Shown here: in pieces, positions 1 through 64,000 of the stretch | How positions within the stretch are numbered: the stretch's first letter is position 1 | Layout: every line of letters starts with the position of its first letter | Source of the DNA: Egicoccus sp. AB-alg2 | GTDB taxonomy: Bacteria; Actinomycetota; Nitriliruptoria; Nitriliruptorales; Nitriliruptoraceae | Assembly (NCBI RefSeq): GCF_041821065.1 | Contig: NZ_JBGUAX010000009.1 | Span: forward strand, 1-64,000 | Length of the DNA stretch: 64,000 nucleotides | Direction: 5' to 3' | Position numbers and translations under genes: made by a program | Notes under the pieces: model-generated | Told to the model about the DNA's origin: nothing | The model's database searches: none | Seen by the model: the letters and a program-made list of their open reading frames with translations, nothing else

Positions 1-1189
1 CCTGGAGCGCTACCTCGAGCGGCCGCGCCACATCGAGATCCAGGTGCTGGGCGACCTGGACGGGACGATCATCCACCTCGGCGAGCGCGACTGCTCGCTG
101 CAGCGCCGCCACCAGAAGCTGGTCGAGGAGGCCCCGGCCGCCGGGATCTCGCAGGCGCTGCGCGACCGGATCGGGCAGGCCGCCATCGAGGTCGCCCGCG
201 AGATGGGCTACTTCAACGCCGGCACCTGCGAGTTCCTGCTCGACAGCGACAACGAGACCTTCTACTTCCTGGAGATGAACACCCGCCTACAGGTCGAGCA
301 CCCCGTCACGGAGCTGGTCACCGGGGTCGACCTGGCGCAGGCGCAGCTGCGGATCGCGGCCGGCGACGGAATGGGACTCAGCCAGGACGACGTGGTCCTG
401 ACCGGCCACGCGATCGAGGCCCGGATCAACGCCGAGGACCCGGCCACCAACTTCATGCCCACCCCCGGTCTGATCACCGAGTTGCGGCCGCCGCTGGGCC
501 CCTGGGTGCGCTTCGACACCGGTGCGGAGTCCGGCTACGAGGTTCCGCGCGACTACGACTCGATGATCGCGAAGCTGATCGTGTGGGGCGCCGACCGCGA
601 CGCCGCCCGCGCCCGCATGGCCCGCGCGCTGGACGAGCTGGTCATCGACGGGATCCCGACCACGGTGCCCTTCCACCGCCTGGCCATGACCAACGAGCAG
701 TTCGCCGCCGGCGAGCACGCCACCGTGTCGGTCGAGACCGAATGGGACCTCAGCGGGCTCGTCCCGCAGGCCCCGGCCACGCCGGGCGACGGCCAGGACG
801 GCCCGTCGCGGGAGGTCACCGTCGAGGTGGCCGGCAAGCGGATCGGCGTGCGCGTCTACGGCGAGCTGGCCGCAGCGCCGGCCGGCGGCGGAGGCGGCAA
901 CGGGGCAGCACCGGCCAAGCGACGGGCCCGGGCCGGAAGCGGCAGCGGCAGCACGGCCACCGCGTCGTCCGAGGACCTCGTCGCCCCCATGCAGGGCACC
1001 GTCGTCAAGTACGCCGTCGCCGAAGGCGACACCGTCGCCGCCGGTGACCTCGTCGCCGTGCTCGAGGCGATGAAGATGGAGAACAACATCACCGCCCACC
1101 GCGACGGCGTGGTCAGCACCGTCGGCTTCGCCGCCGGCGACGTCGTGGAGACCGGCGCCGTCCTGGCCCGCATCGAGGACGCCGGCTGA
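1..1189 (+). CDS. Acyl-CoA carboxylase alpha subunit: biotin carboxylase + BCCP (5' partial)
   Basis: C-terminal part of an acetyl/propionyl-CoA carboxylase alpha chain, cut by the window's left edge; the frame is open from base 2. It carboxylates biotin with ATP and bicarbonate and presents it to a separate carboxyltransferase beta subunit. Visible: end of the ATP-grasp biotin carboxylase core (RHIEIQVLGD, QRRHQKLVEEAP, FLEMNTRLQVEHPVTE), the C-terminal carboxylase domain (GHAIEARINAEDP, YDSMIAKLIVWG), a Gly/Ala-rich linker, and a biotinyl domain with EAMKMEN, whose biotinylated lysine is codon 1073-1075. The BC-BCCP fusion is the usual actinobacterial architecture. The acyl substrate is set by the beta subunit, which is not in the window. 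It is followed after one base by a DinB-like gene. Confidence 0.95.
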   Translation, partial: LERYLERPRHIEIQVLGDLDGTIIHLGERDCSLQRRHQKLVEEAPAAGISQALRDRIGQAAIEVAREMGYFNAGTCEFLLDSDNETFYFLEMNTRLQVEHPVTELVTGVDLAQAQLRIAAGDGMGLSQDDVVLTGHAIEARINAEDPATNFMPTPGLITELRPPLGPWVRFDTGAESGYEVPRDYDSMIAKLIVWGADRDAARARMARALDELVIDGIPTTVPFHRLAMTNEQFAAGEHATVSVETEWDLSGLVPQAPATPGDGQDGPSREVTVEVAGKRIGVRVYGELAAAPAGGGGGNGAAPAKRRARAGSGSGSTATASSEDLVAPMQGTVVKYAVAEGDTVAAGDLVAVLEAMKMENNITAHRDGVVSTVGFAAGDVVETGAVLARIEDAG

Positions 1190-1190
1190 G

Positions 1191-1688
1191 ATGGCGACCG
1201 ACGACGCGTACGACCCGCCGGACACCGGGTCGGAGACCGAGCTGCTCCTGGGCTTCCTCGGCTTCCTTCGCGAGGCGGTCATCGCCAAGGTGGCCGACCT
1301 GTCCGAGCATGACGCGCGACGTCCGATGCTGCCCAGTGGCTGGCACCTCGCGGGGCTGCTCGCGCACCTGACCGACGTTGAACGGTCCTGGCGCGACACC
1401 GTGGTGGACGGCCTGCCGGACGCCGCACCCGAGGTGGCCGACGACCCGCAGGCCGGCTGGCGCGTGGCCGACGACACGACCGTGGCGGACCTGGTGGCGG
1501 CCTACCGCGAAGAAGGACGGCGCACCGCGTCGAGGTTCGCCGACGCCGACCTCGACGCGCCGACGGCGCTCGACCGCTCGCCGCACTCGCTGCGCTGGGT
1601 GCTGATCCACCTCGTCGAGGAGACGGCCCGCCACGCCGGCCACGCCGACGCGGCCCGTGAACTGCTGGACGGCCGCACCGGCGAGTGA
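1191..1688 (+). CDS. DinB-like (DUF664-type) protein
   Basis: 165 residues, starting one base after the carboxylase stop, so probably co-transcribed. The pattern fits the DinB/DUF664 four-helix fold: an N-terminal helix (LLGFLGFLREAVIAKV), WHLAGLLAHLTDVERSW with the histidine typical of the first metal ligand, and a late RWVLIHLVEETARHAGHAD block carrying the other two histidines. Many actinobacterial members are mycothiol-dependent or metal-dependent S-transferases, but substrate and reaction cannot be read here. Family assignment is good, function unknown. Confidence 0.8.
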   Translation: MATDDAYDPPDTGSETELLLGFLGFLREAVIAKVADLSEHDARRPMLPSGWHLAGLLAHLTDVERSWRDTVVDGLPDAAPEVADDPQAGWRVADDTTVADLVAAYREEGRRTASRFADADLDAPTALDRSPHSLRWVLIHLVEETARHAGHADAARELLDGRTGE

Positions 1689-1866
1689 GGTCGCGTCGAC
1701 GGTCGCCCGGCGACCCGCGGGGGCCGTTTGCGCGGGCCGGCGACGAACGCGACCGCAGGTCAGCAGGCGTTCACCGAGCGGCTGGCGAATCTTGACCAGG
1801 TCGTGGGCCTAACGCATGGCCTGATGTGCTTGGGTTGCGCTTCCCCCGAGCCGAGGTCATTCGTCC

Positions 1867-4419
<2,553 letters not shown>

Positions 4420-4433
4420 CCCGCACCTCGACA

Positions 4434-4469
4434 CGCGAGGGGCCCCGCCATCCGGCGGGGCCCCTCGCG
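4434..4469. terminator. Bidirectional hairpin terminator
   Basis: A perfect 16-bp GC-rich stem (4434-4449 with 4454-4469) and a 4-base loop lie 14 bases after the nuclease stop and 13 bases after the stop of the convergent quinone reductase. No clear U-tract follows, as is usual at high GC, but position and symmetry fit a shared terminator. Confidence 0.8.
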
Positions 4470-4482
4470 GTGTGGCTGGTCG

Positions 4483-5889
4483 TCAGCGGGGCGCGTCGAG
4501 GCGGGCCATCAGCATGCGGGCACATTCGGCGACGGAGCCGGCCATCGACGGGTAGACGGTGATGGTCTGCGCGAGCTGCGCCACGGTGAGCCGGTTCTGC
4601 ACCGCCGTTGCCAGCGGTTGGATCAGGTCGCTGGCCCGCATGGAGACGACTACCCCGCCCAGCACGGTGCCCGACCCCACCTGCGCGTGGACCTTGACGA
4701 ACCCGTCGACCGCGTTGGTCATCTTCGCGCGCGGGTTGCCGCGGAAGTCGAGGCGGGCCGTCTCCACCGGGATGCCGGCCGCGGCCGCGTCGTCGGACGA
4801 CAGGCCGACGGTGGCGACCTCGGGATCGGTGAAGATGGTCGACGCGACCGCGCCCCAGCGGATGGGCTGGACCGCCTGGCCGAGCGCGTGCCACATCGCC
4901 GTGCGCCCCTGCATCGCCGCGACCGAGGCCAGCATCACCCGCCCGGTCACGTCACCAGCGGCGTAGACCCAGCGGCACTCGGTGCGGCCGACGGTGTCCA
5001 CCTCGACGCCGCCCCAGTCGTTGACGAGCGCGCCGACCTTCTCCAGCCCGATGTCGGCGGAGCTGGGGACCTGGCCGACGGTGAACAGCACGTGGCTGCC
5101 GACCACCTCGGAGCCGTCCTTGAGGCCGACGACGACCTCGTCGTCGCGCCGCTCGCAGGAGACGGCTCGGGCGTTGCGGAGGATCTTCATGCCGCGCCGC
5201 TCGAAGACGTCCTCGATGACCTGGGCGGCATCGGGGTCCTCGGTCGGCAGGATCAGGTCGCGGGAGCTGACCAGGGTCACCTCGGCGCCGAAGCGCCGGA
5301 AGGCGTGGGCGAACTCCGCGCCGGTGGCACCGGAGCCGACGACCACGAGGTGCTCCGGCACCTCGGGCAGCCCGTAGACCTGCTGGCCGACGAGCACCCG
5401 CTCGCCATCGGGCTCGAAGAACGGCAGTACGCGCGCTGTCGAACCCGTGGCCACCAGGACGTAGTCGGCCGGCAGGACGTGCTCGTCGCCGTGCTCGTCG
5501 GTCGCCGTGACCTCGTGATAGCCCGAGATGCGCCCGCGGCCGCGGACCAGCGTCACGCCGGTGGCGGCGATCTTGCTCTCGATGTCCCGGGACTGGTTGG
5601 CGCCCAGCTGCAGCACGTTGTCGGCGACCTTCGGGAAGTCGACGACGGTGCGGTCGACCGGCTTGCCCTCGGGCAGGTGGACGCCCATGCCCTCGGCGAG
5701 GTGCATCCACCCCATCGCCTCGGCGGCCACGATCAGGGCCTTGGACGGCACGCAGTCCCACAGCACGCTGTTCCCGCCGAGCCCCTCGTCGGTGACGATG
5801 GTGACGTCGGCACCGAGTTCGGCGGCGACGAGCGCGGCCTCGTAACCGGCCGGCCCGCCACCCAGGATGACGATGCGCTGCGTGCTCAC
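4483..5889 (-). CDS. lpdA: NAD(P)H:quinone dehydrogenase (LpdA-like flavoprotein)
   Basis: 468-residue FAD/NAD-dependent pyridine nucleotide-disulfide oxidoreductase fold. The FAD motif is at the N-terminus (IVILGGGPAGYEAALVA), the NAD motif mid-protein (LVVVGSGATGAEFAHAF), and a second FAD motif follows (YAAGDVTG). The redox-active cysteine pair is broken: the usual GGTCxxxGCxPSK reads GGNSVLWDCVPSK, leaving one cysteine, and the catalytic His-Pro-Thr near the C-terminus reads YPSMAGSVAE. Both losses are the signature of mycobacterial LpdA (Rv3303c), which reduces quinones rather than lipoamide. No lipoamide-linked partner lies nearby. Convergent with the nuclease gene. Confidence 0.85.
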   Translation of the reverse strand: MSTQRIVILGGGPAGYEAALVAAELGADVTIVTDEGLGGNSVLWDCVPSKALIVAAEAMGWMHLAEGMGVHLPEGKPVDRTVVDFPKVADNVLQLGANQSRDIESKIAATGVTLVRGRGRISGYHEVTATDEHGDEHVLPADYVLVATGSTARVLPFFEPDGERVLVGQQVYGLPEVPEHLVVVGSGATGAEFAHAFRRFGAEVTLVSSRDLILPTEDPDAAQVIEDVFERRGMKILRNARAVSCERRDDEVVVGLKDGSEVVGSHVLFTVGQVPSSADIGLEKVGALVNDWGGVEVDTVGRTECRWVYAAGDVTGRVMLASVAAMQGRTAMWHALGQAVQPIRWGAVASTIFTDPEVATVGLSSDDAAAAGIPVETARLDFRGNPRAKMTNAVDGFVKVHAQVGSGTVLGGVVVSMRASDLIQPLATAVQNRLTVAQLAQTITVYPSMAGSVAECARMLMARLDAPR

Positions 5890-5946
5890 GGGTGCCTCGG
5901 ACGACGGCGGAAAGGGTCTGAGCGTTGCCCTGGGACCCTACCCGCC

Positions 5947-5972
5947 GCCGGGCGGGCCCTCGCCCGCCCGGC
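5947..5972 (-). terminator. Hairpin, probable terminator of the secreted EEP gene
   Basis: An 11-bp perfect stem (5947-5957 with 5962-5972, loop CCTC) lies about 165 bases past the 6137 stop and 58 bases before the quinone reductase start, both on the minus strand. It probably separates the two transcripts. Nothing else is evident in the 247-base gap. Confidence 0.55.
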
Positions 5973-6136
5973 CGTACGGCACCTCGACGCTCAGCGCACC
6001 GGTTCGACCTTCCAGGCTCCCGCCACGTCCCGTTCCTGCCCTGGTCGACGTCACGTCGGCCGGTGCCCCACGTGATCCTGATGGACGTGGAGATGTCCGT
6101 CAGGGCGGCAGGAAGGGGGCCGCCGCCTCAGGATGC

Positions 6137-7417
6137 TCACCGACCGTTGCGGGTGGGGACGCGCACGTCGACCCAGACCATGCGGTGATCGGACTGGTCC
6201 ACCACCTCGTACCACGGATCGTCGACGAGTGGCCAGAAGACGCCGGCGTCCTCGATCTGTAGGTCGGCGCTGGGAAGGGCGTAGTCGACGCGCAGGTTGC
6301 CGGGGCCGGTGAAGTCGGCGGTGTCGTGCTCGGGCGGGCAGTCGTGTTCGAGGTTGATGCCGCCCTGCAGCTCCGTCTGCTGCACGCCGCCCTCGCTCGA
6401 CGGTGTCACGCGCGTGTTGACACGCGGGTGCTCGAGCAGCTGGTGGATGCCGACGCCGTCACCGTCGCAGGGGTCGTCGTTGTAGTCGCCGAGGATCACG
6501 AACGACGCGCCCGGCCGCAGTCCGCCGTGCTGGCCGTCGTCGTCGTAGAGGTATCGGCTCGTCGAGGGCCGCAGGTAGTCCGCCCACAGCCGGATCTCGT
6601 CGTGGTTGCGCCGCACGTTGCGCTGCTCCTCGCCGTCGAAGGCCGGCGGGGTGGGATGCGCGTTCAGGGTGTGGACGACATGGCCGCCGATGCGCACCGG
6701 CACGTCCCAGTGCGACTTGGAGGAGAGCGGGAACTCCTCGAGGACCTCTTCGGCATACCAGTCCCCGGTGTCCGTCGTCGCCGGGTCGGACGGCAGCAGG
6801 GCCCCCGGCATGTCGGACCAACGGAAGTGCTGGAAGGTGCGGACCTGTTCCTCCACGATCGGGTACTTGGAGAGCACGAGCATCCCGTACTGACCTTCGT
6901 ACCAGCCGAAGCCCCACGCATCGTCCGGACCGGTGGTTTCGCCGTCACGGTTGAGGTCGAATCCGGACGGCACGCCGGTGTTCACCGGCGCCACGAAGGC
7001 GTAGGGGTAGTGGATCGGCGCCTCGCCGGCTTGGGACACCTCGAGGTAGTTGGTCCGGAAGGCGTCCGGCGCCGCGTACTCGTCCTCGCCGTCCACGGCG
7101 CCGGCGTAGTCGAACTCGCCGATCTGGACGACGTCGGGCCGCTGGTACTGGATGACCTGGGCGATGGCGCCGATCTGGGTGTCGTCGCCGGCACGCAGGT
7201 CGGCGAGGAACTCTCCCTCCGCCGAGCGGAACTCGGAGAAGGCGGTGTTGTAGGTGGCGAACCGCACCGTCTGCGGCCCGGGGCCGACCTCGCGCTCGGG
7301 CGGCTGCGCGAGGGCAGCCGGGGTCGTGGCGAGTGCGAGGAGCGAGGCCACGACGGCGGCGAGCGCCGCTCGTGGGCGGGGACGGACGAGCCTGGTCGGA
7401 CGTGGAGGTGGTGGCAC
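6137..7417 (-). CDS. Secreted endonuclease/exonuclease/phosphatase family protein
   Basis: About 426 residues from a GTG at 7417, chosen because AGGGAG lies six bases upstream and the product then begins with a compact Arg-rich n-region and signal peptide (ALAAVVASLLALATTPAALAQ). The mature part shows the EEP fold: VRFATYNTAFSE, DVVQIGEFDYAG, YGMLVLSKYPIVEE, VHTLNAHPTPPAF, FVILGDYNDDPCDGDGVG, and a final DHRMVWVDV. The catalytic Asn, Glu, Asp and His of the family can be followed. Substrate (DNA, phospholipid or other phosphodiester) is not determinable; related proteins are often annotated as secreted phosphodiesterases or nucleases. An in-frame upstream ORF extension to 7471 lacks a ribosome site. 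Confidence 0.85.
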   Translation of the reverse strand: MPPPPRPTRLVRPRPRAALAAVVASLLALATTPAALAQPPEREVGPGPQTVRFATYNTAFSEFRSAEGEFLADLRAGDDTQIGAIAQVIQYQRPDVVQIGEFDYAGAVDGEDEYAAPDAFRTNYLEVSQAGEAPIHYPYAFVAPVNTGVPSGFDLNRDGETTGPDDAWGFGWYEGQYGMLVLSKYPIVEEQVRTFQHFRWSDMPGALLPSDPATTDTGDWYAEEVLEEFPLSSKSHWDVPVRIGGHVVHTLNAHPTPPAFDGEEQRNVRRNHDEIRLWADYLRPSTSRYLYDDDGQHGGLRPGASFVILGDYNDDPCDGDGVGIHQLLEHPRVNTRVTPSSEGGVQQTELQGGINLEHDCPPEHDTADFTGPGNLRVDYALPSADLQIEDAGVFWPLVDDPWYEVVDQSDHRMVWVDVRVPTRNGR

Positions 7418-7558
7418 GCAGCTCTCCCTGGCAGCCGGATCTCGGATGCTCCCGAGTCCAGCAGCCACCACGGCGTCAGGACGTCCGACCGGACGGGTTC
7501 GCCGCCCAGCCGACGGGCATTGATCCGCCGCCCCGCATGCGCTACGCGCGACCGGCCA

Positions 7559-9151
7559 TCAGAACTTCTCGCTGGGGACGTAGGCGCCGAACTCGTCGCG
7601 CAGGACGTCGCAGACCTCCTGCAGGGTCGCGCGGCGCCGCAGGGCCTCACGCATCGGCGGCAGCAGGTTGTCGTCGCCCTTGGCCGCCCGGCGGACGTCG
7701 TCGAGTGCCGCGCTCACGCCGGCCTGGTCACGCGTCGACTTCACCTGCTCGATGCGGTCGATCTGGCCGTCACGGATCGCCTCGTCGATGCGCTGCAGTT
7801 CGGGCGCGATCTCCTCGTCGGTCCGGTAGCGGTTGACCCCGACGACGATCTGACGCTCGGCCTCGATGTCGCGAGCGAGGTCGTACGCGGCCCGCTCGAT
7901 CTCCTGCTTCTGGTAGCCCTGCTCGATCGCCGCGACGGCACCGCCCATCTCGTCGATGCGCTGCAGGTAGCCGCGCGCCTCCTCCTCGATGCGGTCGGTC
8001 AGCGACTCGATCAGGTACGAGCCGGCCAGCGGGTCGACCGAGGCCGGCACGTCGGTCTCGTGCGCGATCACCTGCTGGGTGCGAAGCGCGAGGCGGGCCG
8101 ACTTCTCCGTCGGCAGGGCGAGGGCCTCGTCGTAGCTGTTGGTGTGCAGCGACTGGGTGCCGCCCAGGGTGGCGGCGAGCGCCTGGATCGCCACCCGCAC
8201 CAGGTTCACCTCCGGCTGTTGGGCGGTCAGCTGCACGCCGGCCGTCTGCGTGTGGAAGCGCAGCATCTGCGACTTGGGGTCCTTCGCACCGAAGCGGTCG
8301 CGCATGATCGACGCCCACAGCCGGCGGGCGGCGCGGAACTTGGCGATCTCTTCCAGCAGCGTCGAGCGGGCGACGAAGAAGAACGACAGGCGCGGCGCGA
8401 ACGCGTCCACGTCCAGGCCGGCGTCCACGGCAGCCTGGACGTAGGCGATCCCGTCCGCGAGCGTGAAGGCGATCTCCTGGACCGGGGTCGCCCCCGCTTC
8501 GCCCATGTGGTAGCCGGAGATCGAGATCGTGTTGAAGCGCGGCAGGTGCTGGGCGCAGTAGCCGAAGGTGTCGGCGATGATCCGCAGCGACGGCGCGGGC
8601 GGGTAGATGTAGGTGCCGCGGGCGATGTACTCCTTGAGCACGTCGTTCTGGATCGTGCCGCGCAGCTGCTCGGGGGCGACCCCCTGTTCCTCACCGGCGA
8701 TCTGGTACATCAGCAGCAGCAGCGACGCGGGCGCGTTGATCGTCATCGACGTGGACACCTGGTCCAGCGGGATGCCGTCGAAGAGCGCCTTCATGTCCTC
8801 GACGGTGTCGATCGCCACGCCGACCTTGCCCACCTCGCCGTCGGCGATGTCGGCCGAGCTGTCGTAGCCCATCTGCGTGGGCAGGTCGAAGGCGACCGAC
8901 AGGCCGGTCGTGCCCTGCTCGAGCAGGTACTTGTAGCGCCGGTTGGACTCCTCGGCGGTCGACATCCCGGCGTACTGGCGCATCGTCCACAGCCGGCCGC
9001 GGTACATCGTCGGGTAGACGCCGCGGGTGAACGGGTACTCCCCTGCCGCGCCGAGCCGTTCGCCGGCGTCGAAACCGTCGAGGTGCTCCGGGCCGTAGGC
9101 CGTCTCGAAGGGGAACCCGCTGACCGTCGTCGGCTCTTGTCGTTCACCCAT
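7559..9151 (-). CDS. Methylmalonyl-CoA mutase, stand-alone large (catalytic) subunit
   Basis: 530 residues of the acyl-CoA mutase TIM barrel. Substrate residues match methylmalonyl-CoA mutase rather than isobutyryl- or hydroxyisobutyryl-CoA mutases: Tyr in [15 protein letters not shown], Arg in [12 protein letters not shown], and the catalytic His in [12 protein letters not shown]. Also seen: [34 protein letters not shown] and [16 protein letters not shown]. The protein ends at VPSEKF without the cobalamin-binding domain (no DxHxxG), so it must pair with a separate small B12 subunit, which is absent from the window together with epimerase and chaperone genes. It isomerises (R)-methylmalonyl-CoA to succinyl-CoA; the sdh operon upstream and carboxylase at the left edge fit propionate-type carbon flow. 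Confidence 0.93.
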
Positions 9152-9227
9152 CGGATTTCGCTCCAGATCGCACCGGTCCCGACAGGCTATGGCCCGGACC
9201 CCGCTCGGCGGTAGCTCGACACGGTCG

Positions 9228-9386
9228 GGGTATCCCGCGCCGGCGACGGAAACCGCACCGCTCGCCGCCCCGCCATCCGCGCCGCCGACCGGGTTTCCCG
9301 CGCCGGCGACGGAAACCGCACCGCTCGCCGCCCCGCCATCCGCGCCGCCGACCGGGTTTCCCGCGCCGGCGACGGAAACCGCACCG
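9228..9386. repeat. 63-bp tandem repeat, 2.5 copies, with internal near-palindrome
   Basis: Units begin at 9228, 9291 and 9354 (third partial, to about 9386) and are almost identical; only the first differs at its left edge (TAT for TTT). Each unit contains a 24-base near-palindrome, GTTTCC-NN-CGCCGGCG-NN-GGAAAC, followed by a conserved remainder. The array lies in the 329-base gap between sdhB and the mutase gene, past the sdh terminator, so it is in the untranslated leader or promoter region of the mutase. It can be translated in one minus frame as 21-residue repeats, but no start with a ribosome site serves that frame. Confidence 0.9.
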
Positions 9387-9424
9387 GCGCCAGGTTCGGA
9401 TGCCGGCGTCTGGCCCCGACGCAA

Positions 9425-9453
9425 CGACGCCCCGGCGGGTCGCCGGGGCGTCG
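9425..9453 (-). terminator. Terminator of the sdhCAB operon
   Basis: A perfect 13-bp stem (9425-9437 with 9441-9453, loop GGT) lies 27 bases beyond the sdhB stop on the transcribed strand and before the tandem repeat. Confidence 0.75.
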
Positions 9454-9480
9454 GGGAACGGTGCCGCTGCGGCCCGTGGG

Positions 9481-10233
9481 TCAGGCGCTGCGGCGCGTGC
9501 GCATCTTGCCCTTGCGGTAGTCCTTGTTCATCCAGGCGATGAAGTCGATGGAGATGCCCTTGGGACAGGCCGCCTCGCACTCGCCCATGTTGGTGCACGA
9601 GCCGAAGTACTGCTCCATCGTGTCGACCATGCCCACCGCCCGCTCGTAGCGCTCGGGCTGCCCCTGCGGCAGCGCGTTGAGGTGGGCGACCTTGGCGGCG
9701 GTGAACAGCTGCGCCGCCCCGTTCGGGCACGCGGCGACACAGGCGCCGCAGGCGATGCACGCGGCCGCGTCCATCGCGAGGTCGGCCGTCTCCTTCGGCA
9801 CCGGGATGAGGTTGCCGTCGGGAGCGGACCCGGTGTCGACCGAGATGTAGCCACCGGCCTCCACGATGTGGTCGAACGCCGAGCGGTCGACGACGAGGTC
9901 CTTCACCACCGGGAAGCCGGCCGCGCGCCACGGCTCGATGACGATCTCGTCGCCGTCGGCGAACTTGCGCATGTGCAGCTGGCAGGTGGCGGTGGCCCGC
10001 TCGGGACCGTGCGCCTGCCCGTTGATCATGAGCCCGCACGTGCCGCAGATGCCCTCGCGGCAGTCGTGGGCGAACTCGATCGGCTCCTCGCCGGCGTTGG
10101 TCAGCTGCTCGTTGACCTGGTCGAGCATCTCCAGGAACGACGCGTCCTCGCTGACGTCGGTCGCCTCGTAGGTCTCGAACCGACCCGGCGCATCCGGCCC
10201 GGTCTGGCGCCAGACTCGTAGCGTGAGATTCAT
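9481..10233 (-). CDS. sdhB: Succinate dehydrogenase iron-sulfur subunit
   Basis: 250 residues. The N-terminal plant-ferredoxin domain carries the [2Fe-2S] ligands in [10 protein letters not shown], and the C-terminal domain carries two cysteine clusters, [15 protein letters not shown] and [14 protein letters not shown], for the [4Fe-4S] and [3Fe-4S] centres. It passes electrons from the SdhA flavin to the membrane quinone. The sequence resembles the B-type enzymes that use a single diheme cytochrome b, consistent with the one membrane subunit in this operon. GAGG lies five bases before the ATG. A 94-base spacer with a small GGGGCG/CGCCCC hairpin (10306-10320) separates it from sdhA. Confidence 0.96.
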
Positions 10234-10327
10234 TGCGGCCTCTTCGCGGTCGATGCGGTGACGGGGGGCGGCTGCTGAGCGGGGAACCCCGCGTCGGGCC
10301 TACGGGGGGCGGAGCGCCCCGCATCCG

Positions 10328-12244
<1,917 letters not shown>

Positions 12245-12287
12245 CGCTCCTGCTTTCTCCCGCGAGTGCGACGGGTGGTGGCCGTCG

Positions 12288-13037
12288 TCAGCTGACGAGT
12301 CCGAACTGCACGGCCAGCGGGAACGACACGTTCCCGCCGATCACGACCACGGCGAAGCCGATGGCGAACGCGCGCCGCCAATGGTTGAACTTGCGGTTGT
12401 TCCAGCCCATCGACTGGAACAGGCTCCAGCCACCGTGGTAGATGTGCACGCCCAGGGCCAGGTTCGCGATGATGTAGAAGGCCGCCACCGCGGGCACCTG
12501 GAAGCTTGCGACCAGCTTCTCGTACGGGGTCGCGCCCGCCTCGGCCGGGTTCACCCAGCCCCACGTGAAGTCGGCGAGGTGGTAGAGGATGAACAGCAGC
12601 ACGATGACGCCGGTCCAGCGCATCGTGCGGGCGGCGAAGTCGGCCGCCACGTACTCACGGCGGGCCTGGTAGCGCTCCGGGCGGGCGTTGCGGTTCATCA
12701 CCGTCAGCTGGTACGCGGCCAGGATGTGGAAGAACAGCGTCACGATCAGCAGGGCGCGCATCCCCCACAGCGCGAACTCCTCGGGCACGATCGGCACCAG
12801 CAGGCCGCTGCGCAGGAACTCCGCGTAGTGGTTGAAGTCCTCCGCACCGAGGTAGACCTTCAGGTTTCCCACCATGTGCGCGAAGATGTAGCCCAGCCAC
12901 ACGATGCCCGTGATGGCCATGACGTACTTCTTGCCCACCGCGGACCGGTAGAGGTCCACGAGGAACGGGCGGCGGGTCTTCCCGCCCGCCGGATTCGGCG
13001 GGGACCCCTCGGTGACCCCGGTGACCTTCGTCGCCAT
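12288..13037 (-). CDS. sdhC: Succinate dehydrogenase cytochrome b subunit
   Basis: 249 residues from the ATG at 13037; GGAGAGG lies upstream. Five hydrophobic helices are visible ([97 protein letters not shown]) with histidines in four of them (FAHMVG, FFHILAA, LYHLADF, HIYHGG) suited to bind two hemes. It anchors SdhAB and reduces quinone. One five-helix protein replaces separate SdhC and SdhD. First gene of the operon. Confidence 0.93.
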
Positions 13038-13345
13038 CGTTGCTCGGCCTCTCCTGCAAGCGATCCGGGCCGGTGGGACGTCCAGCGCACGGTCGCACCG
13101 ACACGGGTGTCCGGTCAGGATCGGGGGAGGCACCCGCGAAGGATTCGACGTGGTGGCGGGCCCACCCACCGGTACGGCGCCGCCACGGTTTCGAGCCTAC
13201 CACCGCGGCCGGACGGCCCTTTCCACCGTTGGTGGTCCCCCGTGCGCGGTGCGTGTGCGGCCGCGCCGGGCGGGTCGAAGTTCGTGCAACCCGGACGCCT
13301 GCTCGGACGTCGGACGGGGTGGCGCACGACGAGAGAGGCACCGGC
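13038..13345. promoter_or_regulatory. Divergent intergenic region of sdhC and a small gene
   Basis: 308 bases with no coding signal. On the minus strand a TAGGCT hexamer (13199-13194) could serve as the sdh -10 element, giving a leader of roughly 150 bases. No clear -35, operator or riboswitch was recognised. Confidence 0.3.
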
Positions 13346-13690
13346 ATGGGCACGGCGACGGCGGAGGCGACGGTCGAGACACGGGCGGCCGTGCTCTCGG
13401 CACGCTGCGCGGTGCTGCTGCGGACGATCGCCCGCCAGGGCGGACCGGAGCCGGACGACCACCTGGCGCAGGTGCGTCGGCTGCTGGCCCGGCGGGCCCG
13501 GCACGTGGGCCGTACCCGCCGCCGGCAGCTCCGCGCGGCGCTGTACTCGGCGGAGCGTGGCCGCCCGCACCCGGTACCCGCGGAGGACGTCGCGACACTG
13601 GTCCGGGACCTGGAGATGATCGAGCACGTGTTGCGACACGTCGCGCGGGTCGGTGCCAACGCCCCGCTGGCCGCGGCCGTGCCCGCCTGA
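13346..13690 (+). CDS. Hypothetical 114-residue protein, divergent from sdhCAB
   Basis: ATG at 13346 with GAGAGAGG six bases upstream. The product is helical, rich in Arg and Ala, with no signal peptide or membrane segment; a central run TRRRQLRAALYSAERGRPHP is strongly basic. No family recognised. The frame stays open upstream to 13040, but that part overlaps the promoter region and lacks a ribosome site. The basic character would fit nucleic-acid binding, which is only a guess. Confidence 0.6.
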   Translation: MGTATAEATVETRAAVLSARCAVLLRTIARQGGPEPDDHLAQVRRLLARRARHVGRTRRRQLRAALYSAERGRPHPVPAEDVATLVRDLEMIEHVLRHVARVGANAPLAAAVPA

Positions 13691-13704
13691 CGAGGTCGCC
13701 GGGC

Positions 13705-14115
13705 TCAGGTGCCGCCCAGCAGGCGCCCGAGCACCTGGCCGAGCCGGCCGGGCCCCTGGGCGAGCAGCTCGCGGGCGGCCTCGGGCAGCGCGTCCGGGTC
13801 GCGGTCGGCGACGGCGCGCAGCACGTCCCGGGTCGAGGGGTTGACCAGTGCGAGGTCGCCCACTCGGACCGTCGGCACGGTCTCGTTGCCGTCGGCGACG
13901 CTGCGCACGAACGCGGCCGCCTCGTCGTCCTGCCAGATGTCGACCCGCTCGAACGGCAGACCGGCGCGCTCCAGGCCCCGGAACAGCGACGAGCAGAACC
14001 CACAGCCGGGCCGCCAGTAGACGGTCACGGCGGCGTCCGCGGGCGGCGGGGTGTCGTCCTCGAAGCGCAGGCGCGGCTCGCGCGGGTCCTCCGGGGGTGG
14101 AACGGCGTCGGTCAC
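13705..14115 (-). CDS. Glutaredoxin-like (mycoredoxin-type) protein
   Basis: 136 residues from a GTG at 14115 that overlaps the upstream hydrolase stop as GTGA. After a 28-residue acidic, Pro-rich extension comes a thioredoxin fold: VTVYWRPGCGFCSSLFRGL with redox motif CGFC, then DIWQDDEAAAFVRSVADG, the cis-proline loop NETVPTVRVGD, and the C-terminal helix NPSTRDVLRAV. Actinobacterial mycoredoxins use mycothiol and carry CGYC-type motifs; CGFC is close. A C-terminal extension of about 35 residues (ARELLAQGPGRLGQVLGRLL) is unusual. Cytoplasmic disulfide reductase role inferred. Confidence 0.8.
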   Translation of the reverse strand: MTDAVPPPEDPREPRLRFEDDTPPPADAAVTVYWRPGCGFCSSLFRGLERAGLPFERVDIWQDDEAAAFVRSVADGNETVPTVRVGDLALVNPSTRDVLRAVADRDPDALPEAARELLAQGPGRLGQVLGRLLGGT

Positions 14116-14867
14116 GTGACGGGGCCTTCTCCGACGAGGTCGGTGACGGCGGCGAGGACGAGGTCTGGCCGGTCCCGGTGGATGCTGTGGCCCGCACCTG
14201 ACACCGTGGTGGCCGTCACGCGTTCGCCGAGATCCAGGGTGTCGGCGAGGTCGGGAGCCAGCAGGCCGCCACGTGCCGGATCGGCCACCAGCAGACGGAC
14301 GCGGCCCCGCCAGGCCGGCGCCAGGTCCGTGAGGTCCCACGGATCGTTGTCGTCGAGCACGCCGTCGACGACGTCGGGGGTGACAGCACGGGCGGCCAGC
14401 ACCTTGCGGTGCACGTCGCGTGCGTCCCAGCCCGGGTTGGCGGCCGCCACGGCCGCCGGGTCGAGGTCGCCGACGTCGCGGCGCTGCTCCTCGCGGACGC
14501 GACGGTGCTGGTCGGCACCCAGGCGCAGCACCGGATCGATCAGGACCGCGGCGGGTGACAGGTCCCGGTCGGCCAGCAGCCGGGCCGCGACCGCCCCGCC
14601 CAGCGAGTGGCCGACCACGAGGTCCCAGCGGTCACCGAGGATGGCCACGTCCGCGGCGAACGCCGCCACCGAATGGTCCGCGGCCGTCGGGCTGGCGCCG
14701 TGGCTGCGCAGGTCGGGCGCGAGGACGAGCCATCCAGCATCCGCGAGCGCCGAGGCGAGGCGCCACCAGCACGTGCCGTCGGAGCCGAGGCCGTGCAGCA
14801 GCAGCGCCCGCCGCCGGCCGGCGGGGTTCCACAGGTGGGTGTTGAGCCGGACCGGGGCCGGCGTCAC
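14112..14867 (-). CDS. Alpha/beta hydrolase
   Basis: 251 residues, GTG start two bases after the trpS stop. Oxyanion segment ALLLHGLGSDGTCWW, nucleophile elbow VVGHSLGGAVAARLL (Ser near residue 97), acid VADPARGG region, and catalytic His in SGAGHSIHRDRPDLV. Typical single-domain hydrolase of the family holding esterases, haloperoxidase-like and MhpC-like enzymes; substrate unknown. Its stop overlaps the redoxin start, so trpS, hydrolase and redoxin look like one transcript. Confidence 0.85.
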   Translation of the reverse strand: MTPAPVRLNTHLWNPAGRRRALLLHGLGSDGTCWWRLASALADAGWLVLAPDLRSHGASPTAADHSVAAFAADVAILGDRWDLVVGHSLGGAVAARLLADRDLSPAAVLIDPVLRLGADQHRRVREEQRRDVGDLDPAAVAAANPGWDARDVHRKVLAARAVTPDVVDGVLDDNDPWDLTDLAPAWRGRVRLLVADPARGGLLAPDLADTLDLGERVTATTVSGAGHSIHRDRPDLVLAAVTDLVGEGPVT

Positions 14868-14869
14868 CG

Positions 14870-15874
14870 TCAGGCCTCGCCCGGCGGCAGCAGGCCCATG
14901 GCCTGCTTGGCGTGGGCCAGGGTCGGCGCGGCGATCTCGCGTGCGCGCGCGGCCCCCTCGGACAGCAGTCGGGCGACCTCGGCCGGGTCCTTCTCCAGCT
15001 CGCGGTAGCGGTCCTGGAACGGCTCGAGCCGGGCGACGACCGCCTCGGCGACCGCCTGCTTGAACGGGCCGTAGCCGCCGCCGTCGTACTCCGCCGCAAG
15101 CTTCTCGATCGGCTCGCCCGTCACGCCGGAGAAGATCTCCAGGAGGTTGGACACCCCCGGCTTCTCCGTGCGGTCGTGGCGGATGTCGGTGGCCGAGTCG
15201 GTGACGGCGCTCTTGACCTTCTTCACGATCTGCTTCGGGTCGTCGAGCAGCCGGATGATGCCCTTCTCCGACGACTGCGACTTCGACATCTTGCTCGTGG
15301 GGTCCTGCAGGTCCATCACGCGCGAGGCCGCCTGCGGGTGCACCGCCCTGGGCAGGGTGAAGACGTCACCGAACCGGTGGTTGAACCGCTGGCCGATGTC
15401 CCGCGCGAGCTCGATGTGGTGGCGCTGGTCCTCGCCCACCGGCACCTCGTCGGCGTGGTAGAGCAGGATGTCGGCGGTCTGCAGCACGGGATAGTCGAAC
15501 AGGCCCACGCTGACGGATTCGCCCCGGCCCTCCGACTTCTCCTTGAACTGCGGCTGCTTGCGCAACTCGCCGAAGCCGGCGACGCAGTTGAAGAGCCAGG
15601 TGCACTCCGCGTGCTCGTGCACGTGCGACTGCACGAACAGGATCGAGCGCTCCGGGTCCACGCCGACGGCCAGCATGCCCGTCGCCAGCTCGACGGTGCG
15701 CTGGCGCAGCGTCTCCGGCTCGTGCTCGGCCGGCGAGGTCATGGCGTGCAGGTCGACGACGCAGTAGATGCAGTCCGCGGCCTCCTGCATGGCGACCCAG
15801 TTGACCCAGGCCCCGAGCAGGTTGCCGAGGTGCGGGTCACCGCTGGGCTGCATGCCGGAGAAGACGCGGGTCAC
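14870..15874 (-). CDS. trpS: Tryptophanyl-tRNA synthetase
   Basis: 334 residues from the GTG at 15874 (product begins with VTRVFSGMQPSG). Class I signatures are clear: the HIGH equivalent PSGDPHLGN at the N-terminus and KMSKS near residue 195 (DPTSKMSKSQSSEKG), plus the tryptophan-pocket segment LFDYPVLQTADILLYHADEV and the DQRHHIELARDI helix. Length is normal. It charges tRNA-Trp. The 95-base gap upstream separates it from the divergent acetyltransferase. Confidence 0.96.
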   Translation of the reverse strand: MTRVFSGMQPSGDPHLGNLLGAWVNWVAMQEAADCIYCVVDLHAMTSPAEHEPETLRQRTVELATGMLAVGVDPERSILFVQSHVHEHAECTWLFNCVAGFGELRKQPQFKEKSEGRGESVSVGLFDYPVLQTADILLYHADEVPVGEDQRHHIELARDIGQRFNHRFGDVFTLPRAVHPQAASRVMDLQDPTSKMSKSQSSEKGIIRLLDDPKQIVKKVKSAVTDSATDIRHDRTEKPGVSNLLEIFSGVTGEPIEKLAAEYDGGGYGPFKQAVAEAVVARLEPFQDRYRELEKDPAEVARLLSEGAARAREIAAPTLAHAKQAMGLLPPGEA

Positions 15875-15969
15875 GGGAGGCTTCCTGGTTCGCGGGGTCG
15901 GCGCACACGAAACGTGCGGGGCCCAGAAGGTAGCGTCCGCCGCCACCCTGCCGGCCCCCGGAGCGAGCC

Positions 15970-16536
15970 GTGCCACGCATCGAGCTGCCACCGCTGACCA
16001 GCGGACCCGTCCGGCTGCGCCCGCCGACCGAGGCCGACGTCGCCGCGATCGCCGCGGCCTGCCAAGACCCCGACATCCAGCGGTTCACGCGCGTGCCGTC
16101 GCCCTACACCGCGGCCAACGCCCGCGAGTTCGTGCACTTCTGTCGCGACACGCTGCAGCGCGGCACGGGTGTCCACCTGCTGGCCGTCGACACCGACGAC
16201 GAGGTGCTCGGTGCGGTTGGCCTGGGGATCGACCTCGCCGACTTCAGCGGCGAGCTCGGCTACTGGGTGGCGCCGCACGCCCGCCGGCGCGGCGTCGCGC
16301 GGCGTGGCTGCCGGCTGCTGCTCGAGCTCGCATTCGGGCCGCTGCAACTCGGCTTCGTCGGACTGCACGCGGCCGCCTCCAATCAGGCGTCGAACGGCCT
16401 GGCCCGTGCCCTGGGGTTCACGCTGGAGGGGACCCTGCGGGAAGCCATGATCGACGGCCCGTCCGGGGACCGGTCCGCCCCGCGATGCGACGCGAACGTC
16501 TGGGGCCTGCGCCCGCACGAGTACTCGCCCGCCTGA
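15970..16536 (+). CDS. GNAT N-acetyltransferase (RimJ/RimL-like)
   Basis: 188 residues from a GTG at 15970. N-terminal LTSGPVRLRPPTEADVAAI is the usual RimJ/L opening; ELGYWVAPHARRRGVARRG is the acetyl-CoA pyrophosphate loop, and LHAAASNQASNGLARALGF is the C-terminal core helix. Targets of this subfamily include protein N-termini, aminoglycosides and amino acids; none can be chosen. A TAGCGT hexamer (15931-15936) may be its -10. Its stop is 10 bases from that of the convergent DUF4173 gene. Confidence 0.88.
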   Translation: MPRIELPPLTSGPVRLRPPTEADVAAIAAACQDPDIQRFTRVPSPYTAANAREFVHFCRDTLQRGTGVHLLAVDTDDEVLGAVGLGIDLADFSGELGYWVAPHARRRGVARRGCRLLLELAFGPLQLGFVGLHAAASNQASNGLARALGFTLEGTLREAMIDGPSGDRSAPRCDANVWGLRPHEYSPA

Positions 16537-16546
16537 CCGGCAGGTG

Positions 16547-18094
16547 TCACCACCCCGCCGTCGACTCGAGGCCGCCGTGCCGGTCGACGCCGTCCCACGC
16601 GCAGGCGACGCCGTGCGCGCGGACGCCGACCAGCACGTCCGCGGCGCGAGCCCGTGATGCGTTCCAGGACCACCCGTCGGTCTCCCCGGCCTCGAGCAGC
16701 CGCTCCGCCGCCGCCTCCAACACGCAGGCGCGAACCTCGTCTGGCAACGAGGCGAGCGCCGGGACCGCGTCGGCGCTGAGTCCCGACAGGTAGAAGACGT
16801 CGATGGCGCCCTCGGCGGCGAACCGCTCGACGTTCCACCGCGCGATGTGCGCGTCGGGTTGCACGAAGCCGACGCCGACGACCGCGATCGCCGTCGCCAG
16901 CGCCACGGCACGCGGCAGCCACGTCGTGCGCCGACGCCACCCGGCGAGGAGCACCAGGGCGAACATGCCTGCGAGCCACCAGATGATCGCCTGCGCCCCG
17001 AAGCGGGCACGGGTGAGCCCGAACGCGTCCTGGTAGAGGAGCAGGCGGTGCAGCGCCGACGCGAGGACGACGAGGGTCAGTCCGCACAGGCCGGCCAGCA
17101 GCCCGCGCTGGAGCCGCTGTTGCTCCGGGGTGGCCACGGCCGCATAGCGCGACGTGGCGGCGACCACCAGCAGCGTGAGGAGCGCGACCACGACCAGCTG
17201 CGCGAACCCACCGCGGGCGTGCTCGGCGTACGTGAGCCCGGCCGTCGCCGACACCCAGTCGTGCCCGCCGAAGAGCGCCCCGAACTGCACGGCGAGGAAC
17301 GTCGCGAACAGGACCAGCAGGGCGACGAGCGGCAGGCGCCACTCGATGCCTTCCAGCCGCCGGCCGGGCGCCCGCAGCGGCTGGTCGTCCTCGGACCGCC
17401 GGGACAGGCGCACCAGGATCGTGATGCCGATCGTCACCGCGGTCAGCACGAACGCCCGGGCCGGGAGCGCGGAGAACTGCCACTCGGGCAGTAGGAAGCG
17501 CTCCACCAGGCGACCGAACAGCCGATCGGCCGACGCGAACAGCCCGCCGAACACGGCCAGCAGCACCACCGTGAGCAGGCTCGCCCGGATCACCGGACGC
17601 GAGCGCACGCCCGTCGGCAGGACCGAACGCAGCCCACGCACCACCGCCACCGGTGCACGCCCACCCTCCGGCAGGCAACGCGCCAATGCGCGGACCAGGC
17701 CCAGCCAGGTCCGCCCGCCCGCGAGCGCCAGCGCCGCCGTGCCGAAGGCGACGAGGAGTACCGGCGAGACGACCCAGTCGGCGTCGGACACCGCCGGGAG
17801 CAGCGTCGCCACGGCGGCGACGACGAGGCCGGCCGTCCGCCAGGCGCCGCGCCGCCCGTCGTGACGGCGACGGGCGAGGACGACCCCGGCGCCGATGAGA
17901 CCGGTCGTCGCGAGGCCCACGCCCGGCACGGGGTCCGGCATCACGGCCGCGGCGTAGGTGCCGACCGCCAGCACCGCGATCGTGGTGCGCGCGTCGAGCG
18001 GCGGCGTCGGGACGGGCCGGCGAGTGGTCGCTCCCGGACCCTCCGGTCGGCCGGCGTCGGACACCGGGGCGACACGCGTGACGTCATCGGACAT
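16547..18094 (-). CDS. DUF4173 polytopic membrane protein
   Basis: 515 residues from the ATG at 18094, preferred over the ATG at 18100 because GGAGG lies six bases before it. About a dozen hydrophobic helices; family hallmarks are TYAEHARGGFAQLVVVAL and LYQDAFGLTRARF. The C-terminal 110 residues form a soluble domain (YLSGLSADAVPALASLPDE) ending in a Cys/Trp-containing tail. Function of DUF4173 is unknown. It overlaps the histidine kinase gene by 11 bases and is probably the last gene of a regulator-kinase-membrane protein operon, so it may be an accessory sensor or a partner of that system. Confidence 0.88.
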   Translation of the reverse strand: MSDDVTRVAPVSDAGRPEGPGATTRRPVPTPPLDARTTIAVLAVGTYAAAVMPDPVPGVGLATTGLIGAGVVLARRRHDGRRGAWRTAGLVVAAVATLLPAVSDADWVVSPVLLVAFGTAALALAGGRTWLGLVRALARCLPEGGRAPVAVVRGLRSVLPTGVRSRPVIRASLLTVVLLAVFGGLFASADRLFGRLVERFLLPEWQFSALPARAFVLTAVTIGITILVRLSRRSEDDQPLRAPGRRLEGIEWRLPLVALLVLFATFLAVQFGALFGGHDWVSATAGLTYAEHARGGFAQLVVVALLTLLVVAATSRYAAVATPEQQRLQRGLLAGLCGLTLVVLASALHRLLLYQDAFGLTRARFGAQAIIWWLAGMFALVLLAGWRRRTTWLPRAVALATAIAVVGVGFVQPDAHIARWNVERFAAEGAIDVFYLSGLSADAVPALASLPDEVRACVLEAAAERLLEAGETDGWSWNASRARAADVLVGVRAHGVACAWDGVDRHGGLESTAGW

Positions 18095-19118
18095 GGGCAT
18101 CCTCCGCGGGCAGGGTCACGACCATGCGGCAGCCGGACAGGTAGGTGGTGTCGACGCGGATTCGGCCACCGTGCAGGTCGACGATCCAGCGCGAGATGGC
18201 CAGGCCGAGACCGGAGCCTCCATCGGTCGGCGAAGCCGAGAGACGCGCTTCCGCCGTTCCACCCCCGCCGGTGGAACGGTGGAAGCGTTCGAAGATGCGC
18301 TCGGCGTCCGCCGGCGCGACGCCAGCACCGGCGTCGATCACGGCCAACTCCACCTCGTCACCGCGCGCAACCGCGACGACCTCGACGGCGGTGCCCGCCG
18401 GGGCATGGCTGCGGGCGTTCGCGAGCAGGTTGACCAGGACCTGCACCAGCCGACGCTCGTCGCCGTGCAGGCGCAGGTCGGGGGGATCGGCCCGCACGTG
18501 CACCGGCGCACCGGGCGAAGCCTCGACGAGCTCGGCCGCCTCGCGCAGGAGCTCGCCCGCGCCGAGCCGGCGCAGGTCGAGCTGCACCACGCCCGCCTCC
18601 AGTCGCGACAGGTCCAGCAGGGCCTCGACGAGCGCCTGCAGCCGGTCGGCCTGTCGGACGAGCCGGTTCAGCGTCGCCGCGTCCGGGTCCTCGATGCCGT
18701 CGGCGAGGTTCTCCAGGACCGCCCGCATCGCCGCGATCGGCGTGCGCAGTTCGTGCGACACGTTGGCCACGAGCTCACGGCGCAGGCGATCCGTCTCCGC
18801 CACCTCGTCCGCCATCCGGTTGAAGGCACGGGCCAGCTCGCCCACCTCGTCGCGGGAGGTGGCGGTCACCGGGACGTGCCGCTCGCCCGCCGCCAGCTTC
18901 GCCGACGCCCGGGCCATCTCGCGGAGCGGGAACGTCATGCCGTGCGCCAGGACCTGCACCATCGCCAGCGCGAGAAGCACCGCGCCGGCAGCCACCGGCA
19001 GGGCCGGCCACGCGAGCCAGCGCCCCACCTCGACGACCGCGATCGTGACCAGGACCGCCGCCACGATCACGATTCCCAGCTTGTACTTCAGGGAGGCGAC
19101 CCGGTCGAGGGGCCTCAC
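18084..19118 (-). CDS. Sensor histidine kinase
   Basis: 344 residues from a GTG at 19118 that overlaps the response regulator stop as GTGA. Two membrane helices lie close together (LGIVIVAAVLVTIAVVEVG and LPVAAGAVLLALAMVQVL) with almost no external loop, so the stimulus is probably sensed in or near the membrane. HAMP domain (LREMARASAKLAAGERH), HisKA with SHELRTPIAAMRAVLENL (His about residue 120), then HATPase with N-box NLLANARSHAP, G1 IDAGAGV, F-box IFERFHRS and G2 GSGLGLAISRWIVDLHGG. Phosphodonor for the OmpR-type regulator encoded upstream. Confidence 0.93.
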   Translation of the reverse strand: MRPLDRVASLKYKLGIVIVAAVLVTIAVVEVGRWLAWPALPVAAGAVLLALAMVQVLAHGMTFPLREMARASAKLAAGERHVPVTATSRDEVGELARAFNRMADEVAETDRLRRELVANVSHELRTPIAAMRAVLENLADGIEDPDAATLNRLVRQADRLQALVEALLDLSRLEAGVVQLDLRRLGAGELLREAAELVEASPGAPVHVRADPPDLRLHGDERRLVQVLVNLLANARSHAPAGTAVEVVAVARGDEVELAVIDAGAGVAPADAERIFERFHRSTGGGGTAEARLSASPTDGGSGLGLAISRWIVDLHGGRIRVDTTYLSGCRMVVTLPAEDAHVR

Positions 19119-19795
19119 CTCGGCGCGTCCATGGCGTAGCCGACCCCGTGCGCCGTCCGGATCCGGTCGCGGCCGAGCTTTCGGCGCAAGGCCGCCACGT
19201 GCGAGTCGACGGTCCGCGTCGACGACCCGCCCCGGTAGCCCCACACCTCGCGCAGCAGCTGGTCCCGGGACCAGACGACGCCGGGACGCTGCGCCAGGTG
19301 GACGAGCAGGTCGAACTCCGTCGCCGTCAATTCGACCCGTCGCCCGCCGTCCTCCACCAGCCGGCGGGCGGGATCGATGCGCAGCTCACCCAGCGCGATC
19401 GGGCCGGTATCGACCAGCGACGCCGCCCGCTCGACCCGGCGCAGGAGGGCGGCTACGCGCGCGACCAGCTCGCGCATGCTGAACGGCTTGGTCAGGTAGT
19501 CGTCGGCGCCCACCCCGAGTCCGACGAGGACGTCGGTCTCGTCGTCACGTGCGGTCAGCATCAGCACCGGCACCGGACGCTCTCGCTGGATCCGGCGGCA
19601 GACCTCGTGACCATCGAGGCCGGGAAGCATCACGTCCAGGACGACCAGGTCGGGTCGTACGCGCGCGCACAGTGCGACGCCGGCGTGGCCGTCGTGGGCG
19701 ATCTCGACCCGGTGGCCGTCGGCGCGCAGGCGCTTCGCCACCGAGGTGGCGATGGTCACCTCGTCCTCGATCACGGCGATGGTCGTTGTCGTCAT
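19115..19795 (-). CDS. OmpR-family response regulator
   Basis: 226 residues from the ATG at 19795. Receiver domain: acidic pair IEDE, phospho-acceptor Asp near residue 52 in LVVLDVMLPGLDG, Thr in VLMLTARDDETD and Lys in DDYLTKPFSMREL. C-terminal winged-helix DNA-binding domain: ELTATEFDLLVHLAQRPG, REVWGYRGGSSTRTVDSHV, IRTAHGVGYAM. First gene of the regulator/kinase/DUF4173 operon. An open frame runs upstream to 20137, but the receiver domain defines the start. Confidence 0.94.
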   Translation of the reverse strand: MTTTTIAVIEDEVTIATSVAKRLRADGHRVEIAHDGHAGVALCARVRPDLVVLDVMLPGLDGHEVCRRIQRERPVPVLMLTARDDETDVLVGLGVGADDYLTKPFSMRELVARVAALLRRVERAASLVDTGPIALGELRIDPARRLVEDGGRRVELTATEFDLLVHLAQRPGVVWSRDQLLREVWGYRGGSSTRTVDSHVAALRRKLGRDRIRTAHGVGYAMDAPR

Positions 19796-20050
19796 GCTCG
19801 GGACTCTACGGTCGCGGTGTGGCGATGCCGTCGTGAAGTTGTGCGGGTTCCGTGCAGATGACCGGCGACGCGTCTCACCGGTGGCCCGCCGCGGCCGATG
19901 GGACGACGTCCCGGTCGGGTCGCGCCGGGGCAGGGCCGACAGACGTTCCCGTTCGGTCACCTTCAGGACAGGTGCCCGTTGCCGACGTACGCAAGGATCC
20001 CCATCATGTCCCGCCCGGCGGGACGACCAACGGGGCAGAAAGGAGAGGTG

Positions 20051-20131
20051 ATGCCGCAGGACGCGCAACAGAGTCGCCCGGTCACCTACCCACCGCACGT
20101 CGTGGCCCAGTGCCTCGCCGACCTCGGCTGA
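20051..20131 (+). CDS. Possible 26-residue small protein
   Basis: ATG at 20051 preceded by AAAGGAGAGGTG, the strongest ribosome site in this part of the window, and followed 26 bases after the stop by a hairpin terminator. The peptide starts MPQDAQQSRPVTYPP and ends AQCLADLG, with one cysteine; no signal peptide, membrane segment or known precursor-peptide motif. A longer in-frame start at 20006 (41 residues) also has AAGGA upstream. It stands alone between the divergent response regulator and convergent mdh, so it may be a genuine small protein or a leader peptide. Confidence 0.4.
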   Translation: MPQDAQQSRPVTYPPHVVAQCLADLG

Positions 20132-20157
20132 CGGCACCGCACGACACCGAACGCGAA

Positions 20158-20182
20158 GCGCCGCGCCCCCCGGGCGCGGCGC
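20158..20182. terminator. Hairpin terminator between small ORF and mdh
   Basis: 11-bp perfect stem (20158-20168 with 20172-20182, loop CCC) followed by TGTTGCGTT on the plus strand. It lies 34 bases beyond the mdh stop (minus strand) and can serve both converging transcripts. Confidence 0.75.
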
Positions 20183-20215
20183 TGTTGCGTTGGGCCGCCC
20201 GACGCGGCCGGTGGG

Positions 20216-21205
20216 TCAGAGCATGTCCTGGACGGCGTCGCGCTCCTGCTGGAGCTCGTCGACCGACGCCTGCAGCTTGCCCTGCGCGAAGTCGGACAGC
20301 TCCAGGCCCTGCACGACCTCGTAGGTGCCCTTCCCGTCCGTGGTGACCGGGAAGCCGGAGATCAGCCCCTCGGGCACGCCGTAGGAACCGTCCGAGGGCA
20401 CCGCCATGGACACCCAGTCGCCGTCGGCGGTGGGCTTGCCGCCGCACCAGTTGGCCACGTGGTCGATCAGCGCGCTGGCCGCCGAGGCCGCCGACGAGGC
20501 GCCGCGCGCGTCGATGATGGCCTTGCCGCGCTGCTGCACGGTGGTGAGGAACTCGCCCTCGAGCCAGTCACGGTCGGTGATCACCTCGGTCGCCGGACGG
20601 CCGCCGATCCGGGCGTTGTCGAAGTCCGGCACCATGGTCGGCGAATGGTTGCCCCACACCGCGAGGTTGGTGACGTCGGCGACCGGCACGCCGGCCTTCT
20701 TCGCCAGCTGCGACTTGGCCCGGTTCTCGTCCAGGCGGACCATGGCGGTGAACCGCTCGGCCGGGACGCCGTCAGCATTGGCGGCCGCGATGAGCGCGTT
20801 GGTGTTGGCCGGGTTGCCTACCACGGCGACCTTGAGGTCGGACGCGCCGGCCGAGGCCAGTGCCCGGCCCTGGCCGGTGAAGATCCTGCCGTTGTCCTTG
20901 AGCAGGTCGGCGCGCTCCATGCCGGGGCCGCGGGGCTTGGCGCCGACGAGGCAGGCCACGTTCACGCCGTCGAAGGCGGTCTCGGCCTGGTCGCTCATCT
21001 CGATGCCCGACAGCAGCGGGAACGCCGCGTCGTCGAGTTCCATGGCGACGCCCTCGAGCGCGCCCAGCGCGGGCGTGACCTCGAGCAGGCGCAGTTCGAC
21101 GGGCGTGTCGGGTCCGAACATCTGCCCCGAGGCGATGCGGAACAGCAGGGCGTAACCGATCTGGCCGGCAGCGCCGGTGACGGCGACACGGACGGGCGAG
21201 CTCAT
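20216..21205 (-). CDS. mdh: Malate dehydrogenase
   Basis: 329 residues, ATG with AGGAG five bases upstream. NAD-binding motif [19 protein letters not shown], substrate Arg segment [28 protein letters not shown], catalytic Asp/Arg region [14 protein letters not shown], and catalytic His in [11 protein letters not shown]. This is the about 330-residue MDH group shared by actinobacteria and eukaryotic cytosol. It oxidises malate to oxaloacetate and complements the SDH operon in the TCA cycle. Monocistronic by context. Confidence 0.96.
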
Positions 21206-21326
21206 GGGGGCTCCTGGAGAGACGCGGATGGACGCCTCGCGAGCCTAGTGGGCACCTCGCCGTACCCTGACCGGCGACCAGACACGGGCCGTCGGGCGGG
21301 GACGCCGGGCGGACGGGCGGGTGGCC

Positions 21327-21947
21327 ATGGGTTCGGTGATGCAGCGCGTCTTCGCGGCGGTCTACGACCCGGCGCTCGAACGCGTCGAGCGGCGTGGCCT
21401 GGCCGCGCTGCGCCGGCGGCTGCTGGGTGGGCTCACCGGTGACGTCGTGGAGATCGGGGCCGGTACGGGCGCCAACCTCCAGCACTACGGCCCCGGCGTC
21501 ACCCGCGTCACGGCCGTCGAGCCGTCCGGACCGATGGCGGACCGCCTTCGCCGGCGGGCCGGCACGGTCGCGTTCGAGGTGGCGACGGTCGAGGCGCCGG
21601 CGGAACGATTGCCGGTAGCCGACGACAGCGCCGACGCAGTCGTGTCCACACTGGTGCTGTGCTCCGTGCGCGACGTTGCCGTGGCGGTGGCCGAGGCACG
21701 CCGGGTGCTGCGCCCCGGCGGCCGGTTCGTGCTGCTCGAGCACGTTGCCGGCACCGGTCGGCTGCTGCGCGTGCAGCGAGCGCTGGAGCCGGTGTGGACG
21801 CCGCTGGTCGGCGGCTGCCACCTCACACGCGACCCACGGCCGCAGCTGCTCGCCGCCGGCTTCGACCTCACCGGCGTGAGCGCGACGCGGCTGCCGATGC
21901 CGGCGCTGGTCGCCCCCGGTCTCGTCGGTGACGCGGTTGCCCGCTGA
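21327..21947 (+). CDS. Class I SAM-dependent methyltransferase
   Basis: About 206 residues. The SAM-binding core is clear: motif I VVEIGAGTGANLQHY, acidic VEPSG end of strand 2, motif around LPVADDSADAVVSTLVLCS, and post-motif RRVLRPGGRFVLLEHVA. Related to type-11 methyltransferases of the UbiE/phospholipid-methylating group, small and without extra domains. Start is uncertain among GTG 21321, ATG 21327 and ATG 21339; none has a strong ribosome site. A TACCCT hexamer at 21263-21268 could be the -10. Converges on the META lipoprotein gene with 23 bases between stops. Confidence 0.85.
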   Translation: MGSVMQRVFAAVYDPALERVERRGLAALRRRLLGGLTGDVVEIGAGTGANLQHYGPGVTRVTAVEPSGPMADRLRRRAGTVAFEVATVEAPAERLPVADDSADAVVSTLVLCSVRDVAVAVAEARRVLRPGGRFVLLEHVAGTGRLLRVQRALEPVWTPLVGGCHLTRDPRPQLLAAGFDLTGVSATRLPMPALVAPGLVGDAVAR

Positions 21948-21970
21948 TCGCCGGGTCCGTCGCCCCGACG

Positions 21971-22411
21971 TCAGCCGTCGGCGGCCTCGCGAGCCTCGGC
22001 ACGTCGGTAGACGAGCTCGACCTCGTCGTTGCGGAGCGTGAGCGTCTCCTCGTCGACACGGAAGCCCGTGACCTCCGCGAAGGCCGCGAGGTAGGCGTCC
22101 TCGGCGTCCATGACGTCACGGTCGAGGCAGGCCATCTCCGTGCGCGCCACGTCGCCGATGGCCAGGGCGGTGCCGTCCACCTCGACGTCCCGGGCGACGT
22201 ATCGGTTGCAGACGCTGCCGGTCCAGTCGGTGCCGTCGATGGTCAGCAGCACGTCGACGGTGTCGTTCATGACGACCTCGCCGCGAGGCCCGGCGCCCGA
22301 GCGCAACTGCCAGGTGCCGTCGAGCCGGTCCGCGGCCCCGTCGCCCGGCTGGCAGGCGGCTCCGAGCCCGGCGAAGGCGAGCCCCGCCAGGAGCCGTCTG
22401 CCCTCCAGCAT
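21971..22411 (-). CDS. META-domain (HslJ-like) probable lipoprotein
   Basis: 146 residues from the ATG at 22411, chosen over 22429 because GGGAGGA lies six bases upstream. N-terminal signal MLEGRRLLAGLAFAGLGAAC has a cysteine after a hydrophobic core, an imperfect lipobox (GAAC). The rest fits the META/HslJ fold: LDGTWQLRSG, WTGSVCNRYVAR, ARTEMACLD, DAYLAAFAEVTGF and a C-terminal LTLRNDEVELVYRR. Such proteins sit on the cell surface and are linked to stress or antibiotic tolerance in other bacteria; the role here is unknown. Confidence 0.78.
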   Translation of the reverse strand: MLEGRRLLAGLAFAGLGAACQPGDGAADRLDGTWQLRSGAGPRGEVVMNDTVDVLLTIDGTDWTGSVCNRYVARDVEVDGTALAIGDVARTEMACLDRDVMDAEDAYLAAFAEVTGFRVDEETLTLRNDEVELVYRRAEAREAADG

Positions 22412-22501
22412 CTCGGTTCCTCCCTGCATCCGGGCACCGCGTCGAACGTCGCGCGCCCGGCCTCGTTCGAGTGCGTCGCAGGTGTACCGCGTCGGGCGCG
22501 G

Positions 22502-23374
22502 TCAGCGGCGCGGCAGACCCCGGCGGGCGCGGGCGGCCTCGAGGGTGTTCTGCAGCAGCATGGTCACGGTCATCGGGCCGACCCCGCCCGGCACGGGGGT
22601 GATGGCACCAGCGACCTGCGACACCGCGTCGTAGTCCACGTCGCCGACGAGCTTGCCGTCGTCGGTGCGGTTGGTCCCGACGTCGATCACGACGGCACCC
22701 GGACGGACCATGTCGGCGGTGACGAGCCCGACCCGGCCGACGGCGGCGACGACCACGTCCGCGCTGCGGCACACGGACGCGAGGTCGCGGGTGCGCGAGT
22801 GGGCGAGGGTCACCGTCGCGTCGCGCCCCTTCAGGGTCAGCATGTTCGACAGCGGCCGGCCGACGAGGTTCGAGCGGCCCACGATGACGATGTCGGCTCC
22901 CACCGTGTCCACGCCCGCGTCGGCCAGGAGTTCGAGCACGCCGTAGGGGGTGCAGGACAGGAAGGTCGGGTCACCGACCGCGAGCCGGCCGGCCGTGTAG
23001 GGGTTCAGCGCGTCGACGTCCTTCGCCGGGTCGATCAGTTCCTGCACCGGGCGCGGGTCGAGGTGGTCCGGCAGCGGGAGCTGGACGAGGATGCCGTCGA
23101 TGGCGTCGTCGGCGTTCAACTCGGCGATCAGGGCCTCGAGGTCCGCCTGGGACGTCTCCGCCGGCAGTTCGACCTGGCGGCTGTGCATCCCGGCCGCCTC
23201 GGTGGCCCGGTGCTTCATGCCGACGTACACCTGCGAAGCCGGGTCGGCGCCCACGAGCACGGCCGCCAGGCCCGGCCGGACGCCGTGCTCGGCCGTCAGC
23301 CGGGCGACCTCGTCGGCGATGCGCGCCCGCACCCTCTGCGCGAGCGCCTTCCCGTCGATGATGCGTGCGGTCAA
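22502..23374 (-). CDS. folD: Bifunctional methylenetetrahydrofolate dehydrogenase/cyclohydrolase
   Basis: 290 residues from a TTG at 23374, with GAGG seven bases upstream; the product then begins LTARIIDGKALAQRV as the family does. Catalytic Lys in YVGMKHRATEAAG, ILVQLPLPDHLD, DVDALNPYTAGRL, NADP loop VIVGRSNLVGRPLSNML, and the C-terminal ITPVPGGVGPMTVTMLLQNT signature. It interconverts one-carbon folates and supplies 10-formyl-THF to PurN and PurH encoded just upstream, so the purN-purH-folD order makes metabolic sense. Confidence 0.96.
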   Translation of the reverse strand: MTARIIDGKALAQRVRARIADEVARLTAEHGVRPGLAAVLVGADPASQVYVGMKHRATEAAGMHSRQVELPAETSQADLEALIAELNADDAIDGILVQLPLPDHLDPRPVQELIDPAKDVDALNPYTAGRLAVGDPTFLSCTPYGVLELLADAGVDTVGADIVIVGRSNLVGRPLSNMLTLKGRDATVTLAHSRTRDLASVCRSADVVVAAVGRVGLVTADMVRPGAVVIDVGTNRTDDGKLVGDVDYDAVSQVAGAITPVPGGVGPMTVTMLLQNTLEAARARRGLPRR

Positions 23375-23390
23375 CAGCGAACCTCGCGGC

Positions 23391-23464
23391 GGTGGGCGGG
23401 ATCGAAGGGTGGGCAACGAGCGAGCGTCAGCGAGCGAGACGATCGGGGATGGTGGGCGGGATCG
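23391..23464. repeat. Short direct repeat in the folD-purH spacer
   Basis: The 14-mer GGTGGGCGGGATCG occurs at 23391-23404 and again at 23451-23464, enclosing a smaller GAGCGAGCG / AGCGAGCGAG duplication. It fills the 98-base spacer between purH and folD. No function assigned. Confidence 0.6.
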
Positions 23465-23472
23465 GATCCGAA

Positions 23473-25026
23473 TCAGTGGCGGAAGTGGCGCCGGCCGGTG
23501 AACAGCATCGGGATGCCGTGCTCGTCGGCGGCGGCGATCACCTCGTCGTCGCGGACGGAGCCGCCGGGCTGGACGAGGGCGCGGATGCCGGCCGCGGCGG
23601 CGGCGTCGGGTCCGTCACGGAAGGGGAAGAACGCGTCGCTGGCGAGCACGCTGCCGACGTGGCGGTCGCCGGCCCGTTCGACGGCGAGGCGGACGCTGTC
23701 CACACGGCTCATCTGCCCGGCACCGACGCCGACCACCTGCTGGTCCTTGGCCAGCACGATCGCGTTCGACTTCGCGTGCTTGCAGGCGATCCAGGCGAAG
23801 CGCAGGTCGGCGTACGTGGCCTCGTCGGGCTTGGCCTCGGTGACGACGCGCCATTCCTCCCACGGCTCGTCGCCGACGTCGCTGTGCTGGACGAGCAGTC
23901 CCCCGCCGACGCTGCGCAGGTTCCAGCCGAACCGCGGTCGGGCGGCCGACGGCATCCGCAGGATCCGGAGGTTGGCCTTGGTGCGCAGCACTTCGAGGGC
24001 CTCGTCGTCGAAGCCCGGGGCGACCACCACCTCGGTGAAGACCTCGACGATCCGGCGGGCGGTCGCGGCGTCGACGGGCCGGTTGGCGGCGACGATGCCC
24101 CCGAACGCGCTGACGGGGTCGCCCTCCAGCGCGCGGACATAGGCCCGCTCCAGGTCGTCGGCGGTGGCGAAGCCGGCCGGGTTGGTGTGCTTGATGATGG
24201 CGACGGCGGGCTCGTCGACGTCGACGGCCAGCCCCCAGGCGGCGTCGGTGTCGAGCAGGTTGTTGTAGGACAGCTCCTTGCCGTGCAGCTGCTCGGCGTC
24301 GCCGAGTCCGCCGCCGCCCGGGTGGGCGTAGAACGCGGCCGCCTGGTGCGGGTTCTCGCCGTAGCGCAGGGTCGCGCGGCGGGGCAGGGCCATCCCGAGC
24401 TGGGCCGGGAAGGGCTCGTCGCGCTGGAACCAGGCGGCGATCTGGGTGTCGTAGTCGGCGGTGTGCCGGAATGCCTTGGCAGCCAGCTCGCGCTTGAGGG
24501 CGTAGGTCAGCGCGCGGGTCTCGCGCAGCTCCTCCAGGACGCGCTCGTAGTCGGTCGGGTCGACCAGCACGCCGACGGAGCCGTGGTTCTTCGCGGCGGC
24601 CCGGACCATCGTGGGCCCGCCGATGTCGATCATCTCCACCACGTCGGGGTCGCTGGCGCCGGACGCGACCGTCTCGTGGAACGGGTACAGATTCACGACC
24701 ACGAGGTCGATCGGGTCGATGCCCAGCTCGGCGAGCTCCGCGACGTGCGCCGGGTCGGTGCGGTCGGCGAGGATCCCGGCGTGCACGTTGGGGTGCAGGG
24801 TCTTCACCCGGCCGTCGAGGCACTCGGGGAAGCCGGTGACGTCGGCCACCGAGGTGACCGGCACGCCCGCATCGCGCAGGGTCTGGGCCGTGGAGCCGGT
24901 CGAGATCAGCTCGACGTCCAGTTCGTGCAGCTGGCGGGCGAGCTCCGCGACCCCGGTCTTGTCGTAGCAACTGACCAGCGCGCGGCGGACCGGGGTCATG
25001 GCCGGCAGGGACAGCGGCGTGTTCAC
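23473..25026 (-). CDS. purH: Bifunctional AICAR formyltransferase/IMP cyclohydrolase
   Basis: 517 residues; GTG start overlaps the purN stop as GTGA, indicating coupling. N-terminal MGS-like IMP cyclohydrolase domain (RRALVSCYDKTGVAELA, ELISTGSTAQTLRDAG, GRVKTLHPNVHAGILADR) and C-terminal AICAR transformylase (LRYGENPHQAAAFY, KHTNPAGFATADDLERAY, AFGGIVAANRPVD, HAKSNAIVLAKDQQVVGVG). It performs the last two steps of IMP synthesis. An internal ATG at codon 10 (MTPVRRALVS) is an alternative start. Confidence 0.97.
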   Translation of the reverse strand: MNTPLSLPAMTPVRRALVSCYDKTGVAELARQLHELDVELISTGSTAQTLRDAGVPVTSVADVTGFPECLDGRVKTLHPNVHAGILADRTDPAHVAELAELGIDPIDLVVVNLYPFHETVASGASDPDVVEMIDIGGPTMVRAAAKNHGSVGVLVDPTDYERVLEELRETRALTYALKRELAAKAFRHTADYDTQIAAWFQRDEPFPAQLGMALPRRATLRYGENPHQAAAFYAHPGGGGLGDAEQLHGKELSYNNLLDTDAAWGLAVDVDEPAVAIIKHTNPAGFATADDLERAYVRALEGDPVSAFGGIVAANRPVDAATARRIVEVFTEVVVAPGFDDEALEVLRTKANLRILRMPSAARPRFGWNLRSVGGGLLVQHSDVGDEPWEEWRVVTEAKPDEATYADLRFAWIACKHAKSNAIVLAKDQQVVGVGAGQMSRVDSVRLAVERAGDRHVGSVLASDAFFPFRDGPDAAAAAGIRALVQPGGSVRDDEVIAAADEHGIPMLFTGRRHFRH

Positions 25027-25661
25027 GACGATTCCTCTCGGATGCGCACGGCACGGCCGACGACCTCAAGCCGGTCGTGGCACAGCAGCTTCACGCAGGC
25101 GGGCAACAGGGTGTGCTCGACACGCTTGATGCGCTCGTGCAGCGCGTCCTCGTCGTCGTCGGGCCGGATCTCCACCGCCTGCTGGGCGATGATCGGGCCG
25201 TGGTCGACCTGCTCGTCGACGAGGTGGACGGTGCAACCGGTGACGCGGACGCCGTACGCCAGCGCGTCGCGCACCGCGTGGGCACCACGGAACGCCGGCA
25301 GCAGCGACGGGTGGGTGTTGACCACGCGGTCCGGCCAGCCGGCGAGGAACGCCCCGGACAGGATGCGCATGAAGCCGGCGAGGACCACGACCTCGACCTG
25401 GTGTGCCTCCAGGTCGGCGCGCAGCCTCGCTTCCCACGTCGCCCGATCGGGATGGTCCGACAGTTGCCGCACGACCGTCGCGATGCCGCGCTCCTTCGCG
25501 CGACCCAGCCCACCGGCGTCCGCGCGGTCGGCCCCGACGACGACCACTTCGCCACCGAACCGCGGGTCGGCGTCGGCCGCGTCGAGCAGGGCCTGCAGGT
25601 TGGTCCCGCCCCCGGACACGAGCACACCGAGACGGGCCGGCGGGCGCGACGAACACGACAC
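25023..25661 (-). CDS. purN: Phosphoribosylglycinamide formyltransferase
   Basis: 212 residues, GTG start with GGGAG six bases upstream. LGVLVSGGGTNLQALLDAA binds the phosphate; VVLAGFMRILSG, the catalytic NTHPSLLPAFRGAHA (Asn-His), and VHLVDEQVDHGPIIAQ with the catalytic Asp are all present. It adds the first formyl group in purine synthesis using 10-formyl-THF. Start of the purN-purH(-folD) transcript. Confidence 0.96.
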   Translation of the reverse strand: MSCSSRPPARLGVLVSGGGTNLQALLDAADADPRFGGEVVVVGADRADAGGLGRAKERGIATVVRQLSDHPDRATWEARLRADLEAHQVEVVVLAGFMRILSGAFLAGWPDRVVNTHPSLLPAFRGAHAVRDALAYGVRVTGCTVHLVDEQVDHGPIIAQQAVEIRPDDDEDALHERIKRVEHTLLPACVKLLCHDRLEVVGRAVRIREESS

Positions 25662-25797
25662 GTTGGCTCCCGGGACTCGCGCGGCGAGCGGTCGGCACGA
25701 AGGCGCCGCGGCGGGCGCCGACCGGTACGCCCCCGTGGCGGGGGCGACGTCGGCGGAGCCTACCGAGTCCGCCGACGGGCGCGTCAGGCGCCGTGAC

Positions 25798-25803
25798 TAG
25801 GAT
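25798..25803 (+). promoter_or_regulatory. Putative -10 element TAGGAT
   Basis: A TAnnnT hexamer 35 bases before the GTG of the membrane protein at 25838, in the divergent gap with purN. No convincing -35. Confidence 0.3.
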
Positions 25804-25837
25804 TCCGCGCTCGTGCCGTGCGAGCGGAAAGGGACCG

Positions 25838-26362
25838 GTGCGGGGCGACATCGCGTTGACCGCCCGGCTGCTGTTGCGCGGCACGGGCCTGGCCGGCCTG
25901 ACCGTGGTCGCCGGCGGCGTCCTGGCGGTCGTGGCCGCGACCCGGCCCTGGTTCCAGGCCACCGCCGAGGTGGCGATGCTCGGCGTGGCGCAGGACCGGG
26001 CGGTCGCCACGTTGACGGGCGTCCCGGACACGCTGGCCGGCTGGGTGGCGCTGCTGCTCGGCGTGGTGGCAGTGGTGGTCGGCAGCAGCGTGGCGCTCGA
26101 CCGGCCGCCGGCGCCGGCCAGGAAGATCCTGGTCGGATGCGCCGCGGCGCTGCTGCTCGTGGCGCTGCTGGCCTGGTTCGGGCCAGTGCCCGCGCTCGCC
26201 CGTGTCGCCGGTGCGGAGGCCGACCAGCTGGCGACGCTCGCTGGCCGGCTGCCCGACGGTGTCGAGCTCGAACTGCGCGTCGGTGCCGCGCTCGGGCCGG
26301 CCCTGGCCGCCCTGGCGAGCGCGATCGTCGCAATCGGCACGTTCTCGGCCAGGGACCTGTAG
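25838..26362 (+). CDS. Four-helix membrane protein, similar to Trp-operon-associated family
   Basis: 174 residues from a GTG at 25838 with GGAAAGGG upstream. Four hydrophobic helices: GLAGLTVVAGGVLAVVAATR; LAGWVALLLGVVAVVVGSSV; ILVGCAAALLLVALLAWFG; GPALAALASAIVAIGTF. The layout, with RPWF after helix 1 and a loop AVATLTGVP, resembles the actinobacterial Trp_oprn_chp (TIGR02234) group, but no trp genes are nearby, so that label is tentative. Function unknown. Its stop contains a TAGGGT hexamer (26363-26368) that may be the -10 of the next gene. Confidence 0.7.
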   Translation: MRGDIALTARLLLRGTGLAGLTVVAGGVLAVVAATRPWFQATAEVAMLGVAQDRAVATLTGVPDTLAGWVALLLGVVAVVVGSSVALDRPPAPARKILVGCAAALLLVALLAWFGPVPALARVAGAEADQLATLAGRLPDGVELELRVGAALGPALAALASAIVAIGTFSARDL

Positions 26363-26435
26363 TAGGGTCCGCGGCCGTCTCCGGGAGTCCCCGCTTCCCG
26401 GCCTGCACGAACGCCCCCGAGACGACGAGGTCCGC

Positions 26436-27716
26436 GTGCCGCAGGGTTCTGGTCGACGCATGTCTCGTGCCGTCCTCACCGTCGTGACGGCGCTCGCGCT
26501 GGGTGCCGCGGGTGTGCTGCCCGCCGCCGCCCAGCCCAGTTCGCAGGAGCTGCGCGGCCAGCAGCAACGCGCGCAGGACCGCCTCGACGAGCTGATGATG
26601 CGTGTCGCCGAGGTGGTCGAGGACTACAACGAGGCCAGCGTCGCCCTGGAGGCGGCCGAGGCCGAATTGTTCGCCACGGAGACCGAGCACGCCACCCTCG
26701 TCGCCGAGGTCGGCGAGCTCAGCGGGCTGGCCGAGGACCACGTCCGGCGCATCCACAAGCTCGGCCCCAGCCTCGAGTTGTCGTCCATCTTCGTGGCGGG
26801 CAACCCGACCGACGCGGGCGCGAAGGCCGCCACGCTGCGCCGGGTGCTGGCCGGGCAGCGGGCCGACCTCGAGGGCCTGGGTGCCGCCCGCGCTGCGATC
26901 GCGGCCACCGAGGACCGGCTCGAGGACCAGCGTGCCACGGCCGAGGCTCAGGCCGAGCGGGTCGCCGAACGGCGCGACGAGCTGGAGACGCTCGTCGCCT
27001 CGCAGCAGGACGAGATCATGGCCCTCGAGGCCGAGATCGCGGAGGCCGAGGCCCGCGAGGAGGAGGAGCGCCGCCGCCGCGAGGAGGAGCGCCGCCGCCG
27101 CGAGGCCGAGGAGCGCGCCCGCCGCGAGGCCGAGGAGCGCGCCCGCCAGGAGGCCGAGGAGCAGGCCCGTCGCGAGGCCCAGGAACGCGAGGCCGCGCAG
27201 GCGGAGGAGCAGCAGGCGGCCGCCGAACGCCAGGAGGCGGCGCAGGAGCCGGCGGCCTCGCCGTCGCCCTCCCCCTCGCCGTCACCCTCCCCGTCGCCCT
27301 CCCCGTCACCGTCGCCGTCGCCGACGTCCGAGCCGGCACCGGCCCCGTCGGCGCGTCGTTCGGCCCAGGTCGCGGTCGACACGGCCATGGCGCAGGTCGG
27401 CAAGCCCTACCAGTGGGGTGGCAGCGGCCCGAACAGCTTCGACTGCTCGGGTCTGACCTCGTTCGCGTGGCGCGCCGCCGGGGTGGAGATCACCCGCACG
27501 TCACGGTCGCAGTACGCGGCGACCAAGCGCATCTCGCGCGGTGACCTGCAGCCGGGCGATCTGATCTTCTACGGTCGTTCCGTCAGCTCGATCGGCCACG
27601 TGGCGATGTACATCGGTGGCGGCAGCGTCGTGGAGGCGCCCTACACCGGCGCGAACGTCCGCGTCCGGGGCGACGGGTTGGCCCGCAAGGACATCGTCGG
27701 CTACGGGCGTCCCTGA
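26436..27716 (+). CDS. Secreted NlpC/P60 peptidoglycan endopeptidase (RipA-like)
   Basis: 426 residues from GTG 26436 (GAGG five bases upstream); the ATG at 26460 is an alternative but lacks a ribosome site. Signal peptide (AVLTVVTALALGAAGVLPAAAQ), long N-terminal coiled coil (about 35-215), an Arg/Glu-rich helical stretch of repeated EEERRRR and EAEERARR units (about 210-265), a Ser-Pro dipeptide linker of roughly 14 repeats, and a C-terminal NlpC/P60 domain: YQWGGSGPNSFDCSGLTSF with catalytic Cys, and SSIGHVAMYIGGG with catalytic His. It should cleave D-Glu-mDAP bonds during division, and the coiled coil is a typical autoinhibitory or partner-binding region in RipA/CwlO-like proteins. Confidence 0.92.
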   Translation: MPQGSGRRMSRAVLTVVTALALGAAGVLPAAAQPSSQELRGQQQRAQDRLDELMMRVAEVVEDYNEASVALEAAEAELFATETEHATLVAEVGELSGLAEDHVRRIHKLGPSLELSSIFVAGNPTDAGAKAATLRRVLAGQRADLEGLGAARAAIAATEDRLEDQRATAEAQAERVAERRDELETLVASQQDEIMALEAEIAEAEAREEEERRRREEERRRREAEERARREAEERARQEAEEQARREAQEREAAQAEEQQAAAERQEAAQEPAASPSPSPSPSPSPSPSPSPSPSPTSEPAPAPSARRSAQVAVDTAMAQVGKPYQWGGSGPNSFDCSGLTSFAWRAAGVEITRTSRSQYAATKRISRGDLQPGDLIFYGRSVSSIGHVAMYIGGGSVVEAPYTGANVRVRGDGLARKDIVGYGRP

Positions 27717-27738
27717 GGACCGCCCGGAAGGGCACGCG

Positions 27739-29745
27739 GTGACCTGGCGCCTGGGCGTCGACGTCGGTGGCACGTTCACCGACCTCGTGCTGGCCGGCGA
27801 GACGGGCTGGCGCGTCGCGAAGGTGCCCTCCACCCCGCAGGACCAGGCCACCGGCATCGGTGACGGGCTCGCGCGCCTGGACGTGTCCCCCGGTGACCTC
27901 GCCCGCTTCGCGCACGGCACCACCGTGGCGACCAACGCCGTTCTCGAGCGGGCCGGCGCGCGCGTCGTGCTGGTGACCACGGCCGGGTTCGGCGACCTGT
28001 TGGCGATCGGCCGGCAGGACCGCCCCCGACTGTACGACCTGGCGGCCCGCCGCCCCGCACCCGTCGTCGAGCGCGACCGGGTCGTCGAGGTGGTCGAACG
28101 GGTCGGCAGCGACGCCACGGTGGTCACGCCGTTGGTGGACGACGAGGTCAGACGGGTCGTCCAGGCCGTCGCGGACCTGCGGCCCGAGTCGGTCGCGATC
28201 AGCCTGCTGTTCGGCTTCCTCGACGACAGCCACGAACGGCGCCTCGCCGAGGCGCTGGACGACCTCGGCGTGCCCGTCACCCGCGCGTCGGCGCTGCTGC
28301 CGGTCTTCCGCGAGGTCGAGCGGACCTCCACCGTCGCCCTGAACGCCTACGTCGCGCCGGTCATGACGCGCTACCTCGGCTCGCTCGAGCGCCGCCTCGG
28401 CGACGAGGGGCTGACCGTGCCGGTCGAGGTGATGCGCTCGGGCGGTGGCACCTTCACCGCCCGGGTGGCGTCGCGCGAGCCGGTGCACACCCTGCTGTCG
28501 GGGCCGGCCGCCGGCGCGTGGGGCGCCGCGGCCATCGGCGCGCTGGTCGGCGCCGACCGACTGCTGGCACTGGACGTGGGCGGCACCTCGACCGACGTGA
28601 CGCTGGTGGAGGACGGCCGGCCGACGACCACGGCCGAGGGCAGCATCGACGGGCTGCCGTTCGCGGTGAACGCCACCGACATCCACACGATCGGGGCCGG
28701 CGGCGGCTCGTTGGCCTGGCGCGACGACGGTGGGGCGTTGCGGGTGGGACCGCGCTCGGCCGGGGCCGTCCCGGGCCCCGCGTGTTACGGACGCGGCGGT
28801 GACCAGCCCACGGTCACGGACGCCAACGTGGTGCTCGGCCGCCTCGATCCCGAGGTCCGGCTCGGCGGTGCGATGCCGCTGCAGCCACGGCTCGCGACGG
28901 AAGTCGTTGCCGACCTCGCCAGACAGCTGGGCGTCCCCGCCGAGCGGTGCGCCCAGGGCATCGTGCAGGTCACCGACGCGCAGATGGTCAAGGCGCTGCG
29001 GGTCGTCTCGGTCGAGCGGGGGCGCGACCCACGCCGGTTCGACCTCGTCCCGTTCGGCGGCGCCGGGCCGCTGCACCAGGCGGCCCTGGCCCGCGAGCTC
29101 GGCTGCCGTCGGGTGCTCGTGCCGCCCAGCCCGGGCGTGTTGTCGGCCCAGGGTCTGCTGGCCGCGCCGGTGACGGTGGATCGCGTGCGCGGCGTGGTGC
29201 GGGCGCTGGCGGATCTCCACCGCGACGACGTCGCCGCCGTCTGGGACGAACTCTCCGCCGACGCGCGCCGCGAGGTGGCCGAACAGGACGTGCCCGCCGC
29301 CGCCGAACGCCGCACCGCCGACCTGCGCTACCAGGGGCAGGCGTTCGAGCTGGAGGTCGCCGCGGAGCAGCCCGACCTGGCCACGCTCGCGGCCGCCTTC
29401 CACCGGGTCCACGAAGAGCGCTACGGCTTCGCGCAGCCCGAGGCACCCGTCGAACTGGTCGCGCTGCGCGTCCGGGTGGAGGGGCCGGCGCCGCCGCTGC
29501 CGGTCACGGCGCTCCACGGCGGTGGGGACCAGCAGCACGCCACGGTCGCCCGCCGGCCGGTCGTCGACGACGGCGAACGCGTCGACGCGGCCATCGTGGT
29601 CCGCGAGCGGCTCGGGGCCGGGGCGGTCCTGCAGGGGCCGGCCGTGGTCGTCGGCCTCGACGCCACCGTGTGGGTCGCGCCGTGGCAGAGCGGCCTCGTG
29701 GAGGAGCACGGGCTGCTCGTGCTTGAGGAACGACCCAGCAACTGA
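27739..29745 (+). CDS. Hydantoinase/oxoprolinase A-type subunit
   Basis: 668 residues from GTG 27739 with GGAAGG eight bases upstream. Hydantoinase A N-terminal motif RLGVDVGGTFTDLVL, FAHGTTVATNAVLERAGA, RQDRPRLYDL, then the actin-like core LALDVGGTSTDVTLV and PGPACYGRGGDQPTVTDANV, and VPFGGAGPLHQAALA. The family contains ATP-dependent N-methylhydantoinase, 5-oxoprolinase and acetone carboxylase beta-like subunits; substrate cannot be read. It acts with the B subunit encoded next. Confidence 0.92.
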   Translation: MTWRLGVDVGGTFTDLVLAGETGWRVAKVPSTPQDQATGIGDGLARLDVSPGDLARFAHGTTVATNAVLERAGARVVLVTTAGFGDLLAIGRQDRPRLYDLAARRPAPVVERDRVVEVVERVGSDATVVTPLVDDEVRRVVQAVADLRPESVAISLLFGFLDDSHERRLAEALDDLGVPVTRASALLPVFREVERTSTVALNAYVAPVMTRYLGSLERRLGDEGLTVPVEVMRSGGGTFTARVASREPVHTLLSGPAAGAWGAAAIGALVGADRLLALDVGGTSTDVTLVEDGRPTTTAEGSIDGLPFAVNATDIHTIGAGGGSLAWRDDGGALRVGPRSAGAVPGPACYGRGGDQPTVTDANVVLGRLDPEVRLGGAMPLQPRLATEVVADLARQLGVPAERCAQGIVQVTDAQMVKALRVVSVERGRDPRRFDLVPFGGAGPLHQAALARELGCRRVLVPPSPGVLSAQGLLAAPVTVDRVRGVVRALADLHRDDVAAVWDELSADARREVAEQDVPAAAERRTADLRYQGQAFELEVAAEQPDLATLAAAFHRVHEERYGFAQPEAPVELVALRVRVEGPAPPLPVTALHGGGDQQHATVARRPVVDDGERVDAAIVVRERLGAGAVLQGPAVVVGLDATVWVAPWQSGLVEEHGLLVLEERPSN

Positions 29746-29774
29746 CCGCCCACGTCGAGGCAGGAGCCACGGCC

Positions 29775-31349
29775 ATGCCCAACGAGGTCGACCCCATCAC
29801 CCTCGAGGTGGTGCGCAACGCCCTGGCCGGCATCGCCGAGGAGGCCGGCGCCGCGCTCCGCCGCACCGCCTACTCCCCCAACATCAAGGAGCGCGTGGAC
29901 TGCTCCACGGCCGTGTTCGACGCGCAGGCGCGGATGGTGGCCCAGGCCGAGCACATCCCGGTCCACCTCGGCTCCATGCCGGCCTCCGTGCACGCGGCGC
30001 TGGAGACGTTCGGGGACCTGGCGCCCGGCGACCAGGTGCTCGTCTCCGACCCCTACGCCGGCGGTACGCACCTGCCCGACTGGACCCTGGTGGGGCCGGT
30101 CCACGACGACGACGGCCGGCTGCTGGGCTACGCCGCCAACCGGGCCCACCACTCCGACGTCGGCGGCGCCGCGCCCGGGTCCATGCCCGCCGGCGCGACG
30201 GAGATCTTCGCCGAGGGCCTGCGCATCCCGCCCGTGAAGCTGTACCGGGCCGGCCACGAGGACCGCGACCTGGTGGCGCTGCTGCTGGCCAACACCCGCA
30301 CGCCCCACGAGCGCCTCGGCGACCTGCGCGCCCAGGTCGGCGCGAACCGGCTGACCGCCAACCGGCTGCGCGAGTTGGCCGCCGACCTCGGCGCCGACGG
30401 GCTGGACGCGGCCGCGGCGGCCACGCTGGACCACGCCGAGCGGGCCGTGCGGGCCTCGCTGGCCGACCTGCCCGACGGCCGCTACCGCTTCGAGGACGTC
30501 CTCGACGACGACGGCACCGGCGCCACGGACGTCCCGATCCGGGTCACCGTCACGATCGACGGTGACCGGCTCGTCTGCGACTTCGGCGACAGCGCCGCGC
30601 AGGTGCTCGGCAGCGTCAACGCGCCGCGTGCCGTGACGGTGTCCGCGGCCATCTACGCGCTGCGGGCGGTCGCCGCGCCCGACATCCCGGCCAACGACGG
30701 CATCACCCGGCCGCTGGAGGTGCGCACCCGCCCCGGCACGGTCGTCGACCCGTTGCCGCCGGCGTCCGTCGCGGCCGGCAACGTGGAGACCTCGCAACGG
30801 ATCGTGGACGTGCTGCTCGGCGCGCTCGCCCAGGCCGCACCCGAGCGGGTGCCGGCCGCCAGCCAGGGAACGATGAACAACACGCTGCTCGGCGGCGTCG
30901 ATCCCCGGACGGGCACCCGCTTCACCTACTACGAGACCCTCGCCGGCGGCACCGGTGCCGGCCCGTGGGGCTCGGGGGCGGACGGCACCCACTCGCACAT
31001 GACCAACACGAAGAACACGCCGGTGGAGGCGTTCGAACTGGCCTACCCGGTGCGGGTGCTCGAGTACGCCCTGCGCGAGGGGTCCGCCGGGAGCGGCCGG
31101 CACCGCGGTGGCGCCGGGATCCGGCGGGTGCTGGAGATGCTGACCGACGACGTGACCGCGTCACTACTGACCGAACGGCGGGCCCGCGGCGCCTGGGGGC
31201 TGGCCGGCGGCGGTGACGGGGCGCCGGGCCGCAACGTTCACGTGCACGACGGTCGCGAGCAGGCGCTGCCCGCCAAGGTCACCCTGCGGCTGGCGCGTGG
31301 CGACCGGCTGGTCGTGGAGACGCCGGGTGGGGGTGGGTACGGCACCTGA
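29775..31349 (+). CDS. Hydantoinase/oxoprolinase B-type subunit
   Basis: 524 residues, ATG with AGGAG eight bases upstream, 29 bases after hyuA. Family marks: DPITLEVVRNALAGIAEEAG, HIPVHLGSMPASV, VSDPYAGGTHLPDWTLVGPV, NRAHHSDVGGAAPGSMP, GNVETSQRIVDVLLGAL, THSHMTNTKNTPVEAFE. Forms an ATP-dependent amidohydrolase with the A subunit. Separate A and B genes are the prokaryotic pattern; no permease or carbamoylase gene adjoins to identify the substrate. Confidence 0.92.
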   Translation: MPNEVDPITLEVVRNALAGIAEEAGAALRRTAYSPNIKERVDCSTAVFDAQARMVAQAEHIPVHLGSMPASVHAALETFGDLAPGDQVLVSDPYAGGTHLPDWTLVGPVHDDDGRLLGYAANRAHHSDVGGAAPGSMPAGATEIFAEGLRIPPVKLYRAGHEDRDLVALLLANTRTPHERLGDLRAQVGANRLTANRLRELAADLGADGLDAAAAATLDHAERAVRASLADLPDGRYRFEDVLDDDGTGATDVPIRVTVTIDGDRLVCDFGDSAAQVLGSVNAPRAVTVSAAIYALRAVAAPDIPANDGITRPLEVRTRPGTVVDPLPPASVAAGNVETSQRIVDVLLGALAQAAPERVPAASQGTMNNTLLGGVDPRTGTRFTYYETLAGGTGAGPWGSGADGTHSHMTNTKNTPVEAFELAYPVRVLEYALREGSAGSGRHRGGAGIRRVLEMLTDDVTASLLTERRARGAWGLAGGGDGAPGRNVHVHDGREQALPAKVTLRLARGDRLVVETPGGGGYGT

Positions 31350-31351
31350 GC

Positions 31352-31382
31352 CCGGCGACGGGGACTGGCCCGCCGTCGCCGG
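31352..31382. terminator. Bidirectional hairpin between convergent genes
   Basis: 10-bp perfect stem CCGGCGACGG/CCGTCGCCGG (31352-31361 with 31373-31382), 11-base loop, filling the 36-base gap between the hyuB stop and the stop of the SLH protein gene. Confidence 0.65.
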
Positions 31383-31385
31383 TGG

Positions 31386-33209
31386 TCAGCGGGTGGGTGC
31401 GTAGTGCCATCGGCTACGGGCGAGTTCGGTCCAGATCCCGCGCGAGCCGTCCTCGGTCGGCTGCTGGTAGGAGTACAGCACCGCCCCGTCGACCCGCATC
31501 GCCCGGGTGACCTGCCGGTGCACGTTCGCCGGACGGTTGAGGTAGCCGGCCGGGCCCGGCGAGACCCGGACGTCAGTTGCCGCCGCCAGGCCCCGCTCGT
31601 AGGCGATCCACTGATCGAACCACGTGCCGTCCGGTGAACGGTGCTGCCGGAAGTAGTTCATGGGGATCACCGCGTCGAGCGCCCCGTCGCGGGCCCACCC
31701 GTCCCAGTCCTGCAGCGTGGTGGTGTACGGCGCCGTGCGGGCGAAGCCCTGCCGATCGGGTGTCGCCGGGCCCTCGCCCCAGGAGATGACGGCCGCGGAC
31801 AAGGTGATGTCCTTGCCGGTGGCGCGGATCGCGTTGCGGGCGGCGTTCACCAGGCGGCGGGTCTGGTCGCGCCGCCACCGCGTCCATTCGGGGTCGTTCG
31901 GGACCGGCGTGCCGGTGGCACCGGTGTCGTTGCGGTAGGCGGTCAGGGCGCGGGGGTTGTAGCCGAACTCGCGGCCGTCGTAGCGGACGTAGTCGAGGTG
32001 GATGCCGTCGACGTCGTAGTTCCGGGCGAACTCTCCGACGACGTCACCGACATGGTTGCGGACCGCCGGCACCCCGGGATCGAGGTAGTCGGTCCACGTG
32101 CCGTCGTGAGAACGCGTCACCCAGCGGTCGGCCACGGGGGCGTTGCGCCCGTGCTGCGTGTAGACCCACCCGGGCGGGGCCGGGAGGTTCGCGTACGCGG
32201 GGTGCCAGGTCGGCGCGATCGGGAACCAGGCGTGCACCTCGATGCCGCGGGCGTGCGCGACGCGGATCAGTTCGGCCAGCGCGTCGAAGTCGGGGGCGAT
32301 GCCCGGATCGGGCGTGCGTGGGAGGACCGAGGAGGTGTAGTAGGCGTCGTGCCGGCGCACCATCTGGGCGATGACCACGTTCGCGTCGGCCGCGGCCAGC
32401 TCGTCGACCATCCGCCGGATGCCGGCGGCACTCTTGAGCGTCGGGTCGAACAGGTGCACCCAGGCGCCGCGCCACCGGCTGTGGTAGGCGTCGTTCGCGG
32501 TCGGTCGGCGCGTCGGCCGGGTCACCAGGTCGCGGGTCAGCAGCACGTCGGCCGAGCGGGTGACGAAGGCCGCCATCTGCTCGCGCCGCACCGGGTTCTT
32601 CGGCTCGTAGGTGGTCGGGCTGGTGCCCTGCGCGATGTCGGCGGCGACGAGGCGTCCGATGTTGTCACGGTGGACGTCGCGTGGGCTGACGTCCGTGAAC
32701 GGCACCGGGCCCGGGGCAAGGGGCGAGTCGAAACCGAACTGGAAGGTCCGGGCGATGAACGAGGCCATCTGCGCCCGCGTCACGGCGTCCTCGGGGCGGA
32801 AGCGGCCGTCCGTGCCGCCCTCGACGATCCGGAGGCTCGCCAGCAGGTCGATGTCCTCTTCGAACACGTGGCCGCGCGTGTCGGGGAAGTCGGCGGACGG
32901 CACCTGGTCCGGGGCGTTGCCGGTGTTGCGCAGCAGCCGGGCCAGCATGGCCGAGGTCTGCCCACGCGAGACGTTCGCCGCGGGGTCGAAGCGGGTCGCG
33001 GTCCGGCCGTTGACCAGCCCCCACCAGGCGGCGCAGTCGACCGCGTCGCGCAGACCGGACTGGATGGTGTCGGCGAAGCGTGTGGCCGGCACGAGGTGGC
33101 TGGCACAGGCGCCGCTGCCGGTCGCCGCGACGGCGGCAGGAGCGGCGGGCAATCCGGCGCCGAGCACCGCGAGCGCCGCGAACAGGGCCAGGAGACGGAG
33201 ACGCAGCAT
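31386..33209 (-). CDS. Secreted SLH-domain protein with GHL10/DUF187 glycosidase-like domain
   Basis: 607 residues. Signal peptide (LRLLALFAALAVLGAGLP, cut near AVAA). Residues about 35-225 hold three SLH-like repeats (GLVNGRTATRFDPAANVSRGQ; LRIVEGGTDGRFRPEDAVTR; DIAQGTSPTTYEPKNPVRRE), which bind secondary cell-wall polymers. Residues about 245-560 form a (beta/alpha)8 GHL10 domain: RGAWVHLFDPT, GIEVHAWFPIAPTW, YDVDGIHLDYVRYDG, ITLSAAVISWGEG, GALDAVIPMNYFRQH. Conserved carboxylates suggest glycan hydrolysis at the cell surface; enzymes of this group act on bacterial or plant glycans, target not known here. Confidence 0.88.
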   Translation of the reverse strand: MLRLRLLALFAALAVLGAGLPAAPAAVAATGSGACASHLVPATRFADTIQSGLRDAVDCAAWWGLVNGRTATRFDPAANVSRGQTSAMLARLLRNTGNAPDQVPSADFPDTRGHVFEEDIDLLASLRIVEGGTDGRFRPEDAVTRAQMASFIARTFQFGFDSPLAPGPVPFTDVSPRDVHRDNIGRLVAADIAQGTSPTTYEPKNPVRREQMAAFVTRSADVLLTRDLVTRPTRRPTANDAYHSRWRGAWVHLFDPTLKSAAGIRRMVDELAAADANVVIAQMVRRHDAYYTSSVLPRTPDPGIAPDFDALAELIRVAHARGIEVHAWFPIAPTWHPAYANLPAPPGWVYTQHGRNAPVADRWVTRSHDGTWTDYLDPGVPAVRNHVGDVVGEFARNYDVDGIHLDYVRYDGREFGYNPRALTAYRNDTGATGTPVPNDPEWTRWRRDQTRRLVNAARNAIRATGKDITLSAAVISWGEGPATPDRQGFARTAPYTTTLQDWDGWARDGALDAVIPMNYFRQHRSPDGTWFDQWIAYERGLAAATDVRVSPGPAGYLNRPANVHRQVTRAMRVDGAVLYSYQQPTEDGSRGIWTELARSRWHYAPTR

Positions 33210-33350
33210 TGGCCCGACCTCCCCCGAAGGACCACGACCGTTGTATCTCCGGACGCGCCTCGAGGTGTCGGTTTCGCACGTTCTCGCCCGAGTCGGCCAC
33301 GTGCCGGCCGGTCACGAGCAGCGGCCGCACGAGCCGGCCGCGTGGCCCTC

Positions 33351-33575
33351 CTAGGGGCTCTCCTCGAGGGCCTCCTGGGCCACCCGCTGGGCCTCCTCGA
33401 GCCGCTGCGCGTCCACGTAGATGCGCGTCCCCCAGTCCCCCGCCGACAGGACCCGGGTGAACCGCCCCGAGGTCTTGTGCCACCACAAGATGCCGGCCCG
33501 CTCCAGGGCACCGGCGACGCGTTCGGCGTTCTCGTCGGTGAACTGCCCGAGTTGCACGGTGCGGACGTCGGCCAC
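33351..33575 (-). CDS. Hypothetical 74-residue protein
   Basis: GTG at 33575 with AGGGAG seven bases upstream. Small alpha/beta protein: VRTVQLGQFTDENAERVAGAL, GILWWHKTSGRF, WGTRIYVDAQRLEEAQRVA, with an acidic C-terminus. The layout beta-alpha-beta-beta-alpha recalls a ferredoxin-like fold of putative signal-transduction or ACT-like proteins. No named family recognised. Divergent from the transporter gene. Confidence 0.7.
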   Translation of the reverse strand: MADVRTVQLGQFTDENAERVAGALERAGILWWHKTSGRFTRVLSAGDWGTRIYVDAQRLEEAQRVAQEALEESP

Positions 33576-33708
33576 CTGCTGGCTCCCTGGTCGCGGGCGA
33601 CGACGGTGACGGTAGCGGGGGGACGTCCTTGACGGACCCGGGTGCCTCGGCAAGGGTTCGCGCTCGCGCGGCGCACCCTCGGGCCGGCGCGACCGTGGGG
33701 AGCGGGAC

Positions 33709-35139
33709 ATGACGGACGGGGCCGGCGTGCGATCGCTGTCGCGCGGGACCTACCTCGGCTACGGCGTCGGTTCCGTCGGGACCGGCATCTTCTCCACCGT
33801 GCCGGGCCTGTTGCTGCTGACCTTCCTGGTCCGACAGTTGCAGGTGCCGGCGGCCCTGGCGGGGCTGGTGATCCTGGTGCCGCGACTGTGGGACGTCGTG
33901 ACCGATCCGTTCGTCGGTTCGCTGTCGGACCGCACCCGCGGCCGGTGGGGGCCGCGCCGGCCGTGGCTGCTGGCCGGAGCGCTGACGCTGCCGGTGGCCT
34001 TCGCGCTGCTGTTCCGTGTCCCGGAGCTGTCGGGGCGGTCCGCTGCCTGGTACGTGCTGGGCGTCTACGTACTCGGCACGACCGCCTTCACCGTCTTCCA
34101 GGTCCCCTACGTGGCGATGCCGGCGGAGATGACGCAGGACTACCACGAGCGCACCACCATCATCTCCTGGCGGATCGCGCTGCTGACCGTCGGGATCCTG
34201 GTCGCCGGTGGGCTGGCACCGGAGATCGTGGCCGCCGGGGGCGGTGGGCGCGACGGGTACGCACTCATGGGCCTGGCCGTCGGCGCCGTGTTGTTCGTGG
34301 CGCTGTCGGCGTGCTTCCTCGGCACCCGCCGGGCCCCGGTCATCGAGCCGGTCGAGGCAACGGCGCCCTTCCGCGCGCAACTGCGGGCGGCCGCCGGAAA
34401 CCGCGCGTTCTTCGTGCTGCTCGGCTGCTTCGTCGTCCAGGCGCTGGGGATCGGTGCGATGCTGGCCGGCGTCGACTTCTTCGCGGCGTACGTGCTCGGG
34501 GATGCGGGCCAGACCTCGATCCTGTTCGCGTGCCTCGTGGGGCCGGCACTGGTGACCATGCCGCTGTGGACGTGGGTCGGCCGCCGCTTCGGCAAGCGCA
34601 CCGGCTACGTGGCGTGCTCGACGGTGTTCGCCCTGGGCGGCCTGTCGCTCGTGACGGCGTCGCCCGACCGGCTGTGGCTGGTGTACATGCAGGTGTTCGT
34701 GATGGGGACCGCGTACGCCGGCACGCAACTGTTCCCCTTCGCGATGCTCCCGGACGCCATCAGCCTCGACACCGCCCGCACCGGCCTGCACCGCGCCGGT
34801 GCCTTCACCGGCATCTGGACGGCCGGCGAGAAGGGCGGCATGGCGATCGGGCCCGCCCTCTACGCGCTGATCCTGGCGGCGACCGGCTTCCTGGAGACGG
34901 AGGGCGGCACGATCGTCCAGCAGCCGGCGTCGGCGCTGACCGGCGTGCTGGTCGGCTTCACGGTCGTGCCCGCGCTGCTGGTGCTCGGCGGGCTGGTCTT
35001 CCTGCGCCGCTACGACCTCGACGCGGCCACGGTCGCGGGCTTCGCCGACGCGACGGCGCCGCCCGTGGCCCCGGCGATCGCGCCGCTGCCGGCCCCACCT
35101 GCCGACGACACGCCGCCACTCGAACAGGATGCGCCATGA
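33709..35139 (+). CDS. GPH-family (MelB-like) sugar/cation symporter
   Basis: 476 residues, ATG with GGGGAG six bases upstream. Twelve predicted membrane helices; signature after helix 2 LVPRLWDVVTDPFVGSLSDRTRGRWGPRRPW is the GPH/MFS_2 motif, and the loop YVAMPAEMTQDYHERT repeats the family's helix 4-5 motif. Transports glycosides, pentosides, hexuronides or, in eukaryotic homologues, lysolipids. Its stop overlaps the start of a PLP enzyme as ATGA, so the transported compound may be that enzyme's substrate. Confidence 0.9.
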   Translation: MTDGAGVRSLSRGTYLGYGVGSVGTGIFSTVPGLLLLTFLVRQLQVPAALAGLVILVPRLWDVVTDPFVGSLSDRTRGRWGPRRPWLLAGALTLPVAFALLFRVPELSGRSAAWYVLGVYVLGTTAFTVFQVPYVAMPAEMTQDYHERTTIISWRIALLTVGILVAGGLAPEIVAAGGGGRDGYALMGLAVGAVLFVALSACFLGTRRAPVIEPVEATAPFRAQLRAAAGNRAFFVLLGCFVVQALGIGAMLAGVDFFAAYVLGDAGQTSILFACLVGPALVTMPLWTWVGRRFGKRTGYVACSTVFALGGLSLVTASPDRLWLVYMQVFVMGTAYAGTQLFPFAMLPDAISLDTARTGLHRAGAFTGIWTAGEKGGMAIGPALYALILAATGFLETEGGTIVQQPASALTGVLVGFTVVPALLVLGGLVFLRRYDLDAATVAGFADATAPPVAPAIAPLPAPPADDTPPLEQDAP

Positions 35140-36620
35140 CGCTGCCCACCTCCGGCCTACCCCGCGAGGACGTCTTCGCGCGGCTGGCCGACATCCGAGC
35201 GCACGACCTCGACACCCGCGGTGGGCGCACCTGGGCCTACGTCTACGACAGCGGCCGCGCCGAGGTCGACGAGGTCGCCGGACAGGCCTACCTCGCGTTC
35301 CTCCACGAGAACGGGCTGGACCCGACCGTGTTCCCCAGCGTCCTGCACCTGGAGAACGACGTGGTCGCGATCGCGGCGGCGCACCTCGGCGGCGACGAAC
35401 ACACCGTCGGCAGCTTCACCAGCGGCGGAACGGAGAGCTGCATGCTCGCCGTCAAGGCCGCCCGCGACCGGTTCCGCGAGCGTCATGGGGCCGGGCGGAC
35501 ACGGATCGTGCTGCCCGACACCGCCCACGCGGCGTTCTCCAAGGCCGCCCACTACTTCGACCTCGAGGAGGTGCGGGTGCCGGTCGACCCCGTGACGTTC
35601 CGGGCCGACGTCGACGCGGTCGCCGGAGCGATCGACGCGCGCACCGCCATCGTGGTGGGGTCCGCACCGCAGTACGCCCACGGGGTCGTCGACCCGATCG
35701 AGGAACTGGCGTCGGTGACGGCACAGCGGGACGTCTGGTTCCACGTCGACGCGTGCATCGGCGGCTGGCTGCTGCCCTACGCGCGCCGCCTGGGGGTCGA
35801 GGTGCCGGCGTTCGACTTCACGGTGCCCGGCGTGACCTCGATGTCGATGGATCTGCACAAGTACGCCTACTGCCCCAAGGGCGCGTCGGTGGTGCTGTAC
35901 CGCGACGCGGAGCTGCGCCGCCACCAGCTGTACGCGTGCGCGGACTGGTCGGGCTACACGGTCATCAACACCACGATGCAGTCGACGAAGTCCGCCGGGC
36001 CGCTGGCAGCGGCGTGGGCGACGCTCCACTTCGTCGGTGACGACGGCTACCTCGACATCGCCCGCCGTACGCAGCAGGCCACGCGACGGCTGGTCGACGG
36101 CATCGCCGTGATCGACGGGCTGGAGGTGCTGGGCGACCCGCCGATGAGCCTCGTCGCCGCGCAGGCGCCCGACTTCAGCGTCTTCGAGGTCGTCGACGAG
36201 ATGAAGCGGCGCGGCTGGTACGTGCAACCGCAGCTCGCACACCGCGGGTCGCCGGCCAACGTGCACTTCTCCGTCACGGCCAGCTCGGCGGACGTGGTCG
36301 ACGCCATGCTCGACGACCTGGCCGCGTCGTGCGAGGCGGCACGCCGCATCGAGGTGGGCGACGACACGCGCCAGTTCCTCGCGGCGTTGAGCGGGCTGGA
36401 CCCGGACGCGTTCACGCCCGAGATGTACGCCGGGATGCTGCAGGCCGCCGGCCTGGGCGGTCGGGACGGCTCCGGCGGTGGTGTTGGTCTGCCCGAGGAC
36501 ATGGCGTCGATCAACGCGATGCTGAACGCGCTGCCGCCGGCGCTGCGCGAGAAGCTGCTGGTGGCGTTCCTGAATGAGCTGTTCCGTCCGGCCGCACCGG
36601 CGCCGGCGCCGGCAGGCTGA
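35136..36620 (+). CDS. PLP-dependent decarboxylase/sphingosine-1-phosphate lyase-like enzyme
   Basis: 494 residues; ATG shared with the transporter stop (ATGA). Group II decarboxylase fold: TVGSFTSGGTESCMLAVKAARD, substrate/PLP His in APQYAHG, Asp in FHVDACIGGWLLPYARRLG (about 204), and PLP Lys about 241 in SMDLHKYAYCPKGASVVLYRD. These match sphingosine-1-phosphate lyases and related enzymes often named as aspartate aminotransferase family. The last 100 residues (VGLPEDMASINAMLNALPPAL) are a helical extension. Without a membrane anchor it is cytosolic. True substrate uncertain: phosphorylated long-chain base or an amino acid. Confidence 0.85.
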   Translation: MTLPTSGLPREDVFARLADIRAHDLDTRGGRTWAYVYDSGRAEVDEVAGQAYLAFLHENGLDPTVFPSVLHLENDVVAIAAAHLGGDEHTVGSFTSGGTESCMLAVKAARDRFRERHGAGRTRIVLPDTAHAAFSKAAHYFDLEEVRVPVDPVTFRADVDAVAGAIDARTAIVVGSAPQYAHGVVDPIEELASVTAQRDVWFHVDACIGGWLLPYARRLGVEVPAFDFTVPGVTSMSMDLHKYAYCPKGASVVLYRDAELRRHQLYACADWSGYTVINTTMQSTKSAGPLAAAWATLHFVGDDGYLDIARRTQQATRRLVDGIAVIDGLEVLGDPPMSLVAAQAPDFSVFEVVDEMKRRGWYVQPQLAHRGSPANVHFSVTASSADVVDAMLDDLAASCEAARRIEVGDDTRQFLAALSGLDPDAFTPEMYAGMLQAAGLGGRDGSGGGVGLPEDMASINAMLNALPPALREKLLVAFLNELFRPAAPAPAPAG

Positions 36621-36662
36621 CGGGAGCTACCGTCGCGGCCACTCCTCGACCCAGGCGCTCCC

Positions 36663-36896
36663 ATGCTGGTACGGCTGCTCGCGACCGACGACGTGCGGCT
36701 GGTCGCGGACCCGGTGGAGACGTGGTGGGACGTGGTCGGCGGTGCGCTGGCCGGCGCGGTACCGCTGATCGTCGTCGCCGTGCTCGGCCTGCTGGTGTGG
36801 CGCTCGTTCACACGCTCGCGCGACTACCAGCGCCGGGTGCTGGACGACCCCGACGGCCGACGCGGCCGGGGACCCGACCCGGACGGTGCGGCCTGA
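36663..36896 (+). CDS. Small single-pass membrane protein
   Basis: 77 residues. An amphipathic N-terminus is followed by one membrane helix (ALAGAVPLIVVAVLGLLVW) and a basic cytoplasmic tail with RRVLDDPDGRRGRG. TACCGT at 36628-36633 could be its own -10. No family recognised; plausible because of start position, composition and codon pattern, though no strong ribosome site is seen. Confidence 0.5.
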   Translation: MLVRLLATDDVRLVADPVETWWDVVGGALAGAVPLIVVAVLGLLVWRSFTRSRDYQRRVLDDPDGRRGRGPDPDGAA

Positions 36897-36933
36897 TCGC
36901 CTGAGCGGGGACCCGCCCTAGAGTCGAGCTTCC

Positions 36934-36984
36934 GACGCACGGTCGGCCCAGCGTCGCACCCGTGCGTCATTGGCTCGACCGTGC
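36934..36984 (+). repeat. Dispersed repeat, copy A (left of glucan cassette)
   Basis: GACGCACGGTCGGCCCAGCG starts at 36934, then GCACCCGTGCGTC and TGGCTCGACC. It contains a 7-bp inverted pair GACGCAC/GTGCGTC (36934-36940 with 36962-36968). A second copy in the same orientation lies at 46289. This copy fills the gap between two convergent genes, so the inverted pair might also act in termination. Confidence 0.8.
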
Positions 36985-37051
36985 AGCGCTACCTCGACAC
37001 GGACGGGCCGCTGAGCGTGACGCGCTGCGACGGTGGGCTCGCGGCCAGGGG

Positions 37052-38974
37052 TCAGCCGTGCACGGCCGAGGCGCTGCGGCGGTGCTCGGCCAGCGCGGGC
37101 GCGTCCGGCCGGCACGCGAGCACGTACATCGCGTGGCTCCACGTCAGCGGCACGATCCACGCCGGCCGGCCGGTCGCGGCGTCCACCTGCTCGGGCAGCA
37201 GCTGGGTCGAGGTGGCACTCCGCAGCGCGTACGCCAGACCGTCGGCGGGTTCGGCCGCGCCCGGTGCCCGCTGGACCAGCCCGAGCCACAGCGTCGTTAG
37301 GACCCACGGGTTGCCGTCGCGGTAGCGGTCGTCGGTGTAGCGGACGATCCCGCCGTCCGGGGCCCGCAGCTGCTCGTCGACGGCGGCGATCGTCGCGGCC
37401 ATGCGCGGCTCGGTCGCGTCGAACACCCCGAACGGGTAGGCCAGCCCCAGCAGCGACACGTCGACGGTGGCGTCGAACGGGTCGACCGAGCCGACCGGGT
37501 GCTGGGCGTGCGTCGGCAGCAGCCCGTAGCAGTCCGGAACCGGATCACCGGCCTTGTCCTTGCGCGCGAGGCGGATCGAGCGCAGGTAGTGGCCATGTTC
37601 CTCCGACCACAGGTGCGTCTGGATCCCGTCCCTGACGCGCGCAGCCGCGGCCTCCCAACCCTGCCCACGATCGGCGTGGCCGGCCTGGCGGGCGATCGAG
37701 GCGGCCGCCTGCAAACCCGCCCAGGTGGCCGCGGCGGTGTAGGCGTGCAGGCCGACCCGCTCCTCCCACAGGTCCATGGAGGGTGCCGGCAGGCCGGTGA
37801 CCGGGTCGAGGACCCGGACGAGCGCGTCCGCGCCGCGCTCGACCGACGGCCACAGCAGCGCGTCCAGGCCGTCGGCGTCCAACGTCGCCAGCGCCTCCCC
37901 GTAGGCGAACAGCACGGCCCCGGTCTCGTCGAGCTGCGTCCCCCACGACGGGGCGAGGCTGCCGTCGGTCCAGTTGCGCTGCAACCACAGCCCGTCGGCG
38001 CCCTGGGCCCGGACCAGCCATTGCAGCGCCGGCACTGCGAGATCGTCCCGCCCGGCCGACAGCTGCGCCAGCAGGATGAAGGCGAGGTCACGCGCCCAGA
38101 CGTAGCCGTACCCGCCGGAGCGGGCGAACCACGGGTCCTGCTCGGGGGCGGCGATGACCCCACCCGTCGCCCGGTCGGCGACCATGCCGAACACCAGCTG
38201 CGAGCGGCGCTCCAGCCCTGCCAGGGCGCCGTCCACCAGCACGGGGATCGTCGCCAGGGCCTCGGCGTCGGCCGCCCGGCGTGCCGCCAGCTGCGCCGTG
38301 TGCTCACCGTTGGCGGCGGCCACCGCCAGCTCGATGGCCTGCGCGTGCGTGTCGGCGACGGCGATGGCGACGCTCACCTCGGCATGTTCGGCGTCGGCGA
38401 CCAGCGCGCCCTCCACCTCGCCGTGGACGACGCCGCTGCCACGCAAGCGGCCGGCCTGCAGGTCGGCGAGCAGGTCGTCACCGTTCTGCAGCTCGCCGAG
38501 CGTGCCGGTCGCCGGCACGTTCATCGCCACCGCCAGCACGCGGTCGCGCCGGTGCAGCACCAGCGCCCCGGCCACCGGGTCGAGGTAGCCGCCACCGCCC
38601 TGCGCCTGGCCGGCCAGCTCCGGCCGCACCACGACCGCCAGCCGGCCGCGAAGCCCACGGACCTGCCGCACCAGCACCGGCCCGTCGACGGTGACGTGGT
38701 CGGTGACGACCACCTCGCCGTCGCCGACGACCGTGGTCTCCAGCACGCTGGTGTCGTCGAGGTAGCGCTGCCGGTGCCGGGCCTGGTCGTCGTCCAACCA
38801 GCGCAGCCCGTCCTCCTCGACGCCGGCCAGCCGCAGCAGGCCGAGGTGCGGGTCGTGGTCGACGTGCGGCCACCACAGCTGCTCGAGTTCACCGCGGGCG
38901 GACAGGGTGACCAGCAGGGCGCCGTCGCCGAGCACGGCGTTGGGGAACAGGTCACGTCGGGTGTAGCGCGTCAT
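37052..38974 (-). CDS. Glycoside hydrolase family 15 (glucoamylase-like)
   Basis: 640 residues. N-terminal beta-sandwich (about 1-260: FPNAVLGDGALLVTLSARGE, WWPHVDHDPHLGLL) and a C-terminal (alpha/alpha)6 barrel: GGYGYVWARDLAFILLAQL, GADGLWLQRNWTDGSLAP. Both catalytic acids are visible: general acid in DLWEERVGLHAYTAA (about 403) and base in LLPEQVDAATGRPAW (about 594). No signal peptide, so it acts on imported oligosaccharides. ATG overlaps the GH13 stop (ATGA). It should release glucose from alpha-linked glucans; related GH15 members also cleave trehalose or isomaltosides. Confidence 0.92.
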   Translation of the reverse strand: MTRYTRRDLFPNAVLGDGALLVTLSARGELEQLWWPHVDHDPHLGLLRLAGVEEDGLRWLDDDQARHRQRYLDDTSVLETTVVGDGEVVVTDHVTVDGPVLVRQVRGLRGRLAVVVRPELAGQAQGGGGYLDPVAGALVLHRRDRVLAVAMNVPATGTLGELQNGDDLLADLQAGRLRGSGVVHGEVEGALVADAEHAEVSVAIAVADTHAQAIELAVAAANGEHTAQLAARRAADAEALATIPVLVDGALAGLERRSQLVFGMVADRATGGVIAAPEQDPWFARSGGYGYVWARDLAFILLAQLSAGRDDLAVPALQWLVRAQGADGLWLQRNWTDGSLAPSWGTQLDETGAVLFAYGEALATLDADGLDALLWPSVERGADALVRVLDPVTGLPAPSMDLWEERVGLHAYTAAATWAGLQAAASIARQAGHADRGQGWEAAAARVRDGIQTHLWSEEHGHYLRSIRLARKDKAGDPVPDCYGLLPTHAQHPVGSVDPFDATVDVSLLGLAYPFGVFDATEPRMAATIAAVDEQLRAPDGGIVRYTDDRYRDGNPWVLTTLWLGLVQRAPGAAEPADGLAYALRSATSTQLLPEQVDAATGRPAWIVPLTWSHAMYVLACRPDAPALAEHRRSASAVHG

Positions 38975-40860
38975 CGGCGGGGAACCTCGAGGGGCGGGTA
39001 GGAAGTCGGGGGAAGCCGCCAGACGCGTGCGACCGACCCGTCTCCGCCCGGGAGGCGCAGACGGCCGGCGGAGGCGGCCAGCGGGGGGTGGTCGAGCAAG
39101 GCCGGCGCGGCATCACCGTCGGCGAGGTGGAGCAGCGGGGCGTCGAGGTCGACCGGGTCGACGGCGGCGCGCGTGAGCTGGACCAGGACCCGCTCGTCGG
39201 GGTGCTCGCGCAGGTAGACGAGCTGGTCCTCGTCGGTGACGACCCAGCGCAGCCCACCGCGGCGCAGCGCCACCGACGCGCGGCGCAGGTGCACGAGCCG
39301 GGTCACGAACGCGAGCGTGTCCTGGTCCCAACGCTCCGGACGGTCCCACGGCATCGGGGCACGGCCGGCCTCGTTGCTGTCGCCACCGAGGCCGAGCTCG
39401 TCGCCGTAGTAGACCGACGGCACGCCGGGGAACGTCAGCATCCAGGCCAGCCCGACGTGGCGCCGGGCACGGTCCCCGGCCACCGCTGCCCACCGGGCGG
39501 TGTCGTGCGAGCCGAGCAGCGACAACGAGTGCACGACGCTGCGCCACGGCAGCTGCCCACGTACCAGGTCGAGGCCGCGGGCGACCGCCGCCCCGCCCCG
39601 CCGGGCGAGCGGGACCGGCATGCCGAGCGCGTCGACGGAGCGCTGCGGGTCCTGGAGCCAGCTCCACGCGGCGCGGGTGAAGCCGAGGTAGTCCATGGTG
39701 CCGTGCCAGCCGGCGCCCTGGAGGTCGCCCGTGGCGTCATGGCAGTGCTCGGCGAGTAGGTAGACGTCGGTGCCCCGGGCCTCGTGCATCGTGGCCAGCA
39801 GGGTGCGTTGCAGCTCGGCGGCCAGGTCCAGCGCGCCGGAGCGGCCGGCGACGTTGGCGGCGTCGACCCGCCAGCCGTCGAGCAGGAACGGCTCGCGCAG
39901 CCAACGGGCGGCGACCGAGTCGGGCCCTTCGTAGAGGTGGCGGCGCAGCGCGGAACTGCGGTGGTCGAACTTCGGCAGGCTCGGCACGCCCGCCCACGCC
40001 TGCGCCCGGCCGCCGGGGCGGTCGTGCCACAGGTAGTAGCCGGCCTCCTCGCCGTCCGGGTGGGCGCGCGCGGCGCGGAACCACGGATGCTGGTCACCGG
40101 AGTGGTTGAGGGTCAGGTCGCCGATCAGCCGCAGCCCGTTGGCGTGCAGCGCGGCAGACAGTTCGGCCAGCGCCTCGTCGCCACCCAGCAGTGGGTCGAC
40201 GGTCGTGAAGTCCGATGCGCAGTAGCGGTGGTTCTCCGGCGCCGGGAACACCGGGTTGAGGTAGACGCCGGTGACGCCCAGGCGCAGCAGGTGGTCCAGC
40301 CGTTTGGTGACGCCCAGCAGGTCGCCGCCGTACAGCTGGCGCATCGACGACGGGAAGGTGGTCGCGACGGGCTCGTCCCACGCGGCCGGTTCCGCCCACG
40401 CGGGCCAGTCGACGCGCTCGGCGCCGCGGGCGAAGCGGTCGGGGAAGATCTGGTAGAGCACCTGGTCGGCGGCCCACGCGGGCGGGGGTGGGGTGGCGAC
40501 CAGCGCGAAGTCCCAGGCGTCGGCCACCTCGTGGTCGACCACGCCCACCTGCGTCAACCAGCGCTGGCCGCCGGACCCGTGCAGCAGGAACCGGTACCGC
40601 GAGGTGGGGTTGACCACCTCGACGTCGGCCTCCCACAGGTCGACCGCTGCGCCCCGCAGGACCCGCCGGGCGGGCGCGAAGGCCGGCTCGGTGTCCGGCG
40701 TGGTCCGGACGTGGACCTCGTCGACGCCGGCGCCGTGCGGCACCTCGACACGGACACGGACGCGCTCACCCAGCGTCGGCACGGGCGCGGCGTGGGCCGG
40801 GTCCGTGCCGACGTGGTGGGCGGAGCCGCCGTGGTGCGGCTGGTGGAGCAGACCGGACAA
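38971..40860 (-). CDS. GH13 alpha-glucosidase/neopullulanase-like
   Basis: 629 residues from a TTG at 40860, two bases after the malG stop, with AAGGG seven bases upstream. N-terminal beta domain (about 25-110), then QVLYQIFPDRFARG opening the GH13 barrel. Catalytic residues: nucleophile in DGWRVDAAN (about 331), acid/base in YLLAEHCHD (about 370), third acid in GSHDTARW (about 451). No signal peptide; cytoplasmic. The N-domain plus FPDRF motif is typical of cyclomaltodextrinase/neopullulanase/MalZ-like enzymes acting on maltodextrins. The frame is also open through malG, but the domain boundary excludes that. Confidence 0.9.
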   Translation of the reverse strand: MSGLLHQPHHGGSAHHVGTDPAHAAPVPTLGERVRVRVEVPHGAGVDEVHVRTTPDTEPAFAPARRVLRGAAVDLWEADVEVVNPTSRYRFLLHGSGGQRWLTQVGVVDHEVADAWDFALVATPPPPAWAADQVLYQIFPDRFARGAERVDWPAWAEPAAWDEPVATTFPSSMRQLYGGDLLGVTKRLDHLLRLGVTGVYLNPVFPAPENHRYCASDFTTVDPLLGGDEALAELSAALHANGLRLIGDLTLNHSGDQHPWFRAARAHPDGEEAGYYLWHDRPGGRAQAWAGVPSLPKFDHRSSALRRHLYEGPDSVAARWLREPFLLDGWRVDAANVAGRSGALDLAAELQRTLLATMHEARGTDVYLLAEHCHDATGDLQGAGWHGTMDYLGFTRAAWSWLQDPQRSVDALGMPVPLARRGGAAVARGLDLVRGQLPWRSVVHSLSLLGSHDTARWAAVAGDRARRHVGLAWMLTFPGVPSVYYGDELGLGGDSNEAGRAPMPWDRPERWDQDTLAFVTRLVHLRRASVALRRGGLRWVVTDEDQLVYLREHPDERVLVQLTRAAVDPVDLDAPLLHLADGDAAPALLDHPPLAASAGRLRLPGGDGSVARVWRLPPTSYPPLEVPRR

Positions 40861-40862
40861 GG

Positions 40863-41807
40863 TCAGCCCTTGACCGAGCCGCTGGTCAGGCCCGACACGA
40901 TCCAGCGCTGCCCGAACAGGAACAGCAGCAGCGTCGGCAGCGAGCCGATCAGCGCGCCCGCCGTGAAGGGCCCCCACTGCTGGCCGTAGTTCTGGTCGAT
41001 GAAGCGGTAGAGGCCGGTCGCCAGGGTCTGGTTGCCGTCGTCCTGTCCCAGCAGGATGCTGGCGAGGATGAACTCGTTGAACAGGAAGATGAACGACAAC
41101 AGCCCGGCCACGACCAGGATCGGGGCGGACAGCGGCAGGATGATCTTCACGAAGATCTGCCCGTGGGTGGCCCCGTCGACGCGCGCGGACTCGTCGAGGT
41201 CGGTCGGGACCGTGTCGAAGAAGCCCTTCATCAGCCAGGTGTTCGTGCCCAGCGCCCCGCCGAGATAGACGAGGAACAGCCCGAGCTGCGTGCCGAAACC
41301 GATGGCCGGGAAGTAGGTCCGGACGTTGACGAGGAACAGGAAGATCGCGACGTTGGCCAGCAGCTGCGGGAACATCTGCACGAGCAGGATCGTCAGCAGC
41401 CCGACCCGCCGGCCCTTGAACCGCAGCCGCGAGAACGCGTAGGCGGCCATCGCCGACAGCATCATGTTGGCCAGCGCCGCGCCGCCGGCGATCTTCAGCG
41501 AGTTGCCCAGCCACGTCCAGTACGGCGTGACCTCGAAGAGCCGGGTGTAGTTTGCGGTCGTCACCTCGCGCGGGATCAGCTGGCTGCCCTGCAGGGTCGC
41601 CGTCGGCGACACGGAGGCGAGCAGCACGAAGTAGACCGGCATCAGCGCGAACGCCACCGCCACCAGGGCCACGAGGTAGCGCCAGCCGAGCTGCTTGAAC
41701 CACCGCACGCCCTTGGGTGCGGGCGCGTACGCGGTGCGGCCCGGAGCGTCCCTGACGGCGGCGTGGTCGGTGGCCGGGACCGGCAGCGGCACGGGGTCGG
41801 CGGCCAT
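40863..41807 (-). CDS. malG: Maltodextrin-type ABC transporter permease MalG
   Basis: 314 residues; its ATG shares one base with the malF stop (TGATG). Six membrane helices and the binding-protein-dependent EAA loop DESARVDGATHGQIFVKIILPL, with Asp in place of the usual first Glu. N-terminal 40 residues are Pro-rich and cytoplasmic. Second gene for the permease heterodimer. Confidence 0.92.
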   Translation of the reverse strand: MAADPVPLPVPATDHAAVRDAPGRTAYAPAPKGVRWFKQLGWRYLVALVAVAFALMPVYFVLLASVSPTATLQGSQLIPREVTTANYTRLFEVTPYWTWLGNSLKIAGGAALANMMLSAMAAYAFSRLRFKGRRVGLLTILLVQMFPQLLANVAIFLFLVNVRTYFPAIGFGTQLGLFLVYLGGALGTNTWLMKGFFDTVPTDLDESARVDGATHGQIFVKIILPLSAPILVVAGLLSFIFLFNEFILASILLGQDDGNQTLATGLYRFIDQNYGQQWGPFTAGALIGSLPTLLLFLFGQRWIVSGLTSGSVKG

Positions 41808-43495
41808 CAGTTGATCTCCTCGAGCACCGCGGTGCGCTTGAAGCCGATGTAGCTGAACACCGCCACCAGGACGAAGATGATCGAGGACACCGCCGCCGCC
41901 AGACCGAAGTCCTGGCCCCTGCCGCTCTCGAACGCCAGCCGGTAGCTGTAGCTGATGAGGATGTCGGTGTGACCGGCCGGCGTCGGCGTACCACCGATCG
42001 GCGGCCCGCCGCCGGTCAGCAGGTAGACGACGTTGAAGTTGTTGAAGTTGAAGGCGAACGAGGCGATCAGCAGCGGCCCGACCGCGACCAGCAGCAGCGG
42101 CAGCGTGACGTTGCGGAACGCCTGCCAGCCGGACGCGCCGTCGACCCGGGCCGCCTCGGTGAGGTCGGACGGGATCGCCTGCAACGCGCCGGTGTTGATC
42201 AGGAACATGTAACCGAAGCCCAGCCACAGGTTCACCAGCAGGATGGAGAACTTCGGCAGCGCCCCGGCGAACGCCTGGCTCGACAGCCACGGCACGGACC
42301 AGTCGAACATCCGGTTGATCGGCCCGAACGACTGGTTCAGCAGGCCGCGCCAGATCAGCGCCGTCATGAACGACGGCAGCGCGTAGGGGATGATCAGCAG
42401 CGAGCGCGTGAACCGGCGCCCCTTGATGCGCGGGTCGTTGAGTGCCATGGCCAGCGCCAGGCCCATCACGAAGGTCGTGAGCATCGACAGGAACGCGAAG
42501 GCGAACGTCCACACGAACACGCGCAGGAACGGTCCCCGGATCGCCGGCGAGGTCAGCACCTGCTGGTAGTTCGTGAAGCCGACCACGTCGCGGAACCCTG
42601 GCCGCAGCGTGGAGCCGTCCTCGGCCGTGTACGTCCCCATCACCGGCTCGTAGACCAGGCCGGTGGTGGTGTCGAGGATGGTGCCGGTGCCCTCGTCGTA
42701 CTCCAGCGCCGTCACCGAGACCGCGGCCGTGGTGAAGGTCTGGACGGTGATGGCGTCGGCGGCCGCGCCCTCCTCGAGGTCGGCGGCGTCGGCGTCGGTG
42801 ATGGGTACGGAGAAGGCGAGGACCTCGTCCTCGCGCTGCTGCGCCTCGCCGAGCGTGAGCGGCCGGAACCGCTCACGGACGGTGATGTCGCGGCCTTCGC
42901 CGGCCACGTCGGCGTCGGTCAGCGGCTCCAGGCCGGCCTCCGTGCCGAGGAAGACGTCCCCGTCGGGATCGGTCAGCAGCAACGCCAGGGTGCCGTCGGC
43001 GTCGTCCACCAGCGGGGTCGAACGGAACCGGGTGGCGTCCTCCGGGACCCGCGTCGAGGTGGCCAGGATGCGGCCGACCGCCTGCTCCTGGGTCAGCACG
43101 TTGCCCGTGCCGTAGTTCGTGAAGCCGATGTAGGCGGTGTACAGGACCGGGTAGACCTGGAACACCAGCAACGCGATCGTGCCCGGGATCAGGAACTTCA
43201 GCGGCAGCGTGCGCTTGGACAGGTAGACCACGTCGATCGCGATGGTGGCGATCAGCACCACGGCCAGCGGCGTCCAGGCGCGGGCCGGGAGCAGCGTCGA
43301 CACGGCGTACAGGCCCATGCCGTTGACGACGCCGAGGAAGACGAGCTTGCCGAACAGTCCGATCAGGCTGTTGGAGCCGAGGCGGGCGGCGAGACGGTCG
43401 GCGAAGGACTCGCGGGCGGGCCGTCGACCGTTCGGCCCCCCGGCGGGCCGGGGGGCGGTGCCCGCCCCCCGGCCTGCGGTCTGTTGCGTGCTCAT
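41807..43495 (-). CDS. malF: Maltodextrin-type ABC transporter permease MalF
   Basis: 562 residues. About 45 residues of hydrophilic N-terminus, helices at GLFGKLVFLGVVNGMGLYAV, AVVLIATIAIDVVYLS and FLIPGTIALLVFQVYPVLY, then an extracellular insert of about 175 residues (128-305), and the permease core with EAA loop TEAARVDGASGWQAFRNVTLPL. The large insert corresponds in place and size to the P2 loop that touches MalE in E. coli MalF. SLLIIPYALPSFMTALIWRG and FNFNNFNVVYLLTGGGP are typical of MalF. With MalG it forms the channel. Confidence 0.92.
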   Translation of the reverse strand: MSTQQTAGRGAGTAPRPAGGPNGRRPARESFADRLAARLGSNSLIGLFGKLVFLGVVNGMGLYAVSTLLPARAWTPLAVVLIATIAIDVVYLSKRTLPLKFLIPGTIALLVFQVYPVLYTAYIGFTNYGTGNVLTQEQAVGRILATSTRVPEDATRFRSTPLVDDADGTLALLLTDPDGDVFLGTEAGLEPLTDADVAGEGRDITVRERFRPLTLGEAQQREDEVLAFSVPITDADAADLEEGAAADAITVQTFTTAAVSVTALEYDEGTGTILDTTTGLVYEPVMGTYTAEDGSTLRPGFRDVVGFTNYQQVLTSPAIRGPFLRVFVWTFAFAFLSMLTTFVMGLALAMALNDPRIKGRRFTRSLLIIPYALPSFMTALIWRGLLNQSFGPINRMFDWSVPWLSSQAFAGALPKFSILLVNLWLGFGYMFLINTGALQAIPSDLTEAARVDGASGWQAFRNVTLPLLLVAVGPLLIASFAFNFNNFNVVYLLTGGGPPIGGTPTPAGHTDILISYSYRLAFESGRGQDFGLAAAVSSIIFVLVAVFSYIGFKRTAVLEEIN

Positions 43496-43514
43496 CGACG
43501 CGGCATGACGCGGG

Positions 43515-44846
43515 TCAGCCGGCGTCGATGGCGGTGCGGATCTGGTCCGCCGCCTCCTGGAACGCCGCCTCGGGGTCGTTGCCCGAGAAGATGTTCTGGT
43601 AGGCCGCCGTCCAGGCCTCCCACACCGCGCCCATCTCCGGGATGGCCGGCATCGGGCGCCCGGTCTCACCGGCGGCGCCGAAGCCCGCGATGACCGGGTC
43701 GTCCTGGACGGACTCGAAGGCGCTCACCAGCGCCGGCGGGCGGCCACCGGCCTCGTACAGCTCGAGCTGGACCTCCTCCTGGCCGAGGTAGTCGAGGACG
43801 AAGGTGGTGGCGGCGAGGCTGTTCTCCGCGAAGGCGGACACCATGACGCCCTGCACGCCGACGAACGGGCCGGGGTCGTTGCCGTCGACCTGCGGCAGCG
43901 GCTCCACCTCGAAGTCGACGTCACCGAAGTCGCCCAGGGCCCACGGGCCGGTGATGGCGAACGGGGCGCGACCGGAGCCGAAGGTGTCGATCATGACGTC
44001 GTAGGTGACGTCGGAGTTGACGACGCCCTGGTCGGCGAGCTCACCGAAGATCTCGGCGGCGCGCAGGCCACCCTCGGAGTCGATGCCGACGTCGTCGGCG
44101 TCGTACGAGCCGGCGTCGTCCTGACCGAACACGTAGCCGCCCGCGCCGGTCACGACCCAGTAGTTGTGGAACGGGTCACCCGGGTCCTGCTGCCACGCGA
44201 CCGGCAGGTCGGCGTCGCCGGCCTCGACCGCGGCCAGGCCGACCTCGACCATGTCCTCGAGCGTCTCGGCCGGCTCCGGGGCCAGCTCGGTGTTGCGCAC
44301 CAGCGCGATGTTCTCGATCGAGTACGGCAGGCCGTAGTTGGTGCCGTCGTAGTTGAACGCCTGGACGGCGACGTCGAGGTACTCGCCCTCCGCGCCACCG
44401 AGGTCGAGCGGCTCGACGACGCCGTTCTCCGCCAGCTCACCGAGCCAGTCGTGCGCGCCGATGAAGACGTCCGGGCCCTGGCCCGCGGGGCCCTGGACCG
44501 AGACGAGGTCACGGATCTGGTCGAAGGGGACCTCCTGCACCGCGACGCTGATGCCCTCGGCCTGGCCGAACTCCTCGGCGAGCGGCTCCAGGATCGGGGC
44601 GCGGGTGTCGTCGGCCCAGATCACGAGGTCGGCGTCGGCGCGGGCGATCTCCTCGCCCTCGTCACCCTCGGCCGGCTCTTCTTCGGCCGGCTCTTCCTCG
44701 GCGGGTTCCTCCTCGACGGGCTCCGCGGGCTCTTCGGCCGTGGGCTCGTCGGTGGGCTCCTCGGCGGCCTGTTCCGTCCCGCCGCAGGCGGTCAGGACGA
44801 GCGCTGCGGTCGGGACGACCGCCAGCCACTTCCTCCAGCTGGTCAT
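43515..44846 (-). CDS. malE: Maltose/maltodextrin-binding lipoprotein MalE
   Basis: 443 residues, ATG with GGGGAGA eight bases upstream. Lipoprotein signal ending LVLTACGG, followed by an acidic spacer of repeated EEP/AEEEPAEE units that lifts the domain from the membrane. Binding domain: VIWADDTRAPILEPLAEEFG, VSVQGPAGQGPDVFIGAHD, YGLPYSIENIALVRN, FAITGPWALGDF, FVGVQGVMVSAFAENSLAA, all characteristic of MalE-type proteins. First gene of malE-malF-malG-GH13-GH15. No ABC ATPase gene is in the cassette. Confidence 0.93.
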   Translation of the reverse strand: MTSWRKWLAVVPTAALVLTACGGTEQAAEEPTDEPTAEEPAEPVEEEPAEEEPAEEEPAEGDEGEEIARADADLVIWADDTRAPILEPLAEEFGQAEGISVAVQEVPFDQIRDLVSVQGPAGQGPDVFIGAHDWLGELAENGVVEPLDLGGAEGEYLDVAVQAFNYDGTNYGLPYSIENIALVRNTELAPEPAETLEDMVEVGLAAVEAGDADLPVAWQQDPGDPFHNYWVVTGAGGYVFGQDDAGSYDADDVGIDSEGGLRAAEIFGELADQGVVNSDVTYDVMIDTFGSGRAPFAITGPWALGDFGDVDFEVEPLPQVDGNDPGPFVGVQGVMVSAFAENSLAATTFVLDYLGQEEVQLELYEAGGRPPALVSAFESVQDDPVIAGFGAAGETGRPMPAIPEMGAVWEAWTAAYQNIFSGNDPEAAFQEAADQIRTAIDAG

Positions 44847-44917
44847 GCTTGGTATCTCCCCTGAGACGGGCCGGGATGGCCGGGGCACCGTGCACCGCCC
44901 TCTCCCTGCGTGGCGCG

Positions 44918-44960
44918 ACAATAGCAAGAAGTTGCAACCAGTTGCCCAATTTTTCGAAAA
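44918..44960. promoter_or_regulatory. malE promoter and putative LacI-type operators
   Basis: An AT-rich island between the divergent malE and lacI-type genes. On the minus strand TATTGT (44923-44918) is a good -10 for malE. Two perfect palindromes lie upstream of it: GTTGCAAC (44931-44938) and TTTTCGAAAA (44951-44960, central CG as in LacI-family sites). GTTGC also recurs at 44941. Binding there would cover the malE -35 region. Confidence 0.55.
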
Positions 44961-44987
44961 GTCTTCCACGGGCGGTGGCCGATGGTC

Positions 44988-44993
44988 TAGAGT
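44988..44993 (+). promoter_or_regulatory. Putative -10 TAGAGT of the LacI-type gene; leaderless start likely
   Basis: TAGAGT lies seven bases before GTG 45001 and no ribosome site precedes that GTG, so transcription probably starts at or next to the start codon. Confidence 0.45.
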
Positions 44994-45000
44994 CGCCGCC

Positions 45001-46029
45001 GTGAAACCACGTCTTCGCCATGTGGCGGACCTCGCCGGGGTCAGCCAGGCAACCGTCAGCCGCGTCCTCAACGGCAAGCCGGGCGTCTCCGAGACGACCC
45101 GGCGTGAAGTGCTGCGCGCGCTCAACCAACTCGGCTACGAGCCCGTAGGCGTGGCCCGCGCGCGTCGTCGCGGCCTGGTCGGCCTGATCGTGCCGGAGCT
45201 GGACAACCCGGTGTTCCCGCGGTTCGCGCAGGCCCTGGAGTCGCGGCTCGCGGGCGAGGGGCTGACCACCGTGCTGTGCACGTCCACCCCCGCCGGCATG
45301 GTGGAGTCCGACTACCTCGACGTCCTGCTCGACCATGCGGTGGCGGGTGTCGTGATCGTGTCGGGGCTGGGCGCGGACACCACCGCCCACGACGACCACG
45401 GCCGCTACCTCGACCTGCTCGCCCGCGGTGTCGCCACGGTGCTCGTCAACGGCCGGCCGCAGGGGCTGGAGGTGCCCAGCGTCACCGTGGACCACCGGGC
45501 CGCCGCCCAGCAGGGTGTCGCCCACCTCGCCGCGCTCGGCCACCGCCGGATCGGCCTGGCGGTCGGGCCTCGGCGCTACCTGCCCAGCATCGAGCTCGCC
45601 GAGGGCTACCGGCGGGGGCTGGCCGAGGCCGGCCTTCCGACCGAGCTGGTCAGCGAGACCCTCTACGGCATCGAGGGTGGCCACGCCGCCGCGACGCAGC
45701 TGCTCGCCCGGGGGGCGACCGGCATCGTGTGCGGCAGCGACCTGATGGCGCTGGGCGCGATCCGCGCCGTGCGCGAGGCGGGGCTGCAGGTCCCGGCCGA
45801 CGTGTCGGTCATCGGTTTCGACGACGCGGGCCCCAACCCCTACGTGCACCCGCCGCTGACATCGGTGCAGCAGCCGTTCGAGGCGATGGCGCAGGCGGCC
45901 GTCCAGCTGTTGAACGAGCAGCCGGTCGAGGACGGCCCGATGCCGGAGCTGCGTTTCCGCCCGGAGCTGGTCGTGCGTGCCTCGACCGGTCCGGCCCGGG
46001 TCGTCGCCCAGCAACCCGCCGGCGCCTGA
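45001..46029 (+). CDS. LacI-family transcriptional regulator of the glucan cassette
   Basis: 342 residues from GTG 45001. N-terminal helix-turn-helix RHVADLAGVSQATVSRVLNG with hinge helix (RREVLRALNQLGYEPVG), then the periplasmic-binding-like core: GLIVPELDNPVFPRFAQ, GVVIVSGLGA, VTVDHRAAAQQGVAHLAALG, IGLAVGPRRY, GIVCGSDLMALGAIRAVREAG, SVIGFDDAGPNPYVHPPLTS. Divergent from malE, so very likely its repressor, relieved by maltose or a maltodextrin. It may also repress itself through the shared operators. Confidence 0.93.
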   Translation: MKPRLRHVADLAGVSQATVSRVLNGKPGVSETTRREVLRALNQLGYEPVGVARARRRGLVGLIVPELDNPVFPRFAQALESRLAGEGLTTVLCTSTPAGMVESDYLDVLLDHAVAGVVIVSGLGADTTAHDDHGRYLDLLARGVATVLVNGRPQGLEVPSVTVDHRAAAQQGVAHLAALGHRRIGLAVGPRRYLPSIELAEGYRRGLAEAGLPTELVSETLYGIEGGHAAATQLLARGATGIVCGSDLMALGAIRAVREAGLQVPADVSVIGFDDAGPNPYVHPPLTSVQQPFEAMAQAAVQLLNEQPVEDGPMPELRFRPELVVRASTGPARVVAQQPAGA

Positions 46030-46138
46030 GCGAGTCGTGACGCCCCTGTGTGTTGCGTTCGGAAGAAGTCGCGCTGCGTCCGTGGCGTAATGGCGGTTGC
46101 CGCCCTGTTGGTCACGCGTCCATGTGCCAGCGCGCCCA

Positions 46139-46262
46139 CCCACTCCCTGACGATGGCCAGGTTTCGAGCATGCCGACTGCGGGGGCGAACCGCGCGTCCG
46201 CCCACTCCCTGAGCATGGCCAGGTTCCCGGCGTGGCGACGTCCGGGCCGGACCGCGCGCCAA
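46139..46262. repeat. Imperfect 62-bp tandem repeat
   Basis: Two units start with CCCACTCCCTGA at 46139 and 46201. They share that opening, ATGGCCAGGTT, a variable middle, and ACCGCGCG at the end. Confidence 0.75.
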
Positions 46263-46288
46263 ACCGTCGGGCACGAGGTCGGACGAGC

Positions 46289-46335
46289 GACGCACGGTCG
46301 GCCCAGCGGGGCACCGGTGCGTCGGTGGCTCGACC
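46289..46335 (+). repeat. Dispersed repeat, copy B (right of glucan cassette)
   Basis: GACGCACGGTCGGCCCAGCG at 46289 is identical over 20 bases to copy A at 36934, followed by GCACCGGTGCGTC and TGGCTCGACC with few differences. Internal inverted pair GACGCAC/GTGCGTC (46289-46295 with 46317-46323). Same orientation as copy A, 9355 bases away. Confidence 0.8.
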
Positions 46336-46407
46336 ATGCGTCACCGGCTCGACATCGAGGTTGCCGCGACCTTCCCCCGGGCTGTGTGACGCGCGCACCG
46401 CTCTGTA

Positions 46408-46439
46408 ACGCCAGACACGCATCAGTGCTGATCTGGCGT
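46408..46439. terminator. Imperfect hairpin downstream of the LacI-type gene
   Basis: Outer stem ACGCCAGA/TCTGGCGT (46408-46415 with 46432-46439) with an inner ATCAG/CTGAT pair. It could end the lacI-type or gamma-glutamyltransferase transcript, or be a protein site. Confidence 0.35.
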
Positions 46440-46533
46440 CACACCGACGCGTTGACGTCGCAGGTCAACACGCCCGTTGCCGGGCGGCCGCTCAGCGACC
46501 TTTTCCCAACGCATCACACGGGCGTGACGGCCG

Positions 46534-48117
46534 TCAGTGGCCGATGGCGCCGCCCTCGCAGCGCGGGTCGCTGCCGGCCTCGTAGCCGCCGTGCACGACG
46601 CGGATCGCGTGGGCGTGACCGGCGTGGTGGGCACGGGCGGGCAGTTGCGTCACGGTGTGGCCGCGCCGGCGCAGTCCGGCCGCGATCATCGGATCCAGGT
46701 CGGCCTCGACGGCGACGGAGCCGTCGGCCACCTCGACGACGAAGCGCGGCGCCGACACCGCCGTCTGCGGGTCGGCGTGCCGGTCGAGCAGCTCGCCGAG
46801 CACCTGCACGTGGATCTGGGCCTGCGCGTCGCCGCCCATCGTGCCGAACACGTAGGCCGGCGCGCCGTCCCGCAGCGCCAGGGCGGGGATGAGCGTGTGC
46901 AGTGGCTGCTTGCCGGGCCCGATCGCGTTCGGGTCGGTCGGGTCGAGGCTGAAGTGAGCACCCCGGTCGTGCAGCCCGATGCCGGTGCCGGGCACGACCA
47001 CGCCCGACCCGAACCCTACGAAGTTCGACTGGATCAGGCTCACGAGCAGGCCGTCACGGTCGGCCGTGCACAGGTAGGCGGTGCCGCCGGCGGCCGGGCG
47101 TGCCGGCGGCCAGTCCCCGGCCCGCTCGAAGTCGATCGCCTTGGCCATCGCGTCGAGGCGGGCCGGGGCGAGCAGGTCGTCGACCCCCACGCGCATGTGG
47201 TGCGGGTCGCCCACGTATTGTTCACGGTCGGCCAGCGCGGCGCGGATGGCCTCGACCTGCAGATGGGCGGCGACGGCGGGGTCCTCCGGCAACGCGTGGC
47301 CGAGGCGCTCCAGCAGGCTCAGCGCCGTCAGCGCCGTGACCCCCTGGGTCGGCGGTGGCAGTTCGAGGATCTCCAGGCCGCGGTAGTCGGCGGCGATCGG
47401 TTCGACCTGCCGCACCCGGTGCGCCGCGAGGTCCTGGGCGCTCATCGTGGAGCCGTGCCGCTGGAGCACCTCGACGATCGCGTCGGCGATACGGCCGCCG
47501 TAGAAACCGGCCGGACCGTCGTCGGCGATGGTGCGCAGCGTCGCCGCGAGGTCGTGCTGCACGAAGCGGCGCCCCGCCTCCATCTGCCCGTAGTGGTCCG
47601 CCCAGCCGGGCTGGTCGCCCAGGCGCGCCCGGGCCCGCTGCGGGTACTCGGCCCCGTGCGGGCTGAGCAGGAACCCTTCCTCGGCGAGCCGGACCGCCTC
47701 GCGCGCCACCTCGCCGAAGGAGCGGCTGCCGAACCGCTGCAACAGGTCGAACCAGCCCGCCACGGCACCGGGCACGGTGACGGGCAGGGCGCCGAACGTC
47801 GGCATCCCGTCGGTGCCCGGCATGGAGACCGTCGGGTCGCCGTGTCCGGCCTCGATGGCGTCGCGGATCGTCTCCGGGGTCGCACCGCGCGGTGCGGCGC
47901 CCACGCTGACGACCCCGTTGGCCTGCCCGTCCCAGACGATCGCGAGCAGGTCGCCGCCGACACCGCAGTGGTAGGGCGTCACGACGGCGAGCACCAGGTT
48001 CGCGGCCACAGCCGCGTCGACCGCGTTGCCGCCATCCGCGAGGACACGCGCGCCGGCACTGGAGGCGAGGTGGTGCGGGCTCGCCACGACACCGTGCGGG
48101 AACCACCGTGCGGTCAC
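46534..48117 (-). CDS. Gamma-glutamyltransferase family protein
   Basis: 527 residues, GTG start. GGT fold: VVASPHHLASSAGARVLADG, GGNAVDAAVAANLVLAVVTP, GVGGDLLAIVWD, TFGALPVTVPGAVAGWFDL, and the autoprocessing site GGTAYLCTADRDGLLVSLIQ with the nucleophilic Thr near residue 346, then SNFVGFGSGVVVPGTGIGLHDR and FGTMGGDAQAQIHVQVL. The Thr is followed by AYLC instead of the usual TH-S, as in the YwrD/acylase-like branch. No signal peptide, so intracellular hydrolysis or transfer of gamma-glutamyl or related amides is likelier than periplasmic glutathione breakdown. Confidence 0.9.
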   Translation of the reverse strand: MTARWFPHGVVASPHHLASSAGARVLADGGNAVDAAVAANLVLAVVTPYHCGVGGDLLAIVWDGQANGVVSVGAAPRGATPETIRDAIEAGHGDPTVSMPGTDGMPTFGALPVTVPGAVAGWFDLLQRFGSRSFGEVAREAVRLAEEGFLLSPHGAEYPQRARARLGDQPGWADHYGQMEAGRRFVQHDLAATLRTIADDGPAGFYGGRIADAIVEVLQRHGSTMSAQDLAAHRVRQVEPIAADYRGLEILELPPPTQGVTALTALSLLERLGHALPEDPAVAAHLQVEAIRAALADREQYVGDPHHMRVGVDDLLAPARLDAMAKAIDFERAGDWPPARPAAGGTAYLCTADRDGLLVSLIQSNFVGFGSGVVVPGTGIGLHDRGAHFSLDPTDPNAIGPGKQPLHTLIPALALRDGAPAYVFGTMGGDAQAQIHVQVLGELLDRHADPQTAVSAPRFVVEVADGSVAVEADLDPMIAAGLRRRGHTVTQLPARAHHAGHAHAIRVVHGGYEAGSDPRCEGGAIGH

Positions 48118-48191
48118 GTCGTCACCTCGTCATCGCCGGATCGGGGTCGGGCTCCCGGCGGCCGCGCGGCGGCCACCGGGGCGCGTCACCC

Positions 48192-48197
48192 TAGGCT
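48192..48197 (+). promoter_or_regulatory. Putative -10 TAGGCT
   Basis: TAnnnT hexamer 25 bases before the GTG of the large FAD/Fe-S oxidoreductase, in the divergent gap with the gamma-glutamyltransferase gene. Confidence 0.3.
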
Positions 48198-48222
48198 GCG
48201 GCGGGCACGACCGGGAGCGACG

Positions 48223-51192
48223 GTGGGCGCGGGCAGGAGCACGGCGCAGCGGCTGGCCGAGCCGGCCGACGAGGCCACGCGGCAGGCGCTGGCGTTCGCG
48301 CTGCGCCGCGAGGTCGCGGGCGAGGTGCGCTTCGACCCCGGCAGCCGCCACCTGTTCGCGACCGACGCGTCCAACTACCGCCACGTGCCGTTGGGGGTCG
48401 TGACGCCGCGCCACGCCGACGACGTGGCGGCGACCCTCGCCGTCTGCCGTGACGCCGGGGTGCCGGTCACGATGCGCGGTGCCGGGACGTCGCTGGCCGG
48501 CCAGGCCACCAACACCGGCGTGGTGCTGGACGTGTCGCGCCACCTGGACCGGATCGAATGGGTCGACCCGGACGCGCGGCTCGCCCGCGTCGAGCCGGGC
48601 GTCGTGCTGGCCGCGCTGCAGGCGGCCGCCGCGCCGCACGGGCTGGCCTTCGGGCCCGATCCGTCGACGGCGGACCGCTGCACGCTGGGCGGGATGATCG
48701 GCAACGACGCCTGTGGACCCCACTCGCTGACGGCCGGCCGGACCGTGCACCAGGTGGAGGCGCTGGACGTGCTGCTCGCCGACGGCACGCGCGTCGAGGT
48801 GGCGTCGTGCGCACCGGACGACGCGCGGCGGCTGGCGGCCGAGGACGGGCCCATGGCCGCCCGCTGGCACGGGCTGCTGTCGCTTCGCGACGAGGTCGCC
48901 GGGCTGGTCCGCGACCGCTTCCCGCGTGTCCCACGCCGCGTGTCGGGCTACCACCTCGACCAGTTGCTGCATGCCGACCGTCTCGACGTCGCGCGGGCGC
49001 TGGTCGGCACGGAGGGCACCTGCGTGGTCGTGCTGGGCGCGACGGTGCGGCTCGTCCAGCGACCGGCCGCACGCGTGCAGGTCGTGTTGGGCTACCGGGA
49101 CCTGATCGAGGCGGCCCGGCACGTCCCGGCACTGCTTCCCCATCGGCCGGCGGCGCTGGAGGGGATCGACGCCATGCTCGCCGCGGGAGCCGCCCGCCCG
49201 GGCCGGCTACGCCCGCGCGGCCTGGACGTGCTGCCCGAGGGCGGCGGCTGGCTGGTCGCGGAGTTCGGCGGCGGCACGGAGGCGGAGGCCCTGGACGCCG
49301 CACAAGGGCTCGTGCGCGGTCTCGCCGAGGTCGGTTCGCCGACCCATCGCCTGGTCCGCGACCCCGCCGACCAGCGGGCCGTGTGGCGCGTGCGGGCCGA
49401 GGGGCTGGGGGCCATCTCGGTGGCGCCCGGCCATGCGATGAAGCTGTCGGGCTGGGAGGACGCCGGCATCGCCCCGGCGCGGCTGGCCGCGTACCTCGCG
49501 GACCTCGACGGCCTGGTGCGTCGGCACGGCCTGGAGGCCGGCGTGTACGGCCACTTTGGCGACGGCTGCGTGCACACCAAGATCGACTTCGACCACACCA
49601 CCCCCGACGGCGTCGCCACGTTCCGTCGCTTCGTCGAGGAGGCCGCCGACCTCGTCGTCGCCCACGGCGGGTCCCCGTCGGGCGAGCACGGCGACGGCCA
49701 GGCCCGCGCGGAACTGTACGAGCGGGTGTTCGGTCCCGAGCTCGTGGACGCGTTCCGCCGGTTCAAGTCGCTGTGGGACCCGACCGGCCTGCTGAACCCG
49801 GGCCGGCTGGTCGACCCCCTGCCGCTGGACGCCGACCTGCGTCTGCGGCCGCGGCAGCGGATGACGACGCCGACGGGCTGGTTCGCGCTGGCCGAGGACG
49901 ACGGCGACCTCGCCGGTGGCGCCGCCCGCTGCGTCGGCATGGGCGTGTGCGTCCGCGACCAGGGCACCGGCACGATGTGCCCGTCGTGGATGGTCACGCA
50001 CGACGAGCAGCACTCGACCCGCGGGCGGGCACACCTGCTGTTCGAGGTGCTGCGTCCCGACACCGACCTGGCCGGGCTGGACGACGCCCACCTGCATCAG
50101 GCGCTGGACCTGTGCCTGTCGTGCAAGGCCTGCAAGGCGGAGTGCCCGACCGGCGTCGACCTCGCCACCTTGAAGGCCGAGGTGCTGGCCCGCCACTACG
50201 CGGGGCGGCGGCGCCCGCCCGAGCACCTCGCCCTCGGGCGCGTGCGCTGGTGGTTGCGCGCGGGCTCGCGGCTGCCTCGGGTGGCCAACGCCGTGGCGGG
50301 CTCTCCGGTGACCCGCTGGCTGCGGCCCCGCGTCGGCGTCACCGCGCAGCGGCCGGTGCCGCGCCTGGCGCCGCAGCCGTTCTCCGCGTGGTGGCGGCGT
50401 CGCGGCGGCGCACGCGTCGACGGCCGGCCGGTGCTGTTGTTCGTGGACACGTTCACGGAGACGCTGACGCCGCGGATCGGCGCGGCGGCCGTCGAGGTGC
50501 TGGAGGCCGCCGGTCACCGGGTCGTCGTCGCCGACCGGCCGGTGTGCTGCGGGCGGCCGCTGTACGACCACGGGATGCTCGACGAGGCCGTGGCGACGCT
50601 GCGCCACCTCGTCCGGGTGCTGGGGCCCGCAGCCGCGGGTGAGGTCCCCATCGTGGGGCTGGAGCCGTCCTGTGTGGCCGCCCTGCGCGACGAGCTGCCG
50701 TCGCTGATGGCCGACGACCCGGCGGCAGCGGCGATCGCTGGGGCGACCCGGACGCTGGCGGAGCACCTCGTGGATCTCGACTGGCAGCCGCCCGTCGATC
50801 TGCGTGGGGACGCCGAGGTGCTGCTGCACCCCCATTGCCAGGGCCGCGCCGTGATGGGCACGGGCGCGGAGGCACGGCTGCTCGAACGCCTCGGTGCCCG
50901 CTGGCGCGACCTCGACGCCGGCTGCTGCGGGCTGGCCGGCTCGTTCGGCTACCGCGACGGCGAGCCGTACGACGTCTCGGTCGCCGCGGCCGAACGCAAG
51001 CTGCTGCCGTCGCTGCGGGCGGCGGCGCCGGACGCGCTGGTGCTCGCCGACGGGTTCTCCTGCCGGACCCAGGTCGACCACCTCGCCGGCGGCGACGTCC
51101 CGCGCCCGTACCACCTCGCCGAGATCCTGGCCACGCGGCTTGGACGGGATCGCCGCGGGTTGCTCGGCCGGGGTGTCACACCCCCCACGTAG
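48223..51192 (+). CDS. FAD-linked oxidase fused to Fe-S/CCG-domain protein (D-lactate/2-hydroxyacid dehydrogenase-like)
   Basis: 989 residues from GTG 48223 with GGGAG upstream. N-terminal PCMH FAD domain (VTMRGAGTSLAGQATNTGVV, GGMIGNDACGPHSLTAGRT), FAD-oxidase C-terminal domain (YGHFGDGCVHTKIDF, SPSGEHGDGQARAEL), then a ferredoxin-like part with CVGMGVC, MCPS and CLSCKACKAECPTG for Fe-S centres, and a CCG-type C-terminal domain (VCCGRPLYDHG, AGCCGLAGSFGYR). This GlcD-GlcF type fusion matches large actinobacterial D-lactate or glycolate dehydrogenases feeding the quinone pool. Substrate not fixed. Confidence 0.92.
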   Translation: MGAGRSTAQRLAEPADEATRQALAFALRREVAGEVRFDPGSRHLFATDASNYRHVPLGVVTPRHADDVAATLAVCRDAGVPVTMRGAGTSLAGQATNTGVVLDVSRHLDRIEWVDPDARLARVEPGVVLAALQAAAAPHGLAFGPDPSTADRCTLGGMIGNDACGPHSLTAGRTVHQVEALDVLLADGTRVEVASCAPDDARRLAAEDGPMAARWHGLLSLRDEVAGLVRDRFPRVPRRVSGYHLDQLLHADRLDVARALVGTEGTCVVVLGATVRLVQRPAARVQVVLGYRDLIEAARHVPALLPHRPAALEGIDAMLAAGAARPGRLRPRGLDVLPEGGGWLVAEFGGGTEAEALDAAQGLVRGLAEVGSPTHRLVRDPADQRAVWRVRAEGLGAISVAPGHAMKLSGWEDAGIAPARLAAYLADLDGLVRRHGLEAGVYGHFGDGCVHTKIDFDHTTPDGVATFRRFVEEAADLVVAHGGSPSGEHGDGQARAELYERVFGPELVDAFRRFKSLWDPTGLLNPGRLVDPLPLDADLRLRPRQRMTTPTGWFALAEDDGDLAGGAARCVGMGVCVRDQGTGTMCPSWMVTHDEQHSTRGRAHLLFEVLRPDTDLAGLDDAHLHQALDLCLSCKACKAECPTGVDLATLKAEVLARHYAGRRRPPEHLALGRVRWWLRAGSRLPRVANAVAGSPVTRWLRPRVGVTAQRPVPRLAPQPFSAWWRRRGGARVDGRPVLLFVDTFTETLTPRIGAAAVEVLEAAGHRVVVADRPVCCGRPLYDHGMLDEAVATLRHLVRVLGPAAAGEVPIVGLEPSCVAALRDELPSLMADDPAAAAIAGATRTLAEHLVDLDWQPPVDLRGDAEVLLHPHCQGRAVMGTGAEARLLERLGARWRDLDAGCCGLAGSFGYRDGEPYDVSVAAAERKLLPSLRAAAPDALVLADGFSCRTQVDHLAGGDVPRPYHLAEILATRLGRDRRGLLGRGVTPPT

Positions 51193-51224
51193 GGTGGAAC
51201 CCGTCAACGAAGAACCCGTGGGGG
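51182..51224 (+). promoter_or_regulatory. Inverted repeat and putative -10 in the HNH gene leader
   Basis: 8-bp arms CCCCCACG (51182-51189) and CGTGGGGG (51217-51224) flank a TAGGGT hexamer (51190-51195) that coincides with the preceding stop codon. Plausible operator or terminator around the HNH promoter. Confidence 0.4.
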
Positions 51225-51243
51225 CGGGGAAGGACGCGACGTC

Positions 51244-51921
51244 GTGACCCGACGCCGCTACACCGAAGAGCAGTTCCGTGCCGCGGTCGCCGACCCGGCC
51301 ACCAGGACCATCGCCGACCTCTGCCGCGCCCTGGGCCTCGTCCCCCGCGGTGCCAACTACGAAGGCGTGCGCCGCTTCGGACGGTCGCTCGACATCGATC
51401 TGAGTCACCTGGTCGAGGACTGGCGAGCGGCGGTTCCGGCCGACGAGCTCGCCGCTGCCGTCACGCGGGCGGTCTCGGGCGCCGAGGCGCTGCGGCTCCT
51501 CGGCTGGAAGGAATCCGGCAGCTCACGACGGTGGCTGGCGACACGGATTGCCCAACTCGAGCTCTCGACGGCACATTGGCGCGGGCAGGGCTGGGCGAGA
51601 GGACAGCGTCGGGCTCGGACCCCCCGACCCCTCCAGGAGCTGCTCGTGCAAGGACGACGTCTACCCGGAACCGAGATCCGACGCCGCTTGGTCGCGGAAT
51701 CGATCTGGGAACATCGGTGCGCGGTGTGCCGCCGAACGACGTGGCAGGGGCAGGAGATCCCGCTCGAGGTAGACCACATCAACGGCGACCCATGGGACAA
51801 CCGGCTGGAGAATCTGCGTCTGCTCTGCCCGAACTGTCACGCGCAGACACCGACCTACCGGGGCCGCAACCGTGGAGGTCGTCGGAGGGAAGCGCCAGCC
51901 GAGGCACCGGCCGACTCCTAG
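51244..51921 (+). CDS. HNH endonuclease domain protein
   Basis: 225 residues from GTG 51244, GGAAGGA nine bases upstream. N-terminal helical region (YTEEQFRAAVADPATRTIADL) resembles a DNA-binding helix-turn-helix. C-terminal HNH with zinc-type cysteines: CAVC (about 158), PLEVDHINGDPWDNRLENLR, LLCPNCHAQT. Complete domain, so probably active on DNA. No partner restriction or toxin gene beside it; it lies directly before tRNA-Leu. Family members occur as stand-alone, phage or homing-type nucleases. Confidence 0.88.
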   Translation: MTRRRYTEEQFRAAVADPATRTIADLCRALGLVPRGANYEGVRRFGRSLDIDLSHLVEDWRAAVPADELAAAVTRAVSGAEALRLLGWKESGSSRRWLATRIAQLELSTAHWRGQGWARGQRRARTPRPLQELLVQGRRLPGTEIRRRLVAESIWEHRCAVCRRTTWQGQEIPLEVDHINGDPWDNRLENLRLLCPNCHAQTPTYRGRNRGGRRREAPAEAPADS

Positions 51922-51947
51922 ACTCCTGTCGGCCGAAATCCGGCTCC

Positions 51948-52032
51948 GCGGGCGTGGCGTAAGGGCAGCCGCAGGGGGCTTAAACCCCCCGGGGTCGCAA
52001 GACCCGTGTGGGTTCGAATCCCACCGCCCGCA
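51948..52032 (+). tRNA. tRNA-Leu (anticodon UAA)
   Basis: 85-base class II tRNA. Acceptor GCGGGCG (51948-51954) pairs with CGCCCGC (52025-52031), discriminator A at 52032. D arm GCG/CGC, anticodon stem GGGGG/CCCCC around loop CTTAAAC with anticodon TAA (51981-51983), long variable arm GGGTC-GCAA-GACCC, T arm GTGGG-TTCGAAT-CCCAC. CCA is not encoded. It reads UUA, the codon that is rarest in such GC-rich genomes, and thus corresponds to Streptomyces bldA. Confidence 0.95.
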
Positions 52033-52146
52033 CCGCTGAATGGAGAATCTTCACGCTCGCCCGCTGGCCCGGGCACTGGCCGGTGCTCGGGGACGGCCCC
52101 GACCATCCGCCGCCGGGCGCGCTGCGTCCGCCCGCCGTGACGCCAC

Positions 52147-53601
52147 TCACTCCACCGACCTCACCGTGCCCTGGTCGGGGGTGGCGGCGTCGGAGCCGGT
52201 CGCGTCGGCGGTCAGGCGCACCAGCGGACCGCTGGGGAAGGTCGCCGGCCGGTCGACGCCGGCGGCCCGCCAGGCCGCCGGCGGGATGCCGAGGTCGGCG
52301 AGGTACAGGTCGCCGACGTAGGCGTGCGAGATCCGCGGCAGCAGCCCCGCCGTCGGCGCGCCCAGCGCGACGGTGACGTCCGCGGTCACGCACGGGCCCT
52401 GCAGGCCGACGTCGGCCGACAGCCCCGACGGCAGGTCGAGGGCCACGACCGGCACGTCGTGCCGGCGCAGCCAGCCGGCCGCGACCTCGGGCAGGTCCCG
52501 CAGCGGCGGCACCGCCCCCACGCCGAGCATCGCGTCGACGACCACCTCGCCCGGCGAGCGGGCGTCGTCCAGCTGCTCGGGCGCGACCGTGTCGACACGC
52601 ACCCCGGCGGCAGCCAGCAGGGTCTGCTGTTCCGGGAAGCGCGGCTCGCCGACCACCAGCACGTCCACCCGCGCCCCGGCGGCCAGCAGCAGCCGCGCCG
52701 CAGCCAACCCCCCGGCGCCGTTCTCGCTGGGGCCGGCCAGCACGGTCACGGTCAGGTCGTCCAGCTCCCCGCCACGCAGGCGGCGCACGGCGTGCGCCAG
52801 GGCGCGGCCGGCCTGTTCGGCACGCGTGAGCGGCCCCAGCCCGTGCTCGGTCAGCCAGGCCCGCATCGTCCGGACCTGGGCCGAGGTCACGTGGGCCAGC
52901 TCGCCCTGTGCCATCGCCGGCAGGCCACCTTCCAGGCGCGCGCGCCGCTCCCACGCCGGGACGTGCTCCCACGGGCGCACGGCCCGCGCGTCGCCCAGAT
53001 CCATCGGCGCCAGGCCGTCGTTCCAGCCGTCCACGGCCGTGTCCAGCAGCAGCGCCATCACGACGGCGGTCGCGCCCCACAGCACGTCCTCGTCGAGCTG
53101 CCACGCCCACGCCGACCCGCCGACGCTGAGCGGGGTGTGCCGCCAGCGCTCCCGGTCCAGCAGTTGGGTGAGCGGCACCTCGAGGACCTCGTCGACCTCC
53201 CACGGGTTCTCCGTGAGCGGGTGCGGTTGGCGCCAGCGCCCCAACACCGGCGCGACCCAGAACCGCGACGGCGGGATGTAGAAGGTCGGTCCGACGCCGA
53301 CCACCTCGACGGTGTGCCCCTTCAGGCCGATCTCCTCGCGTGCCTCGCGCAGCGCCGCCTCCTCGACGCTCTCGCCGGGATCGAGGCGGCCGCCCGGGAA
53401 CGAGATCTGCCCGGGATGGGAGCGCAGGTCGCGCCGCCGCCGCGTCAGGACCACGCGCGGCCCGGCGGGCGTGTCCTCCAGCAGCACGAGCACCGCCCCC
53501 ACCCGGGCCTCGGGTGGCGGGGTCCGCGCCTCGACCGGCACCTGCGCCAGCGCCGTGCGCAGCCGGCCCCAGAACGCCTCCGGTCCCAAGCGCTCGTCCA
53601 T
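52147..53601 (-). CDS. Nudix (CoA pyrophosphatase-like) fused to YjeF_N epimerase-like domain
   Basis: 484 residues from ATG 53601, AGGG six bases upstream. Residues about 35-200: Nudix hydrolase of the CoA-pyrophosphatase type, RSHPGQISFPGGRLDPGE then EEAALREAREEIGL, a complete Nudix box. Residues about 255-470: YjeF_N/NAD(P)H-hydrate epimerase fold, VTVLAGPSENGAGGLAAARL, VVVDAMLGVGA, VPVVALDLPSGLSADVG, VTVALGAPTAGL. The epimerase's canonical NNGGDG reads ENGAGG, so the Asp is missing while the second Asp (VDAMLG) is kept. No kinase (CARKD) domain follows. A cofactor-housekeeping role is inferred. Confidence 0.85.
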   Translation of the reverse strand: MDERLGPEAFWGRLRTALAQVPVEARTPPPEARVGAVLVLLEDTPAGPRVVLTRRRRDLRSHPGQISFPGGRLDPGESVEEAALREAREEIGLKGHTVEVVGVGPTFYIPPSRFWVAPVLGRWRQPHPLTENPWEVDEVLEVPLTQLLDRERWRHTPLSVGGSAWAWQLDEDVLWGATAVVMALLLDTAVDGWNDGLAPMDLGDARAVRPWEHVPAWERRARLEGGLPAMAQGELAHVTSAQVRTMRAWLTEHGLGPLTRAEQAGRALAHAVRRLRGGELDDLTVTVLAGPSENGAGGLAAARLLLAAGARVDVLVVGEPRFPEQQTLLAAAGVRVDTVAPEQLDDARSPGEVVVDAMLGVGAVPPLRDLPEVAAGWLRRHDVPVVALDLPSGLSADVGLQGPCVTADVTVALGAPTAGLLPRISHAYVGDLYLADLGIPPAAWRAAGVDRPATFPSGPLVRLTADATGSDAATPDQGTVRSVE

Positions 53602-53627
53602 GTCCAGCCCTGCCGTCGCCGGCGCGC

Positions 53628-53633
53628 ACCGTA
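53628..53633 (-). promoter_or_regulatory. Putative -10 TACGGT
   Basis: Minus-strand TAnnnT hexamer 27 bases before the Nudix/YjeF_N start codon, in the 180-base divergent gap. Confidence 0.3.
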
Positions 53634-53781
53634 GGCGGCGCGCGACGAGGCGGCAGGCGTTCGCGAGGTACCGGTCGGCATCTGGGCCAATGCCTCGCCT
53701 GGACGGCGCGTGCGTGGCAGGCTTCCCCGCAGGCCGCCCTGGGAGAACGCGGCCTGCGACGCTATGTGGCGGAGGCGTGCG

Positions 53782-54243
53782 GTGAGCGACATCGACGGAT
53801 CCATGCTGCGCTCCTGGCTCGACGTGGCGCTCGAGGAGGCGGTCCAAGGGGCCGAGGAGGGCGGCATCCCGATCGGGGCCGCGCTGATCGGCGCCGACGG
53901 GCAGGTCCTAGGGCGCGGCCACAACCGGCGGGTCCAGGAGGACGACCCGTCCATCCACGGCGAGACCGACGCGTTCCGTCGGGCCGGGCGTCAACGCACC
54001 TATCGCGGCACGACGATGGTCACGACCCTCTCGCCGTGCTGGTACTGCTCCGGGCTGGTCCGCCAGTTCGGCATCTCACGCGTCGTCATCGGGGAGGCGC
54101 GCACCTTCCACGGGGGCCACGACTGGCTCGCCGAGCACGGGGTCGAGGTCCACGTGCTCGACGACCAGCGCTGCTTCGACCTCCTGCAGCGGTTCATCGC
54201 CGCCCATCCGGCGGTCTGGAACGAGGACATCGGTGATGAGTGA
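53782..54243 (+). CDS. Cytosine deaminase, fungal (Fcy1) type
   Basis: 153 residues from GTG 53782 with GGAGG six bases upstream. Small zinc deaminase: IHGETDAFRRAGR (His ligand and catalytic Glu) and TTLSPCWYCSGLVRQFGI (two Cys ligands). Unusually close to yeast Fcy1 in layout, including GGIPIGAALIG, GRGHNRR, RVVIGEARTFHGG and the C-terminal end VLDDQRC...NEDIGDE that covers the active site in the yeast enzyme. Length matches (Fcy1 158). Unrelated to the TIM-barrel CodA of E. coli. The next gene is a cytosine-type permease, supporting cytosine salvage to uracil. Confidence 0.88.
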   Translation: MSDIDGSMLRSWLDVALEEAVQGAEEGGIPIGAALIGADGQVLGRGHNRRVQEDDPSIHGETDAFRRAGRQRTYRGTTMVTTLSPCWYCSGLVRQFGISRVVIGEARTFHGGHDWLAEHGVEVHVLDDQRCFDLLQRFIAAHPAVWNEDIGDE

Positions 54244-55543
54244 CATGGCGGAGACGCGGGCGCCCAAGCCCGCGAAGCTCGATCCCGACTATCCCCTGCA
54301 GATCGTCCCGGCACGCGCACGCAAGAGCGTGTGGTCGCTCGGGATCGTCCTGCTCGGCTTCACCTTCTTCACGCCGACGATGCTGGCCGGGGCCGGCATC
54401 GCGCCCAACTTCTCGTTCACCGCCTTCCTCGGCGTGGCCCTGCTCGGCGCGGCCGTGCTCGGGGTCTACGTGTCGGTCCTGGGGGCCATCGGCGCCCGCA
54501 CGGGGCTGACCACCGTGGTCATGTCGCGCTACGCGTTCGGCTCCAGCGGCGCCAAGCTGGTCTCACTGCTGCTCGGCGGGACCCAGATCGGCTGGTACGG
54601 CGTGACCGTCGCCACGCTCGCGCTGCTGACCCAGCAGGTCACCGGCCTGGACGGCCCCGTGTGGCGCTGGGTGCTCGTGATCGTCGGCGGAGCCGTCATG
54701 GGCGTCACCGCCTACTACGGCTATCGCGGCATGGAACTGCTGTCGATCGTGTCCGTCCCGCTGCTGCTGATCCTCGCCGGCTGGGTGACGTGGCGATCGA
54801 TGCTGGAGATCGGCGACCAGGGCGGTCTGGGGGCCATCACCGGCAGCGGCGAGATGTCGATCGCCGTCGCGGTCACCGCAATCGTGGGCACGTTCGCCTC
54901 CGGAGGCACGCAGGCGCCGAACTGGACCCGATTCGCTCGCACGCCGGGACAGGGCTTCGGCTCGGCCGCCATCGCGTTCTTCCTCGGCGAGCTGCTGATG
55001 ATCTTCTTCGGCGGCATCGGCGCGCTGGCCTTCGGCATCGGCGACTTCGTCGAGGTGCTGTTCGCGCTGAACCTCGTCGGCTGGGGCCTGGTCTTCCTCG
55101 TCGCCAACCTGTGGACCACCAACGACAACACCGCCTACAACTTCGGTGTCGCCGGCGCCGAGCTGTTCAACGCCAACACCAAGAAGCCGTTCGTGATCGG
55201 CGGGGTCGCCATCGGCACGCTGCTCGCGCTGCCCATCTACGACAACCTGATCGGCTACCTCGCATGGCTCGGGATCACCATCCCGGCCATCGGCGGGGTG
55301 ATCATCGGCGACTTCCTGGCCAACTGGCGGCGCGGGATGCCCGAGCCGCTCCTCCACCGTTTCCCCGCCGTCCGCTGGGAGAACATCGCCGTGTATGCGG
55401 TGGCCACCTTCGTCGCCTGGCTCTCCAGCCGGCAGGGCTGGCTGATCCCGCCGATCAACGCGATCGTGCTGGCGGTCGTCGGCTCGTACCTCGTCGGCCG
55501 GCGGACGTCGCGTGACCTGGTGGTCCCCGAGACCTCGGCCTGA
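54236..55543 (+). CDS. NCS1 family cytosine/purine permease (CodB-like)
   Basis: 435 residues from ATG 54236, overlapping the deaminase end by 8 bases (another ATG at 54245 is possible). Twelve membrane helices; GFTFFTPTMLAGAGIAPNF, MSRYAFGSSGAKLVSLLLG, GGTQIGWYGVTVA, GTQAPNWTRFARTPG and NLWTTNDNTAYNFGVAGAEL follow CodB. Symports cytosine or a related base with a cation. Coupled with the deaminase as a two-gene unit. Confidence 0.92.
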   Translation: MSDMAETRAPKPAKLDPDYPLQIVPARARKSVWSLGIVLLGFTFFTPTMLAGAGIAPNFSFTAFLGVALLGAAVLGVYVSVLGAIGARTGLTTVVMSRYAFGSSGAKLVSLLLGGTQIGWYGVTVATLALLTQQVTGLDGPVWRWVLVIVGGAVMGVTAYYGYRGMELLSIVSVPLLLILAGWVTWRSMLEIGDQGGLGAITGSGEMSIAVAVTAIVGTFASGGTQAPNWTRFARTPGQGFGSAAIAFFLGELLMIFFGGIGALAFGIGDFVEVLFALNLVGWGLVFLVANLWTTNDNTAYNFGVAGAELFNANTKKPFVIGGVAIGTLLALPIYDNLIGYLAWLGITIPAIGGVIIGDFLANWRRGMPEPLLHRFPAVRWENIAVYAVATFVAWLSSRQGWLIPPINAIVLAVVGSYLVGRRTSRDLVVPETSA

Positions 55544-55570
55544 CACCGGAACCCGCGGCGCGGCGCGCCA

Positions 55571-55631
55571 GGCTCCTCGCCGTCACGGTCGCGGCCTACC
55601 GTGGCCGGCGACCCCCCGACGGCGAGGAGCC
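55571..55631 (+). promoter_or_regulatory. 14-bp inverted repeat masking the pentapeptide gene ribosome site
   Basis: Arms GGCTCCTCGCCGTC (55571-55584) and GACGGCGAGGAGCC (55618-55631) are perfect complements around a 33-base loop. The right arm contains GAGGAG, the ribosome site for ATG 55640. The loop contains TACCGT (55597-55602), a possible -10, and a small ACGGT/ACCGT pair. In transcripts coming from the permease the stem may stop transcription or hide the ribosome site. Confidence 0.6.
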
Positions 55632-55639
55632 GCTGCGCC

Positions 55640-56248
55640 ATGCCCGCCCCCACGCCACCGCTCCAGCACGAGGACCTGGACCTGTGCGGCGAGGACCTGA
55701 CCGACCAGGACCTCGACGGCGCCGTCTTCGAACGCTGCCTGCTGCGCCACGCGGACCTGTCGAGCGTGAGCACCGTGGGAGCGGTCTTCCGGGCCTGCGA
55801 CTTCGCCAACGCGGACCTCAGCGCCTCGCGGCACGACGCCAGCGCGTTCGTGAACTGCCGCTTCGAGGGCGCCCGGCTGTCGACCGCCCGCTTCCGCGAC
55901 TGCAAGCTCACCGGCAGCGAGTTCGTCGCCGCCACGCTCCTGGGTCTGGAGATCGACGGAGGCGACTGGTCCTACGTGAACCTTCGTGGCGCGGACCTGC
56001 GCGGCAGGCGGCTGTCCGGCCTGCGGCTGCCCCATGCCGATCTGGGCGGCGCCGACCTGCGCGACGCGGACCTGACCGGTGCCGACCTGACGGCCGCGAG
56101 CGTCCACGGCACCCGCCTGCACGGGGCCGACCTCACCGAGGCGCGCCTCGAGGGCGTCGCGCTGGTGGACGCCGACGTGGCCGGCGCCGTCCTCGACCTC
56201 GCGGGCGCGGTGCGGCTGGCCGAGTCCCTGGGTGCGGTGGTGCGGTGA
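55640..56248 (+). CDS. Pentapeptide-repeat protein
   Basis: 202 residues from ATG 55640. About 30 successive A(D/N)LXX-like units are visible (CLLRHADLSSVS, FANADLSASRHDASAF, LRGADLRGRRLSGLRL, GGADLRDADLTGADL, HGADLTEARLEGVAL), with a break near residue 110 as in Qnr/MfpA proteins. A right-handed quadrilateral beta-helix of this size may mimic DNA and protect gyrase, but many family members have unknown roles. Cytoplasmic. Confidence 0.88.
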   Translation: MPAPTPPLQHEDLDLCGEDLTDQDLDGAVFERCLLRHADLSSVSTVGAVFRACDFANADLSASRHDASAFVNCRFEGARLSTARFRDCKLTGSEFVAATLLGLEIDGGDWSYVNLRGADLRGRRLSGLRLPHADLGGADLRDADLTGADLTAASVHGTRLHGADLTEARLEGVALVDADVAGAVLDLAGAVRLAESLGAVVR

Positions 56249-56282
56249 GCGCCGGCGCTCGGCCGGTGTCCGGCCGGTGTCG

Positions 56283-56567
56283 TCACTCGCTGGTGTCCTC
56301 GACCCGCAACATGGTGCCGGTGGCGCGGAACGGCGCGCCGGACGTGAGGTCGTTGCCCTCGATGACGACGTCCATCTCGCCGAGGTGCTGTTCGACGGTG
56401 AAGCGCACCGTCTCGGCCAGCAGGCCGGCAACGTCGACGGTGCCGCTGTCGCGCAGCATCACCCCGTCCAACGTGGCCGGCGGCCCGGTCAGGGTGAGAT
56501 GCACGGTCAACGGCACGGAGACGAGGTGCGTCGTCTCCTCGGCGAGCATGTCCGGCGACTCCTGCAC
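56283..56567 (-). CDS. Hypothetical 94-residue protein
   Basis: GTG at 56567 with AAGGA six bases upstream. Beta-rich sequence (TTHLVSVPLTVHLTLTGP, GEMDVVIEGNDLTSGAPF) that recalls lipid-binding DUF2993-like or polyketide-cyclase-like folds, without a signal peptide. No confident family. Converges on the pentapeptide-repeat gene. Confidence 0.6.
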   Translation of the reverse strand: MQESPDMLAEETTHLVSVPLTVHLTLTGPPATLDGVMLRDSGTVDVAGLLAETVRFTVEQHLGEMDVVIEGNDLTSGAPFRATGTMLRVEDTSE

Positions 56568-56711
56568 GACGGTTCCTTCGAGGCGGTCTGCGGGGCGGGA
56601 CGCTAGGGCAGCGCGCCCGCCGGTCCCCACGCGGCAGCAGTCACGTGCGCTGCCGGCAGCGGTTCCCGCCGAGTCCGCACCCCGGGAACTTCGGCGACAC
56701 GGCCGGCGACG

Positions 56712-57638
56712 TCACGCCATGGACGCGGCGAGCCCGTCGAGGATGTCGGCCTCGCTGACCACGACCTCGTCGAAGCCGTAGCGCTCCGCCACGCGCGAGA
56801 GCACCAGGGCGCCGCCGTGGATGACGTCCTCGCGGCCCGGCTGGACCGGCCCGAGCCGCGCGCGTTCGGCGACCGGCATGGCCACCAGGCGTTCGGTGAG
56901 CTCGCGCAGCGCCGAGGTGGGCACCCGCGTGGCGTGGATGCGCTCCTCCTCGTAGGCGGGCAGGTCGAGGTGGAGCGCGGCCAGCGTCGTGGCGGTACCG
57001 GCGACCGCCACCAGCGACCGTGCCGTGCGCAGATCGGTGCCCCGCAGCGCCAGGCCGGCGTCGGCCTCGTCGAGCCGCTCGTCGACGAACGCGCGTGCGG
57101 CGACGAGCTCGGCGGCGGTCGGCGGGTCACCAGCCAGGTGGCGTTCGGTCAGCCGCACGCAGCCGAGTTGCAGCGACACGGCGCCGACGACCCGTCCGGC
57201 GTCGTCGCCGACCACCAGCTCCGTCGAGCCCCCGCCGACGTCCACGACGGCGGTGGGTGCCACGACGTCGACCGCGGCCGCGGCACCGGCGAAGGTCAAC
57301 GCCGCCTCCTGGTCGCCGGTGAGCACCTCGGCGTCCACGCCGGCGATGTCGTGCACGCCGTCGAAGAAGCGGTCCCGGTCGGCCGCGTCGCGCACCGCGG
57401 AGGTGGCGGCGATCCGCACCCGGTCGGTGACCCCGGCGGCGACCCACTGGTCCCGGTAGCGGCGGATGGTGTCCAGCGTCCGCTGCAGCGCAGCGTCGTC
57501 GAGCCGGCCGTTGCGGTCCACGCCGGCACCGAGGCGGGTGATGGTCAGCTCGCGGGTGACGCGGTGACCGTCACCGTCGGTGACCAGCAGACGGACCGAG
57601 TTGGTCCCGACGTCCACGGCCGCACGGGACGCCGTCAT
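56712..57638 (-). CDS. ppx: Ppx/GppA exopolyphosphatase family protein
   Basis: 308 residues; ATG overlaps the DUF501 stop (ATGA). ASKHA-type motifs: AVDVGTNSVRLLV, RIAATSAVRDAAD, GDQEAALTFAGA with catalytic Glu, AVVDVGGGSTELVVG, VAVAGTATTLAAL. The two-domain short form is typical of actinobacterial Ppx1/Ppx2 (Rv1026-like). It hydrolyses polyphosphate or pppGpp. Last gene of the eno-linked cluster. Confidence 0.93.
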   Translation of the reverse strand: MTASRAAVDVGTNSVRLLVTDGDGHRVTRELTITRLGAGVDRNGRLDDAALQRTLDTIRRYRDQWVAAGVTDRVRIAATSAVRDAADRDRFFDGVHDIAGVDAEVLTGDQEAALTFAGAAAAVDVVAPTAVVDVGGGSTELVVGDDAGRVVGAVSLQLGCVRLTERHLAGDPPTAAELVAARAFVDERLDEADAGLALRGTDLRTARSLVAVAGTATTLAALHLDLPAYEEERIHATRVPTSALRELTERLVAMPVAERARLGPVQPGREDVIHGGALVLSRVAERYGFDEVVVSEADILDGLAASMA

Positions 57639-58339
57639 CCGTCCCGCTCCATGCGCCGGGCGACCTCCTCGGCGCTCACGCACGGGCCGCGGCACGGCGC
57701 CGGCGTGCTGTGCTGCACGGTCCACTGCCCGACGACGTTGTCCCCGGTCGCCAGGGTGTGGCCGGCGTGGACGTGCAGGCACTTGATGTGCCCCGGCATG
57801 CCGCCGGCACCGGGGTCGCCGGGCAGCGGCTCACCGAGCGTGTCGCGGGTGGCGACGTAGCGCTCGTGCGCCGCCGCGTAGGCGGCGGCGAAGTCCTCGT
57901 CGGTCTGCAGACGCTCGTTGAGGCCGACCATGGCGTGGTCGGCCTCCAGCCGCCCCACCCGCGAGCGCATCACCGGGCAGGTGAGCCAGAACGTGGTGGG
58001 AAACGGCGTGCCGTCGTCCAGGCGCGGATCGACGCGCACCACCGTCGGCAGTCCGAACACGCACGTGTGCACGATCGCCGGGTTGCCGCGCGAGGGCCGC
58101 CCGAGTTGCGCGGACACGACCGCACGCGCATGGCGGTCGGCACGCGGCGCGGCCAGCGCCCGCTCGTAGGAGGCGTGCGGATCGGGCCGGACCGCGTCCG
58201 GCTGTGGGCCGCTGGCGAGCGGCGGCACCACCGCGACGTCCGGCGTCCCGTCGGGCGGGACGCCAGGGACGTCGTCGCGGCGCCCCGAGGCCGGGGCGGG
58301 CGGGGGGACGGGGCGCGCGGCCCCGCCGTGGGAGGTCAC
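57635..58339 (-). CDS. DUF501 protein
   Basis: 234 residues, GTG overlapping the S1-protein stop (GTGA). About 55 Pro-rich N-terminal residues precede the DUF501 core: VSAQLGRPSRGNPAIVHTCVFGLPTVVRVDPR, FWLTCPVMRSRVGRLEADH, GMPGHIKCLHVHAGHTLATGDN, PCRGPCVSAEEVARRMERDG. Conserved Cys and His residues suggest metal binding. Equivalent to Rv1025, always near ppx and ftsB; function unknown. Confidence 0.9.
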   Translation of the reverse strand: MTSHGGAARPVPPPAPASGRRDDVPGVPPDGTPDVAVVPPLASGPQPDAVRPDPHASYERALAAPRADRHARAVVSAQLGRPSRGNPAIVHTCVFGLPTVVRVDPRLDDGTPFPTTFWLTCPVMRSRVGRLEADHAMVGLNERLQTDEDFAAAYAAAHERYVATRDTLGEPLPGDPGAGGMPGHIKCLHVHAGHTLATGDNVVGQWTVQHSTPAPCRGPCVSAEEVARRMERDG

Positions 58340-58746
58340 GAGCCGACGCGTCCGCGACGCTGCCGGCGGGCCTCACCCTGGATCATCTGCGACTTGTGCA
58401 TGAAGCGCCGCAGACGCTTGTTGAAGTCCTTGTCGAGCTTCGACCGCAGGTTGACGGACTCCTCGTCCTGCCAATCCGGGTCGGCGCGCTTGATGGAGAG
58501 GTCGACCTTGCCGTCGTCCTTGACGTCGAGGACCTTGACGTCCACCTCGTCGCCTTCGGCGAGGTAGGCGTAGATGTTCTCGACGAAGTCGGCGTCGACC
58601 TCGGAAACGTGGACCAGCCCGGTGACGACGCCGCCGTCCTCGGTCGGAACCTCGACGAACGCGCCGTACTCCTCGAGCCGGACGACCTTGCCCTTGACGA
58701 TCTGTCCCTGCAGTTGGACCAACTCCTGTGGGGCGCGTCGGCGCAT
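58336..58746 (-). CDS. S1-domain RNA-binding protein
   Basis: 136 residues from ATG 58746; no ribosome site is visible there, and a start nearer LQGQIVKGKVVRLEEYG (with AGGAG upstream) is possible. One S1 motif: GQIVKGKVVRLEEYGAFVEV, GLVHVSEVDADFVEN, EVDVKVLDVKDDGKVDLSIK, then a basic C-terminal tail (LRRFMHKSQM, RRQRRGR). Similar to general stress protein 13/YabR-type proteins that bind ribosomes or mRNA. Insertion of such a gene between ftsB and DUF501 differs from the mycobacterial order. Confidence 0.85.
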   Translation of the reverse strand: MRRRAPQELVQLQGQIVKGKVVRLEEYGAFVEVPTEDGGVVTGLVHVSEVDADFVENIYAYLAEGDEVDVKVLDVKDDGKVDLSIKRADPDWQDEESVNLRSKLDKDFNKRLRRFMHKSQMIQGEARRQRRGRVGS

Positions 58747-58843
58747 CGCGCGAGAACGCCGTTGGGCCCCGGTCGTAGCCGCACGGGGGCGGCTTTCGGT
58801 GAGGGGATCCGGCTCGTGGAACCGAGAGCCGGGCGCGCGATAG

Positions 58844-58865
58844 GCGGGACCACAGCGGGTCCCGC
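58844..58865 (-). terminator. Hairpin between ftsB and the S1 protein gene
   Basis: 8-bp stem GCGGGACC/GGTCCCGC (58844-58851 with 58858-58865), 6-base loop, in the 284-base gap. It may end the eno-ftsB transcript; nothing else was seen in the gap. Confidence 0.4.
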
Positions 58866-59030
58866 ACTCCTGAACGGTACGGAGCCGGCCGCCGGACAGC
58901 AAGACCGGCGGTGGGGACGATCGGTCTCGCAGCGCTCACCGCCGTGCGCCGCAGACCCGATCCCTCCGTGAGATGGCACGGATGGCATCCACTTTGGACG
59001 CAGAGCACTCACGTCCGCGACGGCCCGCGG

Positions 59031-61340
<2,310 letters not shown>

Positions 61341-61398
61341 CTGGATCCTCGGGAACGGGCGGCGGGAGCGGGCAGCGTAGTGGCGGCCGCGGACCGGG

Positions 61399-62610
61399 TC
61401 AGTCCGGTGACTTGACCTCGTCCCAGAGCTCGAGCCAGGTGTCGCGGCTGAGGTCGTCGATGGGCAGTTCCCGCTTCGCGGCCAGGGCGAGCATCGCCTC
61501 GAAGCGGCCTCGGAACTTGCGTCCGGCGGCCCGCGCGGCCGCTTCCGGGTCCACGCCCAGGGTGCGGGCCAGGCCCACCACGGCGCCGAGCAGGTCGCCG
61601 AACTCCTCGAGGCGGGCGTCCTCGTCGGCCTCGAGCAGCTCGTCGAGCTCCTCTCGGACGCGGGCGGCGGGCTCGGCGGGCTCGCCCCAGTCGAAGCCCC
61701 GCTTGGCGGCCTTGCGTTCCAGCGTCTCCAGGAACATCAGACCGGGCAGCGCGGGTGGCACGCCGTCGAACGGGCTGCTGCGCCCGGCCTTCTCCTGCGC
61801 CTTGAGCTCGTCCCAGTTGCGCTGCACGTCCTGCGCCGTGGCCGCCTCCACGTCCCCGAAGACGTGGGGGTGGCGCCGCACGAGCTTGTCGACGATGCCG
61901 CGGGTGACGTCGTCGATGGCGAAGGCACCGCGGTCGCGAGCCACCTGCGCGTGGAAGACGACCTGCAGCAGCACGTCGCCGAGCTCCTCCTGGATATCGA
62001 GGTCGTGCCCGCGTTCGATGGCGTCGATGAGTTCGTAGGTCTCCTCGACGAGGTACTTCTGCAGCGAGCGGTGGTCCTGCTCCAGGTCCCACGGGCAGCC
62101 GTGTTCGGGGTCGCGCAGGCGGCGCAGCACGTCCACCAGCTTCACGAACTCCGCGCCGGCCGGCTGCTGCACCAGGAAGACGAACTCCACCTCGGCCTCG
62201 TAGGCGGGCGCCTGGCCCCCGAGCGTGGGCCCGAGGCCCTCGTCGCCGGGGCCGAGCAGATAGACCGCCACGCCCTCGCGGGCGGCGTGCTCGAGCAGGG
62301 CCTTGGCGATACGGCGGTCCTCGGGACTGCCGGGCTTGGTCAGGTCGAGCTCGGCCCGGCCCAGCGTGGCCGGTGCCAGGGCCTCGAGGTCCAACCCCGC
62401 GAAGTACAGGTGCCGCGCGCTGGGATGGGTGTCGGGGTCGCGCAGGTGGACGACCGAGGCCGCGGCGAGCGCGTCCCAGGCCTGGAAGGGCAGCAGGCCC
62501 GGGAGGGCGTCCGAGGTCTCCACGAGCACCACCCGGGGCGGCTCGGCGCCGGGCCCGCCGGCGTCCGCTCCGGCCGCCTCGGGCCGTCCGGGATCGCCGT
62601 CGGCGCTCAT
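61399..62610 (-). CDS. mazG: Nucleoside triphosphate pyrophosphohydrolase MazG
   Basis: 403 residues; ATG overlaps the parvulin stop (ATGA). Residues about 25-155 (VVLVETSDALPGLLPFQAWDAL, EVEFVFLVQQPAG) resemble the degenerate tetrapyrrole-methylase-like domain seen in YabN/actinobacterial MazG. MazG core: VDVLRRLRDPEHGCPWDLEQ, SLQKYLVEETYELIDAI, IQEELGDVLLQVVFHAQVA, with EExxE metal ligands, plus a second MazG-like half (RVREELDELLEAD, LEEFGDLLGAVVGLAR). Removes aberrant NTPs. Same place as Rv1021. Confidence 0.93.
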   Translation of the reverse strand: MSADGDPGRPEAAGADAGGPGAEPPRVVLVETSDALPGLLPFQAWDALAAASVVHLRDPDTHPSARHLYFAGLDLEALAPATLGRAELDLTKPGSPEDRRIAKALLEHAAREGVAVYLLGPGDEGLGPTLGGQAPAYEAEVEFVFLVQQPAGAEFVKLVDVLRRLRDPEHGCPWDLEQDHRSLQKYLVEETYELIDAIERGHDLDIQEELGDVLLQVVFHAQVARDRGAFAIDDVTRGIVDKLVRRHPHVFGDVEAATAQDVQRNWDELKAQEKAGRSSPFDGVPPALPGLMFLETLERKAAKRGFDWGEPAEPAARVREELDELLEADEDARLEEFGDLLGAVVGLARTLGVDPEAAARAAGRKFRGRFEAMLALAAKRELPIDDLSRDTWLELWDEVKSPD

Positions 62611-63596
62611 TCCTCGACCGGCGCGTCGAGCGACTCCTCGAGCAGTTCGTCCTGGCCCGGCTGCTGGGCTGGGTCGGCGCCCTCGCCGACGCGGCCCGGC
62701 TCGACGACCATCTGCTGGGCCGGGTCCCACTGCCCGAGACCGGCGCCGACGTTCACGTCGGCGTCGGCGAACGCGGTCGCCAACAGCTGGTCGACCTGCG
62801 CCTGGGCGGCCTGCTGCGGGTCGCCGCCGCCGACGGCCTGGTCGAGGGTGCCGGTGTCGGTCACCTCGAGGACGTGGAAGCCGAACTGCGACTCCACCGG
62901 CCCGACGACCTCGCCGACCTGCGCCGACCACACCGCGTCCTCGAACTCCTGGACGTAGGCACCGCGCGGGTTCGCGCCGAGGTCGCCACCCTGTGCGCCG
63001 CTGCCGGGGTCGACCGAGCGCTCCTGCGCCAGCTCGGCGAAGTCCGCACCGTCGTCGAGCTCGTCGACGATCTCCTGGGCCTCTTCCTGCGTCTCCACGA
63101 GGATGTGGCGGACGGTGCGGGTCTCCACCTCCTCGACGTCGACGCCGCCGGCGAGCTCCTCGCGCAGGACGTCGAGCCGGAGGCTGGCCGGGATCAGCAC
63201 GTCGCGGTACAGATCGACGGTGAGGCCGGTCTGTTGCGTGGCGAGCAGCTCCGCGAGCCCCTCCTCGCCGCCGTAGGCCTCCAGCTCCTCCTCGTAGCGG
63301 GCCTGCTCGTCGGCCTCGCTGACCTCGATCCCGCGCTCGTCGGCGAGGTTGCGGATGATCTGGGCCTGGATGAGGAAGCTCAGGACGCGACGCTGGGTGT
63401 CGCCGACCGCCTGGTTGCGCTGCTGCGTGTCGGTTCCGGCGGTGTCGGCCGTCAGCTCGCGGACGGCGTCCTCCAGCCGCTCGCGCGGGATGGTCTGGCC
63501 GTCGACCGTGGCGGCGGCACCCGGGGCCGCCGCGGCACCGCATCCGGCGAGCATGGCGGCGAGCACGGCGGCTGACAGCAGGGAACGGATGCGCAC
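62607..63596 (-). CDS. Parvulin (PpiC/SurA-type) peptidyl-prolyl isomerase lipoprotein
   Basis: 329 residues from GTG 63596 (GGAG upstream; an earlier TTG at 63614 is also open). Lipoprotein signal VLAAMLAGCG. SurA-like N-terminal helices (SFLIQAQIIRNLADERGIEV), parvulin domain about 165-260 (VRHILVETQEEAQEIVDEL, DFAELAQERSVDPGSGAQGG, SQFGFHVLEVTDT), and an acidic C-terminal tail. Folds secreted proteins outside the membrane, like PrsA. In mycobacteria this slot holds the lipoprotein lpqU on the other side of mazG. Confidence 0.9.
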   Translation of the reverse strand: MRIRSLLSAAVLAAMLAGCGAAAAPGAAATVDGQTIPRERLEDAVRELTADTAGTDTQQRNQAVGDTQRRVLSFLIQAQIIRNLADERGIEVSEADEQARYEEELEAYGGEEGLAELLATQQTGLTVDLYRDVLIPASLRLDVLREELAGGVDVEEVETRTVRHILVETQEEAQEIVDELDDGADFAELAQERSVDPGSGAQGGDLGANPRGAYVQEFEDAVWSAQVGEVVGPVESQFGFHVLEVTDTGTLDQAVGGGDPQQAAQAQVDQLLATAFADADVNVGAGLGQWDPAQQMVVEPGRVGEGADPAQQPGQDELLEESLDAPVEE

Positions 63597-63673
63597 GGGG
63601 AGGTACTCCAGCAAGCGGGGCGGCCGGCGACGCGGCCGGGCGAACGACGACGACGACGCGTCGGCGGGCGAGT

Positions 63674-64000
63674 CTACTGCCTCGCCCGCCCCCGGCCCGG
63701 TTCGATCGCGAGCATCGGGCGGGCCGGGGCGGACGCAGCCGGACAGGCCGGGCAGGGCACGTCGAGGCGGTGCCGCTCGCAGCAGCGGCCGCGGACCCGT
63801 TCGTAGCGCACGTGCCCGTCGACGGCGACCGCCTCCAGACGGGCGCGCTGGGTGAGCGGCGGGCGGCCGTCGAGCAGCAGCACCAGCTCCGCGGCGGCGG
63901 TGACGGTGTCACCGAGCACCGCCCCGAGCTCCATGCCGACGTCCTCGAGGGTGTCGGCGACCACCAGCCAGCCGACCTCCTCGGCGAGGCCGACGCCCGC
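63674..64000 (-). CDS. Unidentified protein, C-terminal part (partial)
   Basis: The frame is open from the window's right edge to a stop at 63674, at least 108 residues. Visible: GWLVVADTLEDVGMELGAVL, VTAAAELVLLLDGRPPLTQR, then a cysteine cluster CCERHRLDVPCPAC. A CC-x8-CxxC arrangement resembles the C-terminal [2Fe-2S] site of FhuF-type ferric reductases (CC-x10-CxxC), but the spacing differs. It is not the C-terminus of Mfd, the protein often encoded here. Product not assigned. Confidence 0.5.
   Translation of the reverse strand, partial: AGVGLAEEVGWLVVADTLEDVGMELGAVLGDTVTAAAELVLLLDGRPPLTQRARLEAVAVDGHVRYERVRGRCCERHRLDVPCPACPAASAPARPMLAIEPGRGRARQ

Follow-up and report, generated by a model that had tools for sequence, protein, structure and literature searches.

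Helically phased palindromes of Egicoccus and a gene with AbiEi-like and nuclease-like domains: a probable orphan array upstream of a methylmalonyl-CoA mutase gene

Results

The array between sdhB and the mutase gene

A tandem array of near-palindromes (dyads) between sdhB and a methylmalonyl-CoA mutase gene of Egicoccus sp. AB-alg2 is, on balance, best explained as an orphan member of a selfish-looking, helically phased palindrome family that is tied to a gene, here called X, and spread by it. The mutase gene itself is probably a bystander of the array. The window, the whole stretch of 64,000 nucleotides that was analysed (contig NZ_JBGUAX010000009.1, positions 1 to 64,000), contains the following features at this locus.

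9228-9386, no strand: array of three dyads with a period of 63 bp, an orphan array (sequence, repeat finder, pattern search)
9230-9253, no strand: dyad 1, GTATCCCGCG-CCGG-CGACGGAAAC, GTATCC being one change (pattern search)
9254-9292, no strand: spacer 1, 39 bp (spacer comparison)
9293-9316, no strand: dyad 2, GTTTCCCGCG-CCGG-CGACGGAAAC, exact to the pattern (exact pattern search)
9317-9355, no strand: spacer 2, 39 bp, identical to spacer 1 (spacer comparison)
9356-9379, no strand: dyad 3, identical to dyad 2, exact (exact pattern search)
7559-9151, minus strand: methylmalonyl-CoA mutase large-subunit-type gene, neighbour (Pfam/NCBIfam)
9481-10233, minus strand: sdhB, upstream neighbour (Pfam/NCBIfam)
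9184-9189, minus strand: TAGCCT, downstream of the array and likely the −10 box of the mutase promoter (motif recurrence in relatives)
9426-9452, no strand: GC-rich hairpin after sdhB, terminator-like, outside the array (read from the sequence)

Tandem Repeats Finder returned the array with period 63, 2.5 copies and 98% matches. This confirms the 63-bp repeat with 24-base near-palindromes beside the mutase gene that had been reported in a preliminary description; three dyads of 24 bp, 63 bp apart, are present in the gap. No second near-palindrome pair of comparable quality was found by a de novo pair scan of the whole 64-kb window. A further intergenic tandem repeat, with a 62-bp unit, is located at 46130-46260 (2.1 copies, 78% matches, Tandem Repeats Finder). 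It contains only a weak dyad (CCCTGANSATGGCCAGG), fails the palindrome-pair scan and is possibly a worn array of another type.

The TAGCCT box in the window lies ~35-40 nt ahead of the mutase, on the start codon side. The same motif was found at a similar distance before the mutase gene of four relatives, namely G007, G027 and G022 (loci L037, L038 and L043) and the congener G003 (L122). Because of this recurrence, the window array is probably located upstream of the mutase promoter and outside the leader. The placement in the preliminary description, in the leader or promoter region, is thus retained on the promoter side and lost for the leader, the transcript probably starting downstream of the array as judged from the −10-like box alone. 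Control of the mutase, also suggested there, was not borne out: the genome has such arrays at 11 further sites, next to genes of other kinds, and neither the mutase of G002 nor that of G003 is preceded by such an array, the latter retaining the promoter motif without dyads. Mutase-specific regulation was rejected on account of these other loci and of the relatives.

The region 3′ of sdhB was also compared between relatives. At L043 (G022), four tandem units of ~28 bp (TAGCGATGCGCAACTCGAGATG...), unrelated to the dyads, precede the mutase gene. In G003 (L034), ~5.5 kb separate sdhB from the mutase gene, and this interval contains a long frame that is acidic and repetitive; in G001 (L036), a different insert of ~2 kb lies between the two genes, which are adjacent in G002.

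A dispersed dyad family in two Egicoccus genomes

The genome containing the window (G000) measures 4.84 Mb. An exact dyad pattern occurs in the whole of it only as the last two copies of the window array, with no match for the reversed control. With a degenerate pattern and up to three mismatches permitted, 35 + 32 strand matches were obtained in G000 vs 1 + 1 for the reversed control. A DNA search located arrays like that of the window elsewhere in G000 and in G003, and the search for the unit elsewhere in the genome, as proposed in the preliminary description, was thereby answered: after refinement by hand, the total came to 12 arrays in G000 and seven in G003, all of one dyad type, GTTTCC(GT/CG)CG-N4-CG(AC/CG)GGAAAC, and found without reference to X. 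Arrays consist of 2-5 units. A search of ~85,000 named genomes, from which near relatives may be absent, with a pattern of the exact type gave 38 scattered stretches and no enriched organism.

The 34 spacings between neighbouring dyads in G000 and G003 are 62 bp (16 times), 63 bp (16 times) and 61 bp (twice). Five degenerate dyads (two at L078, two at L079, one at L080) were accepted partly for lying 61-63 bp from the next; when they are left out, 62 bp is found 15 times and 63 bp 14 times (n = 29). Spacers inside one array are 59-100% identical, while those of different arrays are mostly unrelated (mean z 0.68, 171 pairs). Dyad and spacing are therefore common to the loci and spacers were copied only locally. 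Where the preliminary description had considered a unit number varying at random without dyad conservation, the opposite was seen, with dyads and spacing conserved and spacers not. Several orphan arrays sit between convergent genes. Gene context from codon bias was used loosely, since it is unreliable and contradicts the known neighbours at L014a and probably at L080.

Some array sites could be compared with relatives. At an acetyltransferase/response-regulator locus, three dyads 62 bp apart are present in both G000 (L017) and G003 (L020), with different spacers; at the corresponding site of G002 and G001 the matching stretches are separated by a gap of ~50 bp that holds no array. The G003 counterparts of L019 and L079 have no array and that of L015 has one degenerate dyad. 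Six G000 sites (X locus, L017, L015, L019, L079 and window) were checkable in G003: arrays are present at two of them and a remnant at one, while the other three lack them. Neither a clean target-site duplication nor a fixed end of insertion was recognised.

The dyads vary as DNA sites

The 44 distinct dyads of G000 and G003 have GT or CG at positions 7-8 in either half. A clean type can be assigned to either half of 39 dyads, and in 20 of these the halves differ, by which two pairs are broken. Bases are complementary in 22 of the 44 dyads at pair 7-18 and in 23 at pair 8-17, with 0 and 1 compensatory changes respectively, and one-sided changes dominate in the remaining variable pairs. Since compensatory changes are almost absent, the dyads look like DNA sites and not like RNA hairpins; the hairpin alternative of the preliminary description, like a leader element, was rejected on these pairing counts. 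To judge from the sequences, such variation is what would be expected of half-sites that a protein dimer reads. A search of Rfam gave two sub-threshold matches only.

Spacing by helical turns

Across species, the spacings are quantised near 62, 72, 82 and 92 bp (61-63, 71-73, 81-82 and, once, 92 bp). For 19 spacing values, compiled by hand, the mean vector is 0.96 at a period of 10.0-10.3 bp, which was reached by none of 20000 uniform draws. Neighbouring dyads are near whole numbers of helical turns apart. The idea of binding sites phased by whole turns, proposed earlier for the window array, finds support in many unrelated arrays. Three half-dyads in G038 at 40, 30 and 39 bp are outside the quoted spacing classes.

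Gene X and the arrays on its flanks

Two of the arrays of G000 flank gene X, which adjoins kgd. In G010, belonging to another genus, an unbiased search of 0.40 Mb for near-palindrome pairs likewise gave arrays with a distance of 62 bp on both sides of X; the flanking dyad, GTTCCTGGGC-CTGA-GCCCAGGAAC, differs from the G000 type. Homologues of X were searched in 12 genomes (25 matches) and then in 396 genomes of the phylum, and 15 close homologues were examined in 13 genomes (G000, G002, G003, G004 (twice), G006, G007, G009, G010 (twice), G011, G019, G022, G034 and G038). Phased arrays were present at 14 of these 15, usually on both sides, the array of G007 being seen only with a wider loop and some flanks being cut by contig ends; the X of G009 has none by the criterion used. 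No match to X was found in plasmids and phages.

Among distant homologues, none of 31 loci (12 and 19 in two examinations) has an array. Looser pairs, none of which was judged an array, are present at seven of the 19 (L277-L280, L282, L290 and L295), and at L282 the 3′ end of the gene does have a tandem repeat of low complexity whose palindromes lie 76 bp from each other; L262, one of the 12, has a weak pair 66 bp apart. As a control, any phased pair was found in 29 of 490 stretches of 3.9 kb, real orphan arrays included.

In the nine X genes for which both flanks were available, the left and right dyads of the same X share 15.0-19.0 of the 20 arm positions, vs a mean of 8.1 of 20 for dyads of different X genes (197 comparisons), the highest value, 17.0, being that of the G019 X and the second G004 X. 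G004 and G010, with two X genes each, have two different dyads each. In G038, scattered dyads of the form GTTRCCCGCG-N4-CGCGGGYAAC had been found before its X was known, and match the dyads beside that gene, the only array-type X found there. Arrays of the host's X-type dyad are scattered outside the X locus in G000, G003 and G038; no orphan array of the own X type was found in the 0.40 Mb of G010 or the 0.32 Mb of G002 examined. Protein and dyad similarity of 11 X genes did not agree (Mantel r −0.03), which may mean that dyads turn over faster than the protein or that specificity depends on few residues.

A third dyad type of G010 (AGAACCGTGA / ACAACCGTCA), with spacings of 61 and 62, was seen at G010:C1:1598169-1598315, within L208; it has no known matching X and was perhaps left by an X since lost. 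In G040 (L277/L298), a lone perfect palindrome of 30 bp, CAGGATTCCCGCGCCGGCGCGGGAATCCTG, precedes a moderately close X homologue, a possible one-dyad version. In L299 (G011:C124), a second X homologue, moderately close in sequence, has a dyad pair at a distance of ~1 kb, at 3734-3818; the two dyads (GAACACGC...GCGTGTTC) are 63 bp apart.

The predicted X protein

The X protein has ~310 residues and was modelled by AlphaFold with a pLDDT of 87.6. In comparisons of the model, residues 1-197 resemble AbiEi (6y8q; E 6.4e-4, Z 10.0, 4.5 Å over 181 residues), and PADLOC AbiEi models match the N-terminal part of X with E values of 5e-10 and 6e-12. Residues 198-298 resemble 3hrl (Z 12.1, 1.9 Å over 90), the homing endonuclease I-Bth0305I (3r3p; Z 12.0, 2.8 Å over 96) and Vsr (1cw0; Z 9.6). 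The sequence profile match of this C-terminal domain to the EDxHD/Vsr fold reaches an E value of 0.036 only, and DUF559/MTES_1575 models of Pfam are matched by the X of G038, in its C-terminal part, and not by the X of G010. D230, E241, Y242, G244, H248, D257 and R260 are invariant in ten X sequences. The model predicts X to be a fusion of an AbiEi-like module for DNA binding with a homing-endonuclease-like domain of the Vsr/EDxHD type, with putative binding and cutting activities.

According to PMC7319586, AbiEi-family antitoxins bind tandem 23-bp repeats, AbiEi bends DNA, and AbiEi and Rv2827c autoregulate through tandem repeats in their own promoters. The binding of tandem 23-bp repeats is a precedent for X as a putative dyad reader. 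The only array-type X found in G000 contains an in-frame TAG, and in the X of G003 the reading frame is disrupted close to the 3′ end. With X broken in both, neither may be active, although two units of the window are identical.

Orientation and locations of X

Relative to kgd, X runs in opposite directions in G000 and G003, and the alignment breaks in or beside dyads; this inversion could be due to homologous recombination between arrays. Seven of the 15 X loci examined adjoin kgd, X being co-directional with it in G010, G003, G019 and G011 and convergent in G000, G004 and G034. On the X tree, supported branches force a minimum of three changes to account for this pattern, and these could be inversions or re-insertions. 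X was found at five unrelated places: kgd, purD, PucR-like/acyltransferase, alpha-amylase/malQ and rhomboid/GNAT acetyltransferase. No AbiEii-like nucleotidyltransferase partner was found among nine neighbour proteins of five X loci.

Discussion

The mechanism proposed here is suggested by the fold of X, its flanks, the changes of orientation and the empty sites. X would bind at least two dyads that lie on the same face of the helix and would cut in or near an array, after which repair of the break would copy, invert, expand or insert arrays, spreading X together with its sites. The window array would be one such copy, inserted downstream of sdhB and ahead of the mutase promoter. Tentatively, these elements may be a new class of bacterial selfish DNA, in which a single gene of AbiEi module and homing-endonuclease type reads palindrome pairs on the same face, carries a private flanking set, flips or relocates between them and seeds orphan arrays chromosome-wide, the palindromes turning over quickly and the helical spacing rule remaining fixed.

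Several other explanations were weighed. The dyads might be operators or tolerance marks of X, after the autoregulation known for AbiE, with the orphan arrays as decoys or a regulon and no role in mobility. The promoter repeats through which AbiEi and Rv2827c autoregulate (PMC7319586) and the position of arrays upstream of X in most loci agree with this. Arrays are also found at the 3′ end of X, however, and several orphan arrays between convergent genes have no promoter there to control; the array-free sites in relatives and both X orientations imply movement, and the nine neighbour proteins include no AbiEii-like partner. We consider this explanation unlikely.

Ordinary minisatellites, in which slippage yields tandem copies with no protein involved, are less likely still. 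The identity of 59-100% between spacers within arrays and the broken X genes of G000 and G003 would suit them, but not the recurrence of a single dyad type, always at intervals of 61-63 bp, in 12 loci whose spacers are unrelated, nor the quantised spacing across species or the link to one protein clade.

X might also be the movable part of a site-specific inversion switch, flipped between arrays by itself or by a host recombinase (phase variation), with orphan arrays as by-products. The two orientations at kgd and the breakpoints at dyads are what such a switch would produce; the flips seen are between species, though, with none within one, and X has a nuclease fold, no recombinase match having been seen. 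This makes a switch very unlikely.

That the dyads regulate the mutase, or form hairpins in the leader of its transcript, is hardly credible. The position of the array just upstream of the likely mutase promoter would suit regulation; against either role are the other array loci, the array-free mutases of G002 and G003, the likely promoter downstream of the array and the lack of covariation between pairs.

The reading preferred here, a palindrome family spread by X, has parallels among known systems. REP/REPIN sequences with their RAYT (REPtrons) are likewise short, species-specific extragenic palindromes, scattered over the genome and flanking one dedicated nuclease-type gene; in REP/RAYT, a dedicated transposase is flanked by the palindromes and is believed to spread them (PMC3116915, PMC3733652). 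That protein is a Y1 transposase, whereas X combines AbiEi with a Vsr/EDxHD fold. The RAYT-type Y1 (HUH) transposase PF01797 was found in none of 11 genomes, a control search being positive in 6 of 14 known genomes, and membership of REP/RAYT was ruled out for lack of it. The GTAG tag, a feature of REP/RAYT, is absent, as read by eye, at the ends of the array dyads listed with 6-base flanks. REPINs are inverted doublets, whereas asymmetric dyads have the same orientation within an array here (window, L019, L021), direct and helically phased. The X-array system works like REP/RAYT without being a member, its parts being unrelated.

With the type IV toxin-antitoxin system AbiE (AbiEi, Rv2827c), X shares the N-terminal fold, and AbiEi binds tandem long repeats near its own gene, as is proposed for X; X differs by its nuclease domain, by having no AbiEii-like partner among the nine neighbour proteins and by arrays on both sides and far away. 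EDxHD/Vsr homing endonucleases such as I-Bth0305I have the C-terminal fold in common with X, whose gene is set among its likely sites; X differs from them in its AbiEi module for predicted DNA binding and the many tandem sites beside the gene, and no intron or intein context was noticed around it. A palindromic repeat of ~24 bp in a unit of ~62 bp is reminiscent of CRISPR, but spacers within these arrays are copies of one another (59-100%), the repeats vary and arrays have 2-5 units. CRISPR was ruled out by the alike spacers within arrays. Searches of the open-access PMC literature on AbiEi, DUF559, EDxHD and repeat systems that resemble RAYT but use another nuclease gave no account of such an arrangement.

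Among dispersed palindromes of bacteria that have a protein of their own, REP sequences and their RAYT transposases are the best known, and a second, unrelated protein design seems to reach the same arrangement here. If this is true, it would give a function to a branch of actinobacterial AbiEi-plus-nuclease (DUF559-like) proteins, and it would rest on a simple DNA rule, palindromes at whole helical turns. It is also a warning that promoter-side repeats of such a kind need not regulate the adjoining gene.
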